64,000 nt of DNA from assembly GCA_022180725.1 (NCBI GenBank), contig BQMO01000002.1:1-64000 (forward strand), given 5' to 3'. Positions 1 through 64,000 of the stretch are shown here, piece by piece (within the stretch, counting starts at the first letter, position 1; every line of letters begins with the position of its first letter). The notes beneath the pieces were generated by a model that did not search any database, was not told where the DNA came from, and saw only the letters and a list, made by a program, of their open reading frames with translations. This stretch comes from Phycisphaerae bacterium (GTDB lineage: Bacteria; Planctomycetota; Phycisphaerae; Phycisphaerales; UBA1924). The translations under genes and the position numbers were made by a program.

Positions 1-95
1 GGGGGGATGTTGAGACTGAAGCACGTGGTGTGTTGTCAATCAATCGGCGGCGACCGAGATCTACACTCTTTCCCTACACGACGCTCTTCCGATCT
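1..95. other. Illumina adapter / artefactual contig end
   Basis: Positions 53-95 match the 3' 43 bases of the Illumina universal sequencing adapter, ending in CTCTTCCGATCT. Positions 1-52 are unlike the flanking genome (low GC, begins with a G run) and include a garbled version of the upstream adapter part. This is library-derived sequence joined to the contig. Genomic sequence appears to begin around position 96. Confidence 0.95.
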
Positions 96-244
96 CCCTT
101 CAGCAGGACCAGGAACCCGGGCGCCCCCAACATGTCCAACGCAGCACCCCTCGCCCGCTCCCGTGCAAATCAAGCGGTTGCTCGCGCCTGACCGATCCAT
201 ACCCCAACCGCTTCCGAATGCGTACCCTCTCTCGGAGCATCCCC

Positions 245-1705
245 ATGCCGTCCCGGAACTACATCCCCGTGCTCATCGCCAGCGCATCCCTTGCGCTGAC
301 CGCGTTTTCATTCGCCCAGGTACCCTCCACGCCCCCCTCGCTTCCGCCAGATGCCCAAGGCACGGTCGAGTTCGAGCAGGAGCCGTTCCGGCTCGACGCG
401 GTCGGGCTGACGCTCTTCCTGCCCCTGGGCAGCACCGCCGAGGCCGGCACCATGCCCGGCAAAACCACCGTCCGCGTCAAACCCGCCGACAACGCCTGGA
501 TCGCCAACATCCAGAACCCGCGCACGAGCAATCAGGACCTGACGGCCTCGAAAGTGCTCGAGGACATGGTCACCCAACTCCTCAAGCAATCCGGCGAGGT
601 CTACGAGCGTGGCCGGCCCGATCGCCCCCTCGGGTACCGCGGCGTGGTCCTGTTGCCCTCGGAGACCCGCGTCATCGACGGACGTCCCGCCCAGCGCGCG
701 TACGTCAAACTCCCCGCCGAGGGCTCCAGCGCGGCGATTGTCCGCGGGTACTACGTCTTTCAACTCTCCCCGGCCCAGTTCGTCACCTTCGAACTCATCA
801 CCACCGAGCCGGCGCTGACCAACGCCCGGCGCGATTTCGAGGCGATGGTCAGCAGCGCCCGATTCGAGGACCCCGCCAAGGCCAACGCCGACCGCTCGAC
901 CGCGATCCAGACCGGGCAGAAAATCCTCCAGCGCATCTCCGAGACGACGATGCGAGAGATCGTCGAGGCCGCCCCGGAGCGCTGGGAGCGACTCTTCCGC
1001 CCCAGCCCTACCGGCGCCAAGAAAGACGACGAAGAAATCGGCTACCGGCGCGTCCGCGCGAGCATCGGCCGCCGGGGCGACCTTGACCCGACGCGCAAGA
1101 ACCCCGGCCCGGGCGACCGTCAACCCGGCTACGTCGTGCGCCTCGACGCACGGTACCTCGACAAGTCCGGCGGCGTGGCCCGCACCATCGACTCCCAAGC
1201 CATTTACTTCTTGACCTTTGACCGTGAATCCGAGGCCTGGAACGTCCGCAACGCCATCCGCGCCGGCACGACCACCGACGTCGTCAGCGAGATCGGCGCC
1301 CGGCAGGGTGCTTCGATGACGGTGGAAATTACCCCCGCCAAAGGCGCCGGCCGCACCGTGCGCCCGCTGATCCAGGGTGACGGCTACATCAGCCGCGTCG
1401 AGTCCATGCTCCTCCCGCAGATCATGATGCGCGCCGGCATCACCGCCGAGGCCGGGTTCTACGCCTACCAGTCCGAGTCTGAAACCATCCGCCTCCGTCG
1501 TGACATCCTCGAGCAGCCGATCGACCGTCCCGGCATGTGGCGGCTTATCACGCGCTTCAGCGAAACACAACCCCCCCAGACCAGCGTCTACAACGCCGCG
1601 TTCGATCTCATCCGCTCCGAACTCCCCCGCGGGGTGGTGGCCGAGCCGATCACCCTCGAGGAACTGGGCGCGCTCTGGCGGGCCAAGGGCCTCCCGATGA
1701 AGTAA
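245..1705 (+). CDS. secreted protein of unknown function
   Basis: The protein is 486 aa with a clear N-terminal signal peptide: a short basic start, a hydrophobic stretch (IPVLIASASLALTAFSFA) and a likely cleavage before Gln-Val-Pro. I chose the ATG at 245 because it places the basic residues directly before the hydrophobic core; an upstream in-frame ATG at 218 is possible. A TACCCT hexamer at 223-228 would give a short leader. The mature part has no motif I recognise and no further membrane segment, so it is probably periplasmic or exported. The gap to ruvB is 42 nt, so cotranscription is possible. Confidence 0.75.
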   Translation: MPSRNYIPVLIASASLALTAFSFAQVPSTPPSLPPDAQGTVEFEQEPFRLDAVGLTLFLPLGSTAEAGTMPGKTTVRVKPADNAWIANIQNPRTSNQDLTASKVLEDMVTQLLKQSGEVYERGRPDRPLGYRGVVLLPSETRVIDGRPAQRAYVKLPAEGSSAAIVRGYYVFQLSPAQFVTFELITTEPALTNARRDFEAMVSSARFEDPAKANADRSTAIQTGQKILQRISETTMREIVEAAPERWERLFRPSPTGAKKDDEEIGYRRVRASIGRRGDLDPTRKNPGPGDRQPGYVVRLDARYLDKSGGVARTIDSQAIYFLTFDRESEAWNVRNAIRAGTTTDVVSEIGARQGASMTVEITPAKGAGRTVRPLIQGDGYISRVESMLLPQIMMRAGITAEAGFYAYQSESETIRLRRDILEQPIDRPGMWRLITRFSETQPPQTSVYNAAFDLIRSELPRGVVAEPITLEELGALWRAKGLPMK

Positions 1706-1747
1706 GTCCGTGCCCCGGCGCCGGAGGCACGGGGGGAAAGGCACCGC

Positions 1748-2785
<1,038 letters not shown>

Positions 2786-2810
2786 CCGCATCCGCTCCGC
2801 ACGCCGTTCG

Positions 2811-2816
2811 TACACT
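2811..2816 (+). promoter_or_regulatory. -10-like TACACT, leaderless promoter candidate
   Basis: TACACT lies 5 nt before the GTG at 2822. A transcript starting about 7 nt after it would begin at the start codon. Confidence 0.5.
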
Positions 2817-2821
2817 CCCGC

Positions 2822-4546
2822 GTGCTGATCCTCACCGTGATCCAAGGCCCCGACAAGGGCCGCAAGTTCGAACTCCCCGAGAACGAGCCGCAACTACTCG
2901 GCCGCTCCAGCGAAGCCCTCCCCATCTCCGACAACGCCGTCTCCCGGGCCCACGCCGAACTCACCCCGGACATGGGTGTCTGGTACATCCGCGATCTCAA
3001 CTCCCAGAACGGAACCTACGTCAACGGGGTCCGCCTCACCGAACGCACGCGCCTGCGACCGGGCGATCAGGTCCGCGTCGGGCAAACCCTCTTCGTCTTC
3101 GGCGTCACCGACGCCGGCGAAACCGAAGCCTCGCGCCTGGTCCGCCTCGCCGGCCCGGGCCGCGTCGATGCCTCCATCGAGCGCAGCCTCCCGAGTTACA
3201 CCCCCGTCGGGCTGCAACTGCCCGGCGGCAACGACGACTCGGTCATCCTCGCCGAGCCGGAACCCCGCGCCGCCGCCGTCGATCACCTCCGCGTCATCTA
3301 CCGCCTCTCCACCCTCATGACGCGCCCCATGGACCGCGACGCCCTCTGCGGCGCGGTCCTCGACCTCGTCTTCGCCGAGTTCCGCCCCCAGCGTGGCTGC
3401 ATCCTCCTGCGCCCCGAGGGTGAAGGCCCCGAGGCCGCCCCCGTGCCCGTGGCCTGCAAGTTTCGCGAACAGCCCCTCGACCCCGATGACGCGTCCATCA
3501 TCGTCAGCAAAACCATCCTCGCACACACGCTCTCCCGCGCCGAGGGCGTCCTCTCCAGCAACGCCATGCACGACCCGCGCTTCGCCAGCGGCGACAGCGT
3601 CCAGCGCCTGCACATCCGCTCGGCCATCTGCGCCCCCATCCGCTTCGGCGAGGTCACCTTCGGCGCCATCTACATCGACTCCTCCATCGCCAACTACACC
3701 TTCACCGCCGAGCAACTCGCCCTCATGAACGCCATCGGCCAGCACGTCGGCCTCGCCCTCGCCAACTCCGAGGCGCAGCGCCAGAAACTCCAGGCCGAAC
3801 GCCTCGCCGCCATCGGCGAGACCGTCGCCACGCTTTCGCACGCCATCAAGAACATGCTCCAGGGCCTGCGCGGCGGGGCCGACGTGGTTGACCTCGGGCT
3901 GTCCAAGGGTGACCTCCGGGTCGCCCGGGGCGGGTGGGAGATTCTCCACCGCAACCTCGCCCGCATCATCTCGCTCACCATGAACATGCTCGCCTTTTCG
4001 CGTCAGCGCCGCGTCGAGGTCGAGCTCGCCCGGCTCGATCCCACCGTCGAGGACTGCGTCCAACTCCTCGAAAGCCAGGCCAAGGCCAAGGGCGTCGCCC
4101 TCATCACCGACGTCGACCCCGAGATGCCCCCCGTCCCCATCGACCAGCCCCTCGTCCACCAGGCGCTCATGAACCTCATCGCCAACGCCATCGACGCCGC
4201 CCCGACCGCCACCGGCGCGGTCACCATCAAGGGCACCTACCGCCCCGCCGCCCCCGGGCACGCCGCCGAGGTCGAACTCACCGTCATCGACAACGGCCCG
4301 GGCATCCCCGCCGCCAAACAGCGATGGATCTTCGAGCCGTTTAACACCACCAAGGGCCTCAAGGGCACCGGGCTGGGCCTCGCCGTGGCCAAGCGCGTCG
4401 CCGAGGATCACGGCGGGCGCATCACCGTCGAATCCGCCGAAGGTCGGGGCGCGACGTTCCGCATGGTCCTGCCCGGCGACGCCGCCGGCGCGGGCGATCC
4501 CTCCGCCACCTCGCATTCGCGAAGCGGGCCGAGCATGAACCGCTAG
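2822..4546 (+). CDS. FHA-GAF sensor histidine kinase (soluble)
   Basis: This is a 574 aa cytosolic histidine kinase with no membrane segment. Domain order: FHA at about 1-95 (GRS, SRAH and NGT phosphothreonine-binding motifs), a linker, GAF at about 150-320, HisKA with the phospho-acceptor His in ATLSHAIKN, then an HATPase domain with N box (NLIANAIDAA), G1 (DNGPGIP) and G2 (GTGLGLAVAK). The FHA domain suggests the input or partner is a Ser/Thr-phosphorylated protein; the GAF ligand is unknown. No response regulator is adjacent. The start is GTG, placed 5 nt after a TACACT hexamer. The first residues MLILTVIQGPDKGRKF match a canonical FHA beginning, so the start is firm. Confidence 0.9.
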   Translation: MLILTVIQGPDKGRKFELPENEPQLLGRSSEALPISDNAVSRAHAELTPDMGVWYIRDLNSQNGTYVNGVRLTERTRLRPGDQVRVGQTLFVFGVTDAGETEASRLVRLAGPGRVDASIERSLPSYTPVGLQLPGGNDDSVILAEPEPRAAAVDHLRVIYRLSTLMTRPMDRDALCGAVLDLVFAEFRPQRGCILLRPEGEGPEAAPVPVACKFREQPLDPDDASIIVSKTILAHTLSRAEGVLSSNAMHDPRFASGDSVQRLHIRSAICAPIRFGEVTFGAIYIDSSIANYTFTAEQLALMNAIGQHVGLALANSEAQRQKLQAERLAAIGETVATLSHAIKNMLQGLRGGADVVDLGLSKGDLRVARGGWEILHRNLARIISLTMNMLAFSRQRRVEVELARLDPTVEDCVQLLESQAKAKGVALITDVDPEMPPVPIDQPLVHQALMNLIANAIDAAPTATGAVTIKGTYRPAAPGHAAEVELTVIDNGPGIPAAKQRWIFEPFNTTKGLKGTGLGLAVAKRVAEDHGGRITVESAEGRGATFRMVLPGDAAGAGDPSATSHSRSGPSMNR

Positions 4547-4558
4547 CGTGATCGGCAA

Positions 4559-5335
4559 CTACCGCCCGGCGCGCTCGCGACGCTTCTCCGGCGGCTCCAG
4601 CGCCTTCTGCGCCGCTTCATCGAGGTACAGAATGCACTGGCACGACCCGCACCGCGTCAGCGATCCCTTCGACAGCAGCCCGCTCACCGCCTCGATCGAG
4701 ATCGACATCTGACACGCCCCGCAGGTGTACTCGTGGCGCTTGCGGTCTTCCACCTGCACGGGCGCCATCGCATCATCCCCGTGGTTCTTCAGCAGGGTGT
4801 TGAGCAGCGAGAGCGCGTCCGCGGGCACGTCCGCCGCCAGCGTCTGCCGCTGGGCCTGCAACTCCGTCAGCCGCGTCTGGATTTCCGCCTGGCGTGCGTC
4901 CCGCTCCGTCACCGCCACCTTCCGCACTTGGTCGCGCGTCGCCCGCAGCGCCTCGATCTCCGCCAGCTGCTTGCGGACATCCTCGACCTTGGTCATCGCC
5001 TCCAGCGCCGCCGTCTCGGCCTTGCCCTGGTCCGTCTTCAGCGTGTTCATCTCCACAAGGAACGCCTGGTACTGCTTGGTCGTCTGCGCCTGATCCATCT
5101 GCCCGCGGATGGTCGTCATCCGCGCTTCCAGCCGCTTCGATTCCCCTTCCGCGTCCCCGGAGGCCGCCAGCAGCGATTTCACCTGCGATTCGAGCGCGGC
5201 CTTCTTCGCGTCAAGGGCGGCGAGCTCCTTGGTCTGCTCCGCCAGAAACCGCTCCGCGGAATCGAGCCGCCCGCGTAGTCCGCGCGCCTGTTTCTCGACC
5301 TGAAAGAGCCGCTCCAACTTCGCCGTAACGTTCAT
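4559..5335 (-). CDS. coiled-coil protein with C-terminal C4 zinc ribbon
   Basis: The 258 aa product is a long coiled coil (about residues 1-190, rich in Glu, Gln, Lys and Leu heptads) followed by a zinc ribbon with CGAC and CGSC knuckles. This is the architecture of the DUF164/CT398 family, proposed to link RNA or secretion components; the function here is unproven. I chose the ATG at 5335 because GGGGA sits 5-9 nt upstream and the coiled coil starts immediately; the longer reading frame has no better start. It ends 12 nt from the convergent histidine kinase. Confidence 0.85.
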   Translation of the reverse strand: MNVTAKLERLFQVEKQARGLRGRLDSAERFLAEQTKELAALDAKKAALESQVKSLLAASGDAEGESKRLEARMTTIRGQMDQAQTTKQYQAFLVEMNTLKTDQGKAETAALEAMTKVEDVRKQLAEIEALRATRDQVRKVAVTERDARQAEIQTRLTELQAQRQTLAADVPADALSLLNTLLKNHGDDAMAPVQVEDRKRHEYTCGACQMSISIEAVSGLLSKGSLTRCGSCQCILYLDEAAQKALEPPEKRRERAGR

Positions 5336-5370
5336 CCAGTTCCCCTTCGGCCGTCCGCACCGTCCCGCCA

Positions 5371-6297
5371 TTACTGTAGTAAGGCCGTCGCGCCCGGAGC
5401 GACCTTCCCCGAAAAGATTCCCGCTTCCGCGTACCACCGCAACAGCCAGTACGCCGCCGGCCCGACCAGCAGGGGCGAATCGATCACGTCCAGCACGCCC
5501 CCCATTCCCGGCACCGTCGCGCCGGAGTCCTTCATCCCCGCGTCACGCTTCAGGACGCTTTCCAGCAGGTCCCCCGCCTGCCCCACCACCGCAAAAACAA
5601 CCCCGGGGAACAACGCCCACCACACCCCCGGTATCGACATCCCATCGTCCTTCAAAAGCAGCCACATCCCGCCCGCGCTCACGCCCGCCGCCACCACCAC
5701 GCCCCCCGCCAACCCTTCCCACGTCTTCCCGGGGCTGAGCCACGGGATCATCTTGTGCTTTCCGATCGCCTTCCCCGTGAAGTACGCCCCAATGTCGCAC
5801 GACTTCGTCACCAACAACACCCACAGAAGTACCCACGCCGTCCCCTGCGTTCGAATCGCCAAAAGAAACCCAAACATCACGCCGAGGTATGCAAACGCAA
5901 AGAGCGCGCCCGCCACGCCCGACACGACCCCCTCGATCATCCGGTTTCGTATCAAGCAAACGGCCGACACCACCATCACCAGCACCGCACCCGTGGCCAT
6001 CCCCATCGCGGCGACCGCCGACCCCGCGTGCAACGCGAACACCCAACTCGCCAACCCGACCATCGCCGCGAACGCCGTCAGCCCGCGCGAAGCGCGCACA
6101 CCCTTCGCCACCAACACCGCCGTGACCTCGCGCGCCGCGAGCAACACCACCGCGATCATGACGAGCAGGATGACCCCGCCCGGCGGCACCCGGCCGGGCC
6201 ACGCCGGCAGCGCGGCCCCCTCGAACGCCTGATCCGCCCAGAGCCCCGCCACGAGCGCAGCGATCAGGATCGGTCCCATGATCAGCCGCTTACGCAT
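5371..6297 (-). CDS. cdsA: phosphatidate cytidylyltransferase
   Basis: CdsA makes CDP-diacylglycerol from phosphatidic acid and CTP at the inner membrane, the branch point for phospholipids. The 308 aa protein has about eight hydrophobic segments. The signature region is conserved: KSCDIGAYFTGKAIGKH, LSPGKTWEGLAGG, and near the C-terminus VGQAGDLLESVLKRDAGMKDSG with GMGGVLDVIDS. The ATG at 6297 gives an 8 bp overlap with the upstream uppS, consistent with translational coupling. The uppS-cdsA pairing is a common bacterial order. Confidence 0.94.
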   Translation of the reverse strand: MRKRLIMGPILIAALVAGLWADQAFEGAALPAWPGRVPPGGVILLVMIAVVLLAAREVTAVLVAKGVRASRGLTAFAAMVGLASWVFALHAGSAVAAMGMATGAVLVMVVSAVCLIRNRMIEGVVSGVAGALFAFAYLGVMFGFLLAIRTQGTAWVLLWVLLVTKSCDIGAYFTGKAIGKHKMIPWLSPGKTWEGLAGGVVVAAGVSAGGMWLLLKDDGMSIPGVWWALFPGVVFAVVGQAGDLLESVLKRDAGMKDSGATVPGMGGVLDVIDSPLLVGPAAYWLLRWYAEAGIFSGKVAPGATALLQ

Positions 6298-7132
6298 GGG
6301 ACGCCTCGTCCACCGCCCCGTACCGCCGCGTGCGCGACGCATACTCCCGGATCGCCGCGTCCAGGTCCGCGGCTCTGAAATCCGGCCACAGGGTCGGCGT
6401 CACCACGATCTCCGCGTACGACACCTGCCACAACAGAAAGTTGCTCAGCCGCATTTCGCCCGCCGTGCGGATCAGCAGGTCCGGGTCCGGCAACCCCGCC
6501 GTGTCGAGCCGTTCCGCCAAAACCGATTCGGTGATCTGCGCGGGCGTCAAGGCGCCCGCGGCCACCTCGCCGGCGAGCCGCCTGGCCGCCCCCACGATCT
6601 CGTCGCGCGACCCGTAGTTGATCGCCAGGCACAGGGTCGCCCGCGTGTTCGCCGCCGTCGCGCGTTCCACACGCTCGATGGCCTCCACCACCGGCGCGGG
6701 CAGCCCGTCGCGGCGTCCGATCACCCGGAAGCGAATCCCCTCCGACACCAGTTCGCGTTCCTCGCCCTCGAGGTACACGCGGCACAACTGCATCAGTGCC
6801 TCGACCTCCGCCGCCGGTCTTTTCCAGTTTTCCAGCGAGAAGGAGTACAGCGTAATGGCCTCCACGCCCAGGCGCCCCGCGTGCCGCACCACCGCGCGGA
6901 CCGTCGCCGCCCCGTTGCGATGCCCGAACTCGCGCGGAAATCCTCGCGCGGTGGCCCATCGTCCGTTCCCGTCCATGATGATCGCCACGTGCCGGGGAAG
7001 GCGTGCCGGATTCACGTCCGGCAGCAACCCGCGCGGGTCCGCGCCCGGGTTGCGAGCGCGGATGCGCTCCAGTGCGGCCTGTCCCGGGGCGTCCAAGTCG
7101 GCCTGTGTTGGTACGGTGTTCGCCACGGTCAT
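6290..7132 (-). CDS. uppS: isoprenyl transferase (undecaprenyl diphosphate synthase)
   Basis: This cis-prenyltransferase condenses IPP onto farnesyl diphosphate to make the lipid carrier for cell-wall and polysaccharide assembly. Motifs include HVAIIMDGNGRWA with the catalytic Asp, FGHRNGAATVR, TLYSFSLENWKRP, and the C-terminal DLLIRTAGEMRLSNFLLWQ plus YAEI region. The 280 aa length is normal with an N-terminal extension of about 45 residues. It lies 23 nt downstream of purA and overlaps cdsA. Confidence 0.96.
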   Translation of the reverse strand: MTVANTVPTQADLDAPGQAALERIRARNPGADPRGLLPDVNPARLPRHVAIIMDGNGRWATARGFPREFGHRNGAATVRAVVRHAGRLGVEAITLYSFSLENWKRPAAEVEALMQLCRVYLEGEERELVSEGIRFRVIGRRDGLPAPVVEAIERVERATAANTRATLCLAINYGSRDEIVGAARRLAGEVAAGALTPAQITESVLAERLDTAGLPDPDLLIRTAGEMRLSNFLLWQVSYAEIVVTPTLWPDFRAADLDAAIREYASRTRRYGAVDEASHA

Positions 7133-7155
7133 GCGCTGAGGTGCCGACTTCTCCG

Positions 7156-8526
7156 CTACCGGAACATCGTTTGCTCACGGTCCGGGCCGACCGACACGAT
7201 GTCCGCCGGGACCCCCACCGTTTCCTCGATGAACGCCACGTACCGCCGCGCCCCGGGCGACAGGTCCGACAGCGTCCGGCACGACGCGGGGTCGAGCCTG
7301 AACCCCTCGAACGTCGCGTACACAGGCTTCGCCCGCGCCAGGTCGTACGCGTCCGCCGGAAAGCGGTTCGTCCGCTCCCCATCGATCTCGTACGCCGTGC
7401 AGACGTGCACCGAGTCCATCCCGCCGAGCACATCCAGCATGGTCAACGCCAGCCCCGTCGCGCCGTTGACCATGGCGGCGTATCGCACGGCCACCAGGTC
7501 CAACCACCCCACGCGCCTCGGCCGGCCTGTCGTTGTTCCGAACTCGCGCCCACGCGTGCGAATCCCATCACCGACCGCGTCATGAAGTTCGGTCGGCATC
7601 GGCCCGGCCCCCACACGCGTCGAGTACGCCTTCATCACGCCCAGCACGCGCCCGACACGCCCCGGGGGCACCCCGGTGCCCGAGCCGATCCCCGCGGTCA
7701 CCACCGTGGACCCGGTGACGTACGGATACGTCCCGTGGTCCACGTCCAGCAGCGTGCCGTTGGCCCCCTCGAACAAGACCCGCTTCCCCGAATCGAGCAG
7801 ATCATGCAGGGCGTACGTCGTCTCGCGGATCATCGGCGCCAGCCGCCGCCCGATGGCCACGCCCGATTCGACAATCGCGTCGACGTCCAGGTCCTGCCCG
7901 GCCTGGTGCGCGGCGAAGAGAGGCTGTTTCAGCGTCAGCGCGACCCGCACGCGGTCCCGCAACACATCGGGACGCAGCAAATCACCCATCCGTACGGCGC
8001 TGGCGCGCTGCACCTTGTCGGCGTAGGCCGGGCCGATCCCGCGGCGCGTCGTCCCGATCTCCGACACCGGCGCCGGCGCATCGGGGCGATCCGCCCCGCT
8101 GGGCGTCCGTTCCGTCGCCGCCCGTTTCAGCAGGTCTTCGCGGAGCGCGTCCTCGGCCTTGTGGTACGGCAGCACCGCGTGCGCCCGGTTGGACACGATC
8201 AGCGACGAGGTATCGACCCCGCGCGTGGCGAGCGTCTCCAGTTCCTCGACCAGCTTCCACGGGTCCACCACCACGCCGTTCCCGATGATCGCCGCCTTGC
8301 CGGGATAGAGAATGCCCGACGGGATCAGGTGCAGCGAGTAGCGGGTCCCCTTGACCACCACCGAATGGCCCGCGTTGGCGCCGCCGTTGTACCTCACCAC
8401 CGCGTCGTGCTCCCGCGCGAGCAGATCGACCAGTTTTCCCTTGCCTTCATCCCCCCACTGCAACCCCACGACCGCCGTCGCCGCGGGGCGGTCCGAGAAT
8501 GACGGGGATGGCGCGGGTGCAGTCAT
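7156..8526 (-). CDS. purA: adenylosuccinate synthetase
   Basis: PurA converts IMP, aspartate and GTP into adenylosuccinate, the first committed step to AMP. The P-loop GDEGKGK is at residues 25-31 and the conserved GHS His is His54. RRGIGPAY and GANGTLLDVDHGTYPYVT are also intact. The 456 aa length is typical, with an insertion near residue 190. It heads the reverse block purA-uppS-cdsA. Upstream on its strand, GACGAT ends 5 nt before the ATG. Confidence 0.96.
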   Translation of the reverse strand: MTAPAPSPSFSDRPAATAVVGLQWGDEGKGKLVDLLAREHDAVVRYNGGANAGHSVVVKGTRYSLHLIPSGILYPGKAAIIGNGVVVDPWKLVEELETLATRGVDTSSLIVSNRAHAVLPYHKAEDALREDLLKRAATERTPSGADRPDAPAPVSEIGTTRRGIGPAYADKVQRASAVRMGDLLRPDVLRDRVRVALTLKQPLFAAHQAGQDLDVDAIVESGVAIGRRLAPMIRETTYALHDLLDSGKRVLFEGANGTLLDVDHGTYPYVTGSTVVTAGIGSGTGVPPGRVGRVLGVMKAYSTRVGAGPMPTELHDAVGDGIRTRGREFGTTTGRPRRVGWLDLVAVRYAAMVNGATGLALTMLDVLGGMDSVHVCTAYEIDGERTNRFPADAYDLARAKPVYATFEGFRLDPASCRTLSDLSPGARRYVAFIEETVGVPADIVSVGPDREQTMFR

Positions 8527-8625
8527 GGAGAATCGTCCGACGAGGCGTGGGGAACAGCGTAGCCGAAGACACCAAGCCGGGCGCTGTGGATAAAGCCCGG
8601 GGGCGATCTGGACGATGAACGTCCC

Positions 8626-8808
8626 ATGGCCGTGCCCAACGTCTGCATCATGTGCCCGAACCTGGTGTGCCGGAAGATCCTCTCGGTGCCCCCGGAGTGC
8701 CGCGGGAAGACCGTCCGCTGCAAGAACTGTGGCACGAACATCCGCGTTCCCGCCAAGGACGCCCCCGCCCCCGCGCCCGCCGACCCCAAGGCCAAGTCCG
8801 CGGCGTAG
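8626..8808 (+). CDS. small zinc-ribbon protein
   Basis: The 60 aa protein has two pairs of cysteines (CIMCPNLVC, then CRGKTVRCKNCG) followed by an Ala/Pro/Lys-rich tail. It resembles the small zinc-ribbon or MJ0042-type modules found in many planctomycete proteins, here standing alone. The coding bias matches the neighbours and the convergent FHA gene ends 17 nt away. Function is unknown; a metal-binding fold is all that can be inferred. Confidence 0.65.
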   Translation: MAVPNVCIMCPNLVCRKILSVPPECRGKTVRCKNCGTNIRVPAKDAPAPAPADPKAKSAA

Positions 8809-8825
8809 GCCCCGGCGGCACGACC

Positions 8826-9302
8826 CTACAACTTGGGCTGTTTCCGGAAGTCGTCCTCTTCGTTCAGAAAGTCGAAGTCGTCGACGCTGCTGTCATTGCT
8901 CGGGTCGTGCTTGGGCGGGGCCTTGCCGGGCTTCGCCGGTTTCGAGGACGGGGGCGGCGTTGATACTTGCCCGTCCTCCAGCACGTCGTCGGACTCGATC
9001 GCCGCGGGCCGGCCCTCGACTCGAACCACAAACACCAGATCGCCGACGGCGAGAAGATCGCCCGGCGCGAGGTCCGCCTGGCTCACGCGACGCTTGTTCA
9101 CGAACGTGCCATTGCTCGACCCGAGGTCGCGCACCGAGACCTGCCCGCCGTCCACGTGCACTTCGCAATGATGCCGCGAGATCGCACCGCTGGGGATGCG
9201 AATCTGGCAATCGGTCTGTCGCCCAATGACCTGCACGGGGCGACGAAGCGGAATCTCCGTCTGCTTCCCGTCCGGCGTCACAAGGACCAGCGACACGCTC
9301 AT
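8826..9302 (-). CDS. FHA domain protein
   Basis: The 158 aa protein starts with one FHA domain (about residues 1-100: VIGRQTDCQIRI, SRHHCEV and SNGTFVN phosphopeptide-binding motifs). It continues with a low-complexity Pro/Lys/Ser linker and an acidic tail ending DDFDFLNEEDDFRK. The ATG at 9302 is preceded by AAGGGGAAGG. It is probably an adaptor for Ser/Thr phosphorylation signalling, but no kinase is nearby to name as partner. A TATGAT hexamer on this strand (plus-strand 9361-9366) would give a leader of about 50 nt. Confidence 0.88.
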   Translation of the reverse strand: MSVSLVLVTPDGKQTEIPLRRPVQVIGRQTDCQIRIPSGAISRHHCEVHVDGGQVSVRDLGSSNGTFVNKRRVSQADLAPGDLLAVGDLVFVVRVEGRPAAIESDDVLEDGQVSTPPPSSKPAKPGKAPPKHDPSNDSSVDDFDFLNEEDDFRKQPKL

Positions 9303-9401
9303 GGGCCTTCCCCTTGCCACCCGGCGACCCGCCCCCCGCGGACGATCGCCTTGGTAAAACATCATAGCGGATTGCCGGCGTGCAGGGTGGGGCGCACTCC
9401 C

Positions 9402-9407
9402 TACGCT
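9402..9407 (+). promoter_or_regulatory. -10-like TACGCT before hemW
   Basis: TACGCT ends 5 nt before the GTG at 9413 and decides the start I give for hemW. Confidence 0.5.
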
Positions 9408-9412
9408 GCCGC

Positions 9413-10660
9413 GTGGATCGTTCTGTCTCGCTTCCGACCTTGGCCCGCGAGATCCCGCGTCATGCGGGGATGGCGCTGGCCGCCGCCCCCGCGCACGCCC
9501 GGGCCGGCTCGCTTTACCTCCACGTGCCCTTCTGCTTCCACAAGTGCCACTACTGCGACTTCTACAGCCTCGTCGACACGCGCGACCGTCAGGCGCCCTT
9601 TGTGGATCGCCTGATCGAAGAACTCGCCGCCCTGGCGCCGTCGGCCCAGCGCCCGCTTCAGACGATCTTCGTCGGCGGCGGAACACCCAGCCTGCTGCGC
9701 ACCGACCTCTGGGAGCGGCTGCTCGCGGCACTCGATCGGTGGTACGACCTCGCCTCGATCCGTGCCGGGTCGGGCGAGTTCACCGTCGAGTGCAACCCCG
9801 AAACCGTCACCCCGGACCTCACGGCCACCCTCCGTGCCGGCGGGGTCACCCGGGTCAGCATGGGCGCCCAATCCTTCAACCGCACGCACCTCAAAGCCCT
9901 CGAACGCTGGCACGACCCCGACAACGTTCCCCGCGCGCTCACCTTGGCCCGTGACGCCGGCATCTCCCGCGCCTCCATCGATCTCATCTTCGCGATCCCG
10001 GGCCAGTCGCTCGCCGACGTGGAACAGGACCTCGACACCGCGCTTCGGCTCGGCGTGACGCATCTCTCGTGCTACGCCCTCACCTACGAACCCCACACCG
10101 CCATGACCGCGCGACTCACGCGTGGCGAGTTTCAGCGGGCCGACGAGGACCTGGAGGCGGACATGTTCCTGCTCATCCGCGAGCGCCTGGCCGCCGCCGG
10201 GCTTTCCGCGTACGAGGTGAGCAACTTCGCACGCCCCGGCGAAGAGTGCCGCCACAACCTCGCGTATTGGCGGCAGGATTCCTGGCTTGCCGCGGGCCCC
10301 TCCGCCAGCGGGCACCTCGCCGGGGTCCGCTGGAAGAACGCGCCCCGCCTCGACGATTACCTCGCCTCGTCGACCGACGGCTTCGCCCCGATTGTTGAGT
10401 TCGAACCGCTCGATCCACGCCGCGCCCTGGCCGAACGCCTCATGACCGGTCTGCGCCTCCGCGAGGGCCTCGACGAAGCCGACATGCTCGACCAGGCCGC
10501 CCGTCTCGATCACGCCGCGCCCGCGCGCCTCCGCGCGTGCGCCGAGCGTCATCGCCGCGCGGGGCTGATGCACCCCGGCCCGCGATGGGCCTTGACCGAT
10601 TCAGGCATCCTCATCGCCGATCGTGCCGCCGTCGAGTTCCTCGCCGCCCTTTCGCCCTGA
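9413..10660 (+). CDS. hemW: radical SAM protein HemW-like
   Basis: The protein belongs to the HemN/HemW radical-SAM family. The 4Fe-4S cluster motif CFHKCHYC gives Cys41, Cys45 and Cys48. HVPFC, VGGGTPSLL, MGAQSFN and DLIFAIPGQ follow in the usual order. The HNLAYW motif is typical of the haem-chaperone HemW rather than coproporphyrinogen dehydrogenase. The GTG at 9413 is chosen for the TACGCT hexamer 5 nt upstream; an ATG at 9470 would leave about 14 residues before LYLHVP and is also plausible. The 3' end overlaps the convergent pseudouridine synthase gene by 60 bp. Confidence 0.88.
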   Translation: MDRSVSLPTLAREIPRHAGMALAAAPAHARAGSLYLHVPFCFHKCHYCDFYSLVDTRDRQAPFVDRLIEELAALAPSAQRPLQTIFVGGGTPSLLRTDLWERLLAALDRWYDLASIRAGSGEFTVECNPETVTPDLTATLRAGGVTRVSMGAQSFNRTHLKALERWHDPDNVPRALTLARDAGISRASIDLIFAIPGQSLADVEQDLDTALRLGVTHLSCYALTYEPHTAMTARLTRGEFQRADEDLEADMFLLIRERLAAAGLSAYEVSNFARPGEECRHNLAYWRQDSWLAAGPSASGHLAGVRWKNAPRLDDYLASSTDGFAPIVEFEPLDPRRALAERLMTGLRLREGLDEADMLDQAARLDHAAPARLRACAERHRRAGLMHPGPRWALTDSGILIADRAAVEFLAALSP

Positions 10661-11422
10661 TGGACCCTCAGGTTCCAGGTCGGGCCTGGAAAGCCCCACT
10701 CGCTTCAGGAGCGCCCGCAGATCGCCCGGCCATCGTGTCCGTACGTCGATCGGGTATCCGGTCATCGGGTGCGTGAAGGCCAGCCGATGCGCATGCAACG
10801 CCAGCCGCGGCGCGGCGTCCGCCACGGCGCCCGTCGCATAGAACGCGTCCCCCAGGATCGGGCATCGGATCGCCGCCAGGTGCACCCGGACCTGATGCAG
10901 GCGACCCGTCACCGGCCGACACTCCACCATCGCCGCGTGGGGCGACGCGGCGAGCACCCGGTACGCCGTCAACGCCGGCTTCCCGTTCGGTGACACCCGC
11001 GCCAACTTCTTCGGCCGCGCGTCCCCGGGCACCTTCCCCTGCACCTCGGCGATGGACAGCCGCACCACGCCGGAGGCCCGCTTCGGGGTGTGCGCGGTTA
11101 CCGCCCAGTAGAACTTCCGCACGTCCCGCCGCTCGAAGGCCTCGCGGAGCGCGTCGTACGCGCGCGCCGTCAGCGCCGCCACCACCAGCCCGCTCGTGTC
11201 GCGATCCAGCCGGTGGAGCAGCCCGAAGTCCCGTGACTTTCCGAGATTCTGAAGATCGTGCCCCCACCGCGCAAAGAGGGCGTTGAGGAGCGAGTCCCGC
11301 TCGTGCCCCAGCCCGGGCGTGGTGACCAGCCCCGCGGGCTTGCCCACCACCACCACGTGTTCGTCCTGGTAGTGCACCTTGTACGTGATCGCGTCGTTCG
11401 GTTCGATCGAGAGTCGCGGCAT
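10601..11422 (-). CDS. RluA-family RNA pseudouridine synthase
   Basis: This enzyme isomerises uridine in rRNA or tRNA. The catalytic motif HRLDRDTSG carries the nucleophilic Asp. KPAGLVTTPG precedes it, and GRLHQVRVHLA and HAHRLAFTHP follow. The protein is 273 aa and lacks an N-terminal S4 domain, so the target cannot be named from sequence. It starts 3 nt after the upstream phosphogluconolactonase-like gene, implying one transcript. The C-terminal tail (about 30 residues, Gly/Glu/Asp-rich) is encoded within the hemW overlap. Confidence 0.88.
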   Translation of the reverse strand: MPRLSIEPNDAITYKVHYQDEHVVVVGKPAGLVTTPGLGHERDSLLNALFARWGHDLQNLGKSRDFGLLHRLDRDTSGLVVAALTARAYDALREAFERRDVRKFYWAVTAHTPKRASGVVRLSIAEVQGKVPGDARPKKLARVSPNGKPALTAYRVLAASPHAAMVECRPVTGRLHQVRVHLAAIRCPILGDAFYATGAVADAAPRLALHAHRLAFTHPMTGYPIDVRTRWPGDLRALLKRVGLSRPDLEPEGPSGRKGGEELDGGTIGDEDA

Positions 11423-11425
11423 GCC

Positions 11426-12214
11426 TCAGGCTCCCCGGCACGCCGCGTAGTCGAGATACCAGCGCAGTTCGCCGCCCGTCGGCGACAGCGCCAGACCGGG
11501 CGCCGCCTCGCGCTCGCCCGGCGGACGGCGCAGATTCTCATCCAGATGCCGCAGCGGCGCCGCCACGCCCGCGCCCGCCGCGTAGACCCCGATGAACCGC
11601 GCGGCGTTCAGGCACGTCGCGGTCAGGCCGACCTCGACCACGCCGGCACGCGTGGTCCGCGCGGCGCACAGCCCATCACACGAACCCTCGCTCGGCCAGC
11701 GAAGACCGGCCAGGTCTCCGTCATCCCCGAGCGCGAGCAGCACGACGTCGAGTCGATCGTGCCCCTTGGCACGCCAGCCGAGATGCTCGCGCAGGAGCGA
11801 GGTATACCGGGCCGCGCCGTCCGACGCCCACGCCTCCAACGGATGCGCCTGCTCCACGGGAATTCCCGACTGCTCGACGATCATCTCTCGGATCAGGTCC
11901 CACGCGCTGGCGCGGCCATCGGAAAGCCCGTTCCACTCCCGCACCATCCACACCCGCGTGCGTGCCCACGGAAACTCGCGGTAGGCGGGGTCGTACAGCA
12001 GCCGGCGAAGCACCGGCTCGATCGAGGGGCACCCGTCGATCGCGATATGACAATCCCCGAATGTCCGCACACAATTCCCCGCGTGGATGAACAGGTCCGC
12101 CAGCAGCGCGTCGATCAGCGCGTCCGAATCCGGACGCACGATCGCTTGCCCGCGCAGCCTCGGCGGCTTCGGCGCGGCGTCGCGAACCAGGTCGTAGGAG
12201 TGCTCGTCACCCAT
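11426..12214 (-). CDS. 6-phosphogluconolactonase-like (NagB/RpiA-fold) protein
   Basis: The 262 aa protein has the order of elements seen in Pgl/DevB lactonases: a region after a conserved Arg-Val-Trp strand (PWARTRVWMVREW), HPLEAWASDGAARY, DVVLLALGDDGDLAGL (usual form GMGxDGHTASLF), and GLTATCLNAARFIGVYA. The usual His of GPDGH is replaced by Asp-Gly-Asp, so activity as a lactonase is uncertain. The start is the ATG at 12214; a GTG at 12229 is also possible. No zwf or gnd gene is adjacent. It is cotranscribed with the downstream pseudouridine synthase. Confidence 0.65.
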   Translation of the reverse strand: MGDEHSYDLVRDAAPKPPRLRGQAIVRPDSDALIDALLADLFIHAGNCVRTFGDCHIAIDGCPSIEPVLRRLLYDPAYREFPWARTRVWMVREWNGLSDGRASAWDLIREMIVEQSGIPVEQAHPLEAWASDGAARYTSLLREHLGWRAKGHDRLDVVLLALGDDGDLAGLRWPSEGSCDGLCAARTTRAGVVEVGLTATCLNAARFIGVYAAGAGVAAPLRHLDENLRRPPGEREAAPGLALSPTGGELRWYLDYAACRGA

Positions 12215-12231
12215 GGCCTTTCGCTCCACCG

Positions 12232-12237
12232 TATGCT
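12232..12237 (+). promoter_or_regulatory. -10-like TATGCT before thiE
   Basis: TATGCT ends 9 nt before the ATG at 12247. It sits in the short divergent gap shared with the reverse-strand lactonase-like gene. Confidence 0.45.
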
Positions 12238-12246
12238 CGGGGCGCC

Positions 12247-13293
12247 ATGAACGCCCTGCGTCTGCTCGACGCCAACGCCAACCGCGCCCGCGAAGCCCTC
12301 CGCGTCCTCGAAGATCTCGCCAGGTTCCTCCTCAACCGCGCCGATCTCGTCGAACGCCTCAAGTCCCTCCGGCACGCGATGACCCACGCCGTCACGGCCG
12401 CCGCACCCGACGCGCTCCTCCGCCTTGCCCGGCGCGACACGCCCGGCGACGTGGGCACGACCATCGACGCCCCGGACGAGTACGTCCGCGCCGACGCCCA
12501 CGCCCTGCTCCACGCCAACGCCGCCCGCCTCACCGAAGCCCTCCGGGCCCTCGAAGAAGCCGCCAAACTCCTCGCCCGTCCCGACGCCGCCCGGTCATTC
12601 GAACACGCCCGCTACGGCGCCTACTCCCTCGAACAGGCCCTCCTGCTCGCCCTCGGGTCCGCGTCGCGCCGCCAATGGTCCCTCTGTGTCCTCCTCACCG
12701 AACGCCTCTGCGCCCGCCCATGGCTCGACGTCGCCCGCGCCGCCATCGACGGCGGCGCCGACGCGATTCAACTCCGCGAGAAGGACCTCGCCGACCGCGA
12801 ACTGCTTGACCGCGCCCGCACCCTCGTCGCCTTGGCTCATCCACGCAGCGTCGCCGTCGTCCTCAACGACCGCCCCGACCTCGCCCGCCTCGCCCAAGCC
12901 GACGCCGTCCACCTCGGCCAATCGGACCTCTCGGTCCACGACGCCCGCCGAATCGTCGGCTCCATGATCGTCGGCGTCTCCACCACCAACCTCGATCAGG
13001 CCCGCCGCGCCCGCCTCGACGGCGCCGACTACCTCGGCCTCGGTCCCATGTACCCCACCACCACCAAGCCCAAGGATCACATCGCCGGCCCCGCCTTCGT
13101 CCGCGACGTGCTCGCCGACCCCGACCTCGCCGCGGTCCCCCATCTCGCCATCGGCGGAATCACCCCGTCCACCATCGCGCCGGCCGTCGCCGCCGGCGCG
13201 CGCGGGGTCGCGGTCTCGCAGTGCGTGTGCGGCTCCACCGACCCGGCGGCGGTGTGCGCGTCGTTGCGCGCGGCGTTGATCCATGCGGAATAG
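12247..13293 (+). CDS. thiE: ThiD2-ThiE fusion, thiamine phosphate synthase
   Basis: The C-terminal domain (about residues 142-348) is ThiE, which joins HMP-diphosphate and thiazole phosphate into thiamine phosphate: DGGADAIQLREKDL, AVVLNDRPDLA, DAVHLGQSDL, GLGPMYPTTTKPKD and AIGGI are present. The N-terminal 140 residues (begins NALRLLDANANRAREALRVL) look like the ThiD2 domain, an HMP-phosphate kinase unrelated to ThiD and known as a fusion partner of ThiE. A fused pair would make and use the HMP-diphosphate in one protein. The assignment of ThiE is firm; ThiD2 is from memory of the motif. Confidence 0.88.
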   Translation: MNALRLLDANANRAREALRVLEDLARFLLNRADLVERLKSLRHAMTHAVTAAAPDALLRLARRDTPGDVGTTIDAPDEYVRADAHALLHANAARLTEALRALEEAAKLLARPDAARSFEHARYGAYSLEQALLLALGSASRRQWSLCVLLTERLCARPWLDVARAAIDGGADAIQLREKDLADRELLDRARTLVALAHPRSVAVVLNDRPDLARLAQADAVHLGQSDLSVHDARRIVGSMIVGVSTTNLDQARRARLDGADYLGLGPMYPTTTKPKDHIAGPAFVRDVLADPDLAAVPHLAIGGITPSTIAPAVAAGARGVAVSQCVCGSTDPAAVCASLRAALIHAE

Positions 13294-13296
13294 ACT
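13291..13296 (+). promoter_or_regulatory. -10-like TAGACT before M16 gene
   Basis: TAGACT overlaps the thiE stop codon and ends 7 nt before the ATG at 13304; an internal promoter is possible. Confidence 0.35.
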
Positions 13297-13303
13297 CCGC
13301 GCG

Positions 13304-14527
13304 ATGTCGTACACCTTCCGCCACCACACGCTCGCCAACGGCCTCACCATCATCGCCGAATCCTCGCCCTCGGCCCACTCCGCCGCCGTCGGGTTCTTCG
13401 TCAAGACCGGCGCCCGCGACGAATCCACGCGGGATATGGGCGTCAGCCACTTTCTCGAACACATGATGTTCAAGGGCGCCGAAGGGTTGTCGGCGGAGGA
13501 CCTCAACCGCGCCTTCGACGAGATCGGCGCCCGCAACAACGCCTTCACCTCCAACGAGATGACCTGTTTCTACGCCCACACCCTCCCCGAGGCGCTCCCC
13601 CGCGCCACCGAACTCCTCGGACGCATGCTGCGCCCTTCGCTGCGCCAGGAGGACTTCGACACCGAGAAGAACGTCATCCTCGAAGAGATCGCCATGTACA
13701 AGGACATCCCGTCCTTCGTCCTCTTCGAGGCCGCCGTCGAAAAACACTTCGGCGCCCACCCCCTCGCCCACCGCGTGCTGGGCACCACCGACTCCATCAC
13801 CGCGCTGCCGCGCGATCGCATGCGCGCCTATTTCGACGCCCGCTACGCCGCCGACAACACCGCCGTCGCCCTCGCCGGCCGCGTCGATTTCGACGCCGCG
13901 TGCCGTCAGGTCGATTCCCTCTGCGGCGGATGGGCCGCCACCGGCGTCTCGCGCGACCCCGCCGTCCCCCCGCCCGTCGGCGGCGAGTTCACCCAGCGTA
14001 TGGACTCCGTCAACCGCGGCTACCTCATCGCGATGGCCCCGGCGCCGAGCGCGAGTGACGATCGCCGCTACGCCGCCGCCCTCCTCGCCGCCATCCTCGG
14101 CTCCAGCGACAACAGCCGCTTCCACTGGGCCCTCGTCGAACCGGGCCTCGCCGAGAGCGCCCAGGCCTCCTTCGACCCCCACGACGGCTACGGCGAGTTC
14201 ATCGTCTTCGCCGCCGCCGACCCCGACCGCCTCGACGAAGTCTGGGACGTCATGCAACGCGAAATGGCCACGCTCCGCGACTCGCTCCAGGAGTCTGACC
14301 TTGCACGCCTGCGCGCCAAGGTCGCCACCGCCGCCACGCTCAGCGGCGAACGTCCCCTCGACCGCATGCAGCGCCTCGGCCGCCTCTGGACCACCCTCGG
14401 CCGATATCAGTCCCTCGACGAGGAACTCGACTGCATCAACGCCGTCACCCTCGACGACCTCCGAGCCGTCGCCGACACCTGGCCGCTCTCCATGGTGACC
14501 GTCGGCCGCCTGCTCCCAAAGGTCTGA
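13304..14527 (+). CDS. M16 family zinc peptidase
   Basis: The 407 aa protein is a processing-peptidase-like M16B enzyme. The inverted zinc motif HFLEH is at residues 49-53, and the third ligand Glu lies in EKNVILEEIAMY (Glu127/128). The N-terminal catalytic M16 domain is followed by the C-terminal inactive-type domain, the normal length for one chain of a dimer. The ATG at 13304 is chosen over 13283 because MSYTFRHHTLANGLTI is the canonical opening. The gene follows thiE by 10 nt and ends 4 nt from the convergent recO. No signal peptide is visible, so it is cytoplasmic or exported another way. Confidence 0.92.
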   Translation: MSYTFRHHTLANGLTIIAESSPSAHSAAVGFFVKTGARDESTRDMGVSHFLEHMMFKGAEGLSAEDLNRAFDEIGARNNAFTSNEMTCFYAHTLPEALPRATELLGRMLRPSLRQEDFDTEKNVILEEIAMYKDIPSFVLFEAAVEKHFGAHPLAHRVLGTTDSITALPRDRMRAYFDARYAADNTAVALAGRVDFDAACRQVDSLCGGWAATGVSRDPAVPPPVGGEFTQRMDSVNRGYLIAMAPAPSASDDRRYAAALLAAILGSSDNSRFHWALVEPGLAESAQASFDPHDGYGEFIVFAAADPDRLDEVWDVMQREMATLRDSLQESDLARLRAKVATAATLSGERPLDRMQRLGRLWTTLGRYQSLDEELDCINAVTLDDLRAVADTWPLSMVTVGRLLPKV

Positions 14528-14531
14528 CGCT

Positions 14532-15272
14532 TCACTCGCCCAGGAATCGCCGGATCGTCGGCGGGTCGACCGCGAACACCTCCCGGTAGTACATCAGCAG
14601 CAGCCGTGTCGCTCGATCGACCGTCGCCGCTTCGGCACGATCGACCCCGCCCCGCCCCTCGGCCAGCGCCCGCAGCAGGGCCACCGTCTCGGCCCGCACG
14701 CGCCACACCGGCCCGCCCCCGCCGTCGCCCCCGTCTCGCACCACCCCGCCCAGCCGCGGTGCAAACCCATACGTGGAGGCGTCGGGCAACGCCGCCTGCG
14801 TTCCGGCATCGGCGACAACCTGTGGTCGATGCCCCGTGTCCGACACCGCCGCCCACACCAGCCGGAGCAGCCCGACCGCCTCGGCCCGAGGCTCGCCCAG
14901 ACTCCGCGCCCCCGCGACCAGCGCGTCGTACAGCGCCCCGTGCGGGTCGTGATCGTGCACCGCCCGGTGCGCCACGTCGAGCATCAGCATCCCCGCGTGA
15001 AAACTCCGCAGGCTCGTCCGCGCCGCCGGGAATGTCTCGACCAGGTCCCACGACGTCAGGATCGACAGCGCCTCGCCTCCCTTCAGGCTTACCCCGACCT
15101 GCCCCCGCGTGAGGACTTCAAGCCCGCCCGAGAACCGAGCGTGATCGCGCTTCGCGCCCTTCGCCACCGCCCGCACCACGCCGTGCGCCCGCGTGAAGAC
15201 CGACACCGTCTGGCTCGTCTCCGACCAGTCCCACACGCGCACACACATCCCTTCATCGAGCACGATCGCCAC
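14532..15272 (-). CDS. recO: DNA repair protein RecO
   Basis: RecO loads RecA onto SSB-coated DNA in the RecFOR pathway. The 246 aa protein has the N-terminal OB-fold pattern (AIVLDEGMCVRVWDWSETSQTVSVFTR is spread over its first residues; key part ETSQTVSVFTRAHG), VAKGAKR, and a helical C-terminal half ending DPPTIRRFLGE. The GTG at 15272 is chosen because a TACCCT hexamer ends 6 nt upstream. A longer frame to 15338 would run into the divergent fabZ promoter. The usual central cysteine cluster of some RecO proteins is absent, as in many homologues. Confidence 0.85.
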   Translation of the reverse strand: MAIVLDEGMCVRVWDWSETSQTVSVFTRAHGVVRAVAKGAKRDHARFSGGLEVLTRGQVGVSLKGGEALSILTSWDLVETFPAARTSLRSFHAGMLMLDVAHRAVHDHDPHGALYDALVAGARSLGEPRAEAVGLLRLVWAAVSDTGHRPQVVADAGTQAALPDASTYGFAPRLGGVVRDGGDGGGGPVWRVRAETVALLRALAEGRGGVDRAEAATVDRATRLLLMYYREVFAVDPPTIRRFLGE

Positions 15273-15278
15273 GGACGC

Positions 15279-15284
15279 AGGGTA
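15279..15284 (-). promoter_or_regulatory. -10-like TACCCT before recO
   Basis: On the minus strand TACCCT ends 6 nt before the GTG of recO and supports that start. Confidence 0.45.
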
Positions 15285-15313
15285 CGGGACCCCCCACCAC
15301 CGTGGCGCGGCCC

Positions 15314-15319
15314 TATCCT
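15314..15319 (+). promoter_or_regulatory. -10-like TATCCT before fabZ-like gene
   Basis: TATCCT ends 6 nt before the GTG at 15326. Confidence 0.45.
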
Positions 15320-15325
15320 CGCTCC

Positions 15326-15748
15326 GTGCACTTCTCACTCGTTGATCGCATCCTCGAACAGACGCCCGACCGCATCGTGACGGTCAAGAACGTCTCCGCC
15401 GCCGAGGAATACCTCCAGGACCACTTCCCCACCTTCCCCGTCCTCCCCGGGGTGCTCATGCTCGAGGCCATGGTCCAGGCGGCGCGGCATCTGGCCGAAG
15501 GCGAGGGCCGTCCTCGCCTGGTGCTCGGCGGCGTCCGTGCCGTCAAGTACGGCCGGTTCGTCAAGCCGGGCGCCACCCTCCGCGTCGAAGTGAACCTCCT
15601 CAAGTCGCACGACGACGGCCGGCTGGAGTTCAAGGGTGAGGCGCGGCTGCTCGAACCCAAGGCCCCACCGGCCGAGGCGCCTGTCGCCGTGTCGGGCAAG
15701 TTCTTCCTGCGTCCCATCCGTCCTTCCATGACCGCCGCACTACGCTAA
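15326..15748 (+). CDS. FabZ-like (3R)-hydroxyacyl-ACP dehydratase, copy 1
   Basis: The 140 aa hot-dog fold protein carries the FabZ active-site stretch DHFPTFPVLPGVLMLEAM with the catalytic His and Glu in place. It would dehydrate 3-hydroxyacyl-ACP. The start is a GTG (MHFSLVDRI), 6 nt after TATCCT; an upstream GTG at 15302 is less likely. It opens a cluster: this gene, an acyl carrier protein, then a second FabZ-like protein. The arrangement suggests a dedicated lipid or fatty-acid branch rather than only the housekeeping cycle. Confidence 0.86.
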   Translation: MHFSLVDRILEQTPDRIVTVKNVSAAEEYLQDHFPTFPVLPGVLMLEAMVQAARHLAEGEGRPRLVLGGVRAVKYGRFVKPGATLRVEVNLLKSHDDGRLEFKGEARLLEPKAPPAEAPVAVSGKFFLRPIRPSMTAALR

Positions 15749-15816
15749 ACTTGGCCCCTGTCGTGGGGGCGTGGCGTCGGTCGGCGTCTTCACTCCACGT
15801 ACGCGAGGTGCCCCGC

Positions 15817-16203
15817 ATGACACGCGACGAGATCTTCACGAAGGTACAAACAATCCTGGTCGACGCGCTGGCCGTCGACGAGGACGAGGTCAAGCCCGAG
15901 TCGAGCCTGACCAAGGACCTCGGGGCCGAGTCCATCGATTTCCTCGACATCGTGTTCAAACTCGAGCAGGCCTTCGGGATCAAGATCCCCCAGGGCGAAC
16001 TCTTCCCCGAGAACGTCGCGAGCAACCCCGAGTACGTGCAGGACGGCAAGGTGACGCCGGCGGGCATCGCGATGCTCAAAGCCCGCATGCCGCACATGAC
16101 CCTGGGCGCCTGGGAGCAGGACCCGCAGGTGATGAAGGTGCAGGAACTCTTCACGGTCGGCACGCTCGTGCGGTTCGTCGAGGCGAAACTGGCCGCCAAG
16201 TAG
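15817..16203 (+). CDS. acyl carrier protein (long form)
   Basis: The N-terminal 80 residues form an acyl carrier protein domain. The phosphopantetheine Ser is Ser39 in GAESIDFLDIVF, where the usual DSL is replaced by ESI. The 128 aa protein is about 50 residues longer than a standard ACP. The extra C-terminal part (from about residue 85, MLKARMPHMTLGAWEQD onward) may wrap the core or bind a partner. The start is the ATG at 15817. It sits between two FabZ-like dehydratases, its likely partners. Confidence 0.88.
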   Translation: MTRDEIFTKVQTILVDALAVDEDEVKPESSLTKDLGAESIDFLDIVFKLEQAFGIKIPQGELFPENVASNPEYVQDGKVTPAGIAMLKARMPHMTLGAWEQDPQVMKVQELFTVGTLVRFVEAKLAAK

Positions 16204-16218
16204 GCGGGGAGCCGACGC

Positions 16219-16725
16219 ATGCGCTGGCTGTGGATCGACCGCATCGTTGAACTGGTTCCCGGGCAGCGTCTGGTGGCGATCAAGAACCTCTCGCTGGCCG
16301 AGGAGTACTTTCACGACCACTTCCCTGCCTCGGGCGAGATGCCCGCGACGCCGATCATGCCGGCGTGCTTCATCCTCGAGGGCATGGCGCAGACCGCGGG
16401 CATCCTCGTCGGGCACGCCGAGGGGTTCCGCGAGAAGGTCGCGCTCGCCAAGATCTCCAAAGCCGAACTCTCCGCCGACGCCGTGCCCGGCCAGACACTC
16501 CGGTACACCGCGACCTTGCAGAACCTGGACGCCCTTGGCGCGTCCACCGCGGGCGTGGTTGAACTCTTCGACCCCACCCGCCCGGGCGAGGCGACCACGA
16601 TCGGCCAGATCGACCTCATGTTCTCGCACCTCGACCACAACATGGCCGGGCTGGATTTCCCCGCGCACAACTTCGTCTTCGGCGAATCGTTCAAGACCGT
16701 GCTCCGCATGAGCGGCGTCGGCTGA
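16219..16725 (+). CDS. FabZ-like hydroxyacyl-ACP dehydratase, copy 2
   Basis: This 168 aa hot-dog protein has DHFPASGEMPATPIMPACF followed by ILEGMAQTAG, so the catalytic His and Glu are kept. The His-to-Pro-Gly loop is longer than in copy 1, and the C-terminal 45 residues (LDHNMAGLDFPAHNFVFGE) are extra. The differences suggest another substrate or a heterodimer with copy 1. It starts 15 nt after the ACP stop codon. Confidence 0.84.
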   Translation: MRWLWIDRIVELVPGQRLVAIKNLSLAEEYFHDHFPASGEMPATPIMPACFILEGMAQTAGILVGHAEGFREKVALAKISKAELSADAVPGQTLRYTATLQNLDALGASTAGVVELFDPTRPGEATTIGQIDLMFSHLDHNMAGLDFPAHNFVFGESFKTVLRMSGVG

Positions 16726-16746
16726 TGAATGGTCCTGCGCGCGCGG

Positions 16747-16752
16747 TAGGAT
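16747..16752 (+). promoter_or_regulatory. -10-like TAGGAT before membrane-TPR gene
   Basis: TAGGAT ends 6 nt before the ATG at 16759. Confidence 0.45.
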
Positions 16753-16758
16753 GTTCCC

Positions 16759-19026
16759 ATGCGATCGGTTCGTGCGTGGCATGTCTCGCTTGTTGGGCTG
16801 CTCCTGCTCCTGCTCGCCGTCGGCGTGCAGAAGGTCTGGTCCATCGACTTCTGGTGGCAGATCCGCAACGGCGAATGGATCGTCGAGCACGGCAAGGTCC
16901 CGACGCGCGAGATGTACTCGTGGTCGGCCGCGGGAAATCCGCTTCGCGAGATGCGTTGGCTCTACTGCACGGCCGTCTATCTCCTCTTCGCCCGGGTCGG
17001 CGAGTGGGCGCCGTCGCTGCTGCAAGCCGCGCTCGTGAGCGCGGCGTGGCTCGCCCTCGCCTGGCCCTTCCGCCGTGACCTGCGACACCCCATGGTGATC
17101 GCCCTGCTCGCCCTCGGTCTCTGCGCCGGCCTCGCCCGCTGGGTGATGCGCCCCGAACTCGCCACCTACCTCTCCTTCGCGCTCTTCCTCACGTTCCTCG
17201 CCCGCCTGCGAGAAACCGGCGGCTGGCGATGCATCCTCGCGCTCTTCGTCACGCAGGTCTTCTGGGTCAACACGCACACGCTCTTTCTGTTCGGGCCCAT
17301 CCTCGCGTGGTGCTTCTTCGCGGGCGACGCCGTGCAGCGCCGGATCGACCGCATGCGCGGCGGGCCGCCCTCGCCACTGATCAACACTCGCCTTGCGATC
17401 ACCGGCGTGGCCGTCACCGCGGCCTGCTGGATCAACCCGTACTTCCACGACGGCGCGATGTACGCGGTGCAGATGTACCGCGAGACGCGGGCGGGGCACG
17501 CGACGAACCAGATCATCGGGGAGATGCGCAGCCCGCTCGCCATCCCACACGCCGACTGGACATGGGACCTCTTCGCCTGCGTCATCCTCGCGCTCACCTC
17601 CACCTTCATCGTCGCCCGCGCGTGGCGGCGGCTTGATGTGGTCACCGGCGGCATCCTCCTCCTGGGCCTCATCCTCTTCGCCCAGTTGCAGCGGAACACG
17701 CCGCTGCTGGCGTTGTGCGCGGTGTGGGCGGCGTTGCGGACGATCCACACCGCGCCGCGCGGGTCTGGGGAGGTCGGCGCCCGCCGCGCGTGGGTGGCGC
17801 ATGGTGCGGTGGCGGCGTGGTGCGTGCTGGCGGCGTGGTTCATCGCGGCGGACCGCGTGGGGGCGAAACTGAACCAGCCGCGCGAGCGCGGGCTGGGCGT
17901 GGTACGGGGCATCGTGCCCGAGGGCGGGGCGGGGTTCCTGCGCGAACATCCGCCGACGGGACGGCTGTTCAACGTGGTGCGAGACGGGGCGTACCTGATC
18001 TGGGCGGCGCGGGGGGTGCCGGTGTTCATCGACGGGCGGACCGACGCCTACGGGCCGGCGTTGCTGACCATCGCGGCGTCGATGTCGCCGGCGAACTGGG
18101 ACGCGTGGTCGGCGGAACAGGGCGTGACGGCGGCGATGCTGCCGACGCTGGGGTTCTCGCCGCTGGTGGCGCACCTGGCCGGGTCGTTGGAGTGGGCGCT
18201 GGTGTTCGTGGATCATCGGAGCGTGGTGTTCTTTCGGCGGACGGCGGCGCAGGCGGGAGTGATCGAGCGTGCGTCGGGGCGCGTGGAGGCGGCGATCGGC
18301 GGGGCGGGTCGAGTGATGGAGGATCCGATCGAAGGATGGAAGCGGCTGATTGGCGCGAGGCCGCGCGCGTGGCGGGCGGAGGGGTGGGCGCAGGTGCTGG
18401 TGGACCTGGGGCGCCATGCGGAGGCGCGGGCGGCGATGGAGGCGGGGTTGGCGGTCGAGCCGGGGAACGAGCGGTTGCGTGTGCTGCTGGCGCCGGTGGT
18501 GTACGTGGAGGGTCGCGCGTCGGAGGCGTCGCGGCTGCTGGAGGGGCTGGACGGCGAGTTGCGGTTGACGGCGTATCGGGAGGCGGCGCGGGCGGCGATG
18601 ACGGCGGGGAGGGCGCGTGAGGCGGAGGGAGCGCTGATGGAGGCGTTGGCGATGTCGCCGACGGGTGTGACGAGCCGCGATCTTCGCGTGGCGCTGGGGG
18701 ACATTCGCTTTCAGACCGGGCGGGCGGCGGAGGCGGCGGCGGAGTATGAGTTGGCGCAGCGTGAGTTGCCGACCGTGAACGAGTGGAACAAGCTGGCGAC
18801 GATTTATCTTGGGCTGAAGGATGCGGGACGGGCCGAGCGGGCGTTGCGGGCGTCGCTGGCGATGGATGGGGACACGCCCGCGCAGGCGGGGGTGTGGGCG
18901 ATGCTGGGCGGGGTGCTGGCGCAGCGCGGGGATGTGGGGAGTGCGCGGGCGTGTTATGAGCGGGCGCTGGCGCTCAACCCGAGTCACGCCGGGGCGCGGG
19001 AAGGGCTTGAGCGGCTGAAGCGGTAG
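16759..19026 (+). CDS. polytopic membrane protein with C-terminal TPR repeats
   Basis: The 755 aa protein starts with a membrane anchor (VSLLVGLLLLLLAVGV-like stretch; exact residues 9-23) and has about ten hydrophobic segments to residue 380. A soluble loop follows, containing FIDGRTDAYG. From about residue 540 to the end it has helical repeats of TPR type (for example RVALGDIRFQTGRAAEAAAE and AMLGGVLAQRGDVGSARACY). The topology resembles glycosyltransferase-like or O-antigen-ligase-like membrane proteins fused to TPRs, but no catalytic motif is certain. Base use changes inside the gene: the first third is C-rich, the rest strongly G-rich. The end overlaps a convergent gene by 53 bp. Confidence 0.82.
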   Translation: MRSVRAWHVSLVGLLLLLLAVGVQKVWSIDFWWQIRNGEWIVEHGKVPTREMYSWSAAGNPLREMRWLYCTAVYLLFARVGEWAPSLLQAALVSAAWLALAWPFRRDLRHPMVIALLALGLCAGLARWVMRPELATYLSFALFLTFLARLRETGGWRCILALFVTQVFWVNTHTLFLFGPILAWCFFAGDAVQRRIDRMRGGPPSPLINTRLAITGVAVTAACWINPYFHDGAMYAVQMYRETRAGHATNQIIGEMRSPLAIPHADWTWDLFACVILALTSTFIVARAWRRLDVVTGGILLLGLILFAQLQRNTPLLALCAVWAALRTIHTAPRGSGEVGARRAWVAHGAVAAWCVLAAWFIAADRVGAKLNQPRERGLGVVRGIVPEGGAGFLREHPPTGRLFNVVRDGAYLIWAARGVPVFIDGRTDAYGPALLTIAASMSPANWDAWSAEQGVTAAMLPTLGFSPLVAHLAGSLEWALVFVDHRSVVFFRRTAAQAGVIERASGRVEAAIGGAGRVMEDPIEGWKRLIGARPRAWRAEGWAQVLVDLGRHAEARAAMEAGLAVEPGNERLRVLLAPVVYVEGRASEASRLLEGLDGELRLTAYREAARAAMTAGRAREAEGALMEALAMSPTGVTSRDLRVALGDIRFQTGRAAEAAAEYELAQRELPTVNEWNKLATIYLGLKDAGRAERALRASLAMDGDTPAQAGVWAMLGGVLAQRGDVGSARACYERALALNPSHAGAREGLERLKR

Positions 19027-19996
19027 GCTGGGCACGGGGTGGCGGCCCGACGGCCCGGGATGGCGGATCGGGGTCGCGGGACGCGTGAGGTGCGAGGCTC
19101 ACAGGCCCGGGGTACGCGGCAAGGTTCGGGGTGAGGGGCGGGGAGACATCACACGGCATCGATGCGGGCGACGGCGACGGGGACGATGTCACGGCCGAGT
19201 ACCGGACGTTGGCGGACGGGCCGGCGTGCTCCCTGGGCGAGTCGGCGGCGGGGCTCGGTGACACGTCGGGCGGTTCGTGGCGCGAAGGGGAGGAAGGAAT
19301 CGCGGACGGCACGGCGGCCTGACGCGAGAGGGTCGAGTCGAACCTGGCGATCCGGAGGAGAATGGCGGCGGCCTTTCGGGCGGTTTCGGCCTGGCGGCGC
19401 AGGAGTTCGGTGTTTCTGGGCGCGGGAAGGCCGGGGTGGGCGTCGGGGTCGTCAACGCGGAGATGGACGCCGTCGAGGAAGTCGGCGAGGATGGTCTGCA
19501 TGGCCTTGGCGGCGGTTGTGAGGCTGGCGATGGCGACGAAGCGTGCGCGGCGCGCGATGGCGGACTCGATCTGGGCGGCGCGCTGGGCGATGTCGGGGCG
19601 TGCGAACCAGGCGGCGAGGGCTTCGAGGGAGGTGCCGCGGAGTTCGGCGACGGCGCGGAAGGAGAGGTCGGGGTCGCCGAGGTCGCGGAGGATGGCGTCG
19701 GCGGTGGCGGGGTCGGGGGTGAAGGGAGGGAATGTCGGAGCGGGCGTGCTGGCGCGGGAACCGGTCGAGGGCGTGGGGGTTGGCGTGGACTCCCCCTCCG
19801 CCGCGGCAGGCCGCGGCACCTGTCGATCGTGCGCGGCCCGGTCGAACGGCGCTGCATCCCCCTCCGCCGCGGAGGACTGCGGCACCTGTCGATCGTGCGC
19901 GGCCCGGTCGAACGGCGCTGCATCCCCCTCCGCCGCGGAGGACCGCGGCACCTCCCCCTGTGGGGGAGGATCAGGCATGGATGGAACGACGGCCAT
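18974..19996 (-). CDS. unknown protein with N-terminal tandem repeats
   Basis: I do not recognise this 340 aa protein. Residues 13-55 hold a 22-residue unit (core SSAAEGDAAPFDRAAHDRQ) repeated about 2.4 times, followed by a Pro/Thr-rich linker. The central 120 residues are helical and look like a small DNA-binding or adaptor domain (LRDLGDPDLSFRAVAELRG, then LEALAAWFARPDIAQRA, then a long Ala-rich helix). The C-terminal 100 residues are Pro/Ser-rich and disordered. The start at 19996 (MAVVPSMPDPPPQG) is uncertain; 19978 is an alternative. The helical core is the best evidence that this frame is coding. Confidence 0.55.
   Translation of the reverse strand: MAVVPSMPDPPPQGEVPRSSAAEGDAAPFDRAAHDRQVPQSSAAEGDAAPFDRAAHDRQVPRPAAAEGESTPTPTPSTGSRASTPAPTFPPFTPDPATADAILRDLGDPDLSFRAVAELRGTSLEALAAWFARPDIAQRAAQIESAIARRARFVAIASLTTAAKAMQTILADFLDGVHLRVDDPDAHPGLPAPRNTELLRRQAETARKAAAILLRIARFDSTLSRQAAVPSAIPSSPSRHEPPDVSPSPAADSPREHAGPSANVRYSAVTSSPSPSPASMPCDVSPPLTPNLAAYPGPVSLAPHASRDPDPPSRAVGPPPRAQPTASAAQALPAPRRDSG
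19791..19950. repeat. 66-bp tandem repeat, about 2.4 copies
   Basis: The segment CTGCATCCCCCTCCGCCGCG recurs with a 66 bp period (at about 19852 and 19918), and a diverged first unit begins near 19791. Each later unit contains the perfect palindrome CCTCCGC-C-GCGGAGG. The array lies in the N-terminal coding part of the reverse-strand unknown gene and keeps its frame. Confidence 0.85.
19951..19969. repeat. 8-bp inverted repeat next to the tandem array
   Basis: CCTCCCCC and GGGGGAGG are separated by TGT, giving a perfect 8 bp hairpin directly after the 66-bp array. Together they resemble a short palindromic mobile element. Confidence 0.7.
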
Positions 19997-20164
19997 GCCG
20001 CGACGGTACAAGGGGCGTGGCGGAAGGCAAGAGGCAAGTCGCGAAGTGAGCGAAACGTGCGCGCCGGCGAGTGCGTTGGCGAGCGAGGACACGGTGGAAG
20101 GCGCGGGCGGCGTGCGCGGATGGCGTGGAGGGAAGGGTGCGGCGCGAGGAACGCGTGGGGGCGA

Positions 20165-20872
20165 TCACGCGGCGGAGGCGGGGAAGACGGAGACTTCGGA
20201 GCCTTCGGCGAGGATCTTGGAGACGGGCTTTTCGTGGTCGAGGAACTTCCATTGCGGGCCGTAGGTCTTGCCCCAGTTGACCTTGACCTCGGCCCATTCG
20301 ACGTGGTAGAGGAGCCAACGCGGGTGGACGACGCGGTAGCGGAGCGGGCGGCCGATGGGGTCGCGGCCGAACCCCCACTGCTGGTCGATGAGGAAGGATT
20401 CGAGGCTGTCGTCGGGGGGGAGGAGGGGGGCTTCCTTGGTTGTGGCGAGGGCGATTTCCTGCCAGCGTTCATGGTGCTTGAAGCGGTGGACGACTTCGAG
20501 GCCGTCGCCCTTGCGGTGCACGTCGCTTTTCATTTCGATACGTTCGTAGGGTTCGTTGTAGACCTTGCGTGCGATCCAGGAGACGAGGCGCTTGGGGACG
20601 AACTCGCGGATGAAGCAGACGCCGCGCTCGCCGGCGGCGTTGGTGACGTAGAAGCGGAGGTTGACTTCGGGGAAGTCGCGGTAGAAGGGCCAGGCGATGC
20701 CCTTGACACGGGTGTTCTCGAAGTCGAAGGCGACGAGGGAGACGAAGGCGTGGCCGTCGCGCGTATCGAGACGAAGCCCGCGGGGGAGGTGCGGGGTGAG
20801 GAGGTCGGGCGGCACCGCGTACGAAATAACACACAGGTGCGACCAGTGAGCCTGGAGGAACGGCCGCAGCAT
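20165..20872 (-). CDS. DUF2071 (YqjF-like) protein
   Basis: The 235 aa protein matches the DUF2071 pattern: start LRPFLQAHWSHLCVISY, PPDLLTPHLPRGL, DGHAFVSLVAFDF, then NLRFYVTNAAGERGVCFIRE. No enzymatic activity is established for the family. The ATG at 20872 is chosen because it gives the canonical opening; the longer frame would run through the hutG promoter. It is divergent from hutG with 37 nt between starts. CACAAT ends 6 nt before the ATG on this strand. Confidence 0.85.
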   Translation of the reverse strand: MLRPFLQAHWSHLCVISYAVPPDLLTPHLPRGLRLDTRDGHAFVSLVAFDFENTRVKGIAWPFYRDFPEVNLRFYVTNAAGERGVCFIREFVPKRLVSWIARKVYNEPYERIEMKSDVHRKGDGLEVVHRFKHHERWQEIALATTKEAPLLPPDDSLESFLIDQQWGFGRDPIGRPLRYRVVHPRWLLYHVEWAEVKVNWGKTYGPQWKFLDHEKPVSKILAEGSEVSVFPASAA

Positions 20873-20897
20873 GGCGGTATTGTGCCATGGTTGGCGG

Positions 20898-20903
20898 TAC
20901 GAT
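20898..20903 (+). promoter_or_regulatory. -10-like TACGAT before hutG
   Basis: TACGAT ends 6 nt before the GTG at 20910 and decides that start. Confidence 0.5.
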
Positions 20904-20909
20904 GCAAGC

Positions 20910-21830
20910 GTGACCGACGGGAAACCGGACATACCGCACACGAAATCGGGGACGTGGCCGACCGGGATTCCGCCAACCCGGCTGGCGGGGCGGATACGGC
21001 ACGATTCGGCCTCGGGGTGCACGGTGGCGCTGCTGGGCCTGCCCGACGACCTGGGCGTACGGCTGAACGGGGGACGCGTGGGTGCGGCGGGCGGCCCGAC
21101 GGCGTTCCGGGCGGCGCTGGCGCGGTACGGCGTGGCGGAGCCGTTCGGGTGGACGTGGCCTGAGGTGTACGACGCGGGAGACGTGGTGCCCGTGGCGGGG
21201 GAGGGCGAGGCGTCGCTCTTGGAGACGCACGCGCGGGTGACGGCGGCGACGAAGGCGGTGCTTGGGCTGGGGCTGTTTCCGATCGCGGTGGGCGGCGGGC
21301 ACGACCTGACGCTGCCGTTCGTGCGCGGGGTGATCGAGCACTGGAAAGCCAGGACGGTGACGGTCGACTCCGGCGTGTACTTCGATGCGCACCTGGACGT
21401 GCGCGAGACGGCGGGGAGCGGGATGGCGTTCCGGCGGCTGATCGAGGATCATGGGGTGAAGCACCTGGCGATTCACGGGATGGACCCGTACGCGAACACG
21501 CGGGATCATGCGCGGTGGTTTTTGACGCACGGGGGCGTGGACGGCGCGGAGGCTGGGACGACGCCGGCGATGGGGCCGCGGTTCGTGAGCGTGGACCTGG
21601 ACGTGCTGGACGCGTCGCACGCGCCCGGGGTGAGCGCGATGAACCCGAACGGGTGGAGCGTGGGGCGATTGGCGGGGGCGGTTCAGGCGCTGGCGGCGGA
21701 CGGGCAGACGCGGTGCATGGACCTGATGGAGTTGAACCCAACGCACGATGAAGGCGGGCGGACGTCGCGGGCGGCGGCGCACGTGTTTCTGGCGATGCTG
21801 CGGGGCATTGCGTCGAGGGGCGTGTCGTGA
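20910..21830 (+). CDS. hutG: arginase-family formimidoylglutamase (HutG-like)
   Basis: The 306 aa protein is an arginase/agmatinase-family binuclear manganese hydrolase. Metal-ligand motifs are GGGHDLT, FDAHLDVR and SVDLDVLDASHAPG. The adjacent hutI, overlapping by 4 bp, points to formimidoylglutamase, the last step of histidine degradation to glutamate and formamide. Agmatinase or arginase cannot be excluded from the motifs alone. The start is a GTG, 6 nt after TACGAT. Confidence 0.8.
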   Translation: MTDGKPDIPHTKSGTWPTGIPPTRLAGRIRHDSASGCTVALLGLPDDLGVRLNGGRVGAAGGPTAFRAALARYGVAEPFGWTWPEVYDAGDVVPVAGEGEASLLETHARVTAATKAVLGLGLFPIAVGGGHDLTLPFVRGVIEHWKARTVTVDSGVYFDAHLDVRETAGSGMAFRRLIEDHGVKHLAIHGMDPYANTRDHARWFLTHGGVDGAEAGTTPAMGPRFVSVDLDVLDASHAPGVSAMNPNGWSVGRLAGAVQALAADGQTRCMDLMELNPTHDEGGRTSRAAAHVFLAMLRGIASRGVS

Positions 21831-23059
21831 GCGTGCTGATCCGCGATTGTCGGGTGGTGACGCCGAACGGGCCCGGGCCGCAGCGCGGGAAGGCGATGGG
21901 CGAGTTGGAGGTGATGCCTCGGGCGGACGTGTGGATCGAGGGCGGGGTGATTGCGCGGGTTCGATCGCACGAGCCCGGGGCGGCGTCGGCGGGCGTGGCG
22001 CGGGTAATCGAGGCGCGCGGGCGGGTGTTGATGCCGGGGTTCGTGGATTGCCACACGCACGCGTGCTTCGCGGGGGATCGGCTGGAGGAATGGGAGCGAC
22101 GGCTGCGCGGGGCGACGTACCAGGAGATCCTGGCGTCGGGCGGCGGGATCATGGCGACGGTGCGGGCGGTGCGCGGGGCGAGCGAGGGGACGCTGCGCGA
22201 GTTCGTGGCGGAACGGCTGGCGTCGATGCTGGCGGGCGGCACGACGGCCGTGGAGATCAAGAGCGGGTACGGACTGACGGCGGCGGATGAGTTGAAGATG
22301 CTGCGCGCGAGCGCCGCGGCCGCGGCGGAATGGGCGGGGACGGTGCGGCTGACGGCGCTCCTGGGACACGCGATGGACCCGGCGGTGTCACCGTCGGAGT
22401 ATGTACGACGGACGATTCACGAGACGCTGCCGGCGATCCACGCGGAGTTTCCGGGCATCGCGGTGGACGCGTTCCTGGAGGCTGGGGCGTGGAGCCTGGC
22501 GGACACGCGGAAGTTGCTGTCGGCGGCGCGGGGGCTGGGGCATCCTGTTCGGCTGCACGCGGACCAGTTCACGAGTATGGGCGGGGTGGCGTTGGCGGCG
22601 GAACTCGGGGCGGTAAGCGTGGATCATCTGGAGGCCTCGTCGCCGGACACGCTGGCAAGCCTGGCCGGGTCGGGGGTGATCGGGGTGGCGTTGCCGATTT
22701 GTGGGCTGCACCTGGACAATCGGTACGCGAACCTGCGGCCGCTGATCGATGCGGGCGGGGCGGGGGCGGTAGCGACGAACTTCAACCCCGGGTCGGCGCC
22801 GAGCCATTCGATGCCCCTCGCGGGTGCCTTGGCCGTGCGGCGGTGCGGGCTGACGCCGGCGGAGGCGATTACGGCGACGACGGCGAATGCGGCGGCGGTG
22901 CTGGGGTTCATGGATCGGGGATTCATCGCGGCGGGGGCGAGGGCGGACCTGGTGCTGCTGACGCACGCGGACGAGCGGCGGTTGTGGCACGATCTTGGCG
23001 CGGACGCGGTCGCGATGGTGATGAGTGCCGGGGAGATCCTTCGCGAATCATGCGCGTAA
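21827..23059 (+). CDS. hutI: imidazolonepropionase
   Basis: HutI hydrolyses imidazolone-5-propanoate to formiminoglutamate in histidine degradation. The 410 aa amidohydrolase has the metal site DCHTHACF, IKSGYGL, HADQF, VDHLE and the substrate loop NFNPGSAPS. The GTG start overlaps the hutG stop codon, so translation is coupled. Together the two genes give the last two steps; hutH and hutU must lie elsewhere. Confidence 0.95.
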   Translation: MSVLIRDCRVVTPNGPGPQRGKAMGELEVMPRADVWIEGGVIARVRSHEPGAASAGVARVIEARGRVLMPGFVDCHTHACFAGDRLEEWERRLRGATYQEILASGGGIMATVRAVRGASEGTLREFVAERLASMLAGGTTAVEIKSGYGLTAADELKMLRASAAAAAEWAGTVRLTALLGHAMDPAVSPSEYVRRTIHETLPAIHAEFPGIAVDAFLEAGAWSLADTRKLLSAARGLGHPVRLHADQFTSMGGVALAAELGAVSVDHLEASSPDTLASLAGSGVIGVALPICGLHLDNRYANLRPLIDAGGAGAVATNFNPGSAPSHSMPLAGALAVRRCGLTPAEAITATTANAAAVLGFMDRGFIAAGARADLVLLTHADERRLWHDLGADAVAMVMSAGEILRESCA

Positions 23060-23084
23060 CACGTCGAGTCTGACGTTCAACCGC

Positions 23085-23090
23085 TACCAT
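23085..23090 (+). promoter_or_regulatory. -10-like TACCAT before map
   Basis: TACCAT ends 8 nt before the ATG at 23099. Confidence 0.45.
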
Positions 23091-23098
23091 CCGCCCGC

Positions 23099-23980
23099 AT
23101 GTCGAAAGTCCCGAGGCTGACCAAGGCGGAGGCCGACGCGGCGCACGCGGCGGCGCAGAAGGTGGTGGAGGTTCACCGCTGCCTGTCGGCGTTCTTGCGC
23201 GCGGGGCAGACGCTGGCGGAGATCGACGCGTTCGTGGGGCGGACGCTGGACGGCCTGCGGGTGAAGTCGTGCTTCAAGGGGTACGTGATCCGCGGGCACC
23301 CGCCGTTCCCGAGCCACGCGTGCCTGAGTCTGAACGATTGCGTGGTGCACGGCACCGCGGCGTATTACCGCGGGGCGATCAAGTCGGGGGACGTGCTGAA
23401 GATCGACATCGGCGTGTGGCACAACGTGGGGGGCGCGTCGTGGGTGGGCGACGCGGGGTGGACGTATTCGATCGGCGAGCCGTCGGCGATGGTTCGGCGG
23501 ATGATGGCGTGCGGGAAGACGGCGTTGGCGCGCGGGGTAGCGGCGATGAGGCCGGGGCGGCCGTATTTGGACTGGGCGGTGGCGGTGCAGGACACGGTGG
23601 AGCGGGAGTACGGGTTCTATTGCGTGGAGAACTGGGGCGGGCACGGGATCGGGAAGAAGGTGGACGACAAGAGCAAGCGGGGGCTGCACCTGCCGCCGCA
23701 CGTGCTGAATCATCGGCCGCTGACGCCGGACGGGTGGGCGGAGGCGGATTGCGTGTGGGAGCCGGGGAACCTGGTGGCGGTGGAGCCGATGATCGGGGCG
23801 ACGACGGGGAAGACGGAGCAGAGGCCGTTCGAGTTCAACCCGAGGCAGACGGACTGGCCGGTGTATATTGCGGACGGGTCGCTGAGCGTGCATTACGAGC
23901 ACGACGTGCTGATTACGGAGGATGGGCCGCGGGTGCTGACGGAGGGGCTGGAAGAGGTTGGGGACGTGATCACGAGGTAG
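23099..23980 (+). CDS. map: methionine aminopeptidase
   Basis: Map removes the initiator Met from new proteins. The five metal ligands can be traced: Asp in LKIDIGVW, Asp in VGDAGWTYS, His in GGHGIGKK, Glu in VAVEPM, and Glu in SVHYEHDVLIT. The 293 aa protein is longer than E. coli Map because of an insertion after GGHGIG (about residues 185-225). It begins 40 nt after hutI, 8 nt after a TACCAT hexamer, so it is probably transcribed on its own. Confidence 0.94.
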   Translation: MSKVPRLTKAEADAAHAAAQKVVEVHRCLSAFLRAGQTLAEIDAFVGRTLDGLRVKSCFKGYVIRGHPPFPSHACLSLNDCVVHGTAAYYRGAIKSGDVLKIDIGVWHNVGGASWVGDAGWTYSIGEPSAMVRRMMACGKTALARGVAAMRPGRPYLDWAVAVQDTVEREYGFYCVENWGGHGIGKKVDDKSKRGLHLPPHVLNHRPLTPDGWAEADCVWEPGNLVAVEPMIGATTGKTEQRPFEFNPRQTDWPVYIADGSLSVHYEHDVLITEDGPRVLTEGLEEVGDVITR

Positions 23981-24027
23981 TGGCTTGGTGGGAAGGACGC
24001 GCTGCGCGAGGGCCGGGAAGACTGAAC

Positions 24028-24828
24028 ATGTCAAGGATCGACGATATCTTCGCGGACCTCCGCCGGGACGGGCGCAAGGCGCTGATGCCGTTCGTGTGCG
24101 CGGGGCATCCGCGACGCGGGGATACGGCGCTGCTGCTGCCGGCGCTGGAGCGGGCGGGGGCGAGCGTGGTGGAGGTCGGTTTCCCGTACACGGACCCGAT
24201 CGCGGACGGGCCGGTGATCGCGCAGGCGATGCACGGGGCGCTGCGGGCGGGGGTGACGCCGAGGATGGTGTTCGAGGAGGTGGGGTCGATCAGGGAATGG
24301 TTGAAGGTTGGATTGGTGGCGATGGTGAGTTACTCGATCGTGCACGGGGTGGGCGGGGCGGGGCGGTTCGTGGGGATGGCGAAGGACGCGGGGTTCGATG
24401 GGCTGATCGTGCCGGACCTGCCGCTGGAGGAGTCGGGAGAGGTTCGCGCGGCGGCGGCGGCGGCGGGGCTGACGATGAGCATGTTGATCGCGCCGTCGAC
24501 GCCGGTGGAGCGGGCGGAGGCGTTGGCGAAGGCGAGCACGGGGTTTGTGTATCTGCTGGCGCGTGCGGGAATCACGGGGGATGGGTCGGGCATACCGGAT
24601 GTGTCGGGTCGGGTGTCCCGGCTGCGGACGTTTTCCCCGCTCCCGGTGGCCGTTGGATTCGGAGTTTCGACCCCGGAGCAGGTGCGGGGGGTGGTTCGGC
24701 ACGCGGACGCGGCGATCGTGGGGAGTGCCTTGGTGAGGCGGCTGACGGAAGCGAAGACCGCGGGTCGCGATCCGATCGCGGAGGCGGAGGGGTTTGTGGG
24801 GTCGCTGGCCGGCGGGTTGGTGGGGTAG
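24028..24828 (+). CDS. trpA: tryptophan synthase alpha chain
   Basis: TrpA cleaves indole-3-glycerol phosphate and channels indole to TrpB. The 266 aa length is normal. The catalytic residues Glu49 (VVEVGFPYTDP) and Asp60 (PIADGP) are in the exact canonical positions, and the phosphate-binding GFGVSTPEQV and AAIVGSALVR segments are present. It follows map by 47 nt. trpB and the other trp genes are not in the window, so this is a split locus. Confidence 0.95.
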   Translation: MSRIDDIFADLRRDGRKALMPFVCAGHPRRGDTALLLPALERAGASVVEVGFPYTDPIADGPVIAQAMHGALRAGVTPRMVFEEVGSIREWLKVGLVAMVSYSIVHGVGGAGRFVGMAKDAGFDGLIVPDLPLEESGEVRAAAAAAGLTMSMLIAPSTPVERAEALAKASTGFVYLLARAGITGDGSGIPDVSGRVSRLRTFSPLPVAVGFGVSTPEQVRGVVRHADAAIVGSALVRRLTEAKTAGRDPIAEAEGFVGSLAGGLVG

Positions 24829-25024
24829 ATCGGCTGTCGGTTGGATCAAGGCGGAGTGGCAGGGACGGCGTGGTGGACGAATAATCAACCCCGTTGAGGT
24901 CAGGTCGAGCCGGCGCGGGAAGATTCCATACGCACAGGAACGATTGCACCGGCCACCGGGGGCCGGGGCGGGTTGTTGGCGTTGGCCGCACGGCGGACCG
25001 TGAACTCGGCGAAAAGGGAGCGCC
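24829..25024. other. trpA-glnN intergenic region
   Basis: This 196 nt gap has a hairpin at 24949-24966 (CCGGCC/GGCCGG, 6-nt loop) without a T tract, and AAAGGGAG directly before glnN. I see no clear promoter or riboswitch. Confidence 0.4.
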
Positions 25025-27214
25025 ATGAGCACGCTGCTGAACGGGAAGAACGGGCATACAACGCATCATCGAATGGAGATGTTCATGAACGGCCCCACGG
25101 CCCCGCGCGTCGATCAGTCGTTCGCCGAGGATGTGTTCACGTTCCGGGTGATGCAGCAGCGGCTGCCGAAGGACGTGTACCGCGCGCTCCTGCGCACGGT
25201 CGAGCACGGGGACGCCATGACCCCCGCGACGGCGGACGTGATCGCGGCGGCGATGAAGGAATGGGCGATGGAGCACGGTGCGACGCACTACACGCACTGG
25301 TTCCAGCCGCTCACGGGGCTGACGGCGGAGAAGCACGACGCGTTCCTGACGCCGGACCCGGACGGGACGGCGATCTCGGAGTTCTCGGGCTCGGCGCTGG
25401 TGCGGGGTGAGCCGGATGCGTCGAGTTTCCCCTCGGGGGGCATCCGCGCGACATTCGAGGCGCGCGGGTATACGGCGTGGGACTGCACCAGCCCGGTCTT
25501 CCTGAACCGCAATGGCGGGACGGTGACGCTGTGCATTCCGACGGCGTTCGTGTCGTGGACCGGGGAGGCGCTGGACAAGAAGACGCCGCTGCTGCGGTCG
25601 ATGCAGGCGTTGTCGGAGCAGGCGATCCGCATTTTGAAGGTATTCGGCGCGGACACCGGCGTGACGGCGGTGACGGCGACGCTGGGGTGCGAGCAGGAGT
25701 ATTTTCTGATCGACCGGGAGTACTACTTCCGACGCGAGGACCTGGTGACGTGCGACCGGACGCTCTTCGGGGCCAAGCCGCCGAAGGGCCAGCAGATGGA
25801 GGATCATTACTTCGGGTCGATCCCGTCGCGGGTGATCGCGTTCATGAGCGAGGTGGAGCGGGAGTTGACGCGTCTTGGGGTGCCGGTGAAGACGCGGCAC
25901 AACGAGGTGGCGCCGTGCCAGTTCGAGTTGGCGCCGCTGTTCGAGACGGCGAACATCGCGAGCGACCACCAGATGCTGGTGATGGAGGCGATGAAGCGGG
26001 TGGCGCCGCGGCACGGGCTGCAGTGCATTCTGCACGAGAAGCCGTTCAAGGGGATCAACGGGAGCGGGAAGCACGTAAACTGGTCGATGTCGACGAACAC
26101 GGGGGCGAACCTGCTGGACCCGCGCGACGAGACGCACACGAACATGCAGTTCCTGACGTTCCTGGTGGCGGTGATCCGCGCGGTGGACGTGCACGCGGAC
26201 ATTCTGCGGGCGAGCGTGGCGAGCGCGGCGAACGACCATCGGCTGGGGGCGAACGAGGCCCCGCCGGCGATCATGTCGGTGTTCCTGGGGGACATGCTGA
26301 CGGACATCATCGAGCAGCTGGAAAGCGGAAATCCGCGGAAGACGCTGAAGGGGGGGAAACTGGACCTGGGGGCACGGACGCTGCCGCAGATTCCGCGGCA
26401 CAGCGGGGACCGGAACCGGACAAGCCCGTTCGCGTTCACGGGGAACAAGTTCGAGTTCCGGGCGGTGGGTTCGTCGGCGGCGGTGGCGTGGCCCGGCACG
26501 GTGCTGAACACGATCGTGGCGGACAGCCTGGACTACGTCGCGACGCTGCTGGAGAGGGCGGTCGGCGGGACGACGGACACGAAGAAGATCGAGATCGCGG
26601 TGCGGAAGGTGCTGCAGGGGATCATCAAGCAGCACAAGCGGGTGCTCTTCGACGGGGACGGGTACACGGCGGAGTGGCAGGCGACGGCGAAGAAGCGCGG
26701 GCTGCCGAACCATCGGGAGTCGGTGTCGGCGCTGTGCACGATGACGGCGAAGAAGAACATCGCGATGTTCAAGAAGTTCAAGGTGCTGAGCAAGGTGGAG
26801 CTGGAGAGCCGCGAGCACATCTTCATCGAGAAGTACATCAAGCAGGTGCTGATCGAGGCGGAGACGGCGTCGAGCATGGCGCGGACGCAGATCCTGCCGG
26901 CGGCGCTGCGGCACCAGACGGAACTGGCGGAGGTGGTGGCGGCGACGGAGGCGGCGGGGCTGGACGCCGACGCGGCCCGGGCGCACCTGGAAGGCCATCT
27001 GGGCGCGGTCAAGGCGCTGCGGGGGACGCTGGAGCGGCTGGACGCGGCGGTGGCCAAGCACCCCGAGGAAATCCACAAGCACGCGACGCAGGTGCGTGAC
27101 GAAGTGAGGCCCGCGATGGCGGCGTTGCGGGCGGCGGTGGATGAACTCGAGACGCGCCTACCGCGGGACCTGTGGCCGATCCCGTCGTACCGCGAGATGC
27201 TGCTGATCCGGTAG
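25025..27214 (+). CDS. glnN: glutamine synthetase type III
   Basis: The 729 aa protein is a GSIII enzyme, the large dodecameric class that makes glutamine from glutamate, ammonia and ATP. Class features include the N-terminal domain with [57 protein letters not shown] and the central [13 protein letters not shown]. The C-terminal third is helical. The start has AAAGGGAG 5-12 nt upstream. It is followed by a strong hairpin terminator. Type III is typical of Planctomycetota, Bacteroidota and cyanobacteria. Confidence 0.96.
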
Positions 27215-27242
27215 GGGGGTGTGCACAACAAGCACGAAACAG

Positions 27243-27266
27243 CGCCCCGGTCGAGAGGCCGGGGCG
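27243..27266 (+). terminator. hairpin terminator after glnN
   Basis: CGCCCCGG and CCGGGGCG pair, extended by two pairs to a 10 bp stem with a GAGA tetraloop, 28 nt after the glnN stop. The tail (TTGTCGTTG) is moderately T-rich. On the other strand it also follows the tRNA gene and could serve both. Confidence 0.75.
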
Positions 27267-27277
27267 TTGTCGTTGAG

Positions 27278-27350
27278 TGGGCCCGGCAGGATTCGAACCT
27301 GCGACCAGACGGATTATGAGTCCGCTGCTCTACCGCTGAGCTACGAGCCC
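27278..27350 (-). tRNA. tRNA with CAT anticodon (Met or Ile2)
   Basis: A full cloverleaf is visible on the minus strand: acceptor GGGCTCG/CGGGCCC with discriminator A, D arm GCTC..GAGC, anticodon stem GCGGA/TCCGT with loop CTCATAA, and T arm GCAGG TTCGAAT CCTGC. Length is 73 nt without an encoded CCA. The CAT anticodon means elongator Met or, if modified to lysidine, Ile. Initiator tRNA is unlikely because the anticodon stem lacks the three G:C pairs. Confidence 0.93.
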
Positions 27351-27443
27351 GAGTGGGTGAGCGTAGAGGCTATCCCGGCACCATGGGATCGCCACCAGAC
27401 CCGCAAGGTTCTCGCGCGGGTGTGGGTGTCGGATTCCGCTCCG

Positions 27444-28880
27444 TTACGGTCGCGGCTCGTTTCGATTCGGTCGCGCATGCCACCACGCGCCGAGGAGTGA
27501 GAGCGGGTACGCGGCGAGGGGGTACCAGGCGAGCCAGGCGGGGAGCGAATATCGCGACTGAAAGAAAACCATCGCGGCGTGCACGGCGACGACGGCGCCG
27601 GTGCCGAGGTACAGGCCGACCATGAGCCAGTGGCGTTTGAGGATCGCCGCGATGCCGCCGGCGATGGCGAGAAGGCAGAGGGGGACCTGCGGGAGGCCCG
27701 TGGGGTGATGATCGCACCACCAGGCCCACGCGCTTCGGACAAGGCCGTCCTTCCCGGACATCCCCAGCGGGAGAACCTGCGCGGGCGCGGAGGTGGTCAT
27801 GAAGTTGGAAGGGCGCGGCGGCCCCCCACCGCCGCTGGAGTTGTCCATGGTGATGCGTTTGAAAAAAATGCGGGTCTGTTCCCAGGACTGGGGGCTGCCC
27901 TTGGGGAAGCAGTTGAGTTGCCAGAGGAAGGCCCACCCGACGCGTTGGGCGTAGGCGGCGGGTTGTTTGCGGATGCTGGCGACGGCCCACTCGCGGAAGA
28001 AGGCGCGGGGCTGGGCGGCGACGCTGGGTTCGGCGAGGTAGGTCCAGACGTAGTTGCCGCCGTCCTTGGCGGCGGTGAGTTTGGCGGTGGCCTCGCGGAC
28101 CGGTTCGGGCACGACGTAGTCGCGGTCGTAGAGGTCCTGCTGGACGAGGGAGACCCAGAGCGCCCAGCCGAAGCCCTCGCCGAAGCCCTTGACGCCGCGG
28201 TTGGCGTTGTGGACGAGCCAAGTTCCTGAGACACCGAGAAAGCCGAGGAGGACCAATGCGGCGACGCGGAGGCGCTGCTTGAATGACAACCCGGACATGC
28301 CGACCATCCCGAGGACGACGAAGGGGACGACGACCTGCATGGCGGGGCGGACGAGGCATGCGGCGGCGAGGCCGATCGACGCGATCATCACCGCCCAGAA
28401 CGCGGAGCGGTCGGCGTAGACGGCGGCGGCGACGGCGAGCATGACGAAGAAGGCGGCGGCGACCTCGGAGAGCATGAGGTGGGAGAAGCCCAGGAGGAAG
28501 GGGTCGAAGGCGACGAGGATGCCGATGACGCACGCGAAGGCAGGACGGACGAAGCGCGCGGCGGCGAAGGTGGCGAGGAGTGCGATGCCCAGGCCGAGGA
28601 GGTGATGGAGAAGGAGGACGGCGACGCCGCTGGTGCCCAGCAGGAGGAACGCGATCGCAAGGAGGATGGGGTAGCCCGGGGTGCGGACGGGAGAGAAGTT
28701 GGCGGGTTCGCCGGAGGCGATGCGGATGGCGGTGGCGGCGTAGTCGAGGCTGTCGTTGGAGAGGAGGATGGGGAGGGAGGCGCCGAAGAGAAGGCGGACG
28801 GCGAATGCGGCGAAGAGCACGACGAGCAAGGCCCGTCGGAGCGTGAAAGGGCGCGGCATGGCGGGGGGCGTGGTATCCAT
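27444..28880 (-). CDS. GT-C / PMT-family membrane glycosyltransferase-like protein
   Basis: The 478 aa protein has about ten hydrophobic segments and the GT-C pattern: a loop with SNDSLDYAATA after the first membrane helix (the usual acidic pair of the periplasmic active site), then RTPGYPILLA. Such enzymes transfer sugars from polyprenyl phosphate on the outer face of the inner membrane. The neighbouring GT2 protein, which resembles dolichyl-phosphate sugar synthases, could supply the lipid-linked donor. The exact acceptor is unknown. The ATG at 28880 is chosen. Confidence 0.78.
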   Translation of the reverse strand: MDTTPPAMPRPFTLRRALLVVLFAAFAVRLLFGASLPILLSNDSLDYAATAIRIASGEPANFSPVRTPGYPILLAIAFLLLGTSGVAVLLLHHLLGLGIALLATFAAARFVRPAFACVIGILVAFDPFLLGFSHLMLSEVAAAFFVMLAVAAAVYADRSAFWAVMIASIGLAAACLVRPAMQVVVPFVVLGMVGMSGLSFKQRLRVAALVLLGFLGVSGTWLVHNANRGVKGFGEGFGWALWVSLVQQDLYDRDYVVPEPVREATAKLTAAKDGGNYVWTYLAEPSVAAQPRAFFREWAVASIRKQPAAYAQRVGWAFLWQLNCFPKGSPQSWEQTRIFFKRITMDNSSGGGGPPRPSNFMTTSAPAQVLPLGMSGKDGLVRSAWAWWCDHHPTGLPQVPLCLLAIAGGIAAILKRHWLMVGLYLGTGAVVAVHAAMVFFQSRYSLPAWLAWYPLAAYPLSLLGAWWHARPNRNEPRP

Positions 28881-28903
28881 GCGAGGCCGGGCCGAGGGAG
28901 GGG

Positions 28904-29797
28904 TCAATCGGCGCGTCGGGAGTTGATGAGGTCGCCGAGGAGGGCGAAGCCGAGGAACTGGACGCCGAGCATGAAGAGGGCGATGGTGGAGATGTCGTGG
29001 ATGTCCTTGAAGACGGCCTTGGTGAAGATGGCTTGGGCGACGGCGAGGGCCATGAAGAGGAAGGCGAGGCCGCCGAAGACCTGGAGGGGGCGGAAGTACA
29101 TGGTGGTGCGGAGGACGAGCATGAAGAAGTTGATGGTGTCCTTGATGGGGTGGATGCCGCTCTGCCCGACGCGTTTGTGGTAATCGATGGGGAGGTAGAC
29201 GACGGGGAGGCGGTTGATGTGGTGGGCGAGGGTGATGGTGGTGGTGAAACTGAAGCCGTCGGGGAGCATGGACCAGAATCGGCGGACGTTGGCGGTGCGC
29301 ATGGCGCGCATGCCGGAGTTGACGTCCTTGATGTCGGCGCGGGCCATCCAGCGGGCGTACTTGAGGAGGGCCCACTTGGCGGGGCGGCGGGCGAGGGGGA
29401 TGTTGACGTTCTGTCCGATGCGTGCGCCGACGGCCATGTCGGCGTTGCGGAGGGCGGCGAGGAGATCGGGGATGCGGTCGTGGGGGTAGGTTCCGTCGGC
29501 GTCGGTGATGAGGATGGTGTCGAAGGCGGCGTCGGCGATGCCGCGCTTGAGGGAGTAGCCGTAGCCGCGGTTCTCGCCGTTGTGGAGAACGCGGAGGGCG
29601 GGGGAAGCGGCGGCGAGTTGGTCGAGGATGGCGGGGGAGCGGTCGGTGCTGCCGTCGTTGACGATGAGGATCTCGAAGGGCGTGTGGAGCCGCTCCACCT
29701 CGACGCGGACCGCGGCGATGGTTTCGGCGATGGCGCCTTCTTCGTCGTGGCAGGGGATGACGACGGAGAGGCCGGGCTTGGGGGGCGCGGTGGTCAT
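28904..29797 (-). CDS. family 2 glycosyltransferase (polyprenyl-phosphate sugar transferase type)
   Basis: The 297 aa protein has an N-terminal GT2 domain: SVVIPCHDEEGAI, VNDGSTDRS, ITDADGTYP with the DxD metal site, and DVNSGMRAM. The C-terminal 80 residues hold two membrane helices (LQVFGGLAFLFMALAVAQAI, ALFMLGVQFLGFALLG). This is the DPM1/GtrB-like layout that charges a polyprenyl phosphate with one sugar. The start overlaps the upstream toroid gene by 4 bp, so translation is coupled. Confidence 0.9.
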   Translation of the reverse strand: MTTAPPKPGLSVVIPCHDEEGAIAETIAAVRVEVERLHTPFEILIVNDGSTDRSPAILDQLAAASPALRVLHNGENRGYGYSLKRGIADAAFDTILITDADGTYPHDRIPDLLAALRNADMAVGARIGQNVNIPLARRPAKWALLKYARWMARADIKDVNSGMRAMRTANVRRFWSMLPDGFSFTTTITLAHHINRLPVVYLPIDYHKRVGQSGIHPIKDTINFFMLVLRTTMYFRPLQVFGGLAFLFMALAVAQAIFTKAVFKDIHDISTIALFMLGVQFLGFALLGDLINSRRAD

Positions 29798-31482
29798 GCG
29801 CCCAGGCCCCCGCCGGGCGCGTGGCCCGAGCCACGGAAGTACTCGCGTCGCCAGACCTTGAAGGCGCCCTCGACGGGGAGGGCGTTCCAATCGGCGAACT
29901 GCCAGGGGCAGAGAACGGACTCCTGGTAGACGTTGCTGTTGGCGACGTAGATGGAGGTGCCGTCGGCACCGACGGCGAGACGGGTGATGGGGGCGCTCGC
30001 GTCGATGCGGTCGATGACGATGACGCGGTCGGGCATGAACTCGACGGTGCGCTCGAAGCGGAAGGGGGTGGTGGGCTTGCCGGTGATGAGGATTTTCTGG
30101 AGCATCGAGCGGGTGAGGTTGGCGTTGAAGCGGCCGACGGTGAGGAGGAGGGCGCGGAAGACGATGTTCTTGAAGGGCGTGGGGAGGTTGTGTCGCCGGC
30201 GGCAGAGGACCGCGCGGACGGTGAAGCGGCCGGCGGCGGGGTCGGCGTCGATGGGCGCGCTGTTCTGGACGAGGTGCGAGACGACCGTGCGGCCGTCGGC
30301 GAGCGTGGCGGTCAGGCCGGTGTCGGAGGCGATGGGTCCGTCCGCGTCGAAGACCTTGAGGGCGCCGCCCTTGGCCAGGTTGGCGACGGCGTGGTATTCG
30401 GCGGGCGAATCGGGATCGGCGCGGCGGAGGGCCATCTTGGCGCCGGGAAGCCAGAGGATGGTTTGGGCGCGATCGGGCCTGGCGGGCGCCGGGCCTCGCG
30501 GGGCGAAGTCGTCGTAGGCCTGGAGGAAGTTGTAGACGTAGTGGGCGGTCATGCGATCGTCGTCGTTGATGTAGCGTTTGCCGCGGGGGGCGCCGCGGAG
30601 AAAGGACTCGGCGATGAACATGGCGCTGGGCGCGTGCGGCGCGAGGAGTTCGAAGCCGTGGGGGTAGAAGTGGAAGGTGTTCCGGCTGCCGTACTCCCCG
30701 CCGTAGGAGCCGTCGGGGTGCATGAAGTTGGCGGCGAAGTCGGCGGCCTTGACGAGGGGGGCCCGGAGCGAGGTCGCGCCGGCCTTCTGCATGTACTTGG
30801 CGAGGAAGTCGATGGTGCAGGTGTGGTAGCCCGGGTCGGCGCCCTCGTACTCCTGGAACCAGCCCTCGGCGTGCTGCCACGAGAGGGTGAGGGCGACGCG
30901 GTCTTCGGCGACGCGGCGGTGGCGGTCGTCGCCGGTGATCTGGAAGACAGTGTAGGCGGCGAGGGCGGCGAAGGCCTGGTGATTGGAGAGTTGCCCGGTC
31001 TCGTTCTCGTGGGCGAGGTGAGCGACCCGTTTGGCCAGGAGGTCCACCACGCGCGGGTCGTTCATGCCGAGGAGGCGGTAGGACTCGGCGCCGGCGTAGA
31101 GGCTGAAGACGAGGGCGCCCATGGCGCGTTCGAAGGGGAAGTAGTCGTCGGTGGTGCCGTCGGAGTGCGAGGCGGGGACGAGGAAGCGGACGGCGGCCTC
31201 GGCGAGTTCGCGGACGCGGGCGACGCCGAGGTAGGGGTTGCCGGGGTACGCCCGCGTGACGACGAGGGCGAGGGGGAGGACGAACTCCTGGGCCATGCCG
31301 CAGGGAAAGTCCATCGTGCGGTAGTGCCAGTAGGCGCGGTCAAAGCAGCCGTAGGTTCGGCTGAAGGGGTTGCGGTCGATGAGTTGCAGCAGGCGCGGGA
31401 TGTACGGGAGGGCGAGGCGCGCGTAGATGTCGCGGGCTGAGGCAACGTCCGGCGCGGTGGGCGAGTGCAGAGCGGTGGTCAT
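29794..31482 (-). CDS. alpha/alpha-toroid protein, possible polysaccharide lyase-like
   Basis: The 562 aa protein has a first half rich in Trp, Tyr and helices (ARLALPYIPRLLQLID, DRAYWHYRTMDFPCG, YHTCTIDFLAKYM) typical of an alpha/alpha-toroid. The second half is beta-rich, as in heparinase II/III-type lyases and related uronic-acid enzymes. No signal peptide is seen, so it is probably cytoplasmic, unlike most lyases. It is translationally coupled to the GT2 gene, which favours a role in making or modifying the same polysaccharide. TATCAT ends 12 nt before the ATG. The exact activity is an inference. Confidence 0.6.
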   Translation of the reverse strand: MTTALHSPTAPDVASARDIYARLALPYIPRLLQLIDRNPFSRTYGCFDRAYWHYRTMDFPCGMAQEFVLPLALVVTRAYPGNPYLGVARVRELAEAAVRFLVPASHSDGTTDDYFPFERAMGALVFSLYAGAESYRLLGMNDPRVVDLLAKRVAHLAHENETGQLSNHQAFAALAAYTVFQITGDDRHRRVAEDRVALTLSWQHAEGWFQEYEGADPGYHTCTIDFLAKYMQKAGATSLRAPLVKAADFAANFMHPDGSYGGEYGSRNTFHFYPHGFELLAPHAPSAMFIAESFLRGAPRGKRYINDDDRMTAHYVYNFLQAYDDFAPRGPAPARPDRAQTILWLPGAKMALRRADPDSPAEYHAVANLAKGGALKVFDADGPIASDTGLTATLADGRTVVSHLVQNSAPIDADPAAGRFTVRAVLCRRRHNLPTPFKNIVFRALLLTVGRFNANLTRSMLQKILITGKPTTPFRFERTVEFMPDRVIVIDRIDASAPITRLAVGADGTSIYVANSNVYQESVLCPWQFADWNALPVEGAFKVWRREYFRGSGHAPGGGLGA

Positions 31483-31534
31483 GCGGTGTGATCGATGATA
31501 CACGGGTCGGGTTATTCGGTCGGGCGTGGAGGAA

Positions 31535-32467
31535 TCACTCGGCGAAGATCGCGTCGACGAAGGCGGCGGGGTCGAAGGGCTCGACATCGTCGGGGGTTTC
31601 GCCCGTGCCGATGAACTTGACGGGGATGCTGGTGGCCTCGCGGATGGCGACGACGATGCCGCCCTTGGCGGTGCCGTCGAGTTTGGAGAGGAAGATGCCG
31701 GAGACGCCGGCGGCCTTGGAGAACTCTTCGGCCTGGCGGAGGGCGTTCTGTCCGCTGGTGGCGTCGAGGACGAGGAGGACTTCGTGGGGCCCGCCGGGGA
31801 CCTGCTTGCCGACGACGCCGACGATCTTGGAGAGTTGGCGCATCAGGGGGTCCTGGGTCTGGAGGCGGCCGGCGGTGTCGAGAATGAGGGCGTCGACGCC
31901 GCGGGCCTTGGCGGCGGCGCAGGCGTCGAAGGCGACGGCGGCGGGGTCGCCCCCTTGCTGCCCCTTGACGACCTCGACGCCGAGACGGTCGGCCCAGGTC
32001 TGGAGTTGGGCGACGGCGCCGGCGCGGAAGGTGTCGCAGGCGCCGAGCATGACGGACTTGCCCTCGCGCTGGAGGAGGCGGGCGAGTTTGGCGATGGAGG
32101 TGGTTTTGCCGACGCCGTTGACGCCGGTCATGACGATGACGGCGGGCGGGGAGGGCGCGAGGCGGAGGGCGCGGTCGGCGGGGGGCCACAGGCGCTTGAG
32201 TTCTTCCTTGAGGTAGGCCAGAACCTGATCGCCGGAGTCGATTTTGCCGGCCTTGAAGTCGCGGCGGATGGCGTCCACGAGGCGGGTGGTCGTGGCGGGG
32301 CCGACGTCGGCCTGGAGGAGCCTGGCCTGGAGTTCGTCGATGAGGGCGTCGTCGAGGCGGCGGCCGGTGAGGAGGTTTTTGAGCCCGAGCGCGCCGGTCA
32401 CGAGGGCGTCGCGGGTTTTTTCGAGGCCCTTGCGGAGGGAACCGAGGATGACGCGGAAGAGGGCCAC
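31535..32467 (-). CDS. ftsY: signal recognition particle receptor FtsY
   Basis: FtsY is the SRP receptor GTPase that docks ribosomes at the membrane translocon. The 310 aa protein is the NG domain only: N domain to about residue 85, then G1 GVNGVGKTT, DTFRAGA, DTAGR and SKLDGTAKGG. The acidic N-terminal A domain is missing, as in many bacteria. The start is a GTG just 2 nt after the nusB stop codon, so it is the last gene of the reverse operon. Confidence 0.94.
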   Translation of the reverse strand: MALFRVILGSLRKGLEKTRDALVTGALGLKNLLTGRRLDDALIDELQARLLQADVGPATTTRLVDAIRRDFKAGKIDSGDQVLAYLKEELKRLWPPADRALRLAPSPPAVIVMTGVNGVGKTTSIAKLARLLQREGKSVMLGACDTFRAGAVAQLQTWADRLGVEVVKGQQGGDPAAVAFDACAAAKARGVDALILDTAGRLQTQDPLMRQLSKIVGVVGKQVPGGPHEVLLVLDATSGQNALRQAEEFSKAAGVSGIFLSKLDGTAKGGIVVAIREATSIPVKFIGTGETPDDVEPFDPAAFVDAIFAE

Positions 32468-32469
32468 GG

Positions 32470-33003
32470 TTACGGTTCGCCCCCGGGGTGAACGCGGCGG
32501 AGGACCTTGTCGAGCAGGGCGTTGATGAAAGCGGGTGATTTCTCGGTGCTGAAGTGCTTCGCGAGTTCGACGGCCTCGTGGATCACGACCTTGCCCGGGG
32601 TCAGGCCGGTGGTGAGTTCGTGGTGCGCGAGGCGCAGAATGGCGCGGTCGACGGCGGCCTGGCGGTGGGTGGGCCACTCGGGGGCGAGGCTCTGGAACTC
32701 CTCGTCGGCGGTGAGGCGGGACTCGTAGGCCCCCCGGACCAAGGCCGCGACGCGGTCGCGGGCCATCGGGCCGAGGCCTTCGACGCCGGCGAGGCGGTCG
32801 GCGATGGCGTCGATCGGCGTAGCGGCGGCGTCGACTTCGTAGAGGAGTTGGAAGGCAAGGCGTCGAACGGCGATGTTGAGGGCGCGTTCGCGGTCGTGGG
32901 GCGCGAGCGAGTCGATCGAGCCGGGTGCGCTGGGGTGCTCGGCCCCGGGGAGTTGGAGGATCGCGTCGAAGGCGGCGAGATGGACGGCGTCGAGGGCGGT
33001 CAT
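32470..33003 (-). CDS. nusB: transcription antitermination factor NusB
   Basis: NusB binds boxA RNA with S10 and supports rRNA antitermination. The 177 aa protein has the all-helical NusB fold: RRLAFQLLYEVD near residue 50, then VDRAILRLAHHELTTG, VVIHEAVELAKHFSTEKSPAFINALLD (the most conserved stretch). An N-terminal extension of about 45 residues precedes the core. It overlaps ribH by 4 bp (ATGA). Confidence 0.92.
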   Translation of the reverse strand: MTALDAVHLAAFDAILQLPGAEHPSAPGSIDSLAPHDRERALNIAVRRLAFQLLYEVDAAATPIDAIADRLAGVEGLGPMARDRVAALVRGAYESRLTADEEFQSLAPEWPTHRQAAVDRAILRLAHHELTTGLTPGKVVIHEAVELAKHFSTEKSPAFINALLDKVLRRVHPGGEP

Positions 33004-33551
33004 GACGTCGTCCTTCTTGCGGACGCGGCCTTATCGCGCCGAACATACGAGGCGAGCCACGCGGGCACGCGGTCCGTCGACGAGCGAATCGCCTGCGCGG
33101 CCGCGATGGTCATGAGGAGGGCTTCCATCGCCTCGGCGCCCTTGTTGCCGAGGCGGCCGCCCGCACGGGCGGCGGCCTGGGCGGGGGTATTGACGGTGAG
33201 CACGCCGAAGGCGCAGGGGACGGCGTGGGCGAGGGAGACCTGGATCAGGCCGTGCGCGATCGCGTCGGCGATGACGCGGTCGTGGATGGTCTGTCCCTTG
33301 ATGATGCAGCCGAGCGCGAGGACGCCGTCGAAGCGTCCTGAGGCGGCGGCGACGTGGGCGAGGACGGGGAGTTCGAAGGCCCCGGGGGCGTCGATGACCA
33401 CGAACCGTTCACGCATGCCGGCGGGGCTGGCGCGGAGGACCTCGACGGCGCCGGCGAGCAGGCGGGTGGTGATCGAGGCGTTGTAGCGGCTGACCACGAT
33501 CGCCACCGCGGGCGAGCGGCGTGGCCGGCTTGTCGAGCGTGACGTGGGCAT
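33000..33551 (-). CDS. ribH: 6,7-dimethyl-8-ribityllumazine synthase
   Basis: RibH condenses the pyrimidine and dihydroxybutanone phosphate precursors of riboflavin. Motifs are VVSRYNASIT, GAFELPVLA, ALGCIIKGQTIHD with the catalytic His, and FGVLTVNTPAQA. The 183 aa length is normal with short Arg/Ser-rich tails at both ends. The ribH-nusB pairing is widespread; here the genes overlap by 4 bp. Confidence 0.95.
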   Translation of the reverse strand: MPTSRSTSRPRRSPAVAIVVSRYNASITTRLLAGAVEVLRASPAGMRERFVVIDAPGAFELPVLAHVAAASGRFDGVLALGCIIKGQTIHDRVIADAIAHGLIQVSLAHAVPCAFGVLTVNTPAQAAARAGGRLGNKGAEAMEALLMTIAAAQAIRSSTDRVPAWLASYVRRDKAASARRTTS

Positions 33552-33575
33552 CGGAGGGCGGATGGTAGGTCGCGC

Positions 33576-34433
33576 TCACACGAGTTTCAGCGCGTAGAAG
33601 ACGGCGGTGAAGGCGAGGTCGGCGATGACGATGGCGACGACGCACTGGACGACGGTGCCGGTGGTGGCGCGGCCGACGCCGGCGGCGCCGCCGGAGACGC
33701 GCAGCCCGTTGACGCAGGCGATGAGCCCGATGAGCATGCCGAAGACGGTGCCCTTGAAGAGGCCGGTGGTGAAGTCGACGGGCTTGGCCTGGTCGAGCAT
33801 GTTGGAGACGAAGGTGGCGTAGGGGATTTCGAGGGCGACCATGGCGATGCCCAGGGCCGCGAGGACGGCGACCACGTCGGAGATCACGGCGAGCACGGTC
33901 ATGCTGACGATCGAGGCGACGACGCGCGGGACGACGAGAAAGCGGACGGGGTCGAGGGCGTGGGCCTCGAGGGCTTCCACTTCCTCGTTGACGACCATGG
34001 TGCCGATCTCGGCGGCGATGGAGGCGCCGGCGAAGCCGGTGAGGACGATGGCGGCGATGAGCGGTCCCAGTTCGCGGAGCACGGCGATGACGATGATGTT
34101 GGCGACGAGTTCCTTCTGCCCGAACTGATCGAGGGGAGGCGCGAGTTGAAAGGCGAGGATGAGGCCGACGCAGGCGGAGACGAGGGAGACGATGAAGACG
34201 GAGCGAGCCCCGATGCGGACGAGTTGGGTGATGATGGCGGGGCGGCCGAGGCGGACGCGCGGGGCGGTGAGGCCACGCCAGACCCACCGGAGCGTGGTCG
34301 CGAAGAGGAGCGTGGCGGCGCCGATCTGCGTGACCGCGGCGAGGGCCCGACGGCCGAGAAACTCGACGGGCGCGGCGGCAGCACGCGCCACGGTTGTCGC
34401 CGCCGATGGAGGATGTGTTCCGTCGTGCGGCAT
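33576..34433 (-). CDS. MlaE-type ABC transporter permease
   Basis: The 285 aa protein is an MlaE/YrbE-family permease with an N-terminal amphipathic helix and about five membrane helices. Signature segments are RELGPLIAAIVLTGF, GASIAAEIGTM, and LVVPRVVAS. The family moves phospholipids between inner and outer membrane. No mlaF ATPase or mlaD MCE gene is adjacent; the neighbours are a STAS protein (MlaB-like position) and an RsbW-like kinase. A partner ATPase must be encoded elsewhere. Confidence 0.9.
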   Translation of the reverse strand: MPHDGTHPPSAATTVARAAAAPVEFLGRRALAAVTQIGAATLLFATTLRWVWRGLTAPRVRLGRPAIITQLVRIGARSVFIVSLVSACVGLILAFQLAPPLDQFGQKELVANIIVIAVLRELGPLIAAIVLTGFAGASIAAEIGTMVVNEEVEALEAHALDPVRFLVVPRVVASIVSMTVLAVISDVVAVLAALGIAMVALEIPYATFVSNMLDQAKPVDFTTGLFKGTVFGMLIGLIACVNGLRVSGGAAGVGRATTGTVVQCVVAIVIADLAFTAVFYALKLV

Positions 34434-34439
34434 CGCGGG

Positions 34440-34790
34440 TTATCCGGGGAGGGCGTGGTCAACCGAGGCGACGATGGTGAAGACGGTGTGGAGGCGTGCG
34501 ATCTCGAAGACGGCGCGGACGCGGTCGGACATGCCGGCGAGCACGAGAGGAACCGAGTTCTTCTTGGAGATCTGGAGGGCTTCAACAAGGGTGGCCAGCC
34601 CGGGGGTGGCCATGTAGGCCACGGCGGACAGGTCGACGACGATCGTCTTGGGGCGCCGGTCGTAGGCCTCGCGGATGGCGTTGCGGAGCGCTGGGGCCTC
34701 GTGGTACCCGATCTCACCGGCGGCGGAGACGATGGCGGCGCCGGAGGCGTGGACACGGGTGGAGACTTGGAGCGGGGAAGGGTCAGCCAT
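34440..34790 (-). CDS. STAS-domain protein (anti-sigma antagonist or MlaB type)
   Basis: The 116 aa protein is a single STAS domain. The phospho-acceptor loop reads VVDLSAVAYMATPGLATLVEAL, with Thr where SpoIIAA/RsbV proteins usually have Ser. Two reasonable roles exist: antagonist for the overlapping RsbW-like kinase (8 bp overlap upstream) or MlaB-like partner of the permease 6 nt downstream. The position between them leaves both open. Confidence 0.86.
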   Translation of the reverse strand: MADPSPLQVSTRVHASGAAIVSAAGEIGYHEAPALRNAIREAYDRRPKTIVVDLSAVAYMATPGLATLVEALQISKKNSVPLVLAGMSDRVRAVFEIARLHTVFTIVASVDHALPG

Positions 34791-35286
34791 GAGGTTGTGC
34801 CGAGGAAGTGGTGCCGGGGTCGGAACAGCCGCAGGCGTCGCACGCCTTGGCGGGGGAGGAAAGGTACTTTTCAATCGTCAGCCGCATGCCCGCGCCGGCA
34901 CGTTTTTCGTAGACGGCGGAGTCGGTGACTTCGCGGATGATGTGAACACCCAGGCCGCCGGGTCGGATGTCGGCGAGGTCGCGGCCCCTGATGGCGGCGG
35001 GCTCCACCTGACGCGCCTCGTCCTCGATGACGATGCGCACGCCGGGTCCCTTCGCGGTGTCGGAGACGGGGATGACCGCGAGCCAGATGCGTCCATCGCA
35101 ACGGCCGGCGTAGCCGTGTCGCATGACGTTCGCGACGGCCTCATCGACGGCGAGGGCGATCTGGGAGGCCTGGTTGTCGGCGAAGCCGAGGGCCCGGGTG
35201 GCGGCGGCGATGAAGTCCCGGACCGCGCCGAGATAACGCGGATGGCTGACGAGTTCGAGTCTGACCTCGGCGGCGTGCGTGGTCAT
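34783..35286 (-). CDS. RsbW/SpoIIAB-like anti-sigma serine kinase
   Basis: The 167 aa protein has a GHKL ATPase fold: N box ALAVDEAVANVMRHGY, G1-like region IEDEARQVEP, and G2 RPGGLGVHIIREV. These kinases bind a sigma factor and phosphorylate a STAS antagonist, which is the next gene. The C-terminal tail CDACGCSDPG adds three clustered cysteines not usual for RsbW. The ATG at 35286 overlaps the upstream lipoprotein stop codon by 4 bp. Confidence 0.85.
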   Translation of the reverse strand: MTTHAAEVRLELVSHPRYLGAVRDFIAAATRALGFADNQASQIALAVDEAVANVMRHGYAGRCDGRIWLAVIPVSDTAKGPGVRIVIEDEARQVEPAAIRGRDLADIRPGGLGVHIIREVTDSAVYEKRAGAGMRLTIEKYLSSPAKACDACGCSDPGTTSSAQPHG

Positions 35287-35618
35287 GGACGATTCGGGTC
35301 CTCTGGGCGGCCTTGGTTGACATACGCCACCCACTTGGCGATGGCTGGTTCGCGTTCGGTCGCGCTCGCGGCGGGATCGTACCCGTAGCGCTGGCCGGTC
35401 AATCGTTCGAGCGCCTGGATGGCAAGCAGGCGTGTGGCGGGGTCATCGCTGTCGAGCATGCGGACGAGGTCGGGGATCTTCGAGGCATCACGGTTGTCAA
35501 CGGCCTGGACGATGGCGGCGTTTCGTGCGGCGGGCTCCGGGGAGTTGAAGTCGGGGACGATGGTCGGACCGCAGGCGCCCACGAAGAACCCGGCAAAGAT
35601 CACGGCGAGGCATCTCAC
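35283..35618 (-). CDS. small HEAT-repeat-like lipoprotein
   Basis: The 111 aa protein has a lipoprotein signal peptide with lipobox VGAC at Cys16. The mature part has one or two HEAT-like helices ([32 protein letters not shown]). It would be a membrane-anchored scaffold of unknown partner. The start is a GTG, 6 nt after a TAGACT hexamer on the minus strand. It is the first gene of the reverse operon through nusB and ftsY. Confidence 0.78.
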
Positions 35619-35624
35619 GCCGGG

Positions 35625-35630
35625 AGTCTA
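35625..35630 (-). promoter_or_regulatory. -10-like TAGACT, head of the lipoprotein-ftsY operon
   Basis: On the minus strand TAGACT ends 6 nt before the GTG at 35618. Confidence 0.45.
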
Positions 35631-35755
35631 GCGGCTGGGCGCGGGAGGTCGCCTCGGCGCGGGGCGGGGTTGAACGGCAAGAACCGACAGGCGGGTGGAA
35701 CTATGCTTCCCATTCCCCATTGATTGTGCACGGCCCCTCACGCCGGAACCGAACC

Positions 35756-37321
35756 ATGGCCGCCCCCACCACCACCGCCCGAGAAGTGGTCCCGATCCTC
35801 GATTTTGGCGGGCAGACCGCGCAGTTGATCGCCCGCCGCGTCCGCGATGCCGGGGTTTTTTCGCTGCTGGTGAGGCCGGACATCACGCCGGCGGCGTTGC
35901 GCGCGATGGGGGCGAAGGGGATCATTCTGTCGGGCGGGCCGATGAGCGTGTACGAGACCGGGGCGCCGACGTGCGACCGGGGGATCTTCGACCTCGGGGT
36001 GCCGGTGTTGGGGATCTGCTACGGGCTGCAACTGGCGGCCCACCTGCTGGGGGGCACGGTGACTCCCGGGTCTCACCGGGAGTTCGGCCGCGCCGGGTTG
36101 CACATCACGGGGACGGACCCCTTGCTGCGTGGGGTGCCGGACCGGACGATCGTGTGGATGTCGCACGGGGACCAGGTGACGAAGGCTGACGGATTATTCG
36201 TGCCGATCGCCTCGACGCCGACGTGCCCGATCGCGGCGGTACGGTCGGCCGACCCGTCGCGTCGGCTGTACGGCGTGCAGTTTCACCCCGAGGTGACGCA
36301 CACGCCGCACGGGTCGGACATCATTCGGAACTTCCTGTACGACATCTGCCTGTGCGAGGGGACATGGCGGATGAGCGAGTTCGCCGAGGTCGCGTCGCGG
36401 CAGGTGAAGCAGAGCGTGGGCGAGGCCCATGTCATCTGCGGGTTGTCGGGGGGCGTGGATTCGGCGGTGACGGCGGCCCTGCTGCACAAGGCCATCGGGC
36501 GGCAGTTGCACTGCGTGTTCGTCGATACGGGGCTGCTGCGCAAGGGCGAGCGCACGCTGGTGGAGACGACGTTCCGCGACCACTTCAAGATCGACCTGCA
36601 CGTGGTGGACGCGGAGGCGGCCTTCCTGGCGGACCTGGCGGGGGTGACGGACCCGCAGGAGAAGCGGCGACGGATCGGGCATCGCTTCATCGAGGTGTTC
36701 AAGCACAAGGCGAAGGCGATCCCCGGGGCGACATGCCTGGCGCAGGGGACGCTGTACCCGGACGTGATCGAGTCGGGGCATGGGCACAGCGGACAGGCGG
36801 CGGGGATCAAACTGCACCACAACGTCGGGGGACTCCCCGCGGAGCTCGGTTTTACGCTCGTGGAGCCGCTGCGAGAACTGTTCAAGGACGAGGTGCGGAA
36901 ACTCGGCGAGGTGTTGGGGCTTCCCGAACAGCTCGTCTGGCGGCATCCCTTCCCCGGGCCGGGGCTGGCGGTGCGTGTGCTGGGCGAAGTCACCCGCGCG
37001 AAACTGGATATTCTGCGTGAGGCCGACCAGATTCTGCTGGACGAGATCATCGCGGCGGACCTGTACCGCAAGACGAGCCAGGTGTTCGCGGTGCTGCTGC
37101 CGGTGCAGAGCGTGGGGGTGATGGGCGACGGGCGGACGTACGAGGGGACGATCGCGGTGCGGGCGGTAGAGACGGAGGACTTCATGTCGGCGGACTGGTC
37201 GCGCCTGCCGTACGACGTGCTGGCGCGGGTGAGCGGGCGGATCATCAACGAGGTGCGCGGGGTGAACCGGGTGGTGTACGACATTTCGAGCAAGCCGCCG
37301 GCGACGATCGAGTGGGAATGA
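35756..37321 (+). CDS. guaA: GMP synthase (glutamine-hydrolysing)
   Basis: GuaA aminates XMP to GMP using glutamine-derived ammonia. The N-terminal class I amidotransferase domain has the Cys in LGICYGLQ and the His-Glu pair in QFHPEVTHT. The ATP-pyrophosphatase domain begins at about residue 205 with [10 protein letters not shown]. The C-terminal dimerisation domain includes [14 protein letters not shown] and ends KPPATIEWE, the normal terminus. The ATG at 35756 follows a TATGCT at 35702-35707 (leader about 45 nt). Confidence 0.97.
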
Positions 37322-37356
37322 TCGCGCCCCACGCGGGCACGGACGAGGGGCCACAC

Positions 37357-38487
37357 ATGGCGAAGGCGGTTGTCCTGGGCGCGGGGATGGTGGGGTCGGT
37401 GATCGCGGCGGACCTCGCGCGGCAGGGGTTCGACACGACGGTGGCGGACCGGAGCGAAGCGAACCTGGCATCGGCGGCGGGGCGTGCGGCGGTGAAGACC
37501 GTCCGGGCGGACTTGTCGGATGCGGCATCGATCCGACGCGTGGTCGAGCCGGCGGACATCGTGTGCGGCGCGCTGTCGAGCCGGCTTGGGTTCGGCGCGC
37601 TGCGGGCGGTGATCGAGGCCGGGAAGCCCTACGTGGACATTTCGTTCATGGAAGAGGATTTTACGGAACTCGACGCGCTGGCGAAGGCGCGCGGGGTGAC
37701 GGTGGTGACGGACATGGGGGTGGCGCCGGGGATGAGCCACCTGCTGGCGGCGCATGGGGCACGGACGCTGGATCGGTGCGACGTGATCGAGATCTACGTG
37801 GGCGGGCTGCCGCGCGTGCGGACCTGGCCGTACGACTACAAGGCGGCGTTTGCGCCGGCGGACGTGCTGGAGGAGTACACGAGGCCGGCGCGGCTGGTGG
37901 AGCATGGGAAGGTGGTCGTGCGACCGGCCCTCTCCGAACCGGAACTGATGGACATTCCCGGGGTGGGGACGCTCGAGGCGTTCAACACGGACGGGCTTCG
38001 CAGCCTGTGCGCCTCGTTGCCGGTGCCGTTCATGAAGGAGAAGACGTGGCGGTACCCCGGGCATATTGAGTTGATGCGGGCGATGCGGGAGACGGGGCTG
38101 TTCTCGAAGGAGGCGATCCGGGTGGGCGGCGTGGAGGTTCGGCCGCTGGACGTGACGAGTGCGTTGCTGTTCCCGAAGTGGACGTATGGACCGGGCGAGG
38201 AGGACCTGACGGTGATGCGGATCGTGGCGCGCGGGGCGCGAGGCGGGAAGGCCGCGACATTGCAATGGGACCTGCTCGACTTCTACCATGCGCCGACACG
38301 TGCGTCGAGCATGTCGCGGACAACGGGGTTCCCGTGCGCGATCGTCGCGGGGCTGATCCACGCGGGGAACTATCGACACCCGGGAGTGAATCCGCCGGAG
38401 CGGCTGGCGGAGCACGCCGGGCTGGTCGAAGGCGTGCTCGCGGAGCACGCGGCCCGTGGAATCACGTATACCGCGAGTCGAACCTAG
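37357..38487 (+). CDS. saccharopine dehydrogenase-family oxidoreductase
   Basis: The 376 aa protein starts with a Rossmann fold, VVLGAGMVGSVIAADLAR, followed by DIVCGALSSRLGF and GKPYVDISFMEED. The C-terminal domain carries TDMGVAPGMSHLLAAHG and the family's EAFNTDGLRSLC. Members include saccharopine dehydrogenase and L-lysine 6-dehydrogenase; which reaction it performs cannot be told from context. The ATG at 37357 is chosen because the Rossmann strand starts there. It begins 35 nt after guaA. Confidence 0.86.
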   Translation: MAKAVVLGAGMVGSVIAADLARQGFDTTVADRSEANLASAAGRAAVKTVRADLSDAASIRRVVEPADIVCGALSSRLGFGALRAVIEAGKPYVDISFMEEDFTELDALAKARGVTVVTDMGVAPGMSHLLAAHGARTLDRCDVIEIYVGGLPRVRTWPYDYKAAFAPADVLEEYTRPARLVEHGKVVVRPALSEPELMDIPGVGTLEAFNTDGLRSLCASLPVPFMKEKTWRYPGHIELMRAMRETGLFSKEAIRVGGVEVRPLDVTSALLFPKWTYGPGEEDLTVMRIVARGARGGKAATLQWDLLDFYHAPTRASSMSRTTGFPCAIVAGLIHAGNYRHPGVNPPERLAEHAGLVEGVLAEHAARGITYTASRT

Positions 38488-38565
38488 TTGTCACGAACAT
38501 GCACGTGCGACAGAACTTATGATTCTCCGGCGCATACGATCCCGATAGAGACAGGACGTTCGAGA

Positions 38566-38571
38566 TAGAAT
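38566..38571 (+). promoter_or_regulatory. -10-like TAGAAT upstream of fabH
   Basis: TAGAAT lies in an AT-richer patch; a start near 38578 would give a leader of about 34 nt containing the AGGAG at 38601-38605. Confidence 0.4.
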
Positions 38572-38611
38572 TTCCGCGGCCCGCGACGGCGAGCGGGACC
38601 AGGAGCCGACC

Positions 38612-39664
38612 TTGACCTCGCTCATCACGACTTCGACGACATCCCAGAGCGCGATCGTCGCATCCCGTCCACTCCCCGCCGCGTTGTGTGCGATTGCGGG
38701 GCTGGGGCATTACCTTCCGGACCGCATCATAACCAACGACGAGCTGGCGCAGACGGTGGACACGAGCGACCAGTGGATCATGGAGCGGACGGGGATCAGC
38801 GGTCGGCGGTGCGCGGCCCCGGAAGAGGCGACCAGCGACATGGCCCATCGCGCGGCGCTGGAGGCGATGGCGGACGCGGGCGTCACGGCGGAGGACCTGG
38901 ACCTCATCCTGCTGGCAACCTCGACGCCGGACACGCCGGTGCCCTCGACGGCGTGCTACTTGCAGGCACGGCTGGGATGCGGCGGGGTGCCGGCGATGGA
39001 CATCGCGGCGGGGTGCTCGGGGTTTGGGTTCGCGCTGCAGATGGCGGCGGCGAGCGTGAAGAGCGGTCTGCACCGGACGGTGCTGGTGGTCGGGGCGGAC
39101 ACGCTGACGCGGATCACGAACTACGCGGATCGGCAGTCGTGCATCCTGTTCGGCGACGGGGCGGGGGCGGCGGTCGTCGCGCCGACGGGCCGGTTTGACG
39201 TGATTTACTCGTCGATCGGGTCGGATGGGAGCGGGACGGGGATGATCCGCGTGCGGGCCGGGGGAAGCCGGACCCCCGCGAGTCTGGATTCGGTGGCGAC
39301 GGCGGGGCACACGCTGGAGTTGCACGGGCGGGAGGTCTTCAAGGCGGCGGTGCTGCGCATGTCGGACTGCATCCGCAAGGCCGCCTCGGCGATCGGCGTG
39401 AGGCCGGGCGACTTCGATCTCGTCATCCCGCACCAGGCCAACGCGCGGATCATCGAGGCGGTGGGCCGGCAGTTGGACGTTCCGCCGGAGCGGCTGCTGA
39501 GCGACATCCGCGAGACGGGGAACACGGCGGCGGCGTCGATCCCGATCGCGCTGGGTCGGGCCGACCGGGCCTCCCCCCTGGCGCCGGGGAAACTGGTGTG
39601 CATCGTGGGGTTCGGCGCCGGGCTGGCGTGGGCGTGTCAGGTGCTGCTGGTGCGTGACCGTTGA
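38612..39664 (+). CDS. fabH: beta-ketoacyl-ACP synthase III
   Basis: FabH starts fatty-acid synthesis by condensing acetyl-CoA with malonyl-ACP. The catalytic triad is Cys135 (AAGCSGFGF), His in VIPHQANARI and Asn in ETGNTAAAS. The 350 aa protein has an extra N-terminal stretch of about 22 residues before the family start. The start codon is TTG, supported by AGGAG with 6 nt spacing; this is one of the few genes here with a classical Shine-Dalgarno. No other fab genes are next to it. Confidence 0.95.
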   Translation: MTSLITTSTTSQSAIVASRPLPAALCAIAGLGHYLPDRIITNDELAQTVDTSDQWIMERTGISGRRCAAPEEATSDMAHRAALEAMADAGVTAEDLDLILLATSTPDTPVPSTACYLQARLGCGGVPAMDIAAGCSGFGFALQMAAASVKSGLHRTVLVVGADTLTRITNYADRQSCILFGDGAGAAVVAPTGRFDVIYSSIGSDGSGTGMIRVRAGGSRTPASLDSVATAGHTLELHGREVFKAAVLRMSDCIRKAASAIGVRPGDFDLVIPHQANARIIEAVGRQLDVPPERLLSDIRETGNTAAASIPIALGRADRASPLAPGKLVCIVGFGAGLAWACQVLLVRDR

Positions 39665-39673
39665 GGCGGGTGG

Positions 39674-39679
39674 TACACT
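39674..39679 (+). promoter_or_regulatory. -10-like TACACT
   Basis: TACACT ends 6 nt before the ATG at 39686. Confidence 0.45.
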
Positions 39680-39685
39680 CGCGGC

Positions 39686-40441
39686 ATGAACACGATGCTC
39701 TTTGCGTGCGCGGCGTCGGCCGCGCTGGTCGGGCCGGCGGCGCCCTCGCACCGGGAACCTGTTTCACTCACGGTTCATTCGATCCGGGAGACACGCCTCT
39801 CCACGGCCACGGATGAGGCCACGGGATTGCTGCTTTCGTGCGCTCCCGGGCTGTTCGTGCGGCTGATGCCGACGTTGCCGGAGGGCACGAAGGTGCTCGA
39901 CGTTGTCCAGCCGGAGTCGATCACCGCGACGGACAATCTGGGCGCGGACCTGTCCCAGATCGAGCCGGACTTCTTCGACCGACGCGAGTGGGTCGAGCAT
40001 GATTCCTTCGCCGACACCGACGCCATCGTGCTGAAACTCGCGCTGCCTTCGCGGAAGGCCGAGACTTTCTCGGTGCGAGCCGAGGCGAAGGCGCGGGTGA
40101 GTTCCGGGTTTGAGATGCACGATCTGGAGCCGGTGGAGAAGTGGACGGCGTTCAAGCATCCGGCGCTGGCGGCGATCAAGGCGGAGTACCGGTTCAAGCG
40201 GGAGGACGACCGCGGCACGTTCCGCGTGAGGCCGACGGAGGCGCGGGCGTACATCGAGTCGGTAGTGCCGGCCACGGACGACGCGACCGAGCCGCAGGGG
40301 TATTCGATCTCGTACAACGACGAGTTCGCGTCGTTCGACGTGGAGGTGCCGGAACCGGGGCAGAAGTTGCGACTGTTTCTGCACAAGAACCTGCGCACGT
40401 TGCCGCTGGTGATCGAGTTGAAGGATCAGCCCCTGCCGTGA
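39686..40441 (+). CDS. exported protein of unknown function
   Basis: The 251 aa protein begins with a short hydrophobic signal-like segment (MLFACAASAALVGPAAPS), suggesting export. The rest is polar with alternating hydrophobic residues, as in a beta-rich domain, and no motif I recognise. It is preceded by TACACT and ends 5 nt from the convergent cinA. Confidence 0.7.
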   Translation: MNTMLFACAASAALVGPAAPSHREPVSLTVHSIRETRLSTATDEATGLLLSCAPGLFVRLMPTLPEGTKVLDVVQPESITATDNLGADLSQIEPDFFDRREWVEHDSFADTDAIVLKLALPSRKAETFSVRAEAKARVSSGFEMHDLEPVEKWTAFKHPALAAIKAEYRFKREDDRGTFRVRPTEARAYIESVVPATDDATEPQGYSISYNDEFASFDVEVPEPGQKLRLFLHKNLRTLPLVIELKDQPLP

Positions 40442-40446
40442 CCGAG

Positions 40447-41772
40447 TCAGGGCGAGACCTGGCGCAGAAGTTTTGGCGTGGGCAGGCCGGCGAGGTGGAA
40501 ACGGAGCATGGCGAGGGCGGTGAGGGCGGACCAGCGTCGGACGGCGGCGCGGTCGCCGGGGAACTCGAACCGGCGGACGTCGGCGGGTTGATCGCGCGCG
40601 GCCCGGGCGATGAAGACGGTGCCGACGGGCTTGGCGGGGACGCCGTCGCGCGCGGGGACGGCGCCGTCCGGCCCGGCGATGCCGGTGATGGCGAGGGCAT
40701 GGTCGGCGCGGAGGCGTTCAAGCCCGCCGAGGGCGAGCGCGGCGGCGCATTCGGCGCTGACGGCGCCGGGGCCTGGGATTTCGAGGATGTGCGGGTCGAC
40801 GCCGACGAGGGCGGACTTGGCGGGGTTGGCGTAGGCGACGATGCCGCCGAGGAAGGCCGAGGATGAACCCGGAATGTCGGTGAGCATGGAGGCGAGCAGG
40901 CCACCGGAGCAGCTTTCGACACACGCGAGCGTTTCGCCGCGCGTGCGCAGCAGCGCGAGCACGACGGAGGGAAGTCGATCTTCGTCCTGGCCGAAGATGA
41001 ACTCGCCGAGGCGGGTGCGGATGTCGCGCTCGGTCAGGTCGAGGGCGGCGTCGGCGTCGGCGGGGGTGGCGGGTCCCTCGAAGCGCAGGCGGACGGAAAC
41101 GACCCCCGCGCTGGCGGTGGTGCCGACCAGCGGCATGCTTGTGCGTGCCATCATGGCGCCGAGGCGCGTCGCGGCGTCGGATTCACCGATGCCGAAGCAG
41201 TGCAGGGCGCGTGTGCGGACGACGCGGCCTGGGTCGGGGCGGAGGCGCGGCACGACCTGCTGCTCGAACATGGGCTTCATTTCGCCGGGCGGGCCGGGGA
41301 GACAGAACACATCGACGCCGTTCACGATGCCCCACAGCCCCGGGGCGGTGCCGTGCAGGTTTGCGAGCGATCGCCCACGCGACGGTCGTTGAGCCTGGGC
41401 GCGGTTGATGTCGGGCATGGGGCGGCCGCGCGCGGCGAAGAAGGCTTCGACCTGGGCGAGGGCGACCATGTCTTCGACGAGGTGGTCGTCCATGGCCTGG
41501 GCGAGGGCTGGACGGGTGAGGTCGTCGGCGGTCGGGCCGAGGCCGCCGGTGCCGATCACCAGGTCGGCGACGTCGGCGAGGCGGCGCAACGCGGCGGAGT
41601 GTCGCGCGAGGTTGTCGGGGACGGTGTTGAACTCGACGGCGAGGATGCCGAGTTGGTGGAGGCGGTGGGCGAGCCAGGCGGAGTTGGTGTCGGCGGTCTG
41701 GCCGAGGGTGAGTTCATCACCGACGGCAAGGATCGCGGCACGGAGATGAGGGCCGCCGTGAACGTGTGTCAT
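40447..41772 (-). CDS. cinA: CinA-family protein (two-domain)
   Basis: The 441 aa protein has both CinA domains. The N-terminal MoCF-like domain has AAILAVGDELTLGQTADTNS, VIGTGGLGPTADDLTR and LPGPPGEMKPMF. The C-terminal domain has ETLACVESCSGGLLASMLTDIPGSS and ITGIAGPDGA, typical of nicotinamide mononucleotide deamidase (PncC). The full-length form combines ADP-ribose pyrophosphatase-type and deamidase activities in NAD recycling. The ATG at 41772 is preferred over the adjacent GTG because TACGCT ends 6 nt before it. Confidence 0.93.
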   Translation of the reverse strand: MTHVHGGPHLRAAILAVGDELTLGQTADTNSAWLAHRLHQLGILAVEFNTVPDNLARHSAALRRLADVADLVIGTGGLGPTADDLTRPALAQAMDDHLVEDMVALAQVEAFFAARGRPMPDINRAQAQRPSRGRSLANLHGTAPGLWGIVNGVDVFCLPGPPGEMKPMFEQQVVPRLRPDPGRVVRTRALHCFGIGESDAATRLGAMMARTSMPLVGTTASAGVVSVRLRFEGPATPADADAALDLTERDIRTRLGEFIFGQDEDRLPSVVLALLRTRGETLACVESCSGGLLASMLTDIPGSSSAFLGGIVAYANPAKSALVGVDPHILEIPGPGAVSAECAAALALGGLERLRADHALAITGIAGPDGAVPARDGVPAKPVGTVFIARAARDQPADVRRFEFPGDRAAVRRWSALTALAMLRFHLAGLPTPKLLRQVSP

Positions 41773-41778
41773 CACCGG

Positions 41779-41784
41779 AGCGTA
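41779..41784 (-). promoter_or_regulatory. -10-like TACGCT before cinA
   Basis: On the minus strand TACGCT ends 6 nt before the ATG of cinA; it selects ATG 41772 over GTG 41775. Confidence 0.45.
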
Positions 41785-41849
41785 GAGCGCTGACGACTCC
41801 GCCCGCCATTGCCGAATGTGGATCCTCGCGCCTACCCTCGTGCTGCTTC

Positions 41850-41923
41850 GGGCGCGTAGCTCAGTTGGCTAGAGCGCGGCTGTCACATAGCCGAGGTCAC
41901 AGGTTCGAGCCCTGTTGCGCCCA
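41850..41923 (+). tRNA. tRNA-Val(CAC)
   Basis: A 74 nt cloverleaf: acceptor GGGCGCG/TGCGCCC with discriminator A, D arm GCTC..GAGC, anticodon stem CGGCT/AGCCG with loop GTCACAT (anticodon CAC), T arm ACAGG TTCGAGC CCTGT. No CCA is encoded. The register with T at position 33 reads CAC (Val). Confidence 0.9.
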
Positions 41924-41953
41924 TTTTCGCATCCGGCGAGGTATCGCCCACCG

Positions 41954-43057
41954 ATGCCCACCCCCCACCACGATCCCTCGGTGCTCCCGGCGGGCTTGCC
42001 CACGCCGATCGATGACGGCGCGTGCCTGCACCTGCGTGGGGCCGCGATGCCGGGCGTGTTGCTGCGGCGGCACGATGGCGGCGAGGTGTCCGCGGCGGAT
42101 GTGGCGTCGCTCGGCGAGCGGGGCGTGGTGATGTTCTTCTACCCGCACACGGGCGTGCCGGGACGGGCGCCCGGAGCGGGGTTCGCGGGTGAGGCGTGGG
42201 ACACGATCCCCGGCGCGCGGGGGTGCACGCCGCAGTCGTGCGGGTTTCGCGACGCGTTCGGCGCGTTCGCGAGGCTGGGCGTGGGCGTGGCGGCGGTGTC
42301 GACGAACACGACGGCGCACCAGGGCGAGTTCGTTGGGCGGATGAGGATCCCGTATCCGATGTTCAGCGACGCGGCTCTCGCGTTGACACGGGCGATGAAC
42401 CTGCCGACGTTCGAGTTTCCTGTGGGCGACGATGGGCCGACGACGCTGGTGAGGCGGATGGCGTGGTTCGTGTCGCGGGATGGGGGCGGCGCGGCCCGGG
42501 TGCGCGAGGTGTGGTACCCGGTCTATCCGCCGGACCAGAACGCGGCGATGGTGCTGCGGTGGCTGGAGGCGCGGGACGGGGTGACGGTGGAGCCCGCGCG
42601 GGCGTCGGACACGGCGTTCGTTCGTGGCGTGCTGGCGTCGCAGTGGAATACGCGGCGGGTGTGGGCGCGCGGGGCGGCCCACGATCCGTACACGCTTCCG
42701 ACGGTGATTGCCCGGCGCGAAGGGCGGGCGGTGGGCATGGCGGTGTACACGACCGGGGCGGCGGAGTTCGAGATCGTGGCGCTGGGGGTGACGGAGCGCG
42801 GGGCGGCGGTGGCGCCGATGCTGCTGGACGCGGTGGAGGACGAGGCGCGGGGCGCGGGGGCGGGGAAGGTGTGCATCTCGGCGCCGAACAGCGCGACGGA
42901 GGCGCTGGCGTTTCTGCAGCGGCGCGGGTATGTGATGACGGCGATTCGGCGCGGGCAGATCGACTGGTATCGCCGAAGCGAGCCGGGCATCCCACGGGTT
43001 GCGCCCGGGGGGGTGCCGAACCGGGACGAGATCGAGTTGGAGCGGGTGATTACCTAG
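41954..43057 (+). CDS. peroxiredoxin-like domain fused to GNAT acetyltransferase
   Basis: The 367 aa protein has two parts. Residues 1-205 are a thioredoxin-fold peroxiredoxin (VVMFFYPHTGVPGR, GARGCTPQSCGFRDAF, VAAVSTNTTAHQGEF, IPYPMFSDA); the Cys pair in GCTPQSC would be the redox centre. Residues 215-350 look like a GNAT N-acetyltransferase (VTVEPARASDTAFVRGVL, EIVALGVTERGAAVAPMLLD, AFLQRRGYVM). I do not recognise this fusion from well-known proteins. The ATG at 41954 starts 31 nt after tRNA-Val; an earlier ATG would lie inside the tRNA. Confidence 0.8.
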   Translation: MPTPHHDPSVLPAGLPTPIDDGACLHLRGAAMPGVLLRRHDGGEVSAADVASLGERGVVMFFYPHTGVPGRAPGAGFAGEAWDTIPGARGCTPQSCGFRDAFGAFARLGVGVAAVSTNTTAHQGEFVGRMRIPYPMFSDAALALTRAMNLPTFEFPVGDDGPTTLVRRMAWFVSRDGGGAARVREVWYPVYPPDQNAAMVLRWLEARDGVTVEPARASDTAFVRGVLASQWNTRRVWARGAAHDPYTLPTVIARREGRAVGMAVYTTGAAEFEIVALGVTERGAAVAPMLLDAVEDEARGAGAGKVCISAPNSATEALAFLQRRGYVMTAIRRGQIDWYRRSEPGIPRVAPGGVPNRDEIELERVIT

Positions 43058-43060
43058 AGT
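43055..43060 (+). promoter_or_regulatory. -10-like TAGAGT before ALDH-like gene
   Basis: TAGAGT overlaps the upstream stop codon and ends 8 nt before the ATG at 43069. Confidence 0.35.
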
Positions 43061-43068
43061 TGCCGACC

Positions 43069-43953
43069 ATGGCCGCCCCCGAACGACTGGACGTGCTGAA
43101 GACGTACAAGTTGTACATCGACGGGAAGTTCCCGCGGAGCGAGAGCGGGCGGACGTGGGCGGTCGCCGATGCACGCGGGCGGGTGCTGGCGCACGTGTCG
43201 CGGGCGTCGCGGAAGGATCTGCGGGAGGCGGTGGAGGCGGCGCGCAAGGCCCAGCCGGGGTGGGGCGGTGCGACGGCGTACCTCCGCGGGCAGATTCTGT
43301 ATCGGATGGCGGAGATGCTGGAGGGGAAGCGCGAGGAACTCGCGGCGGCGATCGCGGCGGCGCACGGGGCGACGCCCAAGGCGCTGCGGACAGCGCAACG
43401 CGAAGTCTCGGCGGCGATCGATCGGCTGGTGCATTTCGCCGGGTGGGCGGACAAGTTTTCGCAGGTGCTGGGGTGCCACAACCCGGTCGCCGGACCGTAT
43501 TACAACTTCACCATCGCGGAGCCGACGGGGGTGGTGGCGGTGGTGCCGCCGGACGAGGCGTCGCTCCTGGCGTTGGTGTCGCTCGCGGCGCCGGCGCTGT
43601 GCGCGGGGAACGCGGTGGTGGCGTTGTGCAGCGGGGCGAACCCGATCCCCGCGGCGGTGCTGGGCGAGGTGTGCGCGACGAGCGACCTTCCGCCCGGGGT
43701 CTTGAACATCCTCACGGGGACGCGGGACGAGCTGCTGAAGTTCATCGCGGAGCATCGGGACGTGGACGCGGTGCACGCGGCGAACCTGACGGCCGGGGAG
43801 GCCGAGACGTTGCGGCTTGGCGCCGCGGAGAATCTCAAGCGGGTGCGGGTGCGTGCGGGCGTCGATTGGAACGACGTGGGCGAATGCCACACCCCCTGGT
43901 GGATCGAGCCGCTGGTGGAGATGAAGACGATCTGGCACCCGTCGTCAGCCTGA
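43069..43953 (+). CDS. short aldehyde dehydrogenase-family protein without catalytic half
   Basis: The 294 aa protein aligns by eye with the N-terminal cofactor-binding part of ALDH enzymes (KTYKLYIDGKFPRSESGRTW, SRASRKDLREAVEAARKAQPGW, TAYLRGQILYRMAEML, IAEPTGVVAVVPP, LAAPALCAGNAVV). It ends well before the domain carrying the catalytic Cys, and normal ALDHs are about 480 aa. The end reads as a natural C-terminus, not a frameshift. Short ALDH-like proteins of this type exist, probably as subunits or structural pseudoenzymes. The gene starts 11 nt after the peroxiredoxin-GNAT gene. Confidence 0.8.
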   Translation: MAAPERLDVLKTYKLYIDGKFPRSESGRTWAVADARGRVLAHVSRASRKDLREAVEAARKAQPGWGGATAYLRGQILYRMAEMLEGKREELAAAIAAAHGATPKALRTAQREVSAAIDRLVHFAGWADKFSQVLGCHNPVAGPYYNFTIAEPTGVVAVVPPDEASLLALVSLAAPALCAGNAVVALCSGANPIPAAVLGEVCATSDLPPGVLNILTGTRDELLKFIAEHRDVDAVHAANLTAGEAETLRLGAAENLKRVRVRAGVDWNDVGECHTPWWIEPLVEMKTIWHPSSA

Positions 43954-44604
43954 GGCGTGGTTCGCGGAAGGCGCGCCGCGCGCACACTCGAAGGCGCGGA
44001 TGAGGCAATGTCCCGCGGCACAGGCGAGAATGACCCATACGAGGGCGATGATAAAGAGCACCGCGCCGAGGATGAGATTGGGGATGGTGTTCATGAAGGA
44101 CGGCACGCCGCGCGCGAGGGCGAACGGGCCGGCCACGATCGCGCACGCCGCACCGAGGAGCATCGCCCGCACGAAATACGCCCGGCCTTCGCGCGATCGA
44201 CGCAGCACGGCGTAGACGGCGAGCACGCCGAAACCCGCGGCGAGCACCATGCGCCCGGCACACCACCACACCGGGGACCATGAGGCGCCCCCTCGGGTCA
44301 GCACGAACCCACCCCGGGTTGCCAGGTAGGAGAGGAATCCGCCTACCAGCAACGTCCCGGAAATACATGCAAGCCACAGCCCCTGCCCCTCATCGAATCG
44401 GCCTCGCCACCCGGCCAGCCCGAGACAGCCGGCGATGGCGATGGCAACCTCGAACCCGAACATGACCCATACGGGTGTCGGGGCGGTGACGACTGTGGCA
44501 AACGCCATGATGACGGCCGAGACCAAGGTCACGACGGACAGGACGAGGACGACATATCGGACCTTGGCGGGGAGCGGCGGGATCGTGTGCGAGGCCACGT
44601 TCAT
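43945..44604 (-). CDS. multi-pass membrane protein
   Basis: The 219 aa protein has about six hydrophobic segments, for example YVVLVLSVVTLVSAVIMAFA and LILGAVLFIIALVWVILACA, with short loops. No functional motif is visible. The ATG at 44604 is preceded by GAAGGAAC, a reasonable ribosome-binding site. It converges with the ALDH-like gene, overlapping it by 9 bp. Confidence 0.75.
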   Translation of the reverse strand: MNVASHTIPPLPAKVRYVVLVLSVVTLVSAVIMAFATVVTAPTPVWVMFGFEVAIAIAGCLGLAGWRGRFDEGQGLWLACISGTLLVGGFLSYLATRGGFVLTRGGASWSPVWWCAGRMVLAAGFGVLAVYAVLRRSREGRAYFVRAMLLGAACAIVAGPFALARGVPSFMNTIPNLILGAVLFIIALVWVILACAAGHCLIRAFECARGAPSANHASG

Positions 44605-44753
44605 GCTGTTCCTTCGGCGATCGGGCTGTATCGGGTCGACCCCAAGGGTACCGAACTCGAATCGACCCGGTTCGTGACATCGTGGCTGAAGGCCACTGGA
44701 GCAACAGGCCGATTCTTGGATATCAGCCACCCGCGACCAACGCGGGGGTTGTC

Positions 44754-44954
44754 ATGATGAACCGAGAAACGACCATCCCGACGGCTGCCCACGATCCGCG
44801 CCGGATGTTTGAGCGGGTCCTGGGGCCGTGGGCGGCGGACATGCTGGAACTGCGACGCCGCGGGCTGGACAAGCCGAGCCATCGCCCGGGGTGGATCGTG
44901 CCCGAGGCCGGGCCACGCGTGTGGATGCCCGCGACGGATCGCAAGGCGGCCTGA
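44754..44954 (+). CDS. small protein of unknown function upstream of fliD
   Basis: The 66 aa frame (MMNRETTIPTAAHDPRRM start) is rich in Arg and Pro, with two helical stretches around DPRRMFERVLGPWAADMLEL. It ends 23 nt before fliD. There is no recognised domain. It could be a small flagellar accessory protein, or only the leader of the fliD transcript; evidence is limited to position and codon bias. Confidence 0.4.
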   Translation: MMNRETTIPTAAHDPRRMFERVLGPWAADMLELRRRGLDKPSHRPGWIVPEAGPRVWMPATDRKAA

Positions 44955-44977
44955 AGCCGGCGGGCGGAGGAACAGCG

Positions 44978-47905
44978 ATGAGCGGCATCACGAGCGGGGT
45001 GGGCATCTTCAGCGGGGTGGACTCGGCGTCGATCATCCAGCAGCTCCTCGCGCTCGAAGCACGTCCGCGCACCCAGGCCCAGGCGCGGATCGCCCAACTC
45101 CAACTGCAATCGGCGGCGTACCTGGACATCAACTCGCGGTTGAGCACGCTGGCGACGGCGGCCAGGGCGTTCCGCGAGGCCAAGACCTTTCAGACCAAGT
45201 CGGCATCGTCGTCGGCGGAAAGCGTGCTGGTGGCCACGGCGGGGACCACGGCGGCGAGCGGCTCGTTCCAGTTCATCGTCGATCGGATGGTATCGACGCA
45301 GCAGGCGCTCAGCCGGGGATTCGCCAACAGCAACGCGGCCGCGGTCGGGGTGACGTCGATGACGCTGGAGACCGCCCAGGCGCGCCTGGACCGGGATGTT
45401 CCGCTAAGCGACCTGAACGGCGGGGCGGGGGTGGAACGCGGGCGGATCACGATCACCGATTCGAGCGGCGCCACGCGGGAAATCGACCTCTCGCGGGCGA
45501 CGACGGTGAACGAGGTCCTGGACGCGATCAACAGCAACGGGGTGGTGCGTGTCGCGGCGCGGGTTGACGGGGGGCGGCTGGTCATCGCCGACACCGCGGG
45601 GGGCGGGGGCACGATGACCATCGCCAGCGCGGGCGGGTACAACACGGCGACGAGCCTGGGCATCGCCGGGTCGGCCACGGGGGGCACGATCACCGGTGCG
45701 GCCGTGTACGGACTGAACGGCTCGATGCTGCTGAGCCAACTGAACGATGGACGCGGCGTGTTCATCAAGAACGTGGCGGGCACGGACGCGCACACGTTCC
45801 GCGTCGTGATCGATGACGGCGTTTCCCCGATCACGGTCAATGTGAACCTGGGCGATGTCTACGAGGATGTCGTGCCGCCCGGGGGCGGGCCGGCGGTGCT
45901 CACCAAGACCGCCGGCGCGGTGACGACGGTGCAGGGCGTGCTCGACCGGATGAACACGGCCATGGCGGCGGCCATGGACGCCGCGGCACAACCCGACGTG
46001 ATCGCGTCGGTCGACGCGACCACGGGGCGGTTTGTGCTCACCGACACCGGCGGGACGCGGACGATCCGCGTGGAGGAGAACGGAGAAACGACCGCCGCGG
46101 AACTCGGGCTGACCGGACCGGCGGCGGGGCCGGTCCTGTCGGGCCGGCGCGTGCTCGCGGGGTTGAACACGACGCTGGTGGCGGGGCTGAATGGAGGACG
46201 GGGCCTGGCCGGCGATGGAGCGCTGGCGTTCACGCTCCGCAACGGCGCGTCGTTCAACGTCACGCTCGATCCGACCGCGTCGCTGCACGACCTGTTCCGG
46301 CAGATCGAGGACGCGAGCGACGCGGGCAGCGGGAAGCGGGTCAGTGTGACGCTCGACGCGCGCGGGACGGGCATCGTCGTGACGGACCTGACCGGGGGCA
46401 CGGGCAACCTCGTGATCACCGGAACAGGGGGGGCGGATTCGGCGGCGTCGCTGGGCATTTCGACAGGCCCGACGGGTGTCGCGGCGTCGACCGTCAGTTC
46501 CGGGAATCTCCAGCGGCAGTACCTCAGCCGGGCGACGCGGCTGTCGACGCTGAACGCGGGGCGCGGGATCGGGACGGGGACGATCCGCATCACGGACGCC
46601 TCCGGGAACACGCAAGCCGTAACGATCGCCGACACCCTGCAAACCGTCGGCGACCTGATCGCGCACCTGAACTCGCGCGGGCTGGACATCACGGCGCGGA
46701 TCAACACCAACGGCGACGGGCTGGAGATCGTGGAGAAGATCCCCGACGGGGGCAGCCCGGCGGCGGGGAAGATCCGCATCGCCGACGAGTCGGGGAGCGT
46801 GGCCCGGAGCCTGAATATCGCGGGCACCGCCGCGGGGACGGGGGTGGACAATGTGATCAACGGCTCGTTCGAACGGACGATCACGTTCTCCGCCGCGGAC
46901 ACGCTGACGCAGGTGGTGGAGAAGCTCAACGCGGCGAACGCGGGGGTCACGGCGGCGATCATCCAGGACGGGAGCGCATCGGCGCCGTTCCGTTTGAGCC
47001 TGACGGGGACGGCCAGCGGCTCGGCGGGTCGGTTCATCATCAACAGCGGCTCGTTCGACTTCGGGTTCCAGACGCTGGACGAAGGCCGCGACGCGCGGAT
47101 TTTCTACGGCTCCTCGGACCCCGCGCGGGGCGTGGCGGTCATCGGGTCCACGAACACGATGGACACCATCCTGCCGGGCGTGCGGATCGACCTCAAGGGA
47201 ACGAGCGCGACCCCGGTGACGCTCACGGTGCAGACGGATACGGCGGCGATCGAGAAGGCGGTGGGTGATTTTGTCGCGGCGTTCAACACGTTGATCGGGC
47301 GTATTGACACGCAGAGCAAGTACGACGAGGCGTCGAAGAAGGGCGGGCCGCTGCTGGGCGACGGGACAACCCGCGAACTTCGGTCGGCGCTGTTCGCGAT
47401 GGTGAACACGCCGGGCCTCGGCACGACGGGGCGGTTCAACCGGCTGGCGGACGTGGGGATCAAGATCAAGAGCGGCGGGGCGATGGAACTCGACGTGGAC
47501 CGGTTCCGGGCGGCGCTGCAGGAGGACCCGGGAAGCGTCGAGTCGCTGTTTGTCACCCGCACGCAGGCCACCGACACCACCATCGATGTGTTCGGCGATG
47601 GCTCGGTCATTGTGCGCAACCCGAACGCGGGCGGGACGTTCACCGCGCTGGGCGTGATGGGGCAGTTCGAGGAGCTCATCAAGCGGTACGTGGATTCGAC
47701 CTCGGGCGTGCTCACGGGCCGGAGCAAGTCGGTCACCGACCAGATCGCGCTCCAGAACGCCCGCATCGAGGCGATGACGGCCCGGCTCGAGAATCGCCGA
47801 ACGGTGCTCGAACGACAGTTCCGCGCGATGGAAACGGCGATCGGGAAGTTGCAGGGACAATCGTCCGCGCTCGCGTCGCTCTCGGGGCTGGTCGCGGGCG
47901 GGTGA
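44978..47905 (+). CDS. fliD: flagellar filament cap protein FliD (large)
   Basis: FliD caps the filament and guides flagellin assembly. The N-terminal 100 residues are typical (GITSGVGIFSGVDSASIIQQ, then a coiled coil) and the C-terminal 200 residues carry FliD_C features (AAFNTLIGRIDTQSKYDE, ending with a coiled coil and MEAIGKLQGQSSALASL-like tail). At 975 aa it is about twice the usual size. The extra mass is a row of beta-rich repeats of flagellin-hook-IN type, each with a LNGGRG- or LNAGRG-like turn. The ATG has GGAGG upstream. fliS follows. Confidence 0.93.
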   Translation: MSGITSGVGIFSGVDSASIIQQLLALEARPRTQAQARIAQLQLQSAAYLDINSRLSTLATAARAFREAKTFQTKSASSSAESVLVATAGTTAASGSFQFIVDRMVSTQQALSRGFANSNAAAVGVTSMTLETAQARLDRDVPLSDLNGGAGVERGRITITDSSGATREIDLSRATTVNEVLDAINSNGVVRVAARVDGGRLVIADTAGGGGTMTIASAGGYNTATSLGIAGSATGGTITGAAVYGLNGSMLLSQLNDGRGVFIKNVAGTDAHTFRVVIDDGVSPITVNVNLGDVYEDVVPPGGGPAVLTKTAGAVTTVQGVLDRMNTAMAAAMDAAAQPDVIASVDATTGRFVLTDTGGTRTIRVEENGETTAAELGLTGPAAGPVLSGRRVLAGLNTTLVAGLNGGRGLAGDGALAFTLRNGASFNVTLDPTASLHDLFRQIEDASDAGSGKRVSVTLDARGTGIVVTDLTGGTGNLVITGTGGADSAASLGISTGPTGVAASTVSSGNLQRQYLSRATRLSTLNAGRGIGTGTIRITDASGNTQAVTIADTLQTVGDLIAHLNSRGLDITARINTNGDGLEIVEKIPDGGSPAAGKIRIADESGSVARSLNIAGTAAGTGVDNVINGSFERTITFSAADTLTQVVEKLNAANAGVTAAIIQDGSASAPFRLSLTGTASGSAGRFIINSGSFDFGFQTLDEGRDARIFYGSSDPARGVAVIGSTNTMDTILPGVRIDLKGTSATPVTLTVQTDTAAIEKAVGDFVAAFNTLIGRIDTQSKYDEASKKGGPLLGDGTTRELRSALFAMVNTPGLGTTGRFNRLADVGIKIKSGGAMELDVDRFRAALQEDPGSVESLFVTRTQATDTTIDVFGDGSVIVRNPNAGGTFTALGVMGQFEELIKRYVDSTSGVLTGRSKSVTDQIALQNARIEAMTARLENRRTVLERQFRAMETAIGKLQGQSSALASLSGLVAGG

Positions 47906-47941
47906 AGTCCGCACCCGAACGAGACGATACATCTCCCAACC

Positions 47942-48373
47942 ATGCCGACACCCGCCCCCACCACCCACGCCTACCTCCGCACGCGGGTGCTGACCGCCAG
48001 CCCGGAAGAACTTCGGCTGATGCTCCTGGAGGGGGCGATCAAGTTTCTGCGTCAGGGCCGCACGGCGCTCGCGGAGAACCGGCACGAGGCGGCGTTCACC
48101 GGCCTCTCGCAGGGGCGCGAGATCGTGTTCGAGTTGCTCAACACGATCCGCGACGATGTCGATCCCGAACTCGCCGCCAACGCCAAGGCCCTCTACGCGT
48201 TCATCTACCGACTGATCGTGGACGGCGCGCACGAGAAGGACCCCGCCAAGGTCGATAAGGCGGTCGAACTGATCGAGTTCGAACGCGAGACCTGGGTGAT
48301 GCTGATGCAGCGGCTGGCGGCGGAACGGGGCGTGGCCCCGGCGGCGCCGGCCTCGATCAGCGTGCAAGGCTGA
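47942..48373 (+). CDS. fliS: flagellar chaperone FliS
   Basis: FliS binds the C-terminus of flagellin and blocks early polymerisation. The 143 aa four-helix protein has the family pattern AYLRTRVLTASPEELRLMLL, EGAIKFLRQGR, and LSQGREIVFELLNTI. It lies 36 nt after fliD, the normal order. No flagellin gene is in the window. Confidence 0.93.
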   Translation: MPTPAPTTHAYLRTRVLTASPEELRLMLLEGAIKFLRQGRTALAENRHEAAFTGLSQGREIVFELLNTIRDDVDPELAANAKALYAFIYRLIVDGAHEKDPAKVDKAVELIEFERETWVMLMQRLAAERGVAPAAPASISVQG

Positions 48374-48383
48374 TCCATCGCGA

Positions 48384-49535
48384 TCAGGAGGCCCCGACGC
48401 TCTCGCCCAGGGCCAGGTCGCAGGCGAGCCGCTCGAACACGAAGAGGGGCGTGAGGTTCGCGTCCAGGTGCGCCTCGGCGTCGCGGAGCGCGTCGGCCCA
48501 CCGTACCGCCACATGGCGCGTCGCCGCGCGTCGCGCCACGTCGCGCGCATGGGAAGCCAGGAGACGCAGCATCCAATCGGCGCCCGCGCGGGTCGCGGCG
48601 GACTTGCTCCCTTCGTCCCCGCTTTCGACGCGTGCCTTGGCCCAGGCATCGACCAGTTCGGCCATCGTCGGCCCGAGCGCGGGCGCGTAGCGACCCGCCG
48701 CCGCGTCCTCGAGCATCGGGCCGAGTGCCGCACGCCACGCCGGCAACCCGGCCGCCACGGCCCCGGCCGCCACGCCCGGGCTGCCCATGGCGAAGGTGCG
48801 AAGCCACGCCATATCGCCCGATGACCCCTGAAGCCCCGCCGCGGTCAGCCATCGATTCATCGCGTCGGGGGGCAAGGGGCCGAAGTACACCCGCTGGCAT
48901 CGAGATCGGATGGTGGGCAGCAAGTGCTCTTCGCTGGTGGTGACCAGCATGACGATGGACCGGGGGGGAGGCTCTTCGAGGAACTTCAGGAGGGCGTTCT
49001 GCGCGGCGGCGCCCATCAACTCGGCCTCGTCGACGATGAAGACCTTGCCGGCCAGGGAACGGGCCGCGACCGACGCGGCCCGGTTGCCCGGCGCGATGAG
49101 GAACTCCCGGACGACGTCCACGGGGATCGTCGTGAGTTTGAGTTTGCGCACGTCGGGGTCGGAGTGGAACTTCGCCAACTCCTTCGTCACCACGTGCAGA
49201 TCGGGATGGGCGCCCGCGTCGAGAAGACGGCGCGTCGGGCTGTCGGGGTCGCTGACGATCTCCCCGGTGATGCCCGGCTGGGTGGTAGGGTCGAGCAGGA
49301 GCGCGGCGAAGGCCAGGGCGGCGGTGAACTTCCCCACCCCCGCCGGGCCGTGAAAGACCCACGCATGGTGGATGCGTCCGGAGCGCATCGCCTCGGTCAG
49401 CCGTGCGATGGCCATGTCCTGCCCGAGGATCGACGCGAACGGGACGGGCGTGGGCATGGGTTCGGCGGCCGGGGCACGCACCTCGATTTCGCGCGGGGGC
49501 GTCGGCTTGCTTTTCGCGGCGGGTCGCTTGGCCAT
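48384..49535 (-). CDS. holB: DNA polymerase III clamp-loader subunit (delta prime/gamma-like)
   Basis: The 383 aa AAA+ protein opens with FASILGQDMAIARLTEAM and the P-loop GPAGVGKF, followed by KVFIVDEAELMGAAAQNALLKFLEEPP and the SRC motif TIRSRCQRVYF. It has no zinc module (a feature of delta prime and gamma), so the exact subunit is less certain than the clamp-loader family. The ATG at 49535 follows TACAGT by 7 nt on the minus strand. It is convergent with fliS and divergent from queF. Confidence 0.86.
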   Translation of the reverse strand: MAKRPAAKSKPTPPREIEVRAPAAEPMPTPVPFASILGQDMAIARLTEAMRSGRIHHAWVFHGPAGVGKFTAALAFAALLLDPTTQPGITGEIVSDPDSPTRRLLDAGAHPDLHVVTKELAKFHSDPDVRKLKLTTIPVDVVREFLIAPGNRAASVAARSLAGKVFIVDEAELMGAAAQNALLKFLEEPPPRSIVMLVTTSEEHLLPTIRSRCQRVYFGPLPPDAMNRWLTAAGLQGSSGDMAWLRTFAMGSPGVAAGAVAAGLPAWRAALGPMLEDAAAGRYAPALGPTMAELVDAWAKARVESGDEGSKSAATRAGADWMLRLLASHARDVARRAATRHVAVRWADALRDAEAHLDANLTPLFVFERLACDLALGESVGAS

Positions 49536-49542
49536 GAAGTCA

Positions 49543-49548
49543 ACTGTA
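49543..49548 (-). promoter_or_regulatory. -10-like TACAGT before holB
   Basis: On the minus strand TACAGT ends 7 nt before the ATG of holB. Confidence 0.45.
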
Positions 49549-49598
49549 CTCGCCGCGGATTGGCGGCATCCGCGTTCCCCTCGGACACGGAGATTTCC

Positions 49599-49604
49599 TA
49601 CGCT
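49599..49604 (+). promoter_or_regulatory. -10-like TACGCT before queF
   Basis: TACGCT ends 6 nt before the ATG at 49611. Confidence 0.5.
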
Positions 49605-49610
49605 TGCCGC

Positions 49611-49991
49611 ATGCCCACGCCCGACGTGCTCGAAGCGTTTCCGACACCTTCCGACTCGGCGTTCATCATCGAGCACGTCGTGGACGAGTTCACGAGCGTG
49701 TGCCCCGTGACGGGGCACCCTGATTTCGGGGTGATCACGGTGCGATTCGAGCCAAGGCCGGCTCAGGCCGGCGGGGTGTGCGTGGAACTCAAGAGCCTGA
49801 AGTTGTACATGCAGAGTTTTCGGAACGAGGGCATTTACTACGAGGCCGTGACGAACCGGATTCGCGACGACCTGGCGCGGCTGATGTCGCCGACCTGGCT
49901 GCTGGTGCGGAGTGAATGGCGCGGGCGCGGGGGCATCCGGAGCATCATCCGGGCGACGCACGGCATCGTCCCGCCCGCGTGGGCGTCGTAG
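49611..49991 (+). CDS. queF: 7-cyano-7-deazaguanine reductase
   Basis: QueF reduces preQ0 to preQ1 for queuosine in tRNA, using NADPH. The catalytic Cys31 and Asp38 are in SVCPVTGHPDFG, and the family motif ELKSLKLYMQSFRNEG is complete. The 126 aa length fits the unimodular YkvM class. It stands alone; other queuosine genes are not in the window. Confidence 0.95.
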   Translation: MPTPDVLEAFPTPSDSAFIIEHVVDEFTSVCPVTGHPDFGVITVRFEPRPAQAGGVCVELKSLKLYMQSFRNEGIYYEAVTNRIRDDLARLMSPTWLLVRSEWRGRGGIRSIIRATHGIVPPAWAS

Positions 49992-50027
49992 GATCACCGC
50001 TCACGTTCCCTCGAAAGGCATCTTCGC

Positions 50028-51047
50028 ATGACGACCGCCCCCGGAAAGCCCGCCACACCCGCCCGCCTGCTGATCGCGGACCTGGGCGAGCCGCCGCAGA
50101 CGCTGAGCGGCGCGTACGCCATCATCAATAAGCAACTGGGCACCACGCGCGAGAGCCGGAAGTACTTCCTGAAATGCCTGATCGGGGACAAGACCGGGCA
50201 GATCACCGCGCGGATGTGGACGATCGACGAGAGCACGTACAGCGCGCTGCCGACGGACGGGTTCGTGCGGCTGGAAGGGCAGACGCAGTCGTACCAGGGC
50301 GAGGTGCAGTTGATCATCAACCGCATCGAGCCGATCGACCTCTCGCCGGAGGAGATCCGCGAGTTGCTGCCCGCCTCGGCACGGCCCCCGGCGGAGATGT
50401 TCGCGGAACTGACGGCCATCCTCGCCACGCTGAAGCACCCCGCGATGCTGGCGCTCGCGAAGGCGTACCTCGGCGATGAGTTTCTGATGGATCAGTTCCG
50501 GCAGGCGCCTGCGGCCAAGAGCATGCACCATGCCTACCTGGGCGGGCTGCTCGAACACACGCTGACCCTGCTCAAACTCGCGGACGTGGTCTGCCCGCTG
50601 TACCCGAAGATCAACCGCGACATCGTGCTGATGGGGCTGTTCCTGCACGACCTGGCGAAGACGCGGGAACTGGTGTACGACCGCGCGTTCTCGTACTCGG
50701 ACCGCGGCGAGCTGATCGGGCACATCGTGGACGGCGCGATCATGCTCCACGACAAGGCGCAGCACGTGATGCGGGAGCAGGGCGTGCGCATCCCCGGCCC
50801 GGCGATGCTCGTGCTCCAGCACATCATCATCTCGCACCACGGACAACCCGAGTTCGGGGCCGCGAAGATCCCGAGCACGCCCGAGGCCATCCTTGTGAGT
50901 CAACTGGACAATCTCGACGCGAAAACGACGATGGCGCTGGCGGCGGCCCGGCCCGACCGCGCGAGCAACGGGAACGCCGGGGGCCACTTCACCGAGAAGC
51001 AGTGGGCGCTGGACACCAAGATCTTCAAGCCCGACCCGCTGGCGTAG
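50028..51047 (+). CDS. YhaM-type 3'-5' exoribonuclease (OB-fold plus HD)
   Basis: The 339 aa protein joins an N-terminal OB-fold nucleic-acid-binding domain (RKYFLKCLIGDKTGQITARMW) to an HD metal-hydrolase domain (HHAYLGGLLEHTLTLLKLAD, MGLFLHDLAKTREL, HIIISHHGQPEFG). This is the YhaM/CBF1 architecture, a 3'-5' nuclease for RNA or DNA ends. TAGGAT at 49989-49994 would give a leader of about 27 nt with GAAAGG. Confidence 0.88.
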   Translation: MTTAPGKPATPARLLIADLGEPPQTLSGAYAIINKQLGTTRESRKYFLKCLIGDKTGQITARMWTIDESTYSALPTDGFVRLEGQTQSYQGEVQLIINRIEPIDLSPEEIRELLPASARPPAEMFAELTAILATLKHPAMLALAKAYLGDEFLMDQFRQAPAAKSMHHAYLGGLLEHTLTLLKLADVVCPLYPKINRDIVLMGLFLHDLAKTRELVYDRAFSYSDRGELIGHIVDGAIMLHDKAQHVMREQGVRIPGPAMLVLQHIIISHHGQPEFGAAKIPSTPEAILVSQLDNLDAKTTMALAAARPDRASNGNAGGHFTEKQWALDTKIFKPDPLA

Positions 51048-51053
51048 GGGCCG

Positions 51054-51572
51054 CTAGAGCCGGCACACGGGCGTGTCGGGGGGGAGCGTCGTGAGCGACA
51101 AGGCGTTGAGCAGGGTGATCATGCCGGCCGCGTCGTGCTCGTTGAACGCCGCGGTGTCGTGACTGTCCACGTCGAGCACGCCCCGGCAGGCGCCGTCGGG
51201 ACCCACCAGCGGAATGACCAGTTCGGACTGGTCGCGCGGGTCGCACGCGATGTAGTTCGCCCCGAGCGTGCGGACATCATCGACGATGATCGGGCGGGCC
51301 TCGTGCCACGAGCGCCCGCACATGCCGTGCAACCCGATGGGTGAGCACGCGGGCCTGGGCTCCCGGCAGACGAGGACCATCTCGTCGGCGTCGGGCGCCT
51401 TGTCGTAGAAGCCGATCCACGAGAGGCCGCTGGAGCCGAGGGCGCCCCAGAGGATGTCGACGGCGCGGCGCATGACGGCGGGCGCGTCATTCGGCGCATG
51501 CGACAGAGGACGCGCCGGGTTCAGCCCGTGGCGCGCGAGGATGGCCGCGTAGTCGCGGAGGGGAGACGTCAC
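51054..51572 (-). CDS. GAF-domain free methionine-R-sulfoxide reductase-like
   Basis: The 172 aa protein is one GAF domain of the fRMsr (MsrC) type. The three active-site cysteines can be placed: ACSP, GMCGRS 9 residues later, and IACDP 25 residues further. CDPRDQSELVIPL and RGVLDVDSHD are characteristic. It would reduce free Met-R-sulfoxide with thioredoxin. The start is a GTG at 51572, just past the rpsR stop, so it may be cotranscribed with rpsR. Confidence 0.86.
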   Translation of the reverse strand: MTSPLRDYAAILARHGLNPARPLSHAPNDAPAVMRRAVDILWGALGSSGLSWIGFYDKAPDADEMVLVCREPRPACSPIGLHGMCGRSWHEARPIIVDDVRTLGANYIACDPRDQSELVIPLVGPDGACRGVLDVDSHDTAAFNEHDAAGMITLLNALSLTTLPPDTPVCRL

Positions 51573-51582
51573 GCGCGAGAGT

Positions 51583-51825
51583 TTACAGCGTCGCGGAGGT
51601 GTACGGCAGGAGGGCCATGTAGCGGGCCCGCTTGATGGCCTGGGCGACCTTGCGCTGCTCGGCGGCGCTGGTGGAGAGGCGCTTGCGTCCGAGGATCTTG
51701 CCGTTGGGGGACATCAGTTTGCGGAGGGTTTCGACGTCCTTCCAATCGACGATGACCGTGCCGCCCGGGGCGGTGGAGGCCATGCGGACTTTCTGTTGCG
51801 TGCCGAACCGAGGAAACTTGCTCAT
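51583..51825 (-). CDS. rpsR: small ribosomal subunit protein bS18
   Basis: The 80 aa protein has the S18 core: VDWKDVETLRKLMSPNGKIL, then GRKRLSTSAAEQRKVAQAIK and RARYMALLPYT. It has the usual length and lacks the CxxC zinc motif. An AGGACGG sequence precedes the ATG. The rpsF, ssb and rplI genes that often flank rpsR are absent. Confidence 0.96.
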   Translation of the reverse strand: MSKFPRFGTQQKVRMASTAPGGTVIVDWKDVETLRKLMSPNGKILGRKRLSTSAAEQRKVAQAIKRARYMALLPYTSATL

Positions 51826-51939
51826 GGATTTCCGTCCTGGTCTGTGGCCCGAGGGCGACGGCGACGCGCGGTCGAACTCGGGCGACGGATGGGGTCATGA
51901 TACTAGGAGGGCACGTCGCGCAGGTCCATGCGGGATGGA

Positions 51940-52407
51940 TCAGTCCCGCGGCTCGCGCTGCAGGGCAAGCGAACCGGCGCCGCGGCCGAGGACGATCCCC
52001 ACGAGCACGAGCAGCACGCTGTTGCGGACGATCTGGCACCAGCCGACGCTGCTCCCGCAGGGGAACTCGAGTTTGCCGAAACAGGAGCAATGGGTGTCGA
52101 TACCGCGGAGCATGACCGAGGCCATGGCGGTGATGAAGGCGAAGAGCATGGCGGCGATGACGCCGGCGGCGGGCCTGGCCCACCACCCCAGCACGAGCAG
52201 CGCCCCGGCGATGATTTCCGTCCACGGGAACGTGAAGGTCGCCAGCACGGTGAGATGGTCGGGCATGCCCATCTTGAAGGCCATGATGGCCTGCTTGAAG
52301 TGGAGCGGGTTCATCAACTTGAGGACGCCGGCGAAGATGAACAACCCGCCCAGGACCACCCGGGCCCCCAGGCACACCAACCCCCATGCGCGCACGCGTT
52401 CGGCCAT
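51940..52407 (-). CDS. DoxX/MauE-family membrane protein
   Basis: The 155 aa protein has four membrane helices in the DoxX/MauE pattern: VVLGGLFIFAGVLKLMNP, then LLVLGWWARPAAGVIAAML. CSCFGKLEF after the third helix, with two cysteines, is typical of MauE-like redox membrane proteins. It begins 1 nt after the rhodanese gene, so the two probably act together in periplasmic sulfur or thiol chemistry. Confidence 0.85.
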   Translation of the reverse strand: MAERVRAWGLVCLGARVVLGGLFIFAGVLKLMNPLHFKQAIMAFKMGMPDHLTVLATFTFPWTEIIAGALLVLGWWARPAAGVIAAMLFAFITAMASVMLRGIDTHCSCFGKLEFPCGSSVGWCQIVRNSVLLVLVGIVLGRGAGSLALQREPRD

Positions 52408-52408
52408 G

Positions 52409-52924
52409 TCAGGGTGCTCCGATCTCGGGCTTGCCGATGGCGGTCGGGTGACCGGCCTCGGCCCAGGGCTGGTAGCCGTCTTTCATGATCAGGCACTTGC
52501 CGAACCCGACGAGGCGGAGAAACTCGGCGACGTTGTGCGAGGCATCGCAGTTGCCGCCGGTGCAGTAGATGACGATCCACGATGACTTGTCGAGGAAGTC
52601 CAAGGCCGCGGGTACCTTCCCGTTCATGAACTGGTCCGTGGTGATCCAGAAAGCCCCCTCGACGTGGCCCTTCTCGTAGTCCTCCAGGAATCGCGCGTCG
52701 GCAAAGGGCGTCCCGGCCTGGAAAAGTTCCCAGGCCTTGGCGAGATCGATCTCCTGCCCGTGGACGAGTCCGCCCGGGTCGCTCGCGGTCGGCGTGCCAG
52801 CGTCGCCGGAGGGCAACGCCGCACGTGGCGCGTCGAGCGGACGGAGGGCCGAATGGACCGCACCGGCGGCGACGCCCAGGAAGATAATCACGATACCTTG
52901 CTGCACCATGGATCGCCGCGGCAT
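52409..52924 (-). CDS. membrane-anchored rhodanese-domain protein
   Basis: The 171 aa protein has an N-terminal membrane anchor (GIVIIFLGVAAGAVHSAL) and one rhodanese domain. The active-site loop CTGGNC starts at Cys121, and DARFLEDYEKGHVEGAFWI is the family's first motif. It would carry sulfane sulfur on the outer face of the inner membrane. GGAGGAACC precedes the ATG. It is the first gene of a pair with the DoxX/MauE protein. Confidence 0.9.
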   Translation of the reverse strand: MPRRSMVQQGIVIIFLGVAAGAVHSALRPLDAPRAALPSGDAGTPTASDPGGLVHGQEIDLAKAWELFQAGTPFADARFLEDYEKGHVEGAFWITTDQFMNGKVPAALDFLDKSSWIVIYCTGGNCDASHNVAEFLRLVGFGKCLIMKDGYQPWAEAGHPTAIGKPEIGAP

Positions 52925-53017
52925 GGGTGGTTCCTCCGCGTGGGAGCGAGGGACGATACGCCAAGCAACAGGGCGGCGCGCGACCCCGCACGCCGCCCCG
53001 GGGTGTGTTTGATGGAC

Positions 53018-54229
53018 TTACTTGGGTTGCGTCGGGGCGACCGGCGCGACCTCGGCGGGCTTGGTCTCGACCGGGACCGGCTTGGGCGTCTGGCGGACGA
53101 AGCCGTAGTACGGAATCTTGATTTCCTTCTCGTCGGGAAGATCGGTGTGAACAACGAGGTAACCGCTGACCGAACCGCCCAGGGACGGGGCCACCCCGCC
53201 GAGCGTGATCATGAACGACGGAACCGTGGTCGGGTCGCCGGACTTCTGCGGAATCTCCTTGACATCCAAGGTTGTGAAGATGGCGCCCATGGCGGCGTTG
53301 GCGGGGAGTTCCTCGACCTTGGAGACCTTGAAGGGCTTGCCGTTGCGGCTCTTGAGGGTGACGATGCTGGAGAGGGCCTGGCCCGGGGTGATGGCCTGCA
53401 ACTGGACGCGCTGCGGATTGACCGCGACATCGCCGAGGATTTCGCCCTGCACGGTGAAGTTGATCACGCGGCCCACCTCGTTCGTGCGGATGGCCACACT
53501 GCCGTTCACCGGCCCCACCGGCGCGGAGGGCGACACGGCGACCTCGACCGGGTACTTCCAGACGGTCTCACCGTTCACCTGCGCTTCAACTCCCGGGAGC
53601 ACGTTGGTTGAGATCGTCGCGATGGTCGGGGTGGCGCCCATGATGGTGAGGTCGGCCTTGCGCGAGGTGACCATGACGGTCATCTTGCGGGCCTCGCCCC
53701 GGCGGACTTCGCCGAGGGAGAGGACCTGCGGATCGGCCATGACCATGGGACGCACGTCGGACTTGAGCGTCAGGACGACCGATCGTGCGGAATCGTCATT
53801 GGTGGAGACAGTCACGGTCGTCGTCTGCGCGCCACGCTTGTGGTTGGGGTCGAACTGGACCTTGATGGTGCCGCTCTCGCCCGGGGCGTAGGTCGTCTTG
53901 GAGAGCGCCGGGACAGTGCACCCGCACGACCCCGCGGTCTTGGTGATCTCGAGCGGGCCCGTGCCGGAGTTCGTGAAGGTGAACTCCGTCTCAACCTTGC
54001 GGTCGTCGCTGATGACGCCGAAGTCGTGGAGTTGGTTCGTGAAGACGATTTTCCCGCCCGAAGAGGGCACCTGCGGCTGGTTGGGGTTGACCTTGGTCAG
54101 CAACTCCGGGTTGACGGGCTGCGGCTTGGTCACTGGTTCTGTCTTGGCCGGGGCCGTGTCCTGCGCCCACGCGCTCATCGCCATGCCCGCCGTCGCCACC
54201 ACCACCGCCGCGAGTTTGATACCGGTCAT
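53018..54229 (-). CDS. exported DUF1573 protein
   Basis: The 403 aa protein has a signal peptide (LAAVVVATAGMAMSAWAQ) and at least two Ig-like beta domains of DUF1573 type. The conserved SCGCTVP lies in the first domain, after FTFTNSGTGPLEI. These proteins are abundant in planctomycetes and their function is unknown. Two nearby ATGs fit; I chose 54229 because AGGAG is 7 nt before it (54235 is too close). The C-terminal tail is Pro/Val-rich. Confidence 0.88.
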   Translation of the reverse strand: MTGIKLAAVVVATAGMAMSAWAQDTAPAKTEPVTKPQPVNPELLTKVNPNQPQVPSSGGKIVFTNQLHDFGVISDDRKVETEFTFTNSGTGPLEITKTAGSCGCTVPALSKTTYAPGESGTIKVQFDPNHKRGAQTTTVTVSTNDDSARSVVLTLKSDVRPMVMADPQVLSLGEVRRGEARKMTVMVTSRKADLTIMGATPTIATISTNVLPGVEAQVNGETVWKYPVEVAVSPSAPVGPVNGSVAIRTNEVGRVINFTVQGEILGDVAVNPQRVQLQAITPGQALSSIVTLKSRNGKPFKVSKVEELPANAAMGAIFTTLDVKEIPQKSGDPTTVPSFMITLGGVAPSLGGSVSGYLVVHTDLPDEKEIKIPYYGFVRQTPKPVPVETKPAEVAPVAPTQPK

Positions 54230-54418
54230 TGCCATGCTCCTGATGCCGCGGCGAACCCTCGCCGCCTGATTGCCGTGTGTGATTCTGGGACCACCGGGCC
54301 GACACGCCCGGGTCATCATTCTTCGCCACTTCCTCCGCGGCGCTCGACGAAAAGACGAGATTGCCGCCATGGGACAGCTACCGTACACGAACCGAATCAG
54401 CATGTGGACTTTTGCGAC

Positions 54419-54424
54419 TATTCT
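54419..54424 (+). promoter_or_regulatory. -10-like TATTCT before dus
   Basis: TATTCT ends 9 nt before the ATG at 54434. Confidence 0.4.
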
Positions 54425-54433
54425 CCGATCGAC

Positions 54434-55609
54434 ATGCTGCGATTAGGCCATGTTCAACTTCAGACGAACCTGCTCCTCGCGCCGATCGCCGGGTACTGCG
54501 ACCTGGCGTTTCGGACGATCTGCCGGGAATGGGGCGGGGTGGGGCTGGCCTGCACGGACTTGCTTTCGCCGCAGGGCCTCCTGCGTGGCACCGCTACCAG
54601 CCTCGACCTGGCGAAAACCAACGACTTCGATAAGCCGGTGGGGATGCAGTTGTACGGGAGCGATCCGGAGATCATGGCGCAGGGCGCTCGCTGGGCGGTG
54701 GAGCACGGCGCGACCATCATCGATATCAACATGGGCTGCCCGGTGGACAAGGTGACGAAGAAGGACGGCGGCTCCAAACTGCTCACCGACCTCCCGCGCA
54801 CCGCCCGCATTGTCGAGCGCGTTGTACGCGAACTGGAGAAGTGCCCACTGGACGCCGCGGCGTGGGCCGCTCGACTCGGCCCCGGGGCGCCCGTGCGTGC
54901 TTCTGCCGCGCCGGTCCCTCTCACGTGCAAGATCCGGCTGTGCTGGCACACGGCCGATTATGACGCCGGGCTGGCCTGCTCGCCGCACCTCGCGCGAGCG
55001 CTCGCCGATGCCGGCGTGGTCGGCGTCACGGTGCACGGGCGGACCACCGAGGACAAGTTCGCGGGCCATGTGCGGCTGGAGGGGATCGCGCGCGTGGTCG
55101 AGGCCGTGGGCGGGCGCATCCCCGTCATCGGGAATGGCGACGTGCGCACGCCGCTCGACGCCGAGCGGATGATCCGTGTGACGGGGTGCGACGGCGTGAT
55201 GATCGGGCGCGGGGCGTTGGCGAGGCCGTGGGTCTTCCGCGATACGTGGGCGCACCTGTGCGAGGTCGGGCTTGGGTCGCGCACAGGCGGGACGCCCGTG
55301 CCACCCATACCGCGGGCGGCGGAGCCGACCGAGGCGGAGAAACTCGCCACTATCCGTCGATTCTTCGACCTGATGCGCGCGTACCGCGACGACCGCTACG
55401 CGCTCTTCCAGATCAACCGCCGCGTCTCGTGGTTCGCGAAGACGCTTCAGCGCGACCTGGGAAACGGCAAACTGGAGAGCATCAAACCCTTCAAGGAAGC
55501 CGTGCGCAACGCGAAAACGCCCGCCGAGGTCCATGAAGCGCTGGATCGATTCGCGGCGGGGGAGTTGCGGGGTGGTTGGGAAGCCCATCCCGAGGAGGCG
55601 GCGGTGTGA
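54434..55609 (+). CDS. dus: tRNA-dihydrouridine synthase
   Basis: This FMN enzyme reduces uridines in the tRNA D loop. The TIM barrel begins LLLAPIAGYCDLAFR; the catalytic Cys is in INMGCPVDKVTKKDGGSKLL; HGRTTEDKF and GNGDVRTPLDAERM bind FMN. The 391 aa protein contains an insertion at about 135-160, after the catalytic loop. The subclass (DusA/B/C) cannot be fixed. The downstream small gene overlaps it by 4 bp. Confidence 0.93.
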   Translation: MLRLGHVQLQTNLLLAPIAGYCDLAFRTICREWGGVGLACTDLLSPQGLLRGTATSLDLAKTNDFDKPVGMQLYGSDPEIMAQGARWAVEHGATIIDINMGCPVDKVTKKDGGSKLLTDLPRTARIVERVVRELEKCPLDAAAWAARLGPGAPVRASAAPVPLTCKIRLCWHTADYDAGLACSPHLARALADAGVVGVTVHGRTTEDKFAGHVRLEGIARVVEAVGGRIPVIGNGDVRTPLDAERMIRVTGCDGVMIGRGALARPWVFRDTWAHLCEVGLGSRTGGTPVPPIPRAAEPTEAEKLATIRRFFDLMRAYRDDRYALFQINRRVSWFAKTLQRDLGNGKLESIKPFKEAVRNAKTPAEVHEALDRFAAGELRGGWEAHPEEAAV

Positions 55610-55974
55610 GGGGCGTGCGACTCAAGGTTGTGGTGCTCACCTTGCTTGTCGCCATCCCGGCATGTGTGGCGATCTGGTGGCATTCGCCCGGCGGGGTGCA
55701 GTGGCGTCGGATGCGCGAGGCCCAGGCCTGGCTGGACTGGGCAACCCCGGCCCTGCGTGAAGACCCTCGCTTGACGGAGTTGGAATATCTGGTCAGCACC
55801 AGCGAGCAGATCTGGGTGCGTGGTACGGTGGAAGCGCCGTCGGACCTGTCGTATCTCGCGGGATTGATTGAGAACCTCGGGCCGCCGTGCCCGGTGCGGC
55901 TGCTGGAGGTCACCGGCCGCGACGGAGAGATTCTTGAACCGACGGCGTACCCCGAGTTCTTTCGCGGGAAGTAG
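55606..55974 (+). CDS. small single-pass membrane protein of unknown function
   Basis: The 122 aa protein has one N-terminal membrane segment (LKVVVLTLLVAIPACVAIWW) and a soluble domain of about 90 residues without recognised motifs. Its GTG start overlaps the dus stop codon (GTGA), so translation is coupled to dus; a functional link is not known. Confidence 0.7.
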   Translation: MRGVRLKVVVLTLLVAIPACVAIWWHSPGGVQWRRMREAQAWLDWATPALREDPRLTELEYLVSTSEQIWVRGTVEAPSDLSYLAGLIENLGPPCPVRLLEVTGRDGEILEPTAYPEFFRGK

Positions 55975-56056
55975 ACCAACGGATACGAGCTTGATTCCCT
56001 GAGCAGTCCGCGGGGCATGAACCGGCCGGCGGGTTGTACGACGCGATCGCGCCGCG

Positions 56057-56995
56057 CTAGTGGTCGCACCCGCCGACGAGCGCCCCGAGCGCGCCCTCGG
56101 GCACGATGGATGCGGCCCCGGCGAGGGTGGGCTCGCCCGCGTGCGGGAAGGCCCGCGACAACTTGTTGAGGATGCCGCTCTTGAACTCGGCTTCTTTCAG
56201 TTTGTACGCCGGGTTGCCCTGCGTCTGCGGAAACTCGTTGGCGATCTTCTTTCGGAGGGCCTCGGCGCGGCGGGCGGGGTCGGGATGGGTGGAGAGAATT
56301 TCCGGGGGCTTGCTGGAGCCGGCGACGGCGTTGAGGATTTCCATGACTTGGACGGCGCCCATGGGGTCGTAGCCGACGGCGACCATGTACTCGGCGCCGA
56401 GCGAGTCGGACTCGGATTCCTGCCGGCGGTCGTAACTCATCAGGAAGAGTTCGGTGGATTGGGCGGCGATCTGGTGGATGAGTTGGGCGCTCTCGCCGGA
56501 ACCCATGGCGGCGGCGGCGACTTCCAGGCCCAGTTGCGCGGCGAGGGTGCGGGAGACACGCTCGTTGCCGTGACGGGCCATGACGTGGCCGATTTCGTGC
56601 CCGAGCACGGCGGCGAGCTGGGCCTCGTTGGTCATTTTCTGCATCAGGCCGCGCGACATGAAGACCTTGCCGCCCGGCAGCGCGAAGGCGTTGATGACGT
56701 TGGAGTCGAGGACGGTGAACTCCCAGGTGAAGGAGGCCATCTTGGGGTCGCGCTCGAGGGCGGGGGCGAGCAGGCTCTTGCCGACGCGCTCAACGTAGAG
56801 GTTGATTTCCGCCCGTGACATGGCCGGGCCCATCTCGGCGAGCATCTGCGGCTTGGCCTCGGCGCCGAGTTGCGCCTCGTGCTGCAAACTCAGGAAGAGC
56901 ATCTGCTGTCGGCCTGTGGTCGCGTTGGTCTGACAGCCCCCGGCCACGATCCCCACTATGGCGCCCAGCAGCACGAGAACGCTTCGGATGAGCAT
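56057..56995 (-). CDS. M48-family metallopeptidase lipoprotein
   Basis: The 312 aa protein has a lipoprotein signal peptide ending VAGGC with Cys21 as lipid site. The zinc motif HEIGH is at residues 133-137, and the third ligand Glu lies in RRQESESDSLGAEYM. It resembles BepA/YfgC and Oma1-type periplasmic proteases that act on misfolded outer-membrane proteins. GGGAGGA sits 8 nt before the ATG. Confidence 0.93.
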   Translation of the reverse strand: MLIRSVLVLLGAIVGIVAGGCQTNATTGRQQMLFLSLQHEAQLGAEAKPQMLAEMGPAMSRAEINLYVERVGKSLLAPALERDPKMASFTWEFTVLDSNVINAFALPGGKVFMSRGLMQKMTNEAQLAAVLGHEIGHVMARHGNERVSRTLAAQLGLEVAAAAMGSGESAQLIHQIAAQSTELFLMSYDRRQESESDSLGAEYMVAVGYDPMGAVQVMEILNAVAGSSKPPEILSTHPDPARRAEALRKKIANEFPQTQGNPAYKLKEAEFKSGILNKLSRAFPHAGEPTLAGAASIVPEGALGALVGGCDH

Positions 56996-57155
56996 CGCGA
57001 GTCCTCCCGACGATCCATCGCCGCCCTCGCCCGGTGCTCCGGCGGCGCGTCGCAGAATGGTACAACATCACCGGTCCCGGCGGGACAGTCACCATGGCGT
57101 CCCGGGCAGTGTGCCCTGAAACGAAGGTACGCAATCCGAAGACCCCTGGGCCGCG

Positions 57156-57710
57156 TTATCGCGCCCGCTTCAACTCGAACTTGAGGGCCTCGCGCTGCGG
57201 GTCCTTGAAGGACACGGTGATCTTCAGCGTGTCGCCGACGGCGTCGTACGTGCAGGCCGACAGGCCGCCGACGTCGGAGGCGTTCGTGAACACGACCTTG
57301 GATTTTTCGACCGTGGTGGCCTTCATGGCGGCCACCCCGTCGCACTCGCCCTTCCAGGGGGCGAAGTCGGGGCCGAAGTGGCGGAGGCGGAGCACCGCGG
57401 CGCCATCCTCGGCCTTGATGGAGAGCATTTCCCAGAGGGTGGTCTTGCCCTCGCTCTGCCAACGGAACATGCCGATGATCGAGTCGGCGCTGGGGGCACT
57501 CCAGGTTTCTTCGACAGGGTCGCCGTGCATGACGCCGCGCCACGTGCCGTGGAGGAAGGCGAGGGCGGCGACTTCGGGGGCGGCCGCATCGCGGATGCGT
57601 CCGAGCGGCACCGGCTCGACGGGCGGGGTTGCTGAACCCGTACCGACCATCGCCACAACCATCCCGGCCGACAACGCCGCGCCGCACACGACCATGCAGG
57701 TGACCTTCAT
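57156..57710 (-). CDS. exported DUF6265-type protein
   Basis: The 184 aa protein has a signal peptide (VTCMVVCGAALSAGMVVAMV) and one beta-barrel-like domain with FLHGTWRGVMHGDPVEETW, SIIGMFRWQSEGKTTLWEML, typical of the DUF6265 family. Function is unknown. The ATG at 57710 has AAGGAGC upstream, and TATGCT on the minus strand (plus 57747-57752) provides a likely -10. Confidence 0.8.
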   Translation of the reverse strand: MKVTCMVVCGAALSAGMVVAMVGTGSATPPVEPVPLGRIRDAAAPEVAALAFLHGTWRGVMHGDPVEETWSAPSADSIIGMFRWQSEGKTTLWEMLSIKAEDGAAVLRLRHFGPDFAPWKGECDGVAAMKATTVEKSKVVFTNASDVGGLSACTYDAVGDTLKITVSFKDPQREALKFELKRAR

Positions 57711-57769
57711 GGACTGCTCCTTGCTCACCCCTGATTGCCCCGTGGCAGCATACCACACGCCGTGGGGCC

Positions 57770-57775
57770 TACGAT
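57770..57775 (+). promoter_or_regulatory. -10-like TACGAT before thr leader peptide
   Basis: TACGAT ends 8 nt before the ATG of the leader peptide, so the transcript would begin almost at that ATG. Confidence 0.5.
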
Positions 57776-57783
57776 CGGCCGAT

Positions 57784-57837
57784 ATGAACGGCCCGACGAC
57801 GCCCACGACTCCGACGACACCCCCCACCACCGCCTGA
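57784..57837 (+). CDS. threonine-rich leader peptide of the thrS attenuator
   Basis: The reading frame MNGPTTPTTPTTPPTTA has 17 residues, of which 8 are Thr (all four ACN codons occur) and 5 are Pro. It stops 34 nt before a hairpin terminator, and thrS lies 366 nt downstream. This matches leader peptides that sense amino-acid supply, as with pheM for pheST in E. coli. When threonyl-tRNA is short, a ribosome would stall on the Thr codons. The peptide itself probably has no other role. The peptide and its context are read directly; the mechanism is inference. Confidence 0.7.
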   Translation: MNGPTTPTTPTTPPTTA

Positions 57838-57838
57838 A

Positions 57839-57848
57839 GGCCGGCCGG
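57839..57848 (+). promoter_or_regulatory. candidate antiterminator segment
   Basis: GGCCGGCCGG directly follows the leader stop codon. Its GGCCGG can pair with CCGGCC at 57876-57881, the 5' arm of the terminator. A ribosome resting on the stop codon would cover this segment; one stalled on earlier Thr codons would leave it free. Confidence 0.55.
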
Positions 57849-57871
57849 CGATGGTCCCTGAGCAGCACGCG

Positions 57872-57899
57872 AAGCCCGGCCCGATGAGGCCGGGCTTTT
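57872..57899 (+). terminator. attenuator hairpin upstream of thrS operon
   Basis: AGCCCGGCC and GGCCGGGCT form a 9 bp stem with loop CGATGA, followed by TTTTGATTTTGG. It is a typical intrinsic terminator placed 16 nt before the ATG of the zinc-ribbon gene, where only upstream transcription (the leader) could meet it. Confidence 0.8.
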
Positions 57900-57915
57900 G
57901 ATTTTGGAGATACGC

Positions 57916-58149
57916 ATGGCAGGTCAACCTGTATGTCTGGTGTGCAAGAAGGTCATGGAGCCCGGGTTCATGACCGATCGCGGGCACGGCCCGGCGGTGA
58001 ATCTCCCGCGGTGGTGCCCCGGCACGCCCGAGGCGAGCTGGTGGAGCGGGGAGGTCAAGCGCTCGCAGGCCGACGCGGGGTTCATCGTCGTGGCGTACCG
58101 ATGCCCGGAGTGCGAGGCGTTGCGGCTCTACGCTCCCGCCGCGAAGTAG
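57916..58149 (+). CDS. small zinc-ribbon protein (DUF6487-like)
   Basis: The 77 aa protein has CLVCKKVM, a Trp-rich centre (RWCPGTPEASWW) and a second knuckle RCPECEALRLY, giving a two-knuckle metal site like the DUF6487 group. Function is unknown. It lies between the attenuator and thrS, so it would be controlled together with thrS if both are on one transcript. Confidence 0.75.
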   Translation: MAGQPVCLVCKKVMEPGFMTDRGHGPAVNLPRWCPGTPEASWWSGEVKRSQADAGFIVVAYRCPECEALRLYAPAAK

Positions 58150-58202
58150 CGTGCCTCTGTTTCTGTTATGTATTCCCGTGTGACCCTTCGGAACCACTCT
58201 CC

Positions 58203-60401
58203 ATGCCCGTCATTACCCTCCCCAACGGCGATAAGAAGGTCTTTGAGAAGCCCGTGACCGCGGCGGAGGTGGCCGCGTCCATCGGCGCCGGCCTGGCGAA
58301 GGCCGCGATCGGCGCGAAAGTGGACGGCGAACTGCGCGATCTTTCAACGGTGCTGGACCGGGATTGCTTGCTGGCGATCGTGACGGCGCCCAAGCCGGGG
58401 CAGGCGGCGTCGGCGGATGCGCTGTACCTCATGCGGCACTCCGCCGCTCACGTGATGGCCGAGGCGATCCAGGACGTACTGGGCAAGGACGTGCTGCTGG
58501 CGTACGGCCCGCCGACCGACACCGGGTTCTTCTACGACATGTACGTGCCCGAGGGAAAGAAACTCTCGACCGACCATTTTGACGCGATCAACACGCGGAT
58601 GGCGGAGATCATCGCGGAGAATCGGACGTTTACGCGGTACGAGCAGGATGCCGAGGCAAGCCTGACGCGTCTGCAACGGGAAGGGAACAAGTACAAGATC
58701 GACAACGCGGAGCGGGCCCTTGGGCGTGCGTCGTCGGTCTACAAGAGTTCCAAACCCGTGGCGGACGCTTCGATGATCCGGAATCCGGACACGACGGGGC
58801 TTTCTTTTTACGCCACCGGGGAACCCGGCAAGAACTGGGAGGACCTCTGCCGCGGCCCGCACGTGCCGAGCACGGGGCGGATCGGGGCGGCCCGCGTCAT
58901 GTCGCTCGCGTCGTCGTACTGGCACGGGGACGAGAACTCGGATCGGCTGACCCGCGTGTACGGGACCGCGTTCGCGTCGCAGGCCGACCTGGATGCGTAC
59001 CTGAACCAACTTGAGCAGGCCAAGGCCCGTGATCACCGTGTGATCGGCAAGAACCTGCGGCTGTTCCACATCGACGAGACCGTGGGCCAGGGGCTGATCC
59101 TGTGGACGCCCAAGGGCGCGATCGTCCGCAAGGAGTTGCAGGCGTTCATCGCGGCCGAACTCAAGAAGCAGGGGTACACCGAGGTTTTTACCCCGCACAT
59201 CGGCTCGTTGGAGTTGTACAAGACCAGCGGGCACTTTCCGTACTACAAGGACGCCCAGTACCCGCCGATCATCGAGCGGGAGACGCTGGAGGCGCTGGCG
59301 GCGTGCTCGTGCGCGGAGGTGATGCGGCGGGTGGAGGGCGTGTCGGCGCGGCTGGCGGCGGGCATCAACGAACGCACCAAGGCCCAGACCATCACCCCCG
59401 ACCGCGTGCTGCCCGACGAGCAACTCGTCAAGGGGTTCATGCTCAAGCCCATGAACTGCCCGCACCACGCGAAGATCTTCGATTCGGCCCCCCACTCGTA
59501 CCGCGACATGCCGGTGCGGCTGGCGGAGTTCGGGACGGTCTACCGCTGGGAACAGTCCGGTGAACTCAACGGCCTCACCCGCGTGCGAGGCTTCACGCAG
59601 GACGACGCGCACCTCTTCTGCACCGAGGACCAGATTCCGGCGGAGATCCAGGGGTGCCTCACGCTTGTGAAGGTAATTTTCGCGACGCTGGGGATGAAGG
59701 ACTACCGCGTGCGGGTGGGCCTGCGCGACCCGGACAGTTCCAAGTACACCGGGAGCGCCGAGAGTTGGGACAAGGCGGAGGCGGCGTGCCTCGAAGCGGC
59801 GGCGTCCCTGGGCGTGGCGTTCAGCAAGGAGCCGGGCGAGGCGGCGTTCTATGGGCCGAAGATCGACTTCGTAGTGAAGGACGTGATCGGGCGCGAGTGG
59901 CAACTGGGGACGGTGCAGGTCGATTACCAGATGGGCAACCGGTTTGACCTGTCGTACATCGGGCCCGACGGCGGGAAGCACCGCCCCGTGGTGATTCACC
60001 GCGCGCCCTTCGGGAGCATGGAGCGGTTCTGCGGCGTGCTCATCGAACACTTCGCGGGGGCATTCCCGACGTGGCTCAGCCCGGAGCAGGTGCGGGTGCT
60101 GCCGATCAGTGAGAAGACCAACGAGTACGCCCAGCGCGTGGCCGGGCTGCTCCGCGAGGCGGGCGTTCGTGTTGGAGTGGACGCCGGGCCTGACCGCATT
60201 CAGGCGAAGGTCAAGGTGGCCGCGGAGGAGAAGATCCCGTACTTGCTCGTGGTGGGGCCGCGCGATGCGGAAGCAGGGACAGTGTCTGTACGGGTGCGTG
60301 GTGTTGAGAAGGACCTAGGCGCGATGCCGCTTTCGGCGTTTGTCGAGGGCGTAGTAGGCGAAATAGCGATTCGACGGGCTGATCTGACCGTGAGGCCGTA
60401 G
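58203..60401 (+). CDS. thrS: threonyl-tRNA synthetase
   Basis: ThrRS charges tRNA-Thr. The 732 aa protein has the full set: TGS domain (ITLPNGDKKVFEKPVT), the editing/SAD domain with HSAAHVMAEAI, the class II core with zinc-binding MNCPHHAKIF, YRWEQSGELNGLTRVRGFTQ and HRAPFGSMERF, and the anticodon-binding domain from about residue 620. It is about 90 residues longer than E. coli ThrS. A second possible promoter (TATGTA near 58168) lies between the zinc-ribbon gene and thrS, so partial escape from attenuation is possible. Confidence 0.97.
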   Translation: MPVITLPNGDKKVFEKPVTAAEVAASIGAGLAKAAIGAKVDGELRDLSTVLDRDCLLAIVTAPKPGQAASADALYLMRHSAAHVMAEAIQDVLGKDVLLAYGPPTDTGFFYDMYVPEGKKLSTDHFDAINTRMAEIIAENRTFTRYEQDAEASLTRLQREGNKYKIDNAERALGRASSVYKSSKPVADASMIRNPDTTGLSFYATGEPGKNWEDLCRGPHVPSTGRIGAARVMSLASSYWHGDENSDRLTRVYGTAFASQADLDAYLNQLEQAKARDHRVIGKNLRLFHIDETVGQGLILWTPKGAIVRKELQAFIAAELKKQGYTEVFTPHIGSLELYKTSGHFPYYKDAQYPPIIERETLEALAACSCAEVMRRVEGVSARLAAGINERTKAQTITPDRVLPDEQLVKGFMLKPMNCPHHAKIFDSAPHSYRDMPVRLAEFGTVYRWEQSGELNGLTRVRGFTQDDAHLFCTEDQIPAEIQGCLTLVKVIFATLGMKDYRVRVGLRDPDSSKYTGSAESWDKAEAACLEAAASLGVAFSKEPGEAAFYGPKIDFVVKDVIGREWQLGTVQVDYQMGNRFDLSYIGPDGGKHRPVVIHRAPFGSMERFCGVLIEHFAGAFPTWLSPEQVRVLPISEKTNEYAQRVAGLLREAGVRVGVDAGPDRIQAKVKVAAEEKIPYLLVVGPRDAEAGTVSVRVRGVEKDLGAMPLSAFVEGVVGEIAIRRADLTVRP

Positions 60402-60551
60402 GCGCTAGCCGCTGAATCACGGTAAGCCCTGTGCTTCGCAACACCAGCATTTTCCATTGAATCCTGTCCGACTACCCTCCGTGCAGTTTGATAGCATTCC
60501 GTACGGTATTCGGTATTGAGCCGTGCCATGTGCCGGTATCGATATTTGCCA
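60402..60551. other. thrS downstream region
   Basis: This AT-richer stretch after thrS shows no hairpin with T tract and no gene I can support. Confidence 0.4.
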
Positions 60552-60581
60552 TTGACACATCAAGCAAGAGTCTGGTAATCT
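60552..60581 (+). promoter_or_regulatory. sigma-70-type promoter
   Basis: TTGACA at 60552-60557 and TAATCT at 60576-60581 are separated by 18 nt, the best housekeeping promoter in the window. Transcription would start near 60588, giving a 5' UTR of about 107 nt for the surface protein gene. Confidence 0.8.
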
Positions 60582-60596
60582 GCGGCAGAGAGACAA

Positions 60597-60612
60597 GGAG
60601 CCGAAAGGCTCC
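60597..60612 (+). promoter_or_regulatory. 5' UTR hairpin with GAAA tetraloop
   Basis: GGAGCC-GAAA-GGCTCC is a perfect 6 bp stem with a GNRA loop about 10 nt into the predicted transcript. It is placed to stabilise the mRNA or to act in regulation. Confidence 0.6.
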
Positions 60613-60694
60613 GCGGAACGTGGACTACTTGATGAGCACGTCTTCTCGCGTGGGGAGCGTGCCTGAGTCGAGGCGTTCGCGTGAGGAGAGAGAC

Positions 60695-61531
60695 ATGAGA
60701 AACAGCATTGGCATTGGGTGCGCGGTCGTGGCCGCGCTCGCCGGGCAGGCCTCGGCGCAGATCAACGTGGCGGCGACGACGAACGCGGCGCTTCTCCAGA
60801 ACGCGCTGATCAACGACGGGTCGATGACGATTCACTCGTTCGTCGTGAGCGGCCAGACGAACGGCGCGATCAGCACGGGCGTGTACTGGACGACCGGGCC
60901 GAACAACTACATGCTCGACCGTCCGGGCATCGTGATCTCGAGCGGCAACGCGGGCGCGTACGGCTCGGGGCCGAACACGTCGGGGTCCTTCTCGCACAAC
61001 TACTTGTCCGGGAACGCCAGCGGCGGCCCCGGCGTGCCGTCGACGCTCGCCGATGATGCGCTGCTGAACCCGATCACCGGCGGCCTCAGCCCGCACTATG
61101 ACGTCACCCGGATCGACATCACGTTCGAAATGAACGCCGGCTTCAACACCGTGGGCTTCGACGTGGTGTTCGGGTCGGACGAGTTCCCCGAGTTTGTCGG
61201 CTCGTCGTACATCGACGGGTTCGGGCTGTACCTGGACGGGAACAACATTGCGTTCCAGAGTGGTTTTCCGATCTCGATCAACCACCCCGGCATGGCCGCG
61301 GTTCCGGAGACGGAACTCGATGGTGTGGTGGTCACGCAGTTCGGCTCGCCGCTGATGCGGTTCCTGCAGCCGGTCGGCGCGGGCATTCACACGCTGACGT
61401 TCATCATCTGCGACACGGCGGACGGCATCTTTGACTCGACGGCGTACATCGCCGGGCTGGGCGTACCGGCCCCGGGCGCGGGCGCGCTGTTCGGGCTGGG
61501 CCTGTTCGCGATGGCTCGTCGTCGCCGCTGA
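60695..61531 (+). CDS. surface protein with choice-of-anchor L domain and C-terminal sorting signal
   Basis: The 278 aa protein has a signal peptide (VVAALAGQASAQ), a choice-of-anchor L-type domain (SFVVSGQTNGAISTGVYW, GIVISSGNAGAYG, FDVVFGSDEFPEFVGS) and a C-terminal tripartite signal: PAPGAGALFGLGLFAMA followed by RRRR. This signal is the planctomycete variant of PEP-CTERM anchoring. GAGGAGAG precedes the ATG at 60695; the frame extends upstream but the signal peptide sets this start. It has its own promoter and terminator. Confidence 0.88.
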   Translation: MRNSIGIGCAVVAALAGQASAQINVAATTNAALLQNALINDGSMTIHSFVVSGQTNGAISTGVYWTTGPNNYMLDRPGIVISSGNAGAYGSGPNTSGSFSHNYLSGNASGGPGVPSTLADDALLNPITGGLSPHYDVTRIDITFEMNAGFNTVGFDVVFGSDEFPEFVGSSYIDGFGLYLDGNNIAFQSGFPISINHPGMAAVPETELDGVVVTQFGSPLMRFLQPVGAGIHTLTFIICDTADGIFDSTAYIAGLGVPAPGAGALFGLGLFAMARRRR

Positions 61532-61564
61532 GTTCCGACCGATCGGAATGAGAGAGATCAACCG

Positions 61565-61610
61565 GCGGGCGTCCTCTGAACAAGGGAACGCCCGCTTTGT
61601 TATTGTTGTT
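61565..61610 (+). terminator. intrinsic terminator after surface protein
   Basis: GCGGGCGT and ACGCCCGC pair (8 bp, 15 nt loop) and are followed by TTTGTTATTGTTGTT. Located 34 nt after the stop codon. Confidence 0.85.
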
Positions 61611-61665
61611 GAGGGACTCAACGCAACGCGGCACGGCACGCTACATTGATGACACGGAGGTTCCC

Positions 61666-62943
61666 ATGCTGACCATCGCCGTGCTCGCCATCGCCGCACT
61701 CGGGCAGACCGATCCGTTTCCCCCCGCCTCGGGATGGACGCTGTATTCAGGCCCCAACGCATCGACCCTCTGGCACGGTTATCGCCAGAAGGCATTCCCG
61801 GCGAAGGGCTGGACCGTCGCGGGCGGCGAACTTCGCGTGGCGAAAGGAGGAGGCGGGGGCGACATCCTGACGAACGCGATGTTCGGCGACTTCGAGGCCG
61901 CGTTCGAGTTCAAGCTCGGGGAGAAGTCCAACTCGGGCATCATCTGGCGTGTGACGGAGAAGCACGACGCTTCGTGGCAGACCGGGCCGGAGTACCAGTT
62001 ACTTGAAGACGCCACGTACGGGGTCTCCTCGACCGACGGGCACTCGTGTGGGGCACTCTACGACCTCGCACCGCCGGCGACCGGCAAGGTCATGAAACCA
62101 GTCGGCGAATGGAACGAGGGTCGAATCTACCTTCGCAACGGTCTGCTGCAGCACTGGCTGAACGGCGTGAAGGTGGTCGAGATGACGATCGCGGACGCGA
62201 ACGGAACGCCGACCAAGGCGTGGCTCGACGCGATCGCGGGGAGCAAGTTCAAGGCGTACGAGGGGTTTGGGCTCCAGCCGCGGGGCGGGATCGCGGTGCA
62301 GGACCACGGGGATACGGACCTGGCCCTGCGGAACTTCTTCCTCCGCGATCTTGGCACGGCGCGAACGGGCGAGGTGGCGCTATTCAACGGGCATGACCTG
62401 ACGGGGTGGAAGGCGGTGGTGCCGGAGGCCGCGGCCAAGGGCCTCGCGCCCGAGTCGGTATGGTCGGTGCGTGACGGGGTGCTGGTGTGCGCGGGCAATC
62501 CGGTGGGGTACATCCGTACGACGGCGACGTACACGAACTTCATACTGCGGCTTCAGTGGCGGTTCGACCCGGCGAAGGGGGCGGGGAACTCGGGGGTGCT
62601 GCTGCGGATGATGGGCGAGGACAAGGTGTGGCCGAAGAGTGTCGAGGCACAACTGCATTCGGGGAACGCGGGGGATTTCTGGAACATCGACGAGTTTCCG
62701 ATGACGACTGATCCGTCGCGGACGAAGGGGCGGAACACGAAGAAGACGCACGGGGCGGAGCGTCCGCTGGGCGAGTGGAACGAGTACGAGATCATCGTGA
62801 ACAAAGGCGATGTGATTTTGAAGGTGAATGGGGAGGAGTTGAATCGGGCCACCGGGGTGGCGGAAGTCCCCGGGCATCTCTGTCTGCAGAGCGAAGGGGC
62901 TGAGATTCACTTCCGGGATATCCGGCTCGTGCCGCTGCCGTAG
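61666..62943 (+). CDS. secreted protein with two DUF1080 domains
   Basis: The 425 aa protein has a short signal-like start (LTIAVLAIAALGQT) and two tandem DUF1080 (3-keto-disaccharide hydrolase-like) jelly-roll domains, at about 15-235 and 240-425. Each shows the family's pattern (SNSGIIWRV..GPEYQLLED; GNSGVLLRM..SVEAQLHSG) and the end EIHFRDIRLVPLP. Such proteins are greatly expanded in planctomycetes and act on sugars outside the cytoplasm. TACATT (61642-61647) and CGGAGG precede the ATG. Confidence 0.9.
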   Translation: MLTIAVLAIAALGQTDPFPPASGWTLYSGPNASTLWHGYRQKAFPAKGWTVAGGELRVAKGGGGGDILTNAMFGDFEAAFEFKLGEKSNSGIIWRVTEKHDASWQTGPEYQLLEDATYGVSSTDGHSCGALYDLAPPATGKVMKPVGEWNEGRIYLRNGLLQHWLNGVKVVEMTIADANGTPTKAWLDAIAGSKFKAYEGFGLQPRGGIAVQDHGDTDLALRNFFLRDLGTARTGEVALFNGHDLTGWKAVVPEAAAKGLAPESVWSVRDGVLVCAGNPVGYIRTTATYTNFILRLQWRFDPAKGAGNSGVLLRMMGEDKVWPKSVEAQLHSGNAGDFWNIDEFPMTTDPSRTKGRNTKKTHGAERPLGEWNEYEIIVNKGDVILKVNGEELNRATGVAEVPGHLCLQSEGAEIHFRDIRLVPLP

Positions 62944-63033
62944 CGGCTATTGTGTGTGGATGCGGTCCGTTGGCCGCCTTCGAGCGCCCACCCCCTGCCC
63001 CCTCGACCGAGAGCGGGCGACCTGGAGCCTCGC

Positions 63034-63723
63034 ATGACGACGCACATCGGGATCGTCGGGGTCAGCCCGGAAGGCGCGGCGCTGTTTTACCAGCAGGTGA
63101 CGCGTCAGGCGGCGCGCGTGCGCGGGCCGAATGATCAGCCGCGCGTCTCGATTCACAATGAGCCGCTGCACCTGTATCTTGATGCCATCCGCAAGGGCGA
63201 TTGGCACGCGGTGGATCGGCTGCTGCGTCGATCGGCGGAGTTGCTGGCCCGATGCGGGGCGACGCTGTGCGTGTGCCCGGATAACGCCGTGCAGCACGCG
63301 GTGCAGATGGCGGAGGTTGGCAGTCCGATTCCCTGGCTGCCGATGGGAGAACTGGTGGCCCGCGCGGTGTGCGGCGATGGGCGCAAAACCGTGGGGCTGA
63401 TCGGGACGAAACTGATCACGAACTCCTCGACGTACCAGACGCACCTGGGCCTGAAGGGGGTTCAGGTGTTGGGGCCGCAGCCGGGCGAGGATGAGACCTT
63501 GGACCAGATCATCTTCGGGGAACTGCTGTACGGGCAGACCCGGCCGGAGAGCCGTCTGGCGGTGCTGCAGATCATCGCGGGCATGGCCGGGCGTGGGTGC
63601 GACGGGGTAATCCTGGCGTGCAGCGAAGCGCCGATGCTGGTGACACGGGAGAACTCCCCCTTGCCGGTGTATGACGCGGCGGAAATCTTGGCGGAAGCGG
63701 CGGTCAAGCGTCAATCGACATAG
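63034..63723 (+). CDS. aspartate/glutamate racemase-family protein
   Basis: The 229 aa protein has the two-cysteine racemase pattern: CVCPDNAVQHA in the first half and ILACSEAPML in the second, with IGIVGVSPEGAALFYQQV at the N-terminus. The family includes aspartate racemase and close relatives; the substrate is unknown. The ATG at 63034 has GGAG about 7 nt upstream. Confidence 0.88.
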   Translation: MTTHIGIVGVSPEGAALFYQQVTRQAARVRGPNDQPRVSIHNEPLHLYLDAIRKGDWHAVDRLLRRSAELLARCGATLCVCPDNAVQHAVQMAEVGSPIPWLPMGELVARAVCGDGRKTVGLIGTKLITNSSTYQTHLGLKGVQVLGPQPGEDETLDQIIFGELLYGQTRPESRLAVLQIIAGMAGRGCDGVILACSEAPMLVTRENSPLPVYDAAEILAEAAVKRQST

Positions 63724-63726
63724 AAC

Positions 63727-63755
63727 TTGACAACCGAAGGAAGATGTGGTACGAA
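63727..63755 (+). promoter_or_regulatory. sigma-70-type promoter at window end
   Basis: TTGACA and TACGAA are separated by 17 nt. The promoter starts just after the racemase stop codon and would drive whatever lies beyond 64000. Confidence 0.65.
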
Positions 63756-64000
63756 AGGGAACGGGACGACGGATTGAGCATCCGACCGACCAATCGCGTG
63801 CGCTGGGGCGGCTGACACGCAGCGGAGACCGCGTCCAAGAGATTCGAGTTCTGTTTGGTACGGAAGGCGACTGGACGAACGCCCCTGTTGTCATGTATGC
63901 TGTGGTAAGGCGGCGCACGCGGCGTGCGATTCTTTGCGTTGGAAGGCTGTTCGGAAGAGCGGCCTGGTAGCGCGGGGGGTAACGCCGGGCCGAAGCCTCC
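63756..64000. other. unassigned leader-like region
   Basis: This stretch has lower GC than its surroundings. It contains a second -10-like TGTATGCT ending at 63901 and a small hairpin (CGCACG/CGTGCG, 63914-63928). A frame of 74 codons exists but has no family resemblance or ribosome-binding site. It may be the 5' leader of an rRNA or other structural RNA gene beyond the window. Confidence 0.35.

Follow-up and report, generated by a model that had tools for sequence, protein, structure and literature searches.

An untrimmed sequencing adapter at a Phycisphaerae contig end and the native neighbour of that end in the same assembly

Bases 1-95 of the Phycisphaerae DNA analysed here are a technical artefact, ordinary adapter contamination without biology. 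We regard it as close to certain that they are the adapter-bearing end of an untrimmed read, which became the tip of contig C2 in the assembly and probably kept this contig from its true neighbour, contig C21. The stretch that was analysed (the window) comprises 64,000 bases, G000:C2:1-64000, so that its base 1 is also base 1, an end, of contig C2, which is 182,476 bases long; the draft genome consists of 30 contigs with 3,538,919 bases (3.54 Mb). It was compared with 40 related genomes, 24 of the same family and 16 more distant ones of the same order. A preliminary description of this DNA had proposed adapter contamination, and this proposal is supported by exact identity to the oligo, two more adapter-bearing ends in the assembly, the lack of the oligo piece in relatives, its position at the ends of contigs from unrelated organisms, and the native sequence that C21 carries upstream.

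The identity of the adapter was observed directly. The reference was the Illumina TruSeq universal adapter, an oligo of 58 bases. Window bases 53-95 are identical at 43 of 43 positions to the 3′ end of this oligo, as the preliminary description had stated for the same bases, and about 9e-20 exact 43-base matches would be expected by chance on both strands of a genome of 3,538,919 bases. The exact stretch given in that description is thus correct, and its left limit is not, as the adapter reaches base 38: in the same ungapped register, the full oligo matches 38-95 (plus strand) at 53 of 58 positions, with mismatches at 41, 43, 44, 50 and 52. The first 15 adapter bases, at 38-52, match at 10 of 15 positions, a score that in this register was equalled by 52 of 100,000 shuffled versions of bases 1-52 and by 50 of 63,885 15-mers from other parts of the window. 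This match is significant only when the exact one is extended without gaps in its register; a gapped local alignment between 1-52 and the same 15 adapter bases did not exceed shuffles, 864 of 2000 of which reached its score. The ligation end of the adapter faces the insert, with the oligo stopping at 95 and native sequence beginning at 96.

Since the adapter covers more than had first been described, the unexplained part shrinks to bases 1-37 (no strand assigned). That 1-52 are unlike the genome holds true, as a search of the own genome with 1-95 gave, beyond the window itself, no matches with E below 1 other than those at the two further adapter ends, and these do not extend left of base 29. 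The best matches of 1-52 in phages and plasmids had E values of about 1 and 3, as expected by chance, and an origin from either was rejected. Other Illumina oligos (P7, TruSeq read 2, and Nextera read 1 and read 2, both strands) were also rejected as a source of 1-52, as none of them beat shuffles. Tails in a similar position are present at the ends of contigs C23 and C6. We consider 1-37 to be likely noise, from base calls made once the read had passed the end of its template. This reading is likely rather than firm because C2 lacks the run of T found at C6 and in all 45 public tails considered below; there is a run of G at the outer end instead.

The true left neighbour was likewise observed directly. 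Window bases 96-339 (plus strand), the first native bases, have an identical 244-base counterpart at the end of C21 (C21:124256-124499), and the very last base of C21, which differs from window base 340, is the sole disagreement. The earlier advice to mask the first 95 bases was right, base 96 being the first one common to both contigs. Upstream of the overlap and on the opposite strand, C21 carries genes for ribosomal proteins S10 (PF00338, 1.7e-34) and L3 (PF00297, 9.9e-11). The first genuine gene of the window, at 218-1705 on the plus strand, adjoins the S10 and L3 genes in relatives: in 23 of the 24 same-family genomes, as judged by a comparison of rows by eye that covered this family, the S10 region and a relative of this gene lie close together on one contig in the same relative orientation. 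In the remaining genome, G001 (76% complete), the protein of the first gene has no match, and the S10 query matches weakly, over 26 bases only. Collectively, the overlap with C21 and the gene order conserved across this point indicate that 1-95 occupy the place of ordinary chromosome. The gene at 218-1705 encodes a protein of 495 amino acids without a Pfam match, which is present in 39 of the 41 genomes of the order, the own genome included.

The same pattern was observed directly at another contig end of this assembly. The 18-base core of the adapter is found at seven sites of the own genome when up to three mismatches are allowed, and is exact at three of them, on C2, C6 and C23, each near a contig end and with the ligation end towards the insert. 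At the native end of C6, bases C6:123730-123962 overlap C4:1-233 over 233 bases with 98% identity, and C4 carries on with ordinary sequence where C6 passes into an oligo with two mismatches and a one-base insertion, followed by about 71 bases that open with a run of T directly beside the oligo. The end of C23 (G000:C23:144424-144544) contains the complete oligo (58 of 58) and 63 further bases; no contig overlapping this end was found in the assembly.

An exact 28-base piece of the adapter was not found in the 40 related genomes. In scans of two public collections, a 33-base piece gave at least 245 matches in at least 240 loci from unrelated organisms. Among the matches listed, 240 of 245 are no more than 200 bases away from the outer end of their locus. 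Another three (L118, L174 and L237) point outwards, and two (L169 and L217) are more than 200 bases from either end. Bases outside the match number 25 or more in 74 of the matches listed, and the exact 58-base oligo is present in 52 of these 74. Where at least ten bases follow the full oligo, the nearest ten are nearly pure T in 45 of 45 among the matches listed. This run corresponds to poly-A in the direction of the read and in many cases is followed by disordered sequence, and we read such tails as the sequencer running off the end of its template. In L217, an IMG/VR contig, the 33-base match lies about 2.9 kb from the locus end, inside the viral contig, which suggests a chimeric join at that point. 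When 1-95 were searched against 5,426 complete E. coli genomes, one record was returned, with an exact 28-base adapter piece (NZ_CP123349.1:702311-702338); it falls within the annotated fliI gene and is perhaps an artefact of assembly or polishing.

From these results we infer a route by which the contig end may have arisen. A short library insert, ending at the present base 96, would have been sequenced beyond its end, through the TruSeq universal adapter and then past the end of the template, giving bases 1-37 as noise. The untrimmed read end would have been built into the assembly as the tip of contig C2, and this tip may have blocked the merging of C2 with C21. Overlap, adapter and tail together exceed 300 bases in both joined cases (C21 with C2, and C6 with C4); if the reads were no longer than 300 bases, a single one would not account for the whole overlapping end. 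Two further points count against the full explanation, namely the lack of a T run in 1-37 and the lack of a partner for the end of C23.

The first of these points is also what favours a different origin of the tail, in which the adapter is still an artefact and the DNA of 1-37 is genuine, coming from a different molecule and linked through the adapter in a library or assembly chimera: no T run stands beside the adapter, unlike in the 45 public tails among the matches listed. However, neither the own genome nor phages or plasmids gave a significant match to 1-37, and the adapter's first 15 bases agree with the oligo at only 10 positions, the degradation that a failing read end would give. We consider such a chimera improbable, and slightly more improbable still that 1-37 are a real fragment from an organism absent from the searched collections, joined through the adapter; the end would be an artefact in that case, too. 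The reading of 1-95 as native chromosome that resembles the adapter by chance has a negligible probability. No point in its support was found, the number of matches expected by chance is minute, and the order of genes is kept across this point in nearly all of the same-family genomes compared; the overlap with C21, which holds the native continuation, already refutes it.

These results matter for data hygiene only. Masking 1-95 removes open reading frames (ORFs) that translate the adapter, one of which spans bases 1-1086, and ORF calls that start within the first 95 bases should be discarded. Trimming three contig ends (C2, C23 and C6) cleans the assembly, and the two pairs that overlap end to end, C21 with C2 and C6 with C4, can then probably be joined. 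The first of these joins places the S10 and L3 genes beside the gene for the 495-residue protein, as in relatives. Two other observations were made in the window. At 16000-18000, a clearly negative GC skew gives way to a clearly positive one, a change of sign that is seen at replication origins or where the direction of genes switches. ARAGORN predicted a tRNA-Gly at 1841-1934 on the minus strand, inside the ruvB gene of the other strand; this call is probably false, as Rfam did not confirm it.

The presence of adapter at contig ends is an already published phenomenon. A text search of the literature for the translated adapter peptides matched one method paper on the yeast two-hybrid system, and further searches brought up ReSeq (PMC7896392), PMC8172020 and PMC10898089. 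According to Moeller et al. 2024 (PMC11536531), adapter sequence is concentrated at the contig ends of MGnify genomes, contigs merge once it is trimmed, and the screen was built on a 12-base core. Compared to the cases described there, the end of C2 is similar in its adapter core, its position at a contig end, the ligation end facing the insert, and the failure of contigs to merge. It differs from them in that almost the entire oligo and a further tail are retained, and in that, of all the ends in an assembly of 30 contigs, only 3 have the exact 18-base core.
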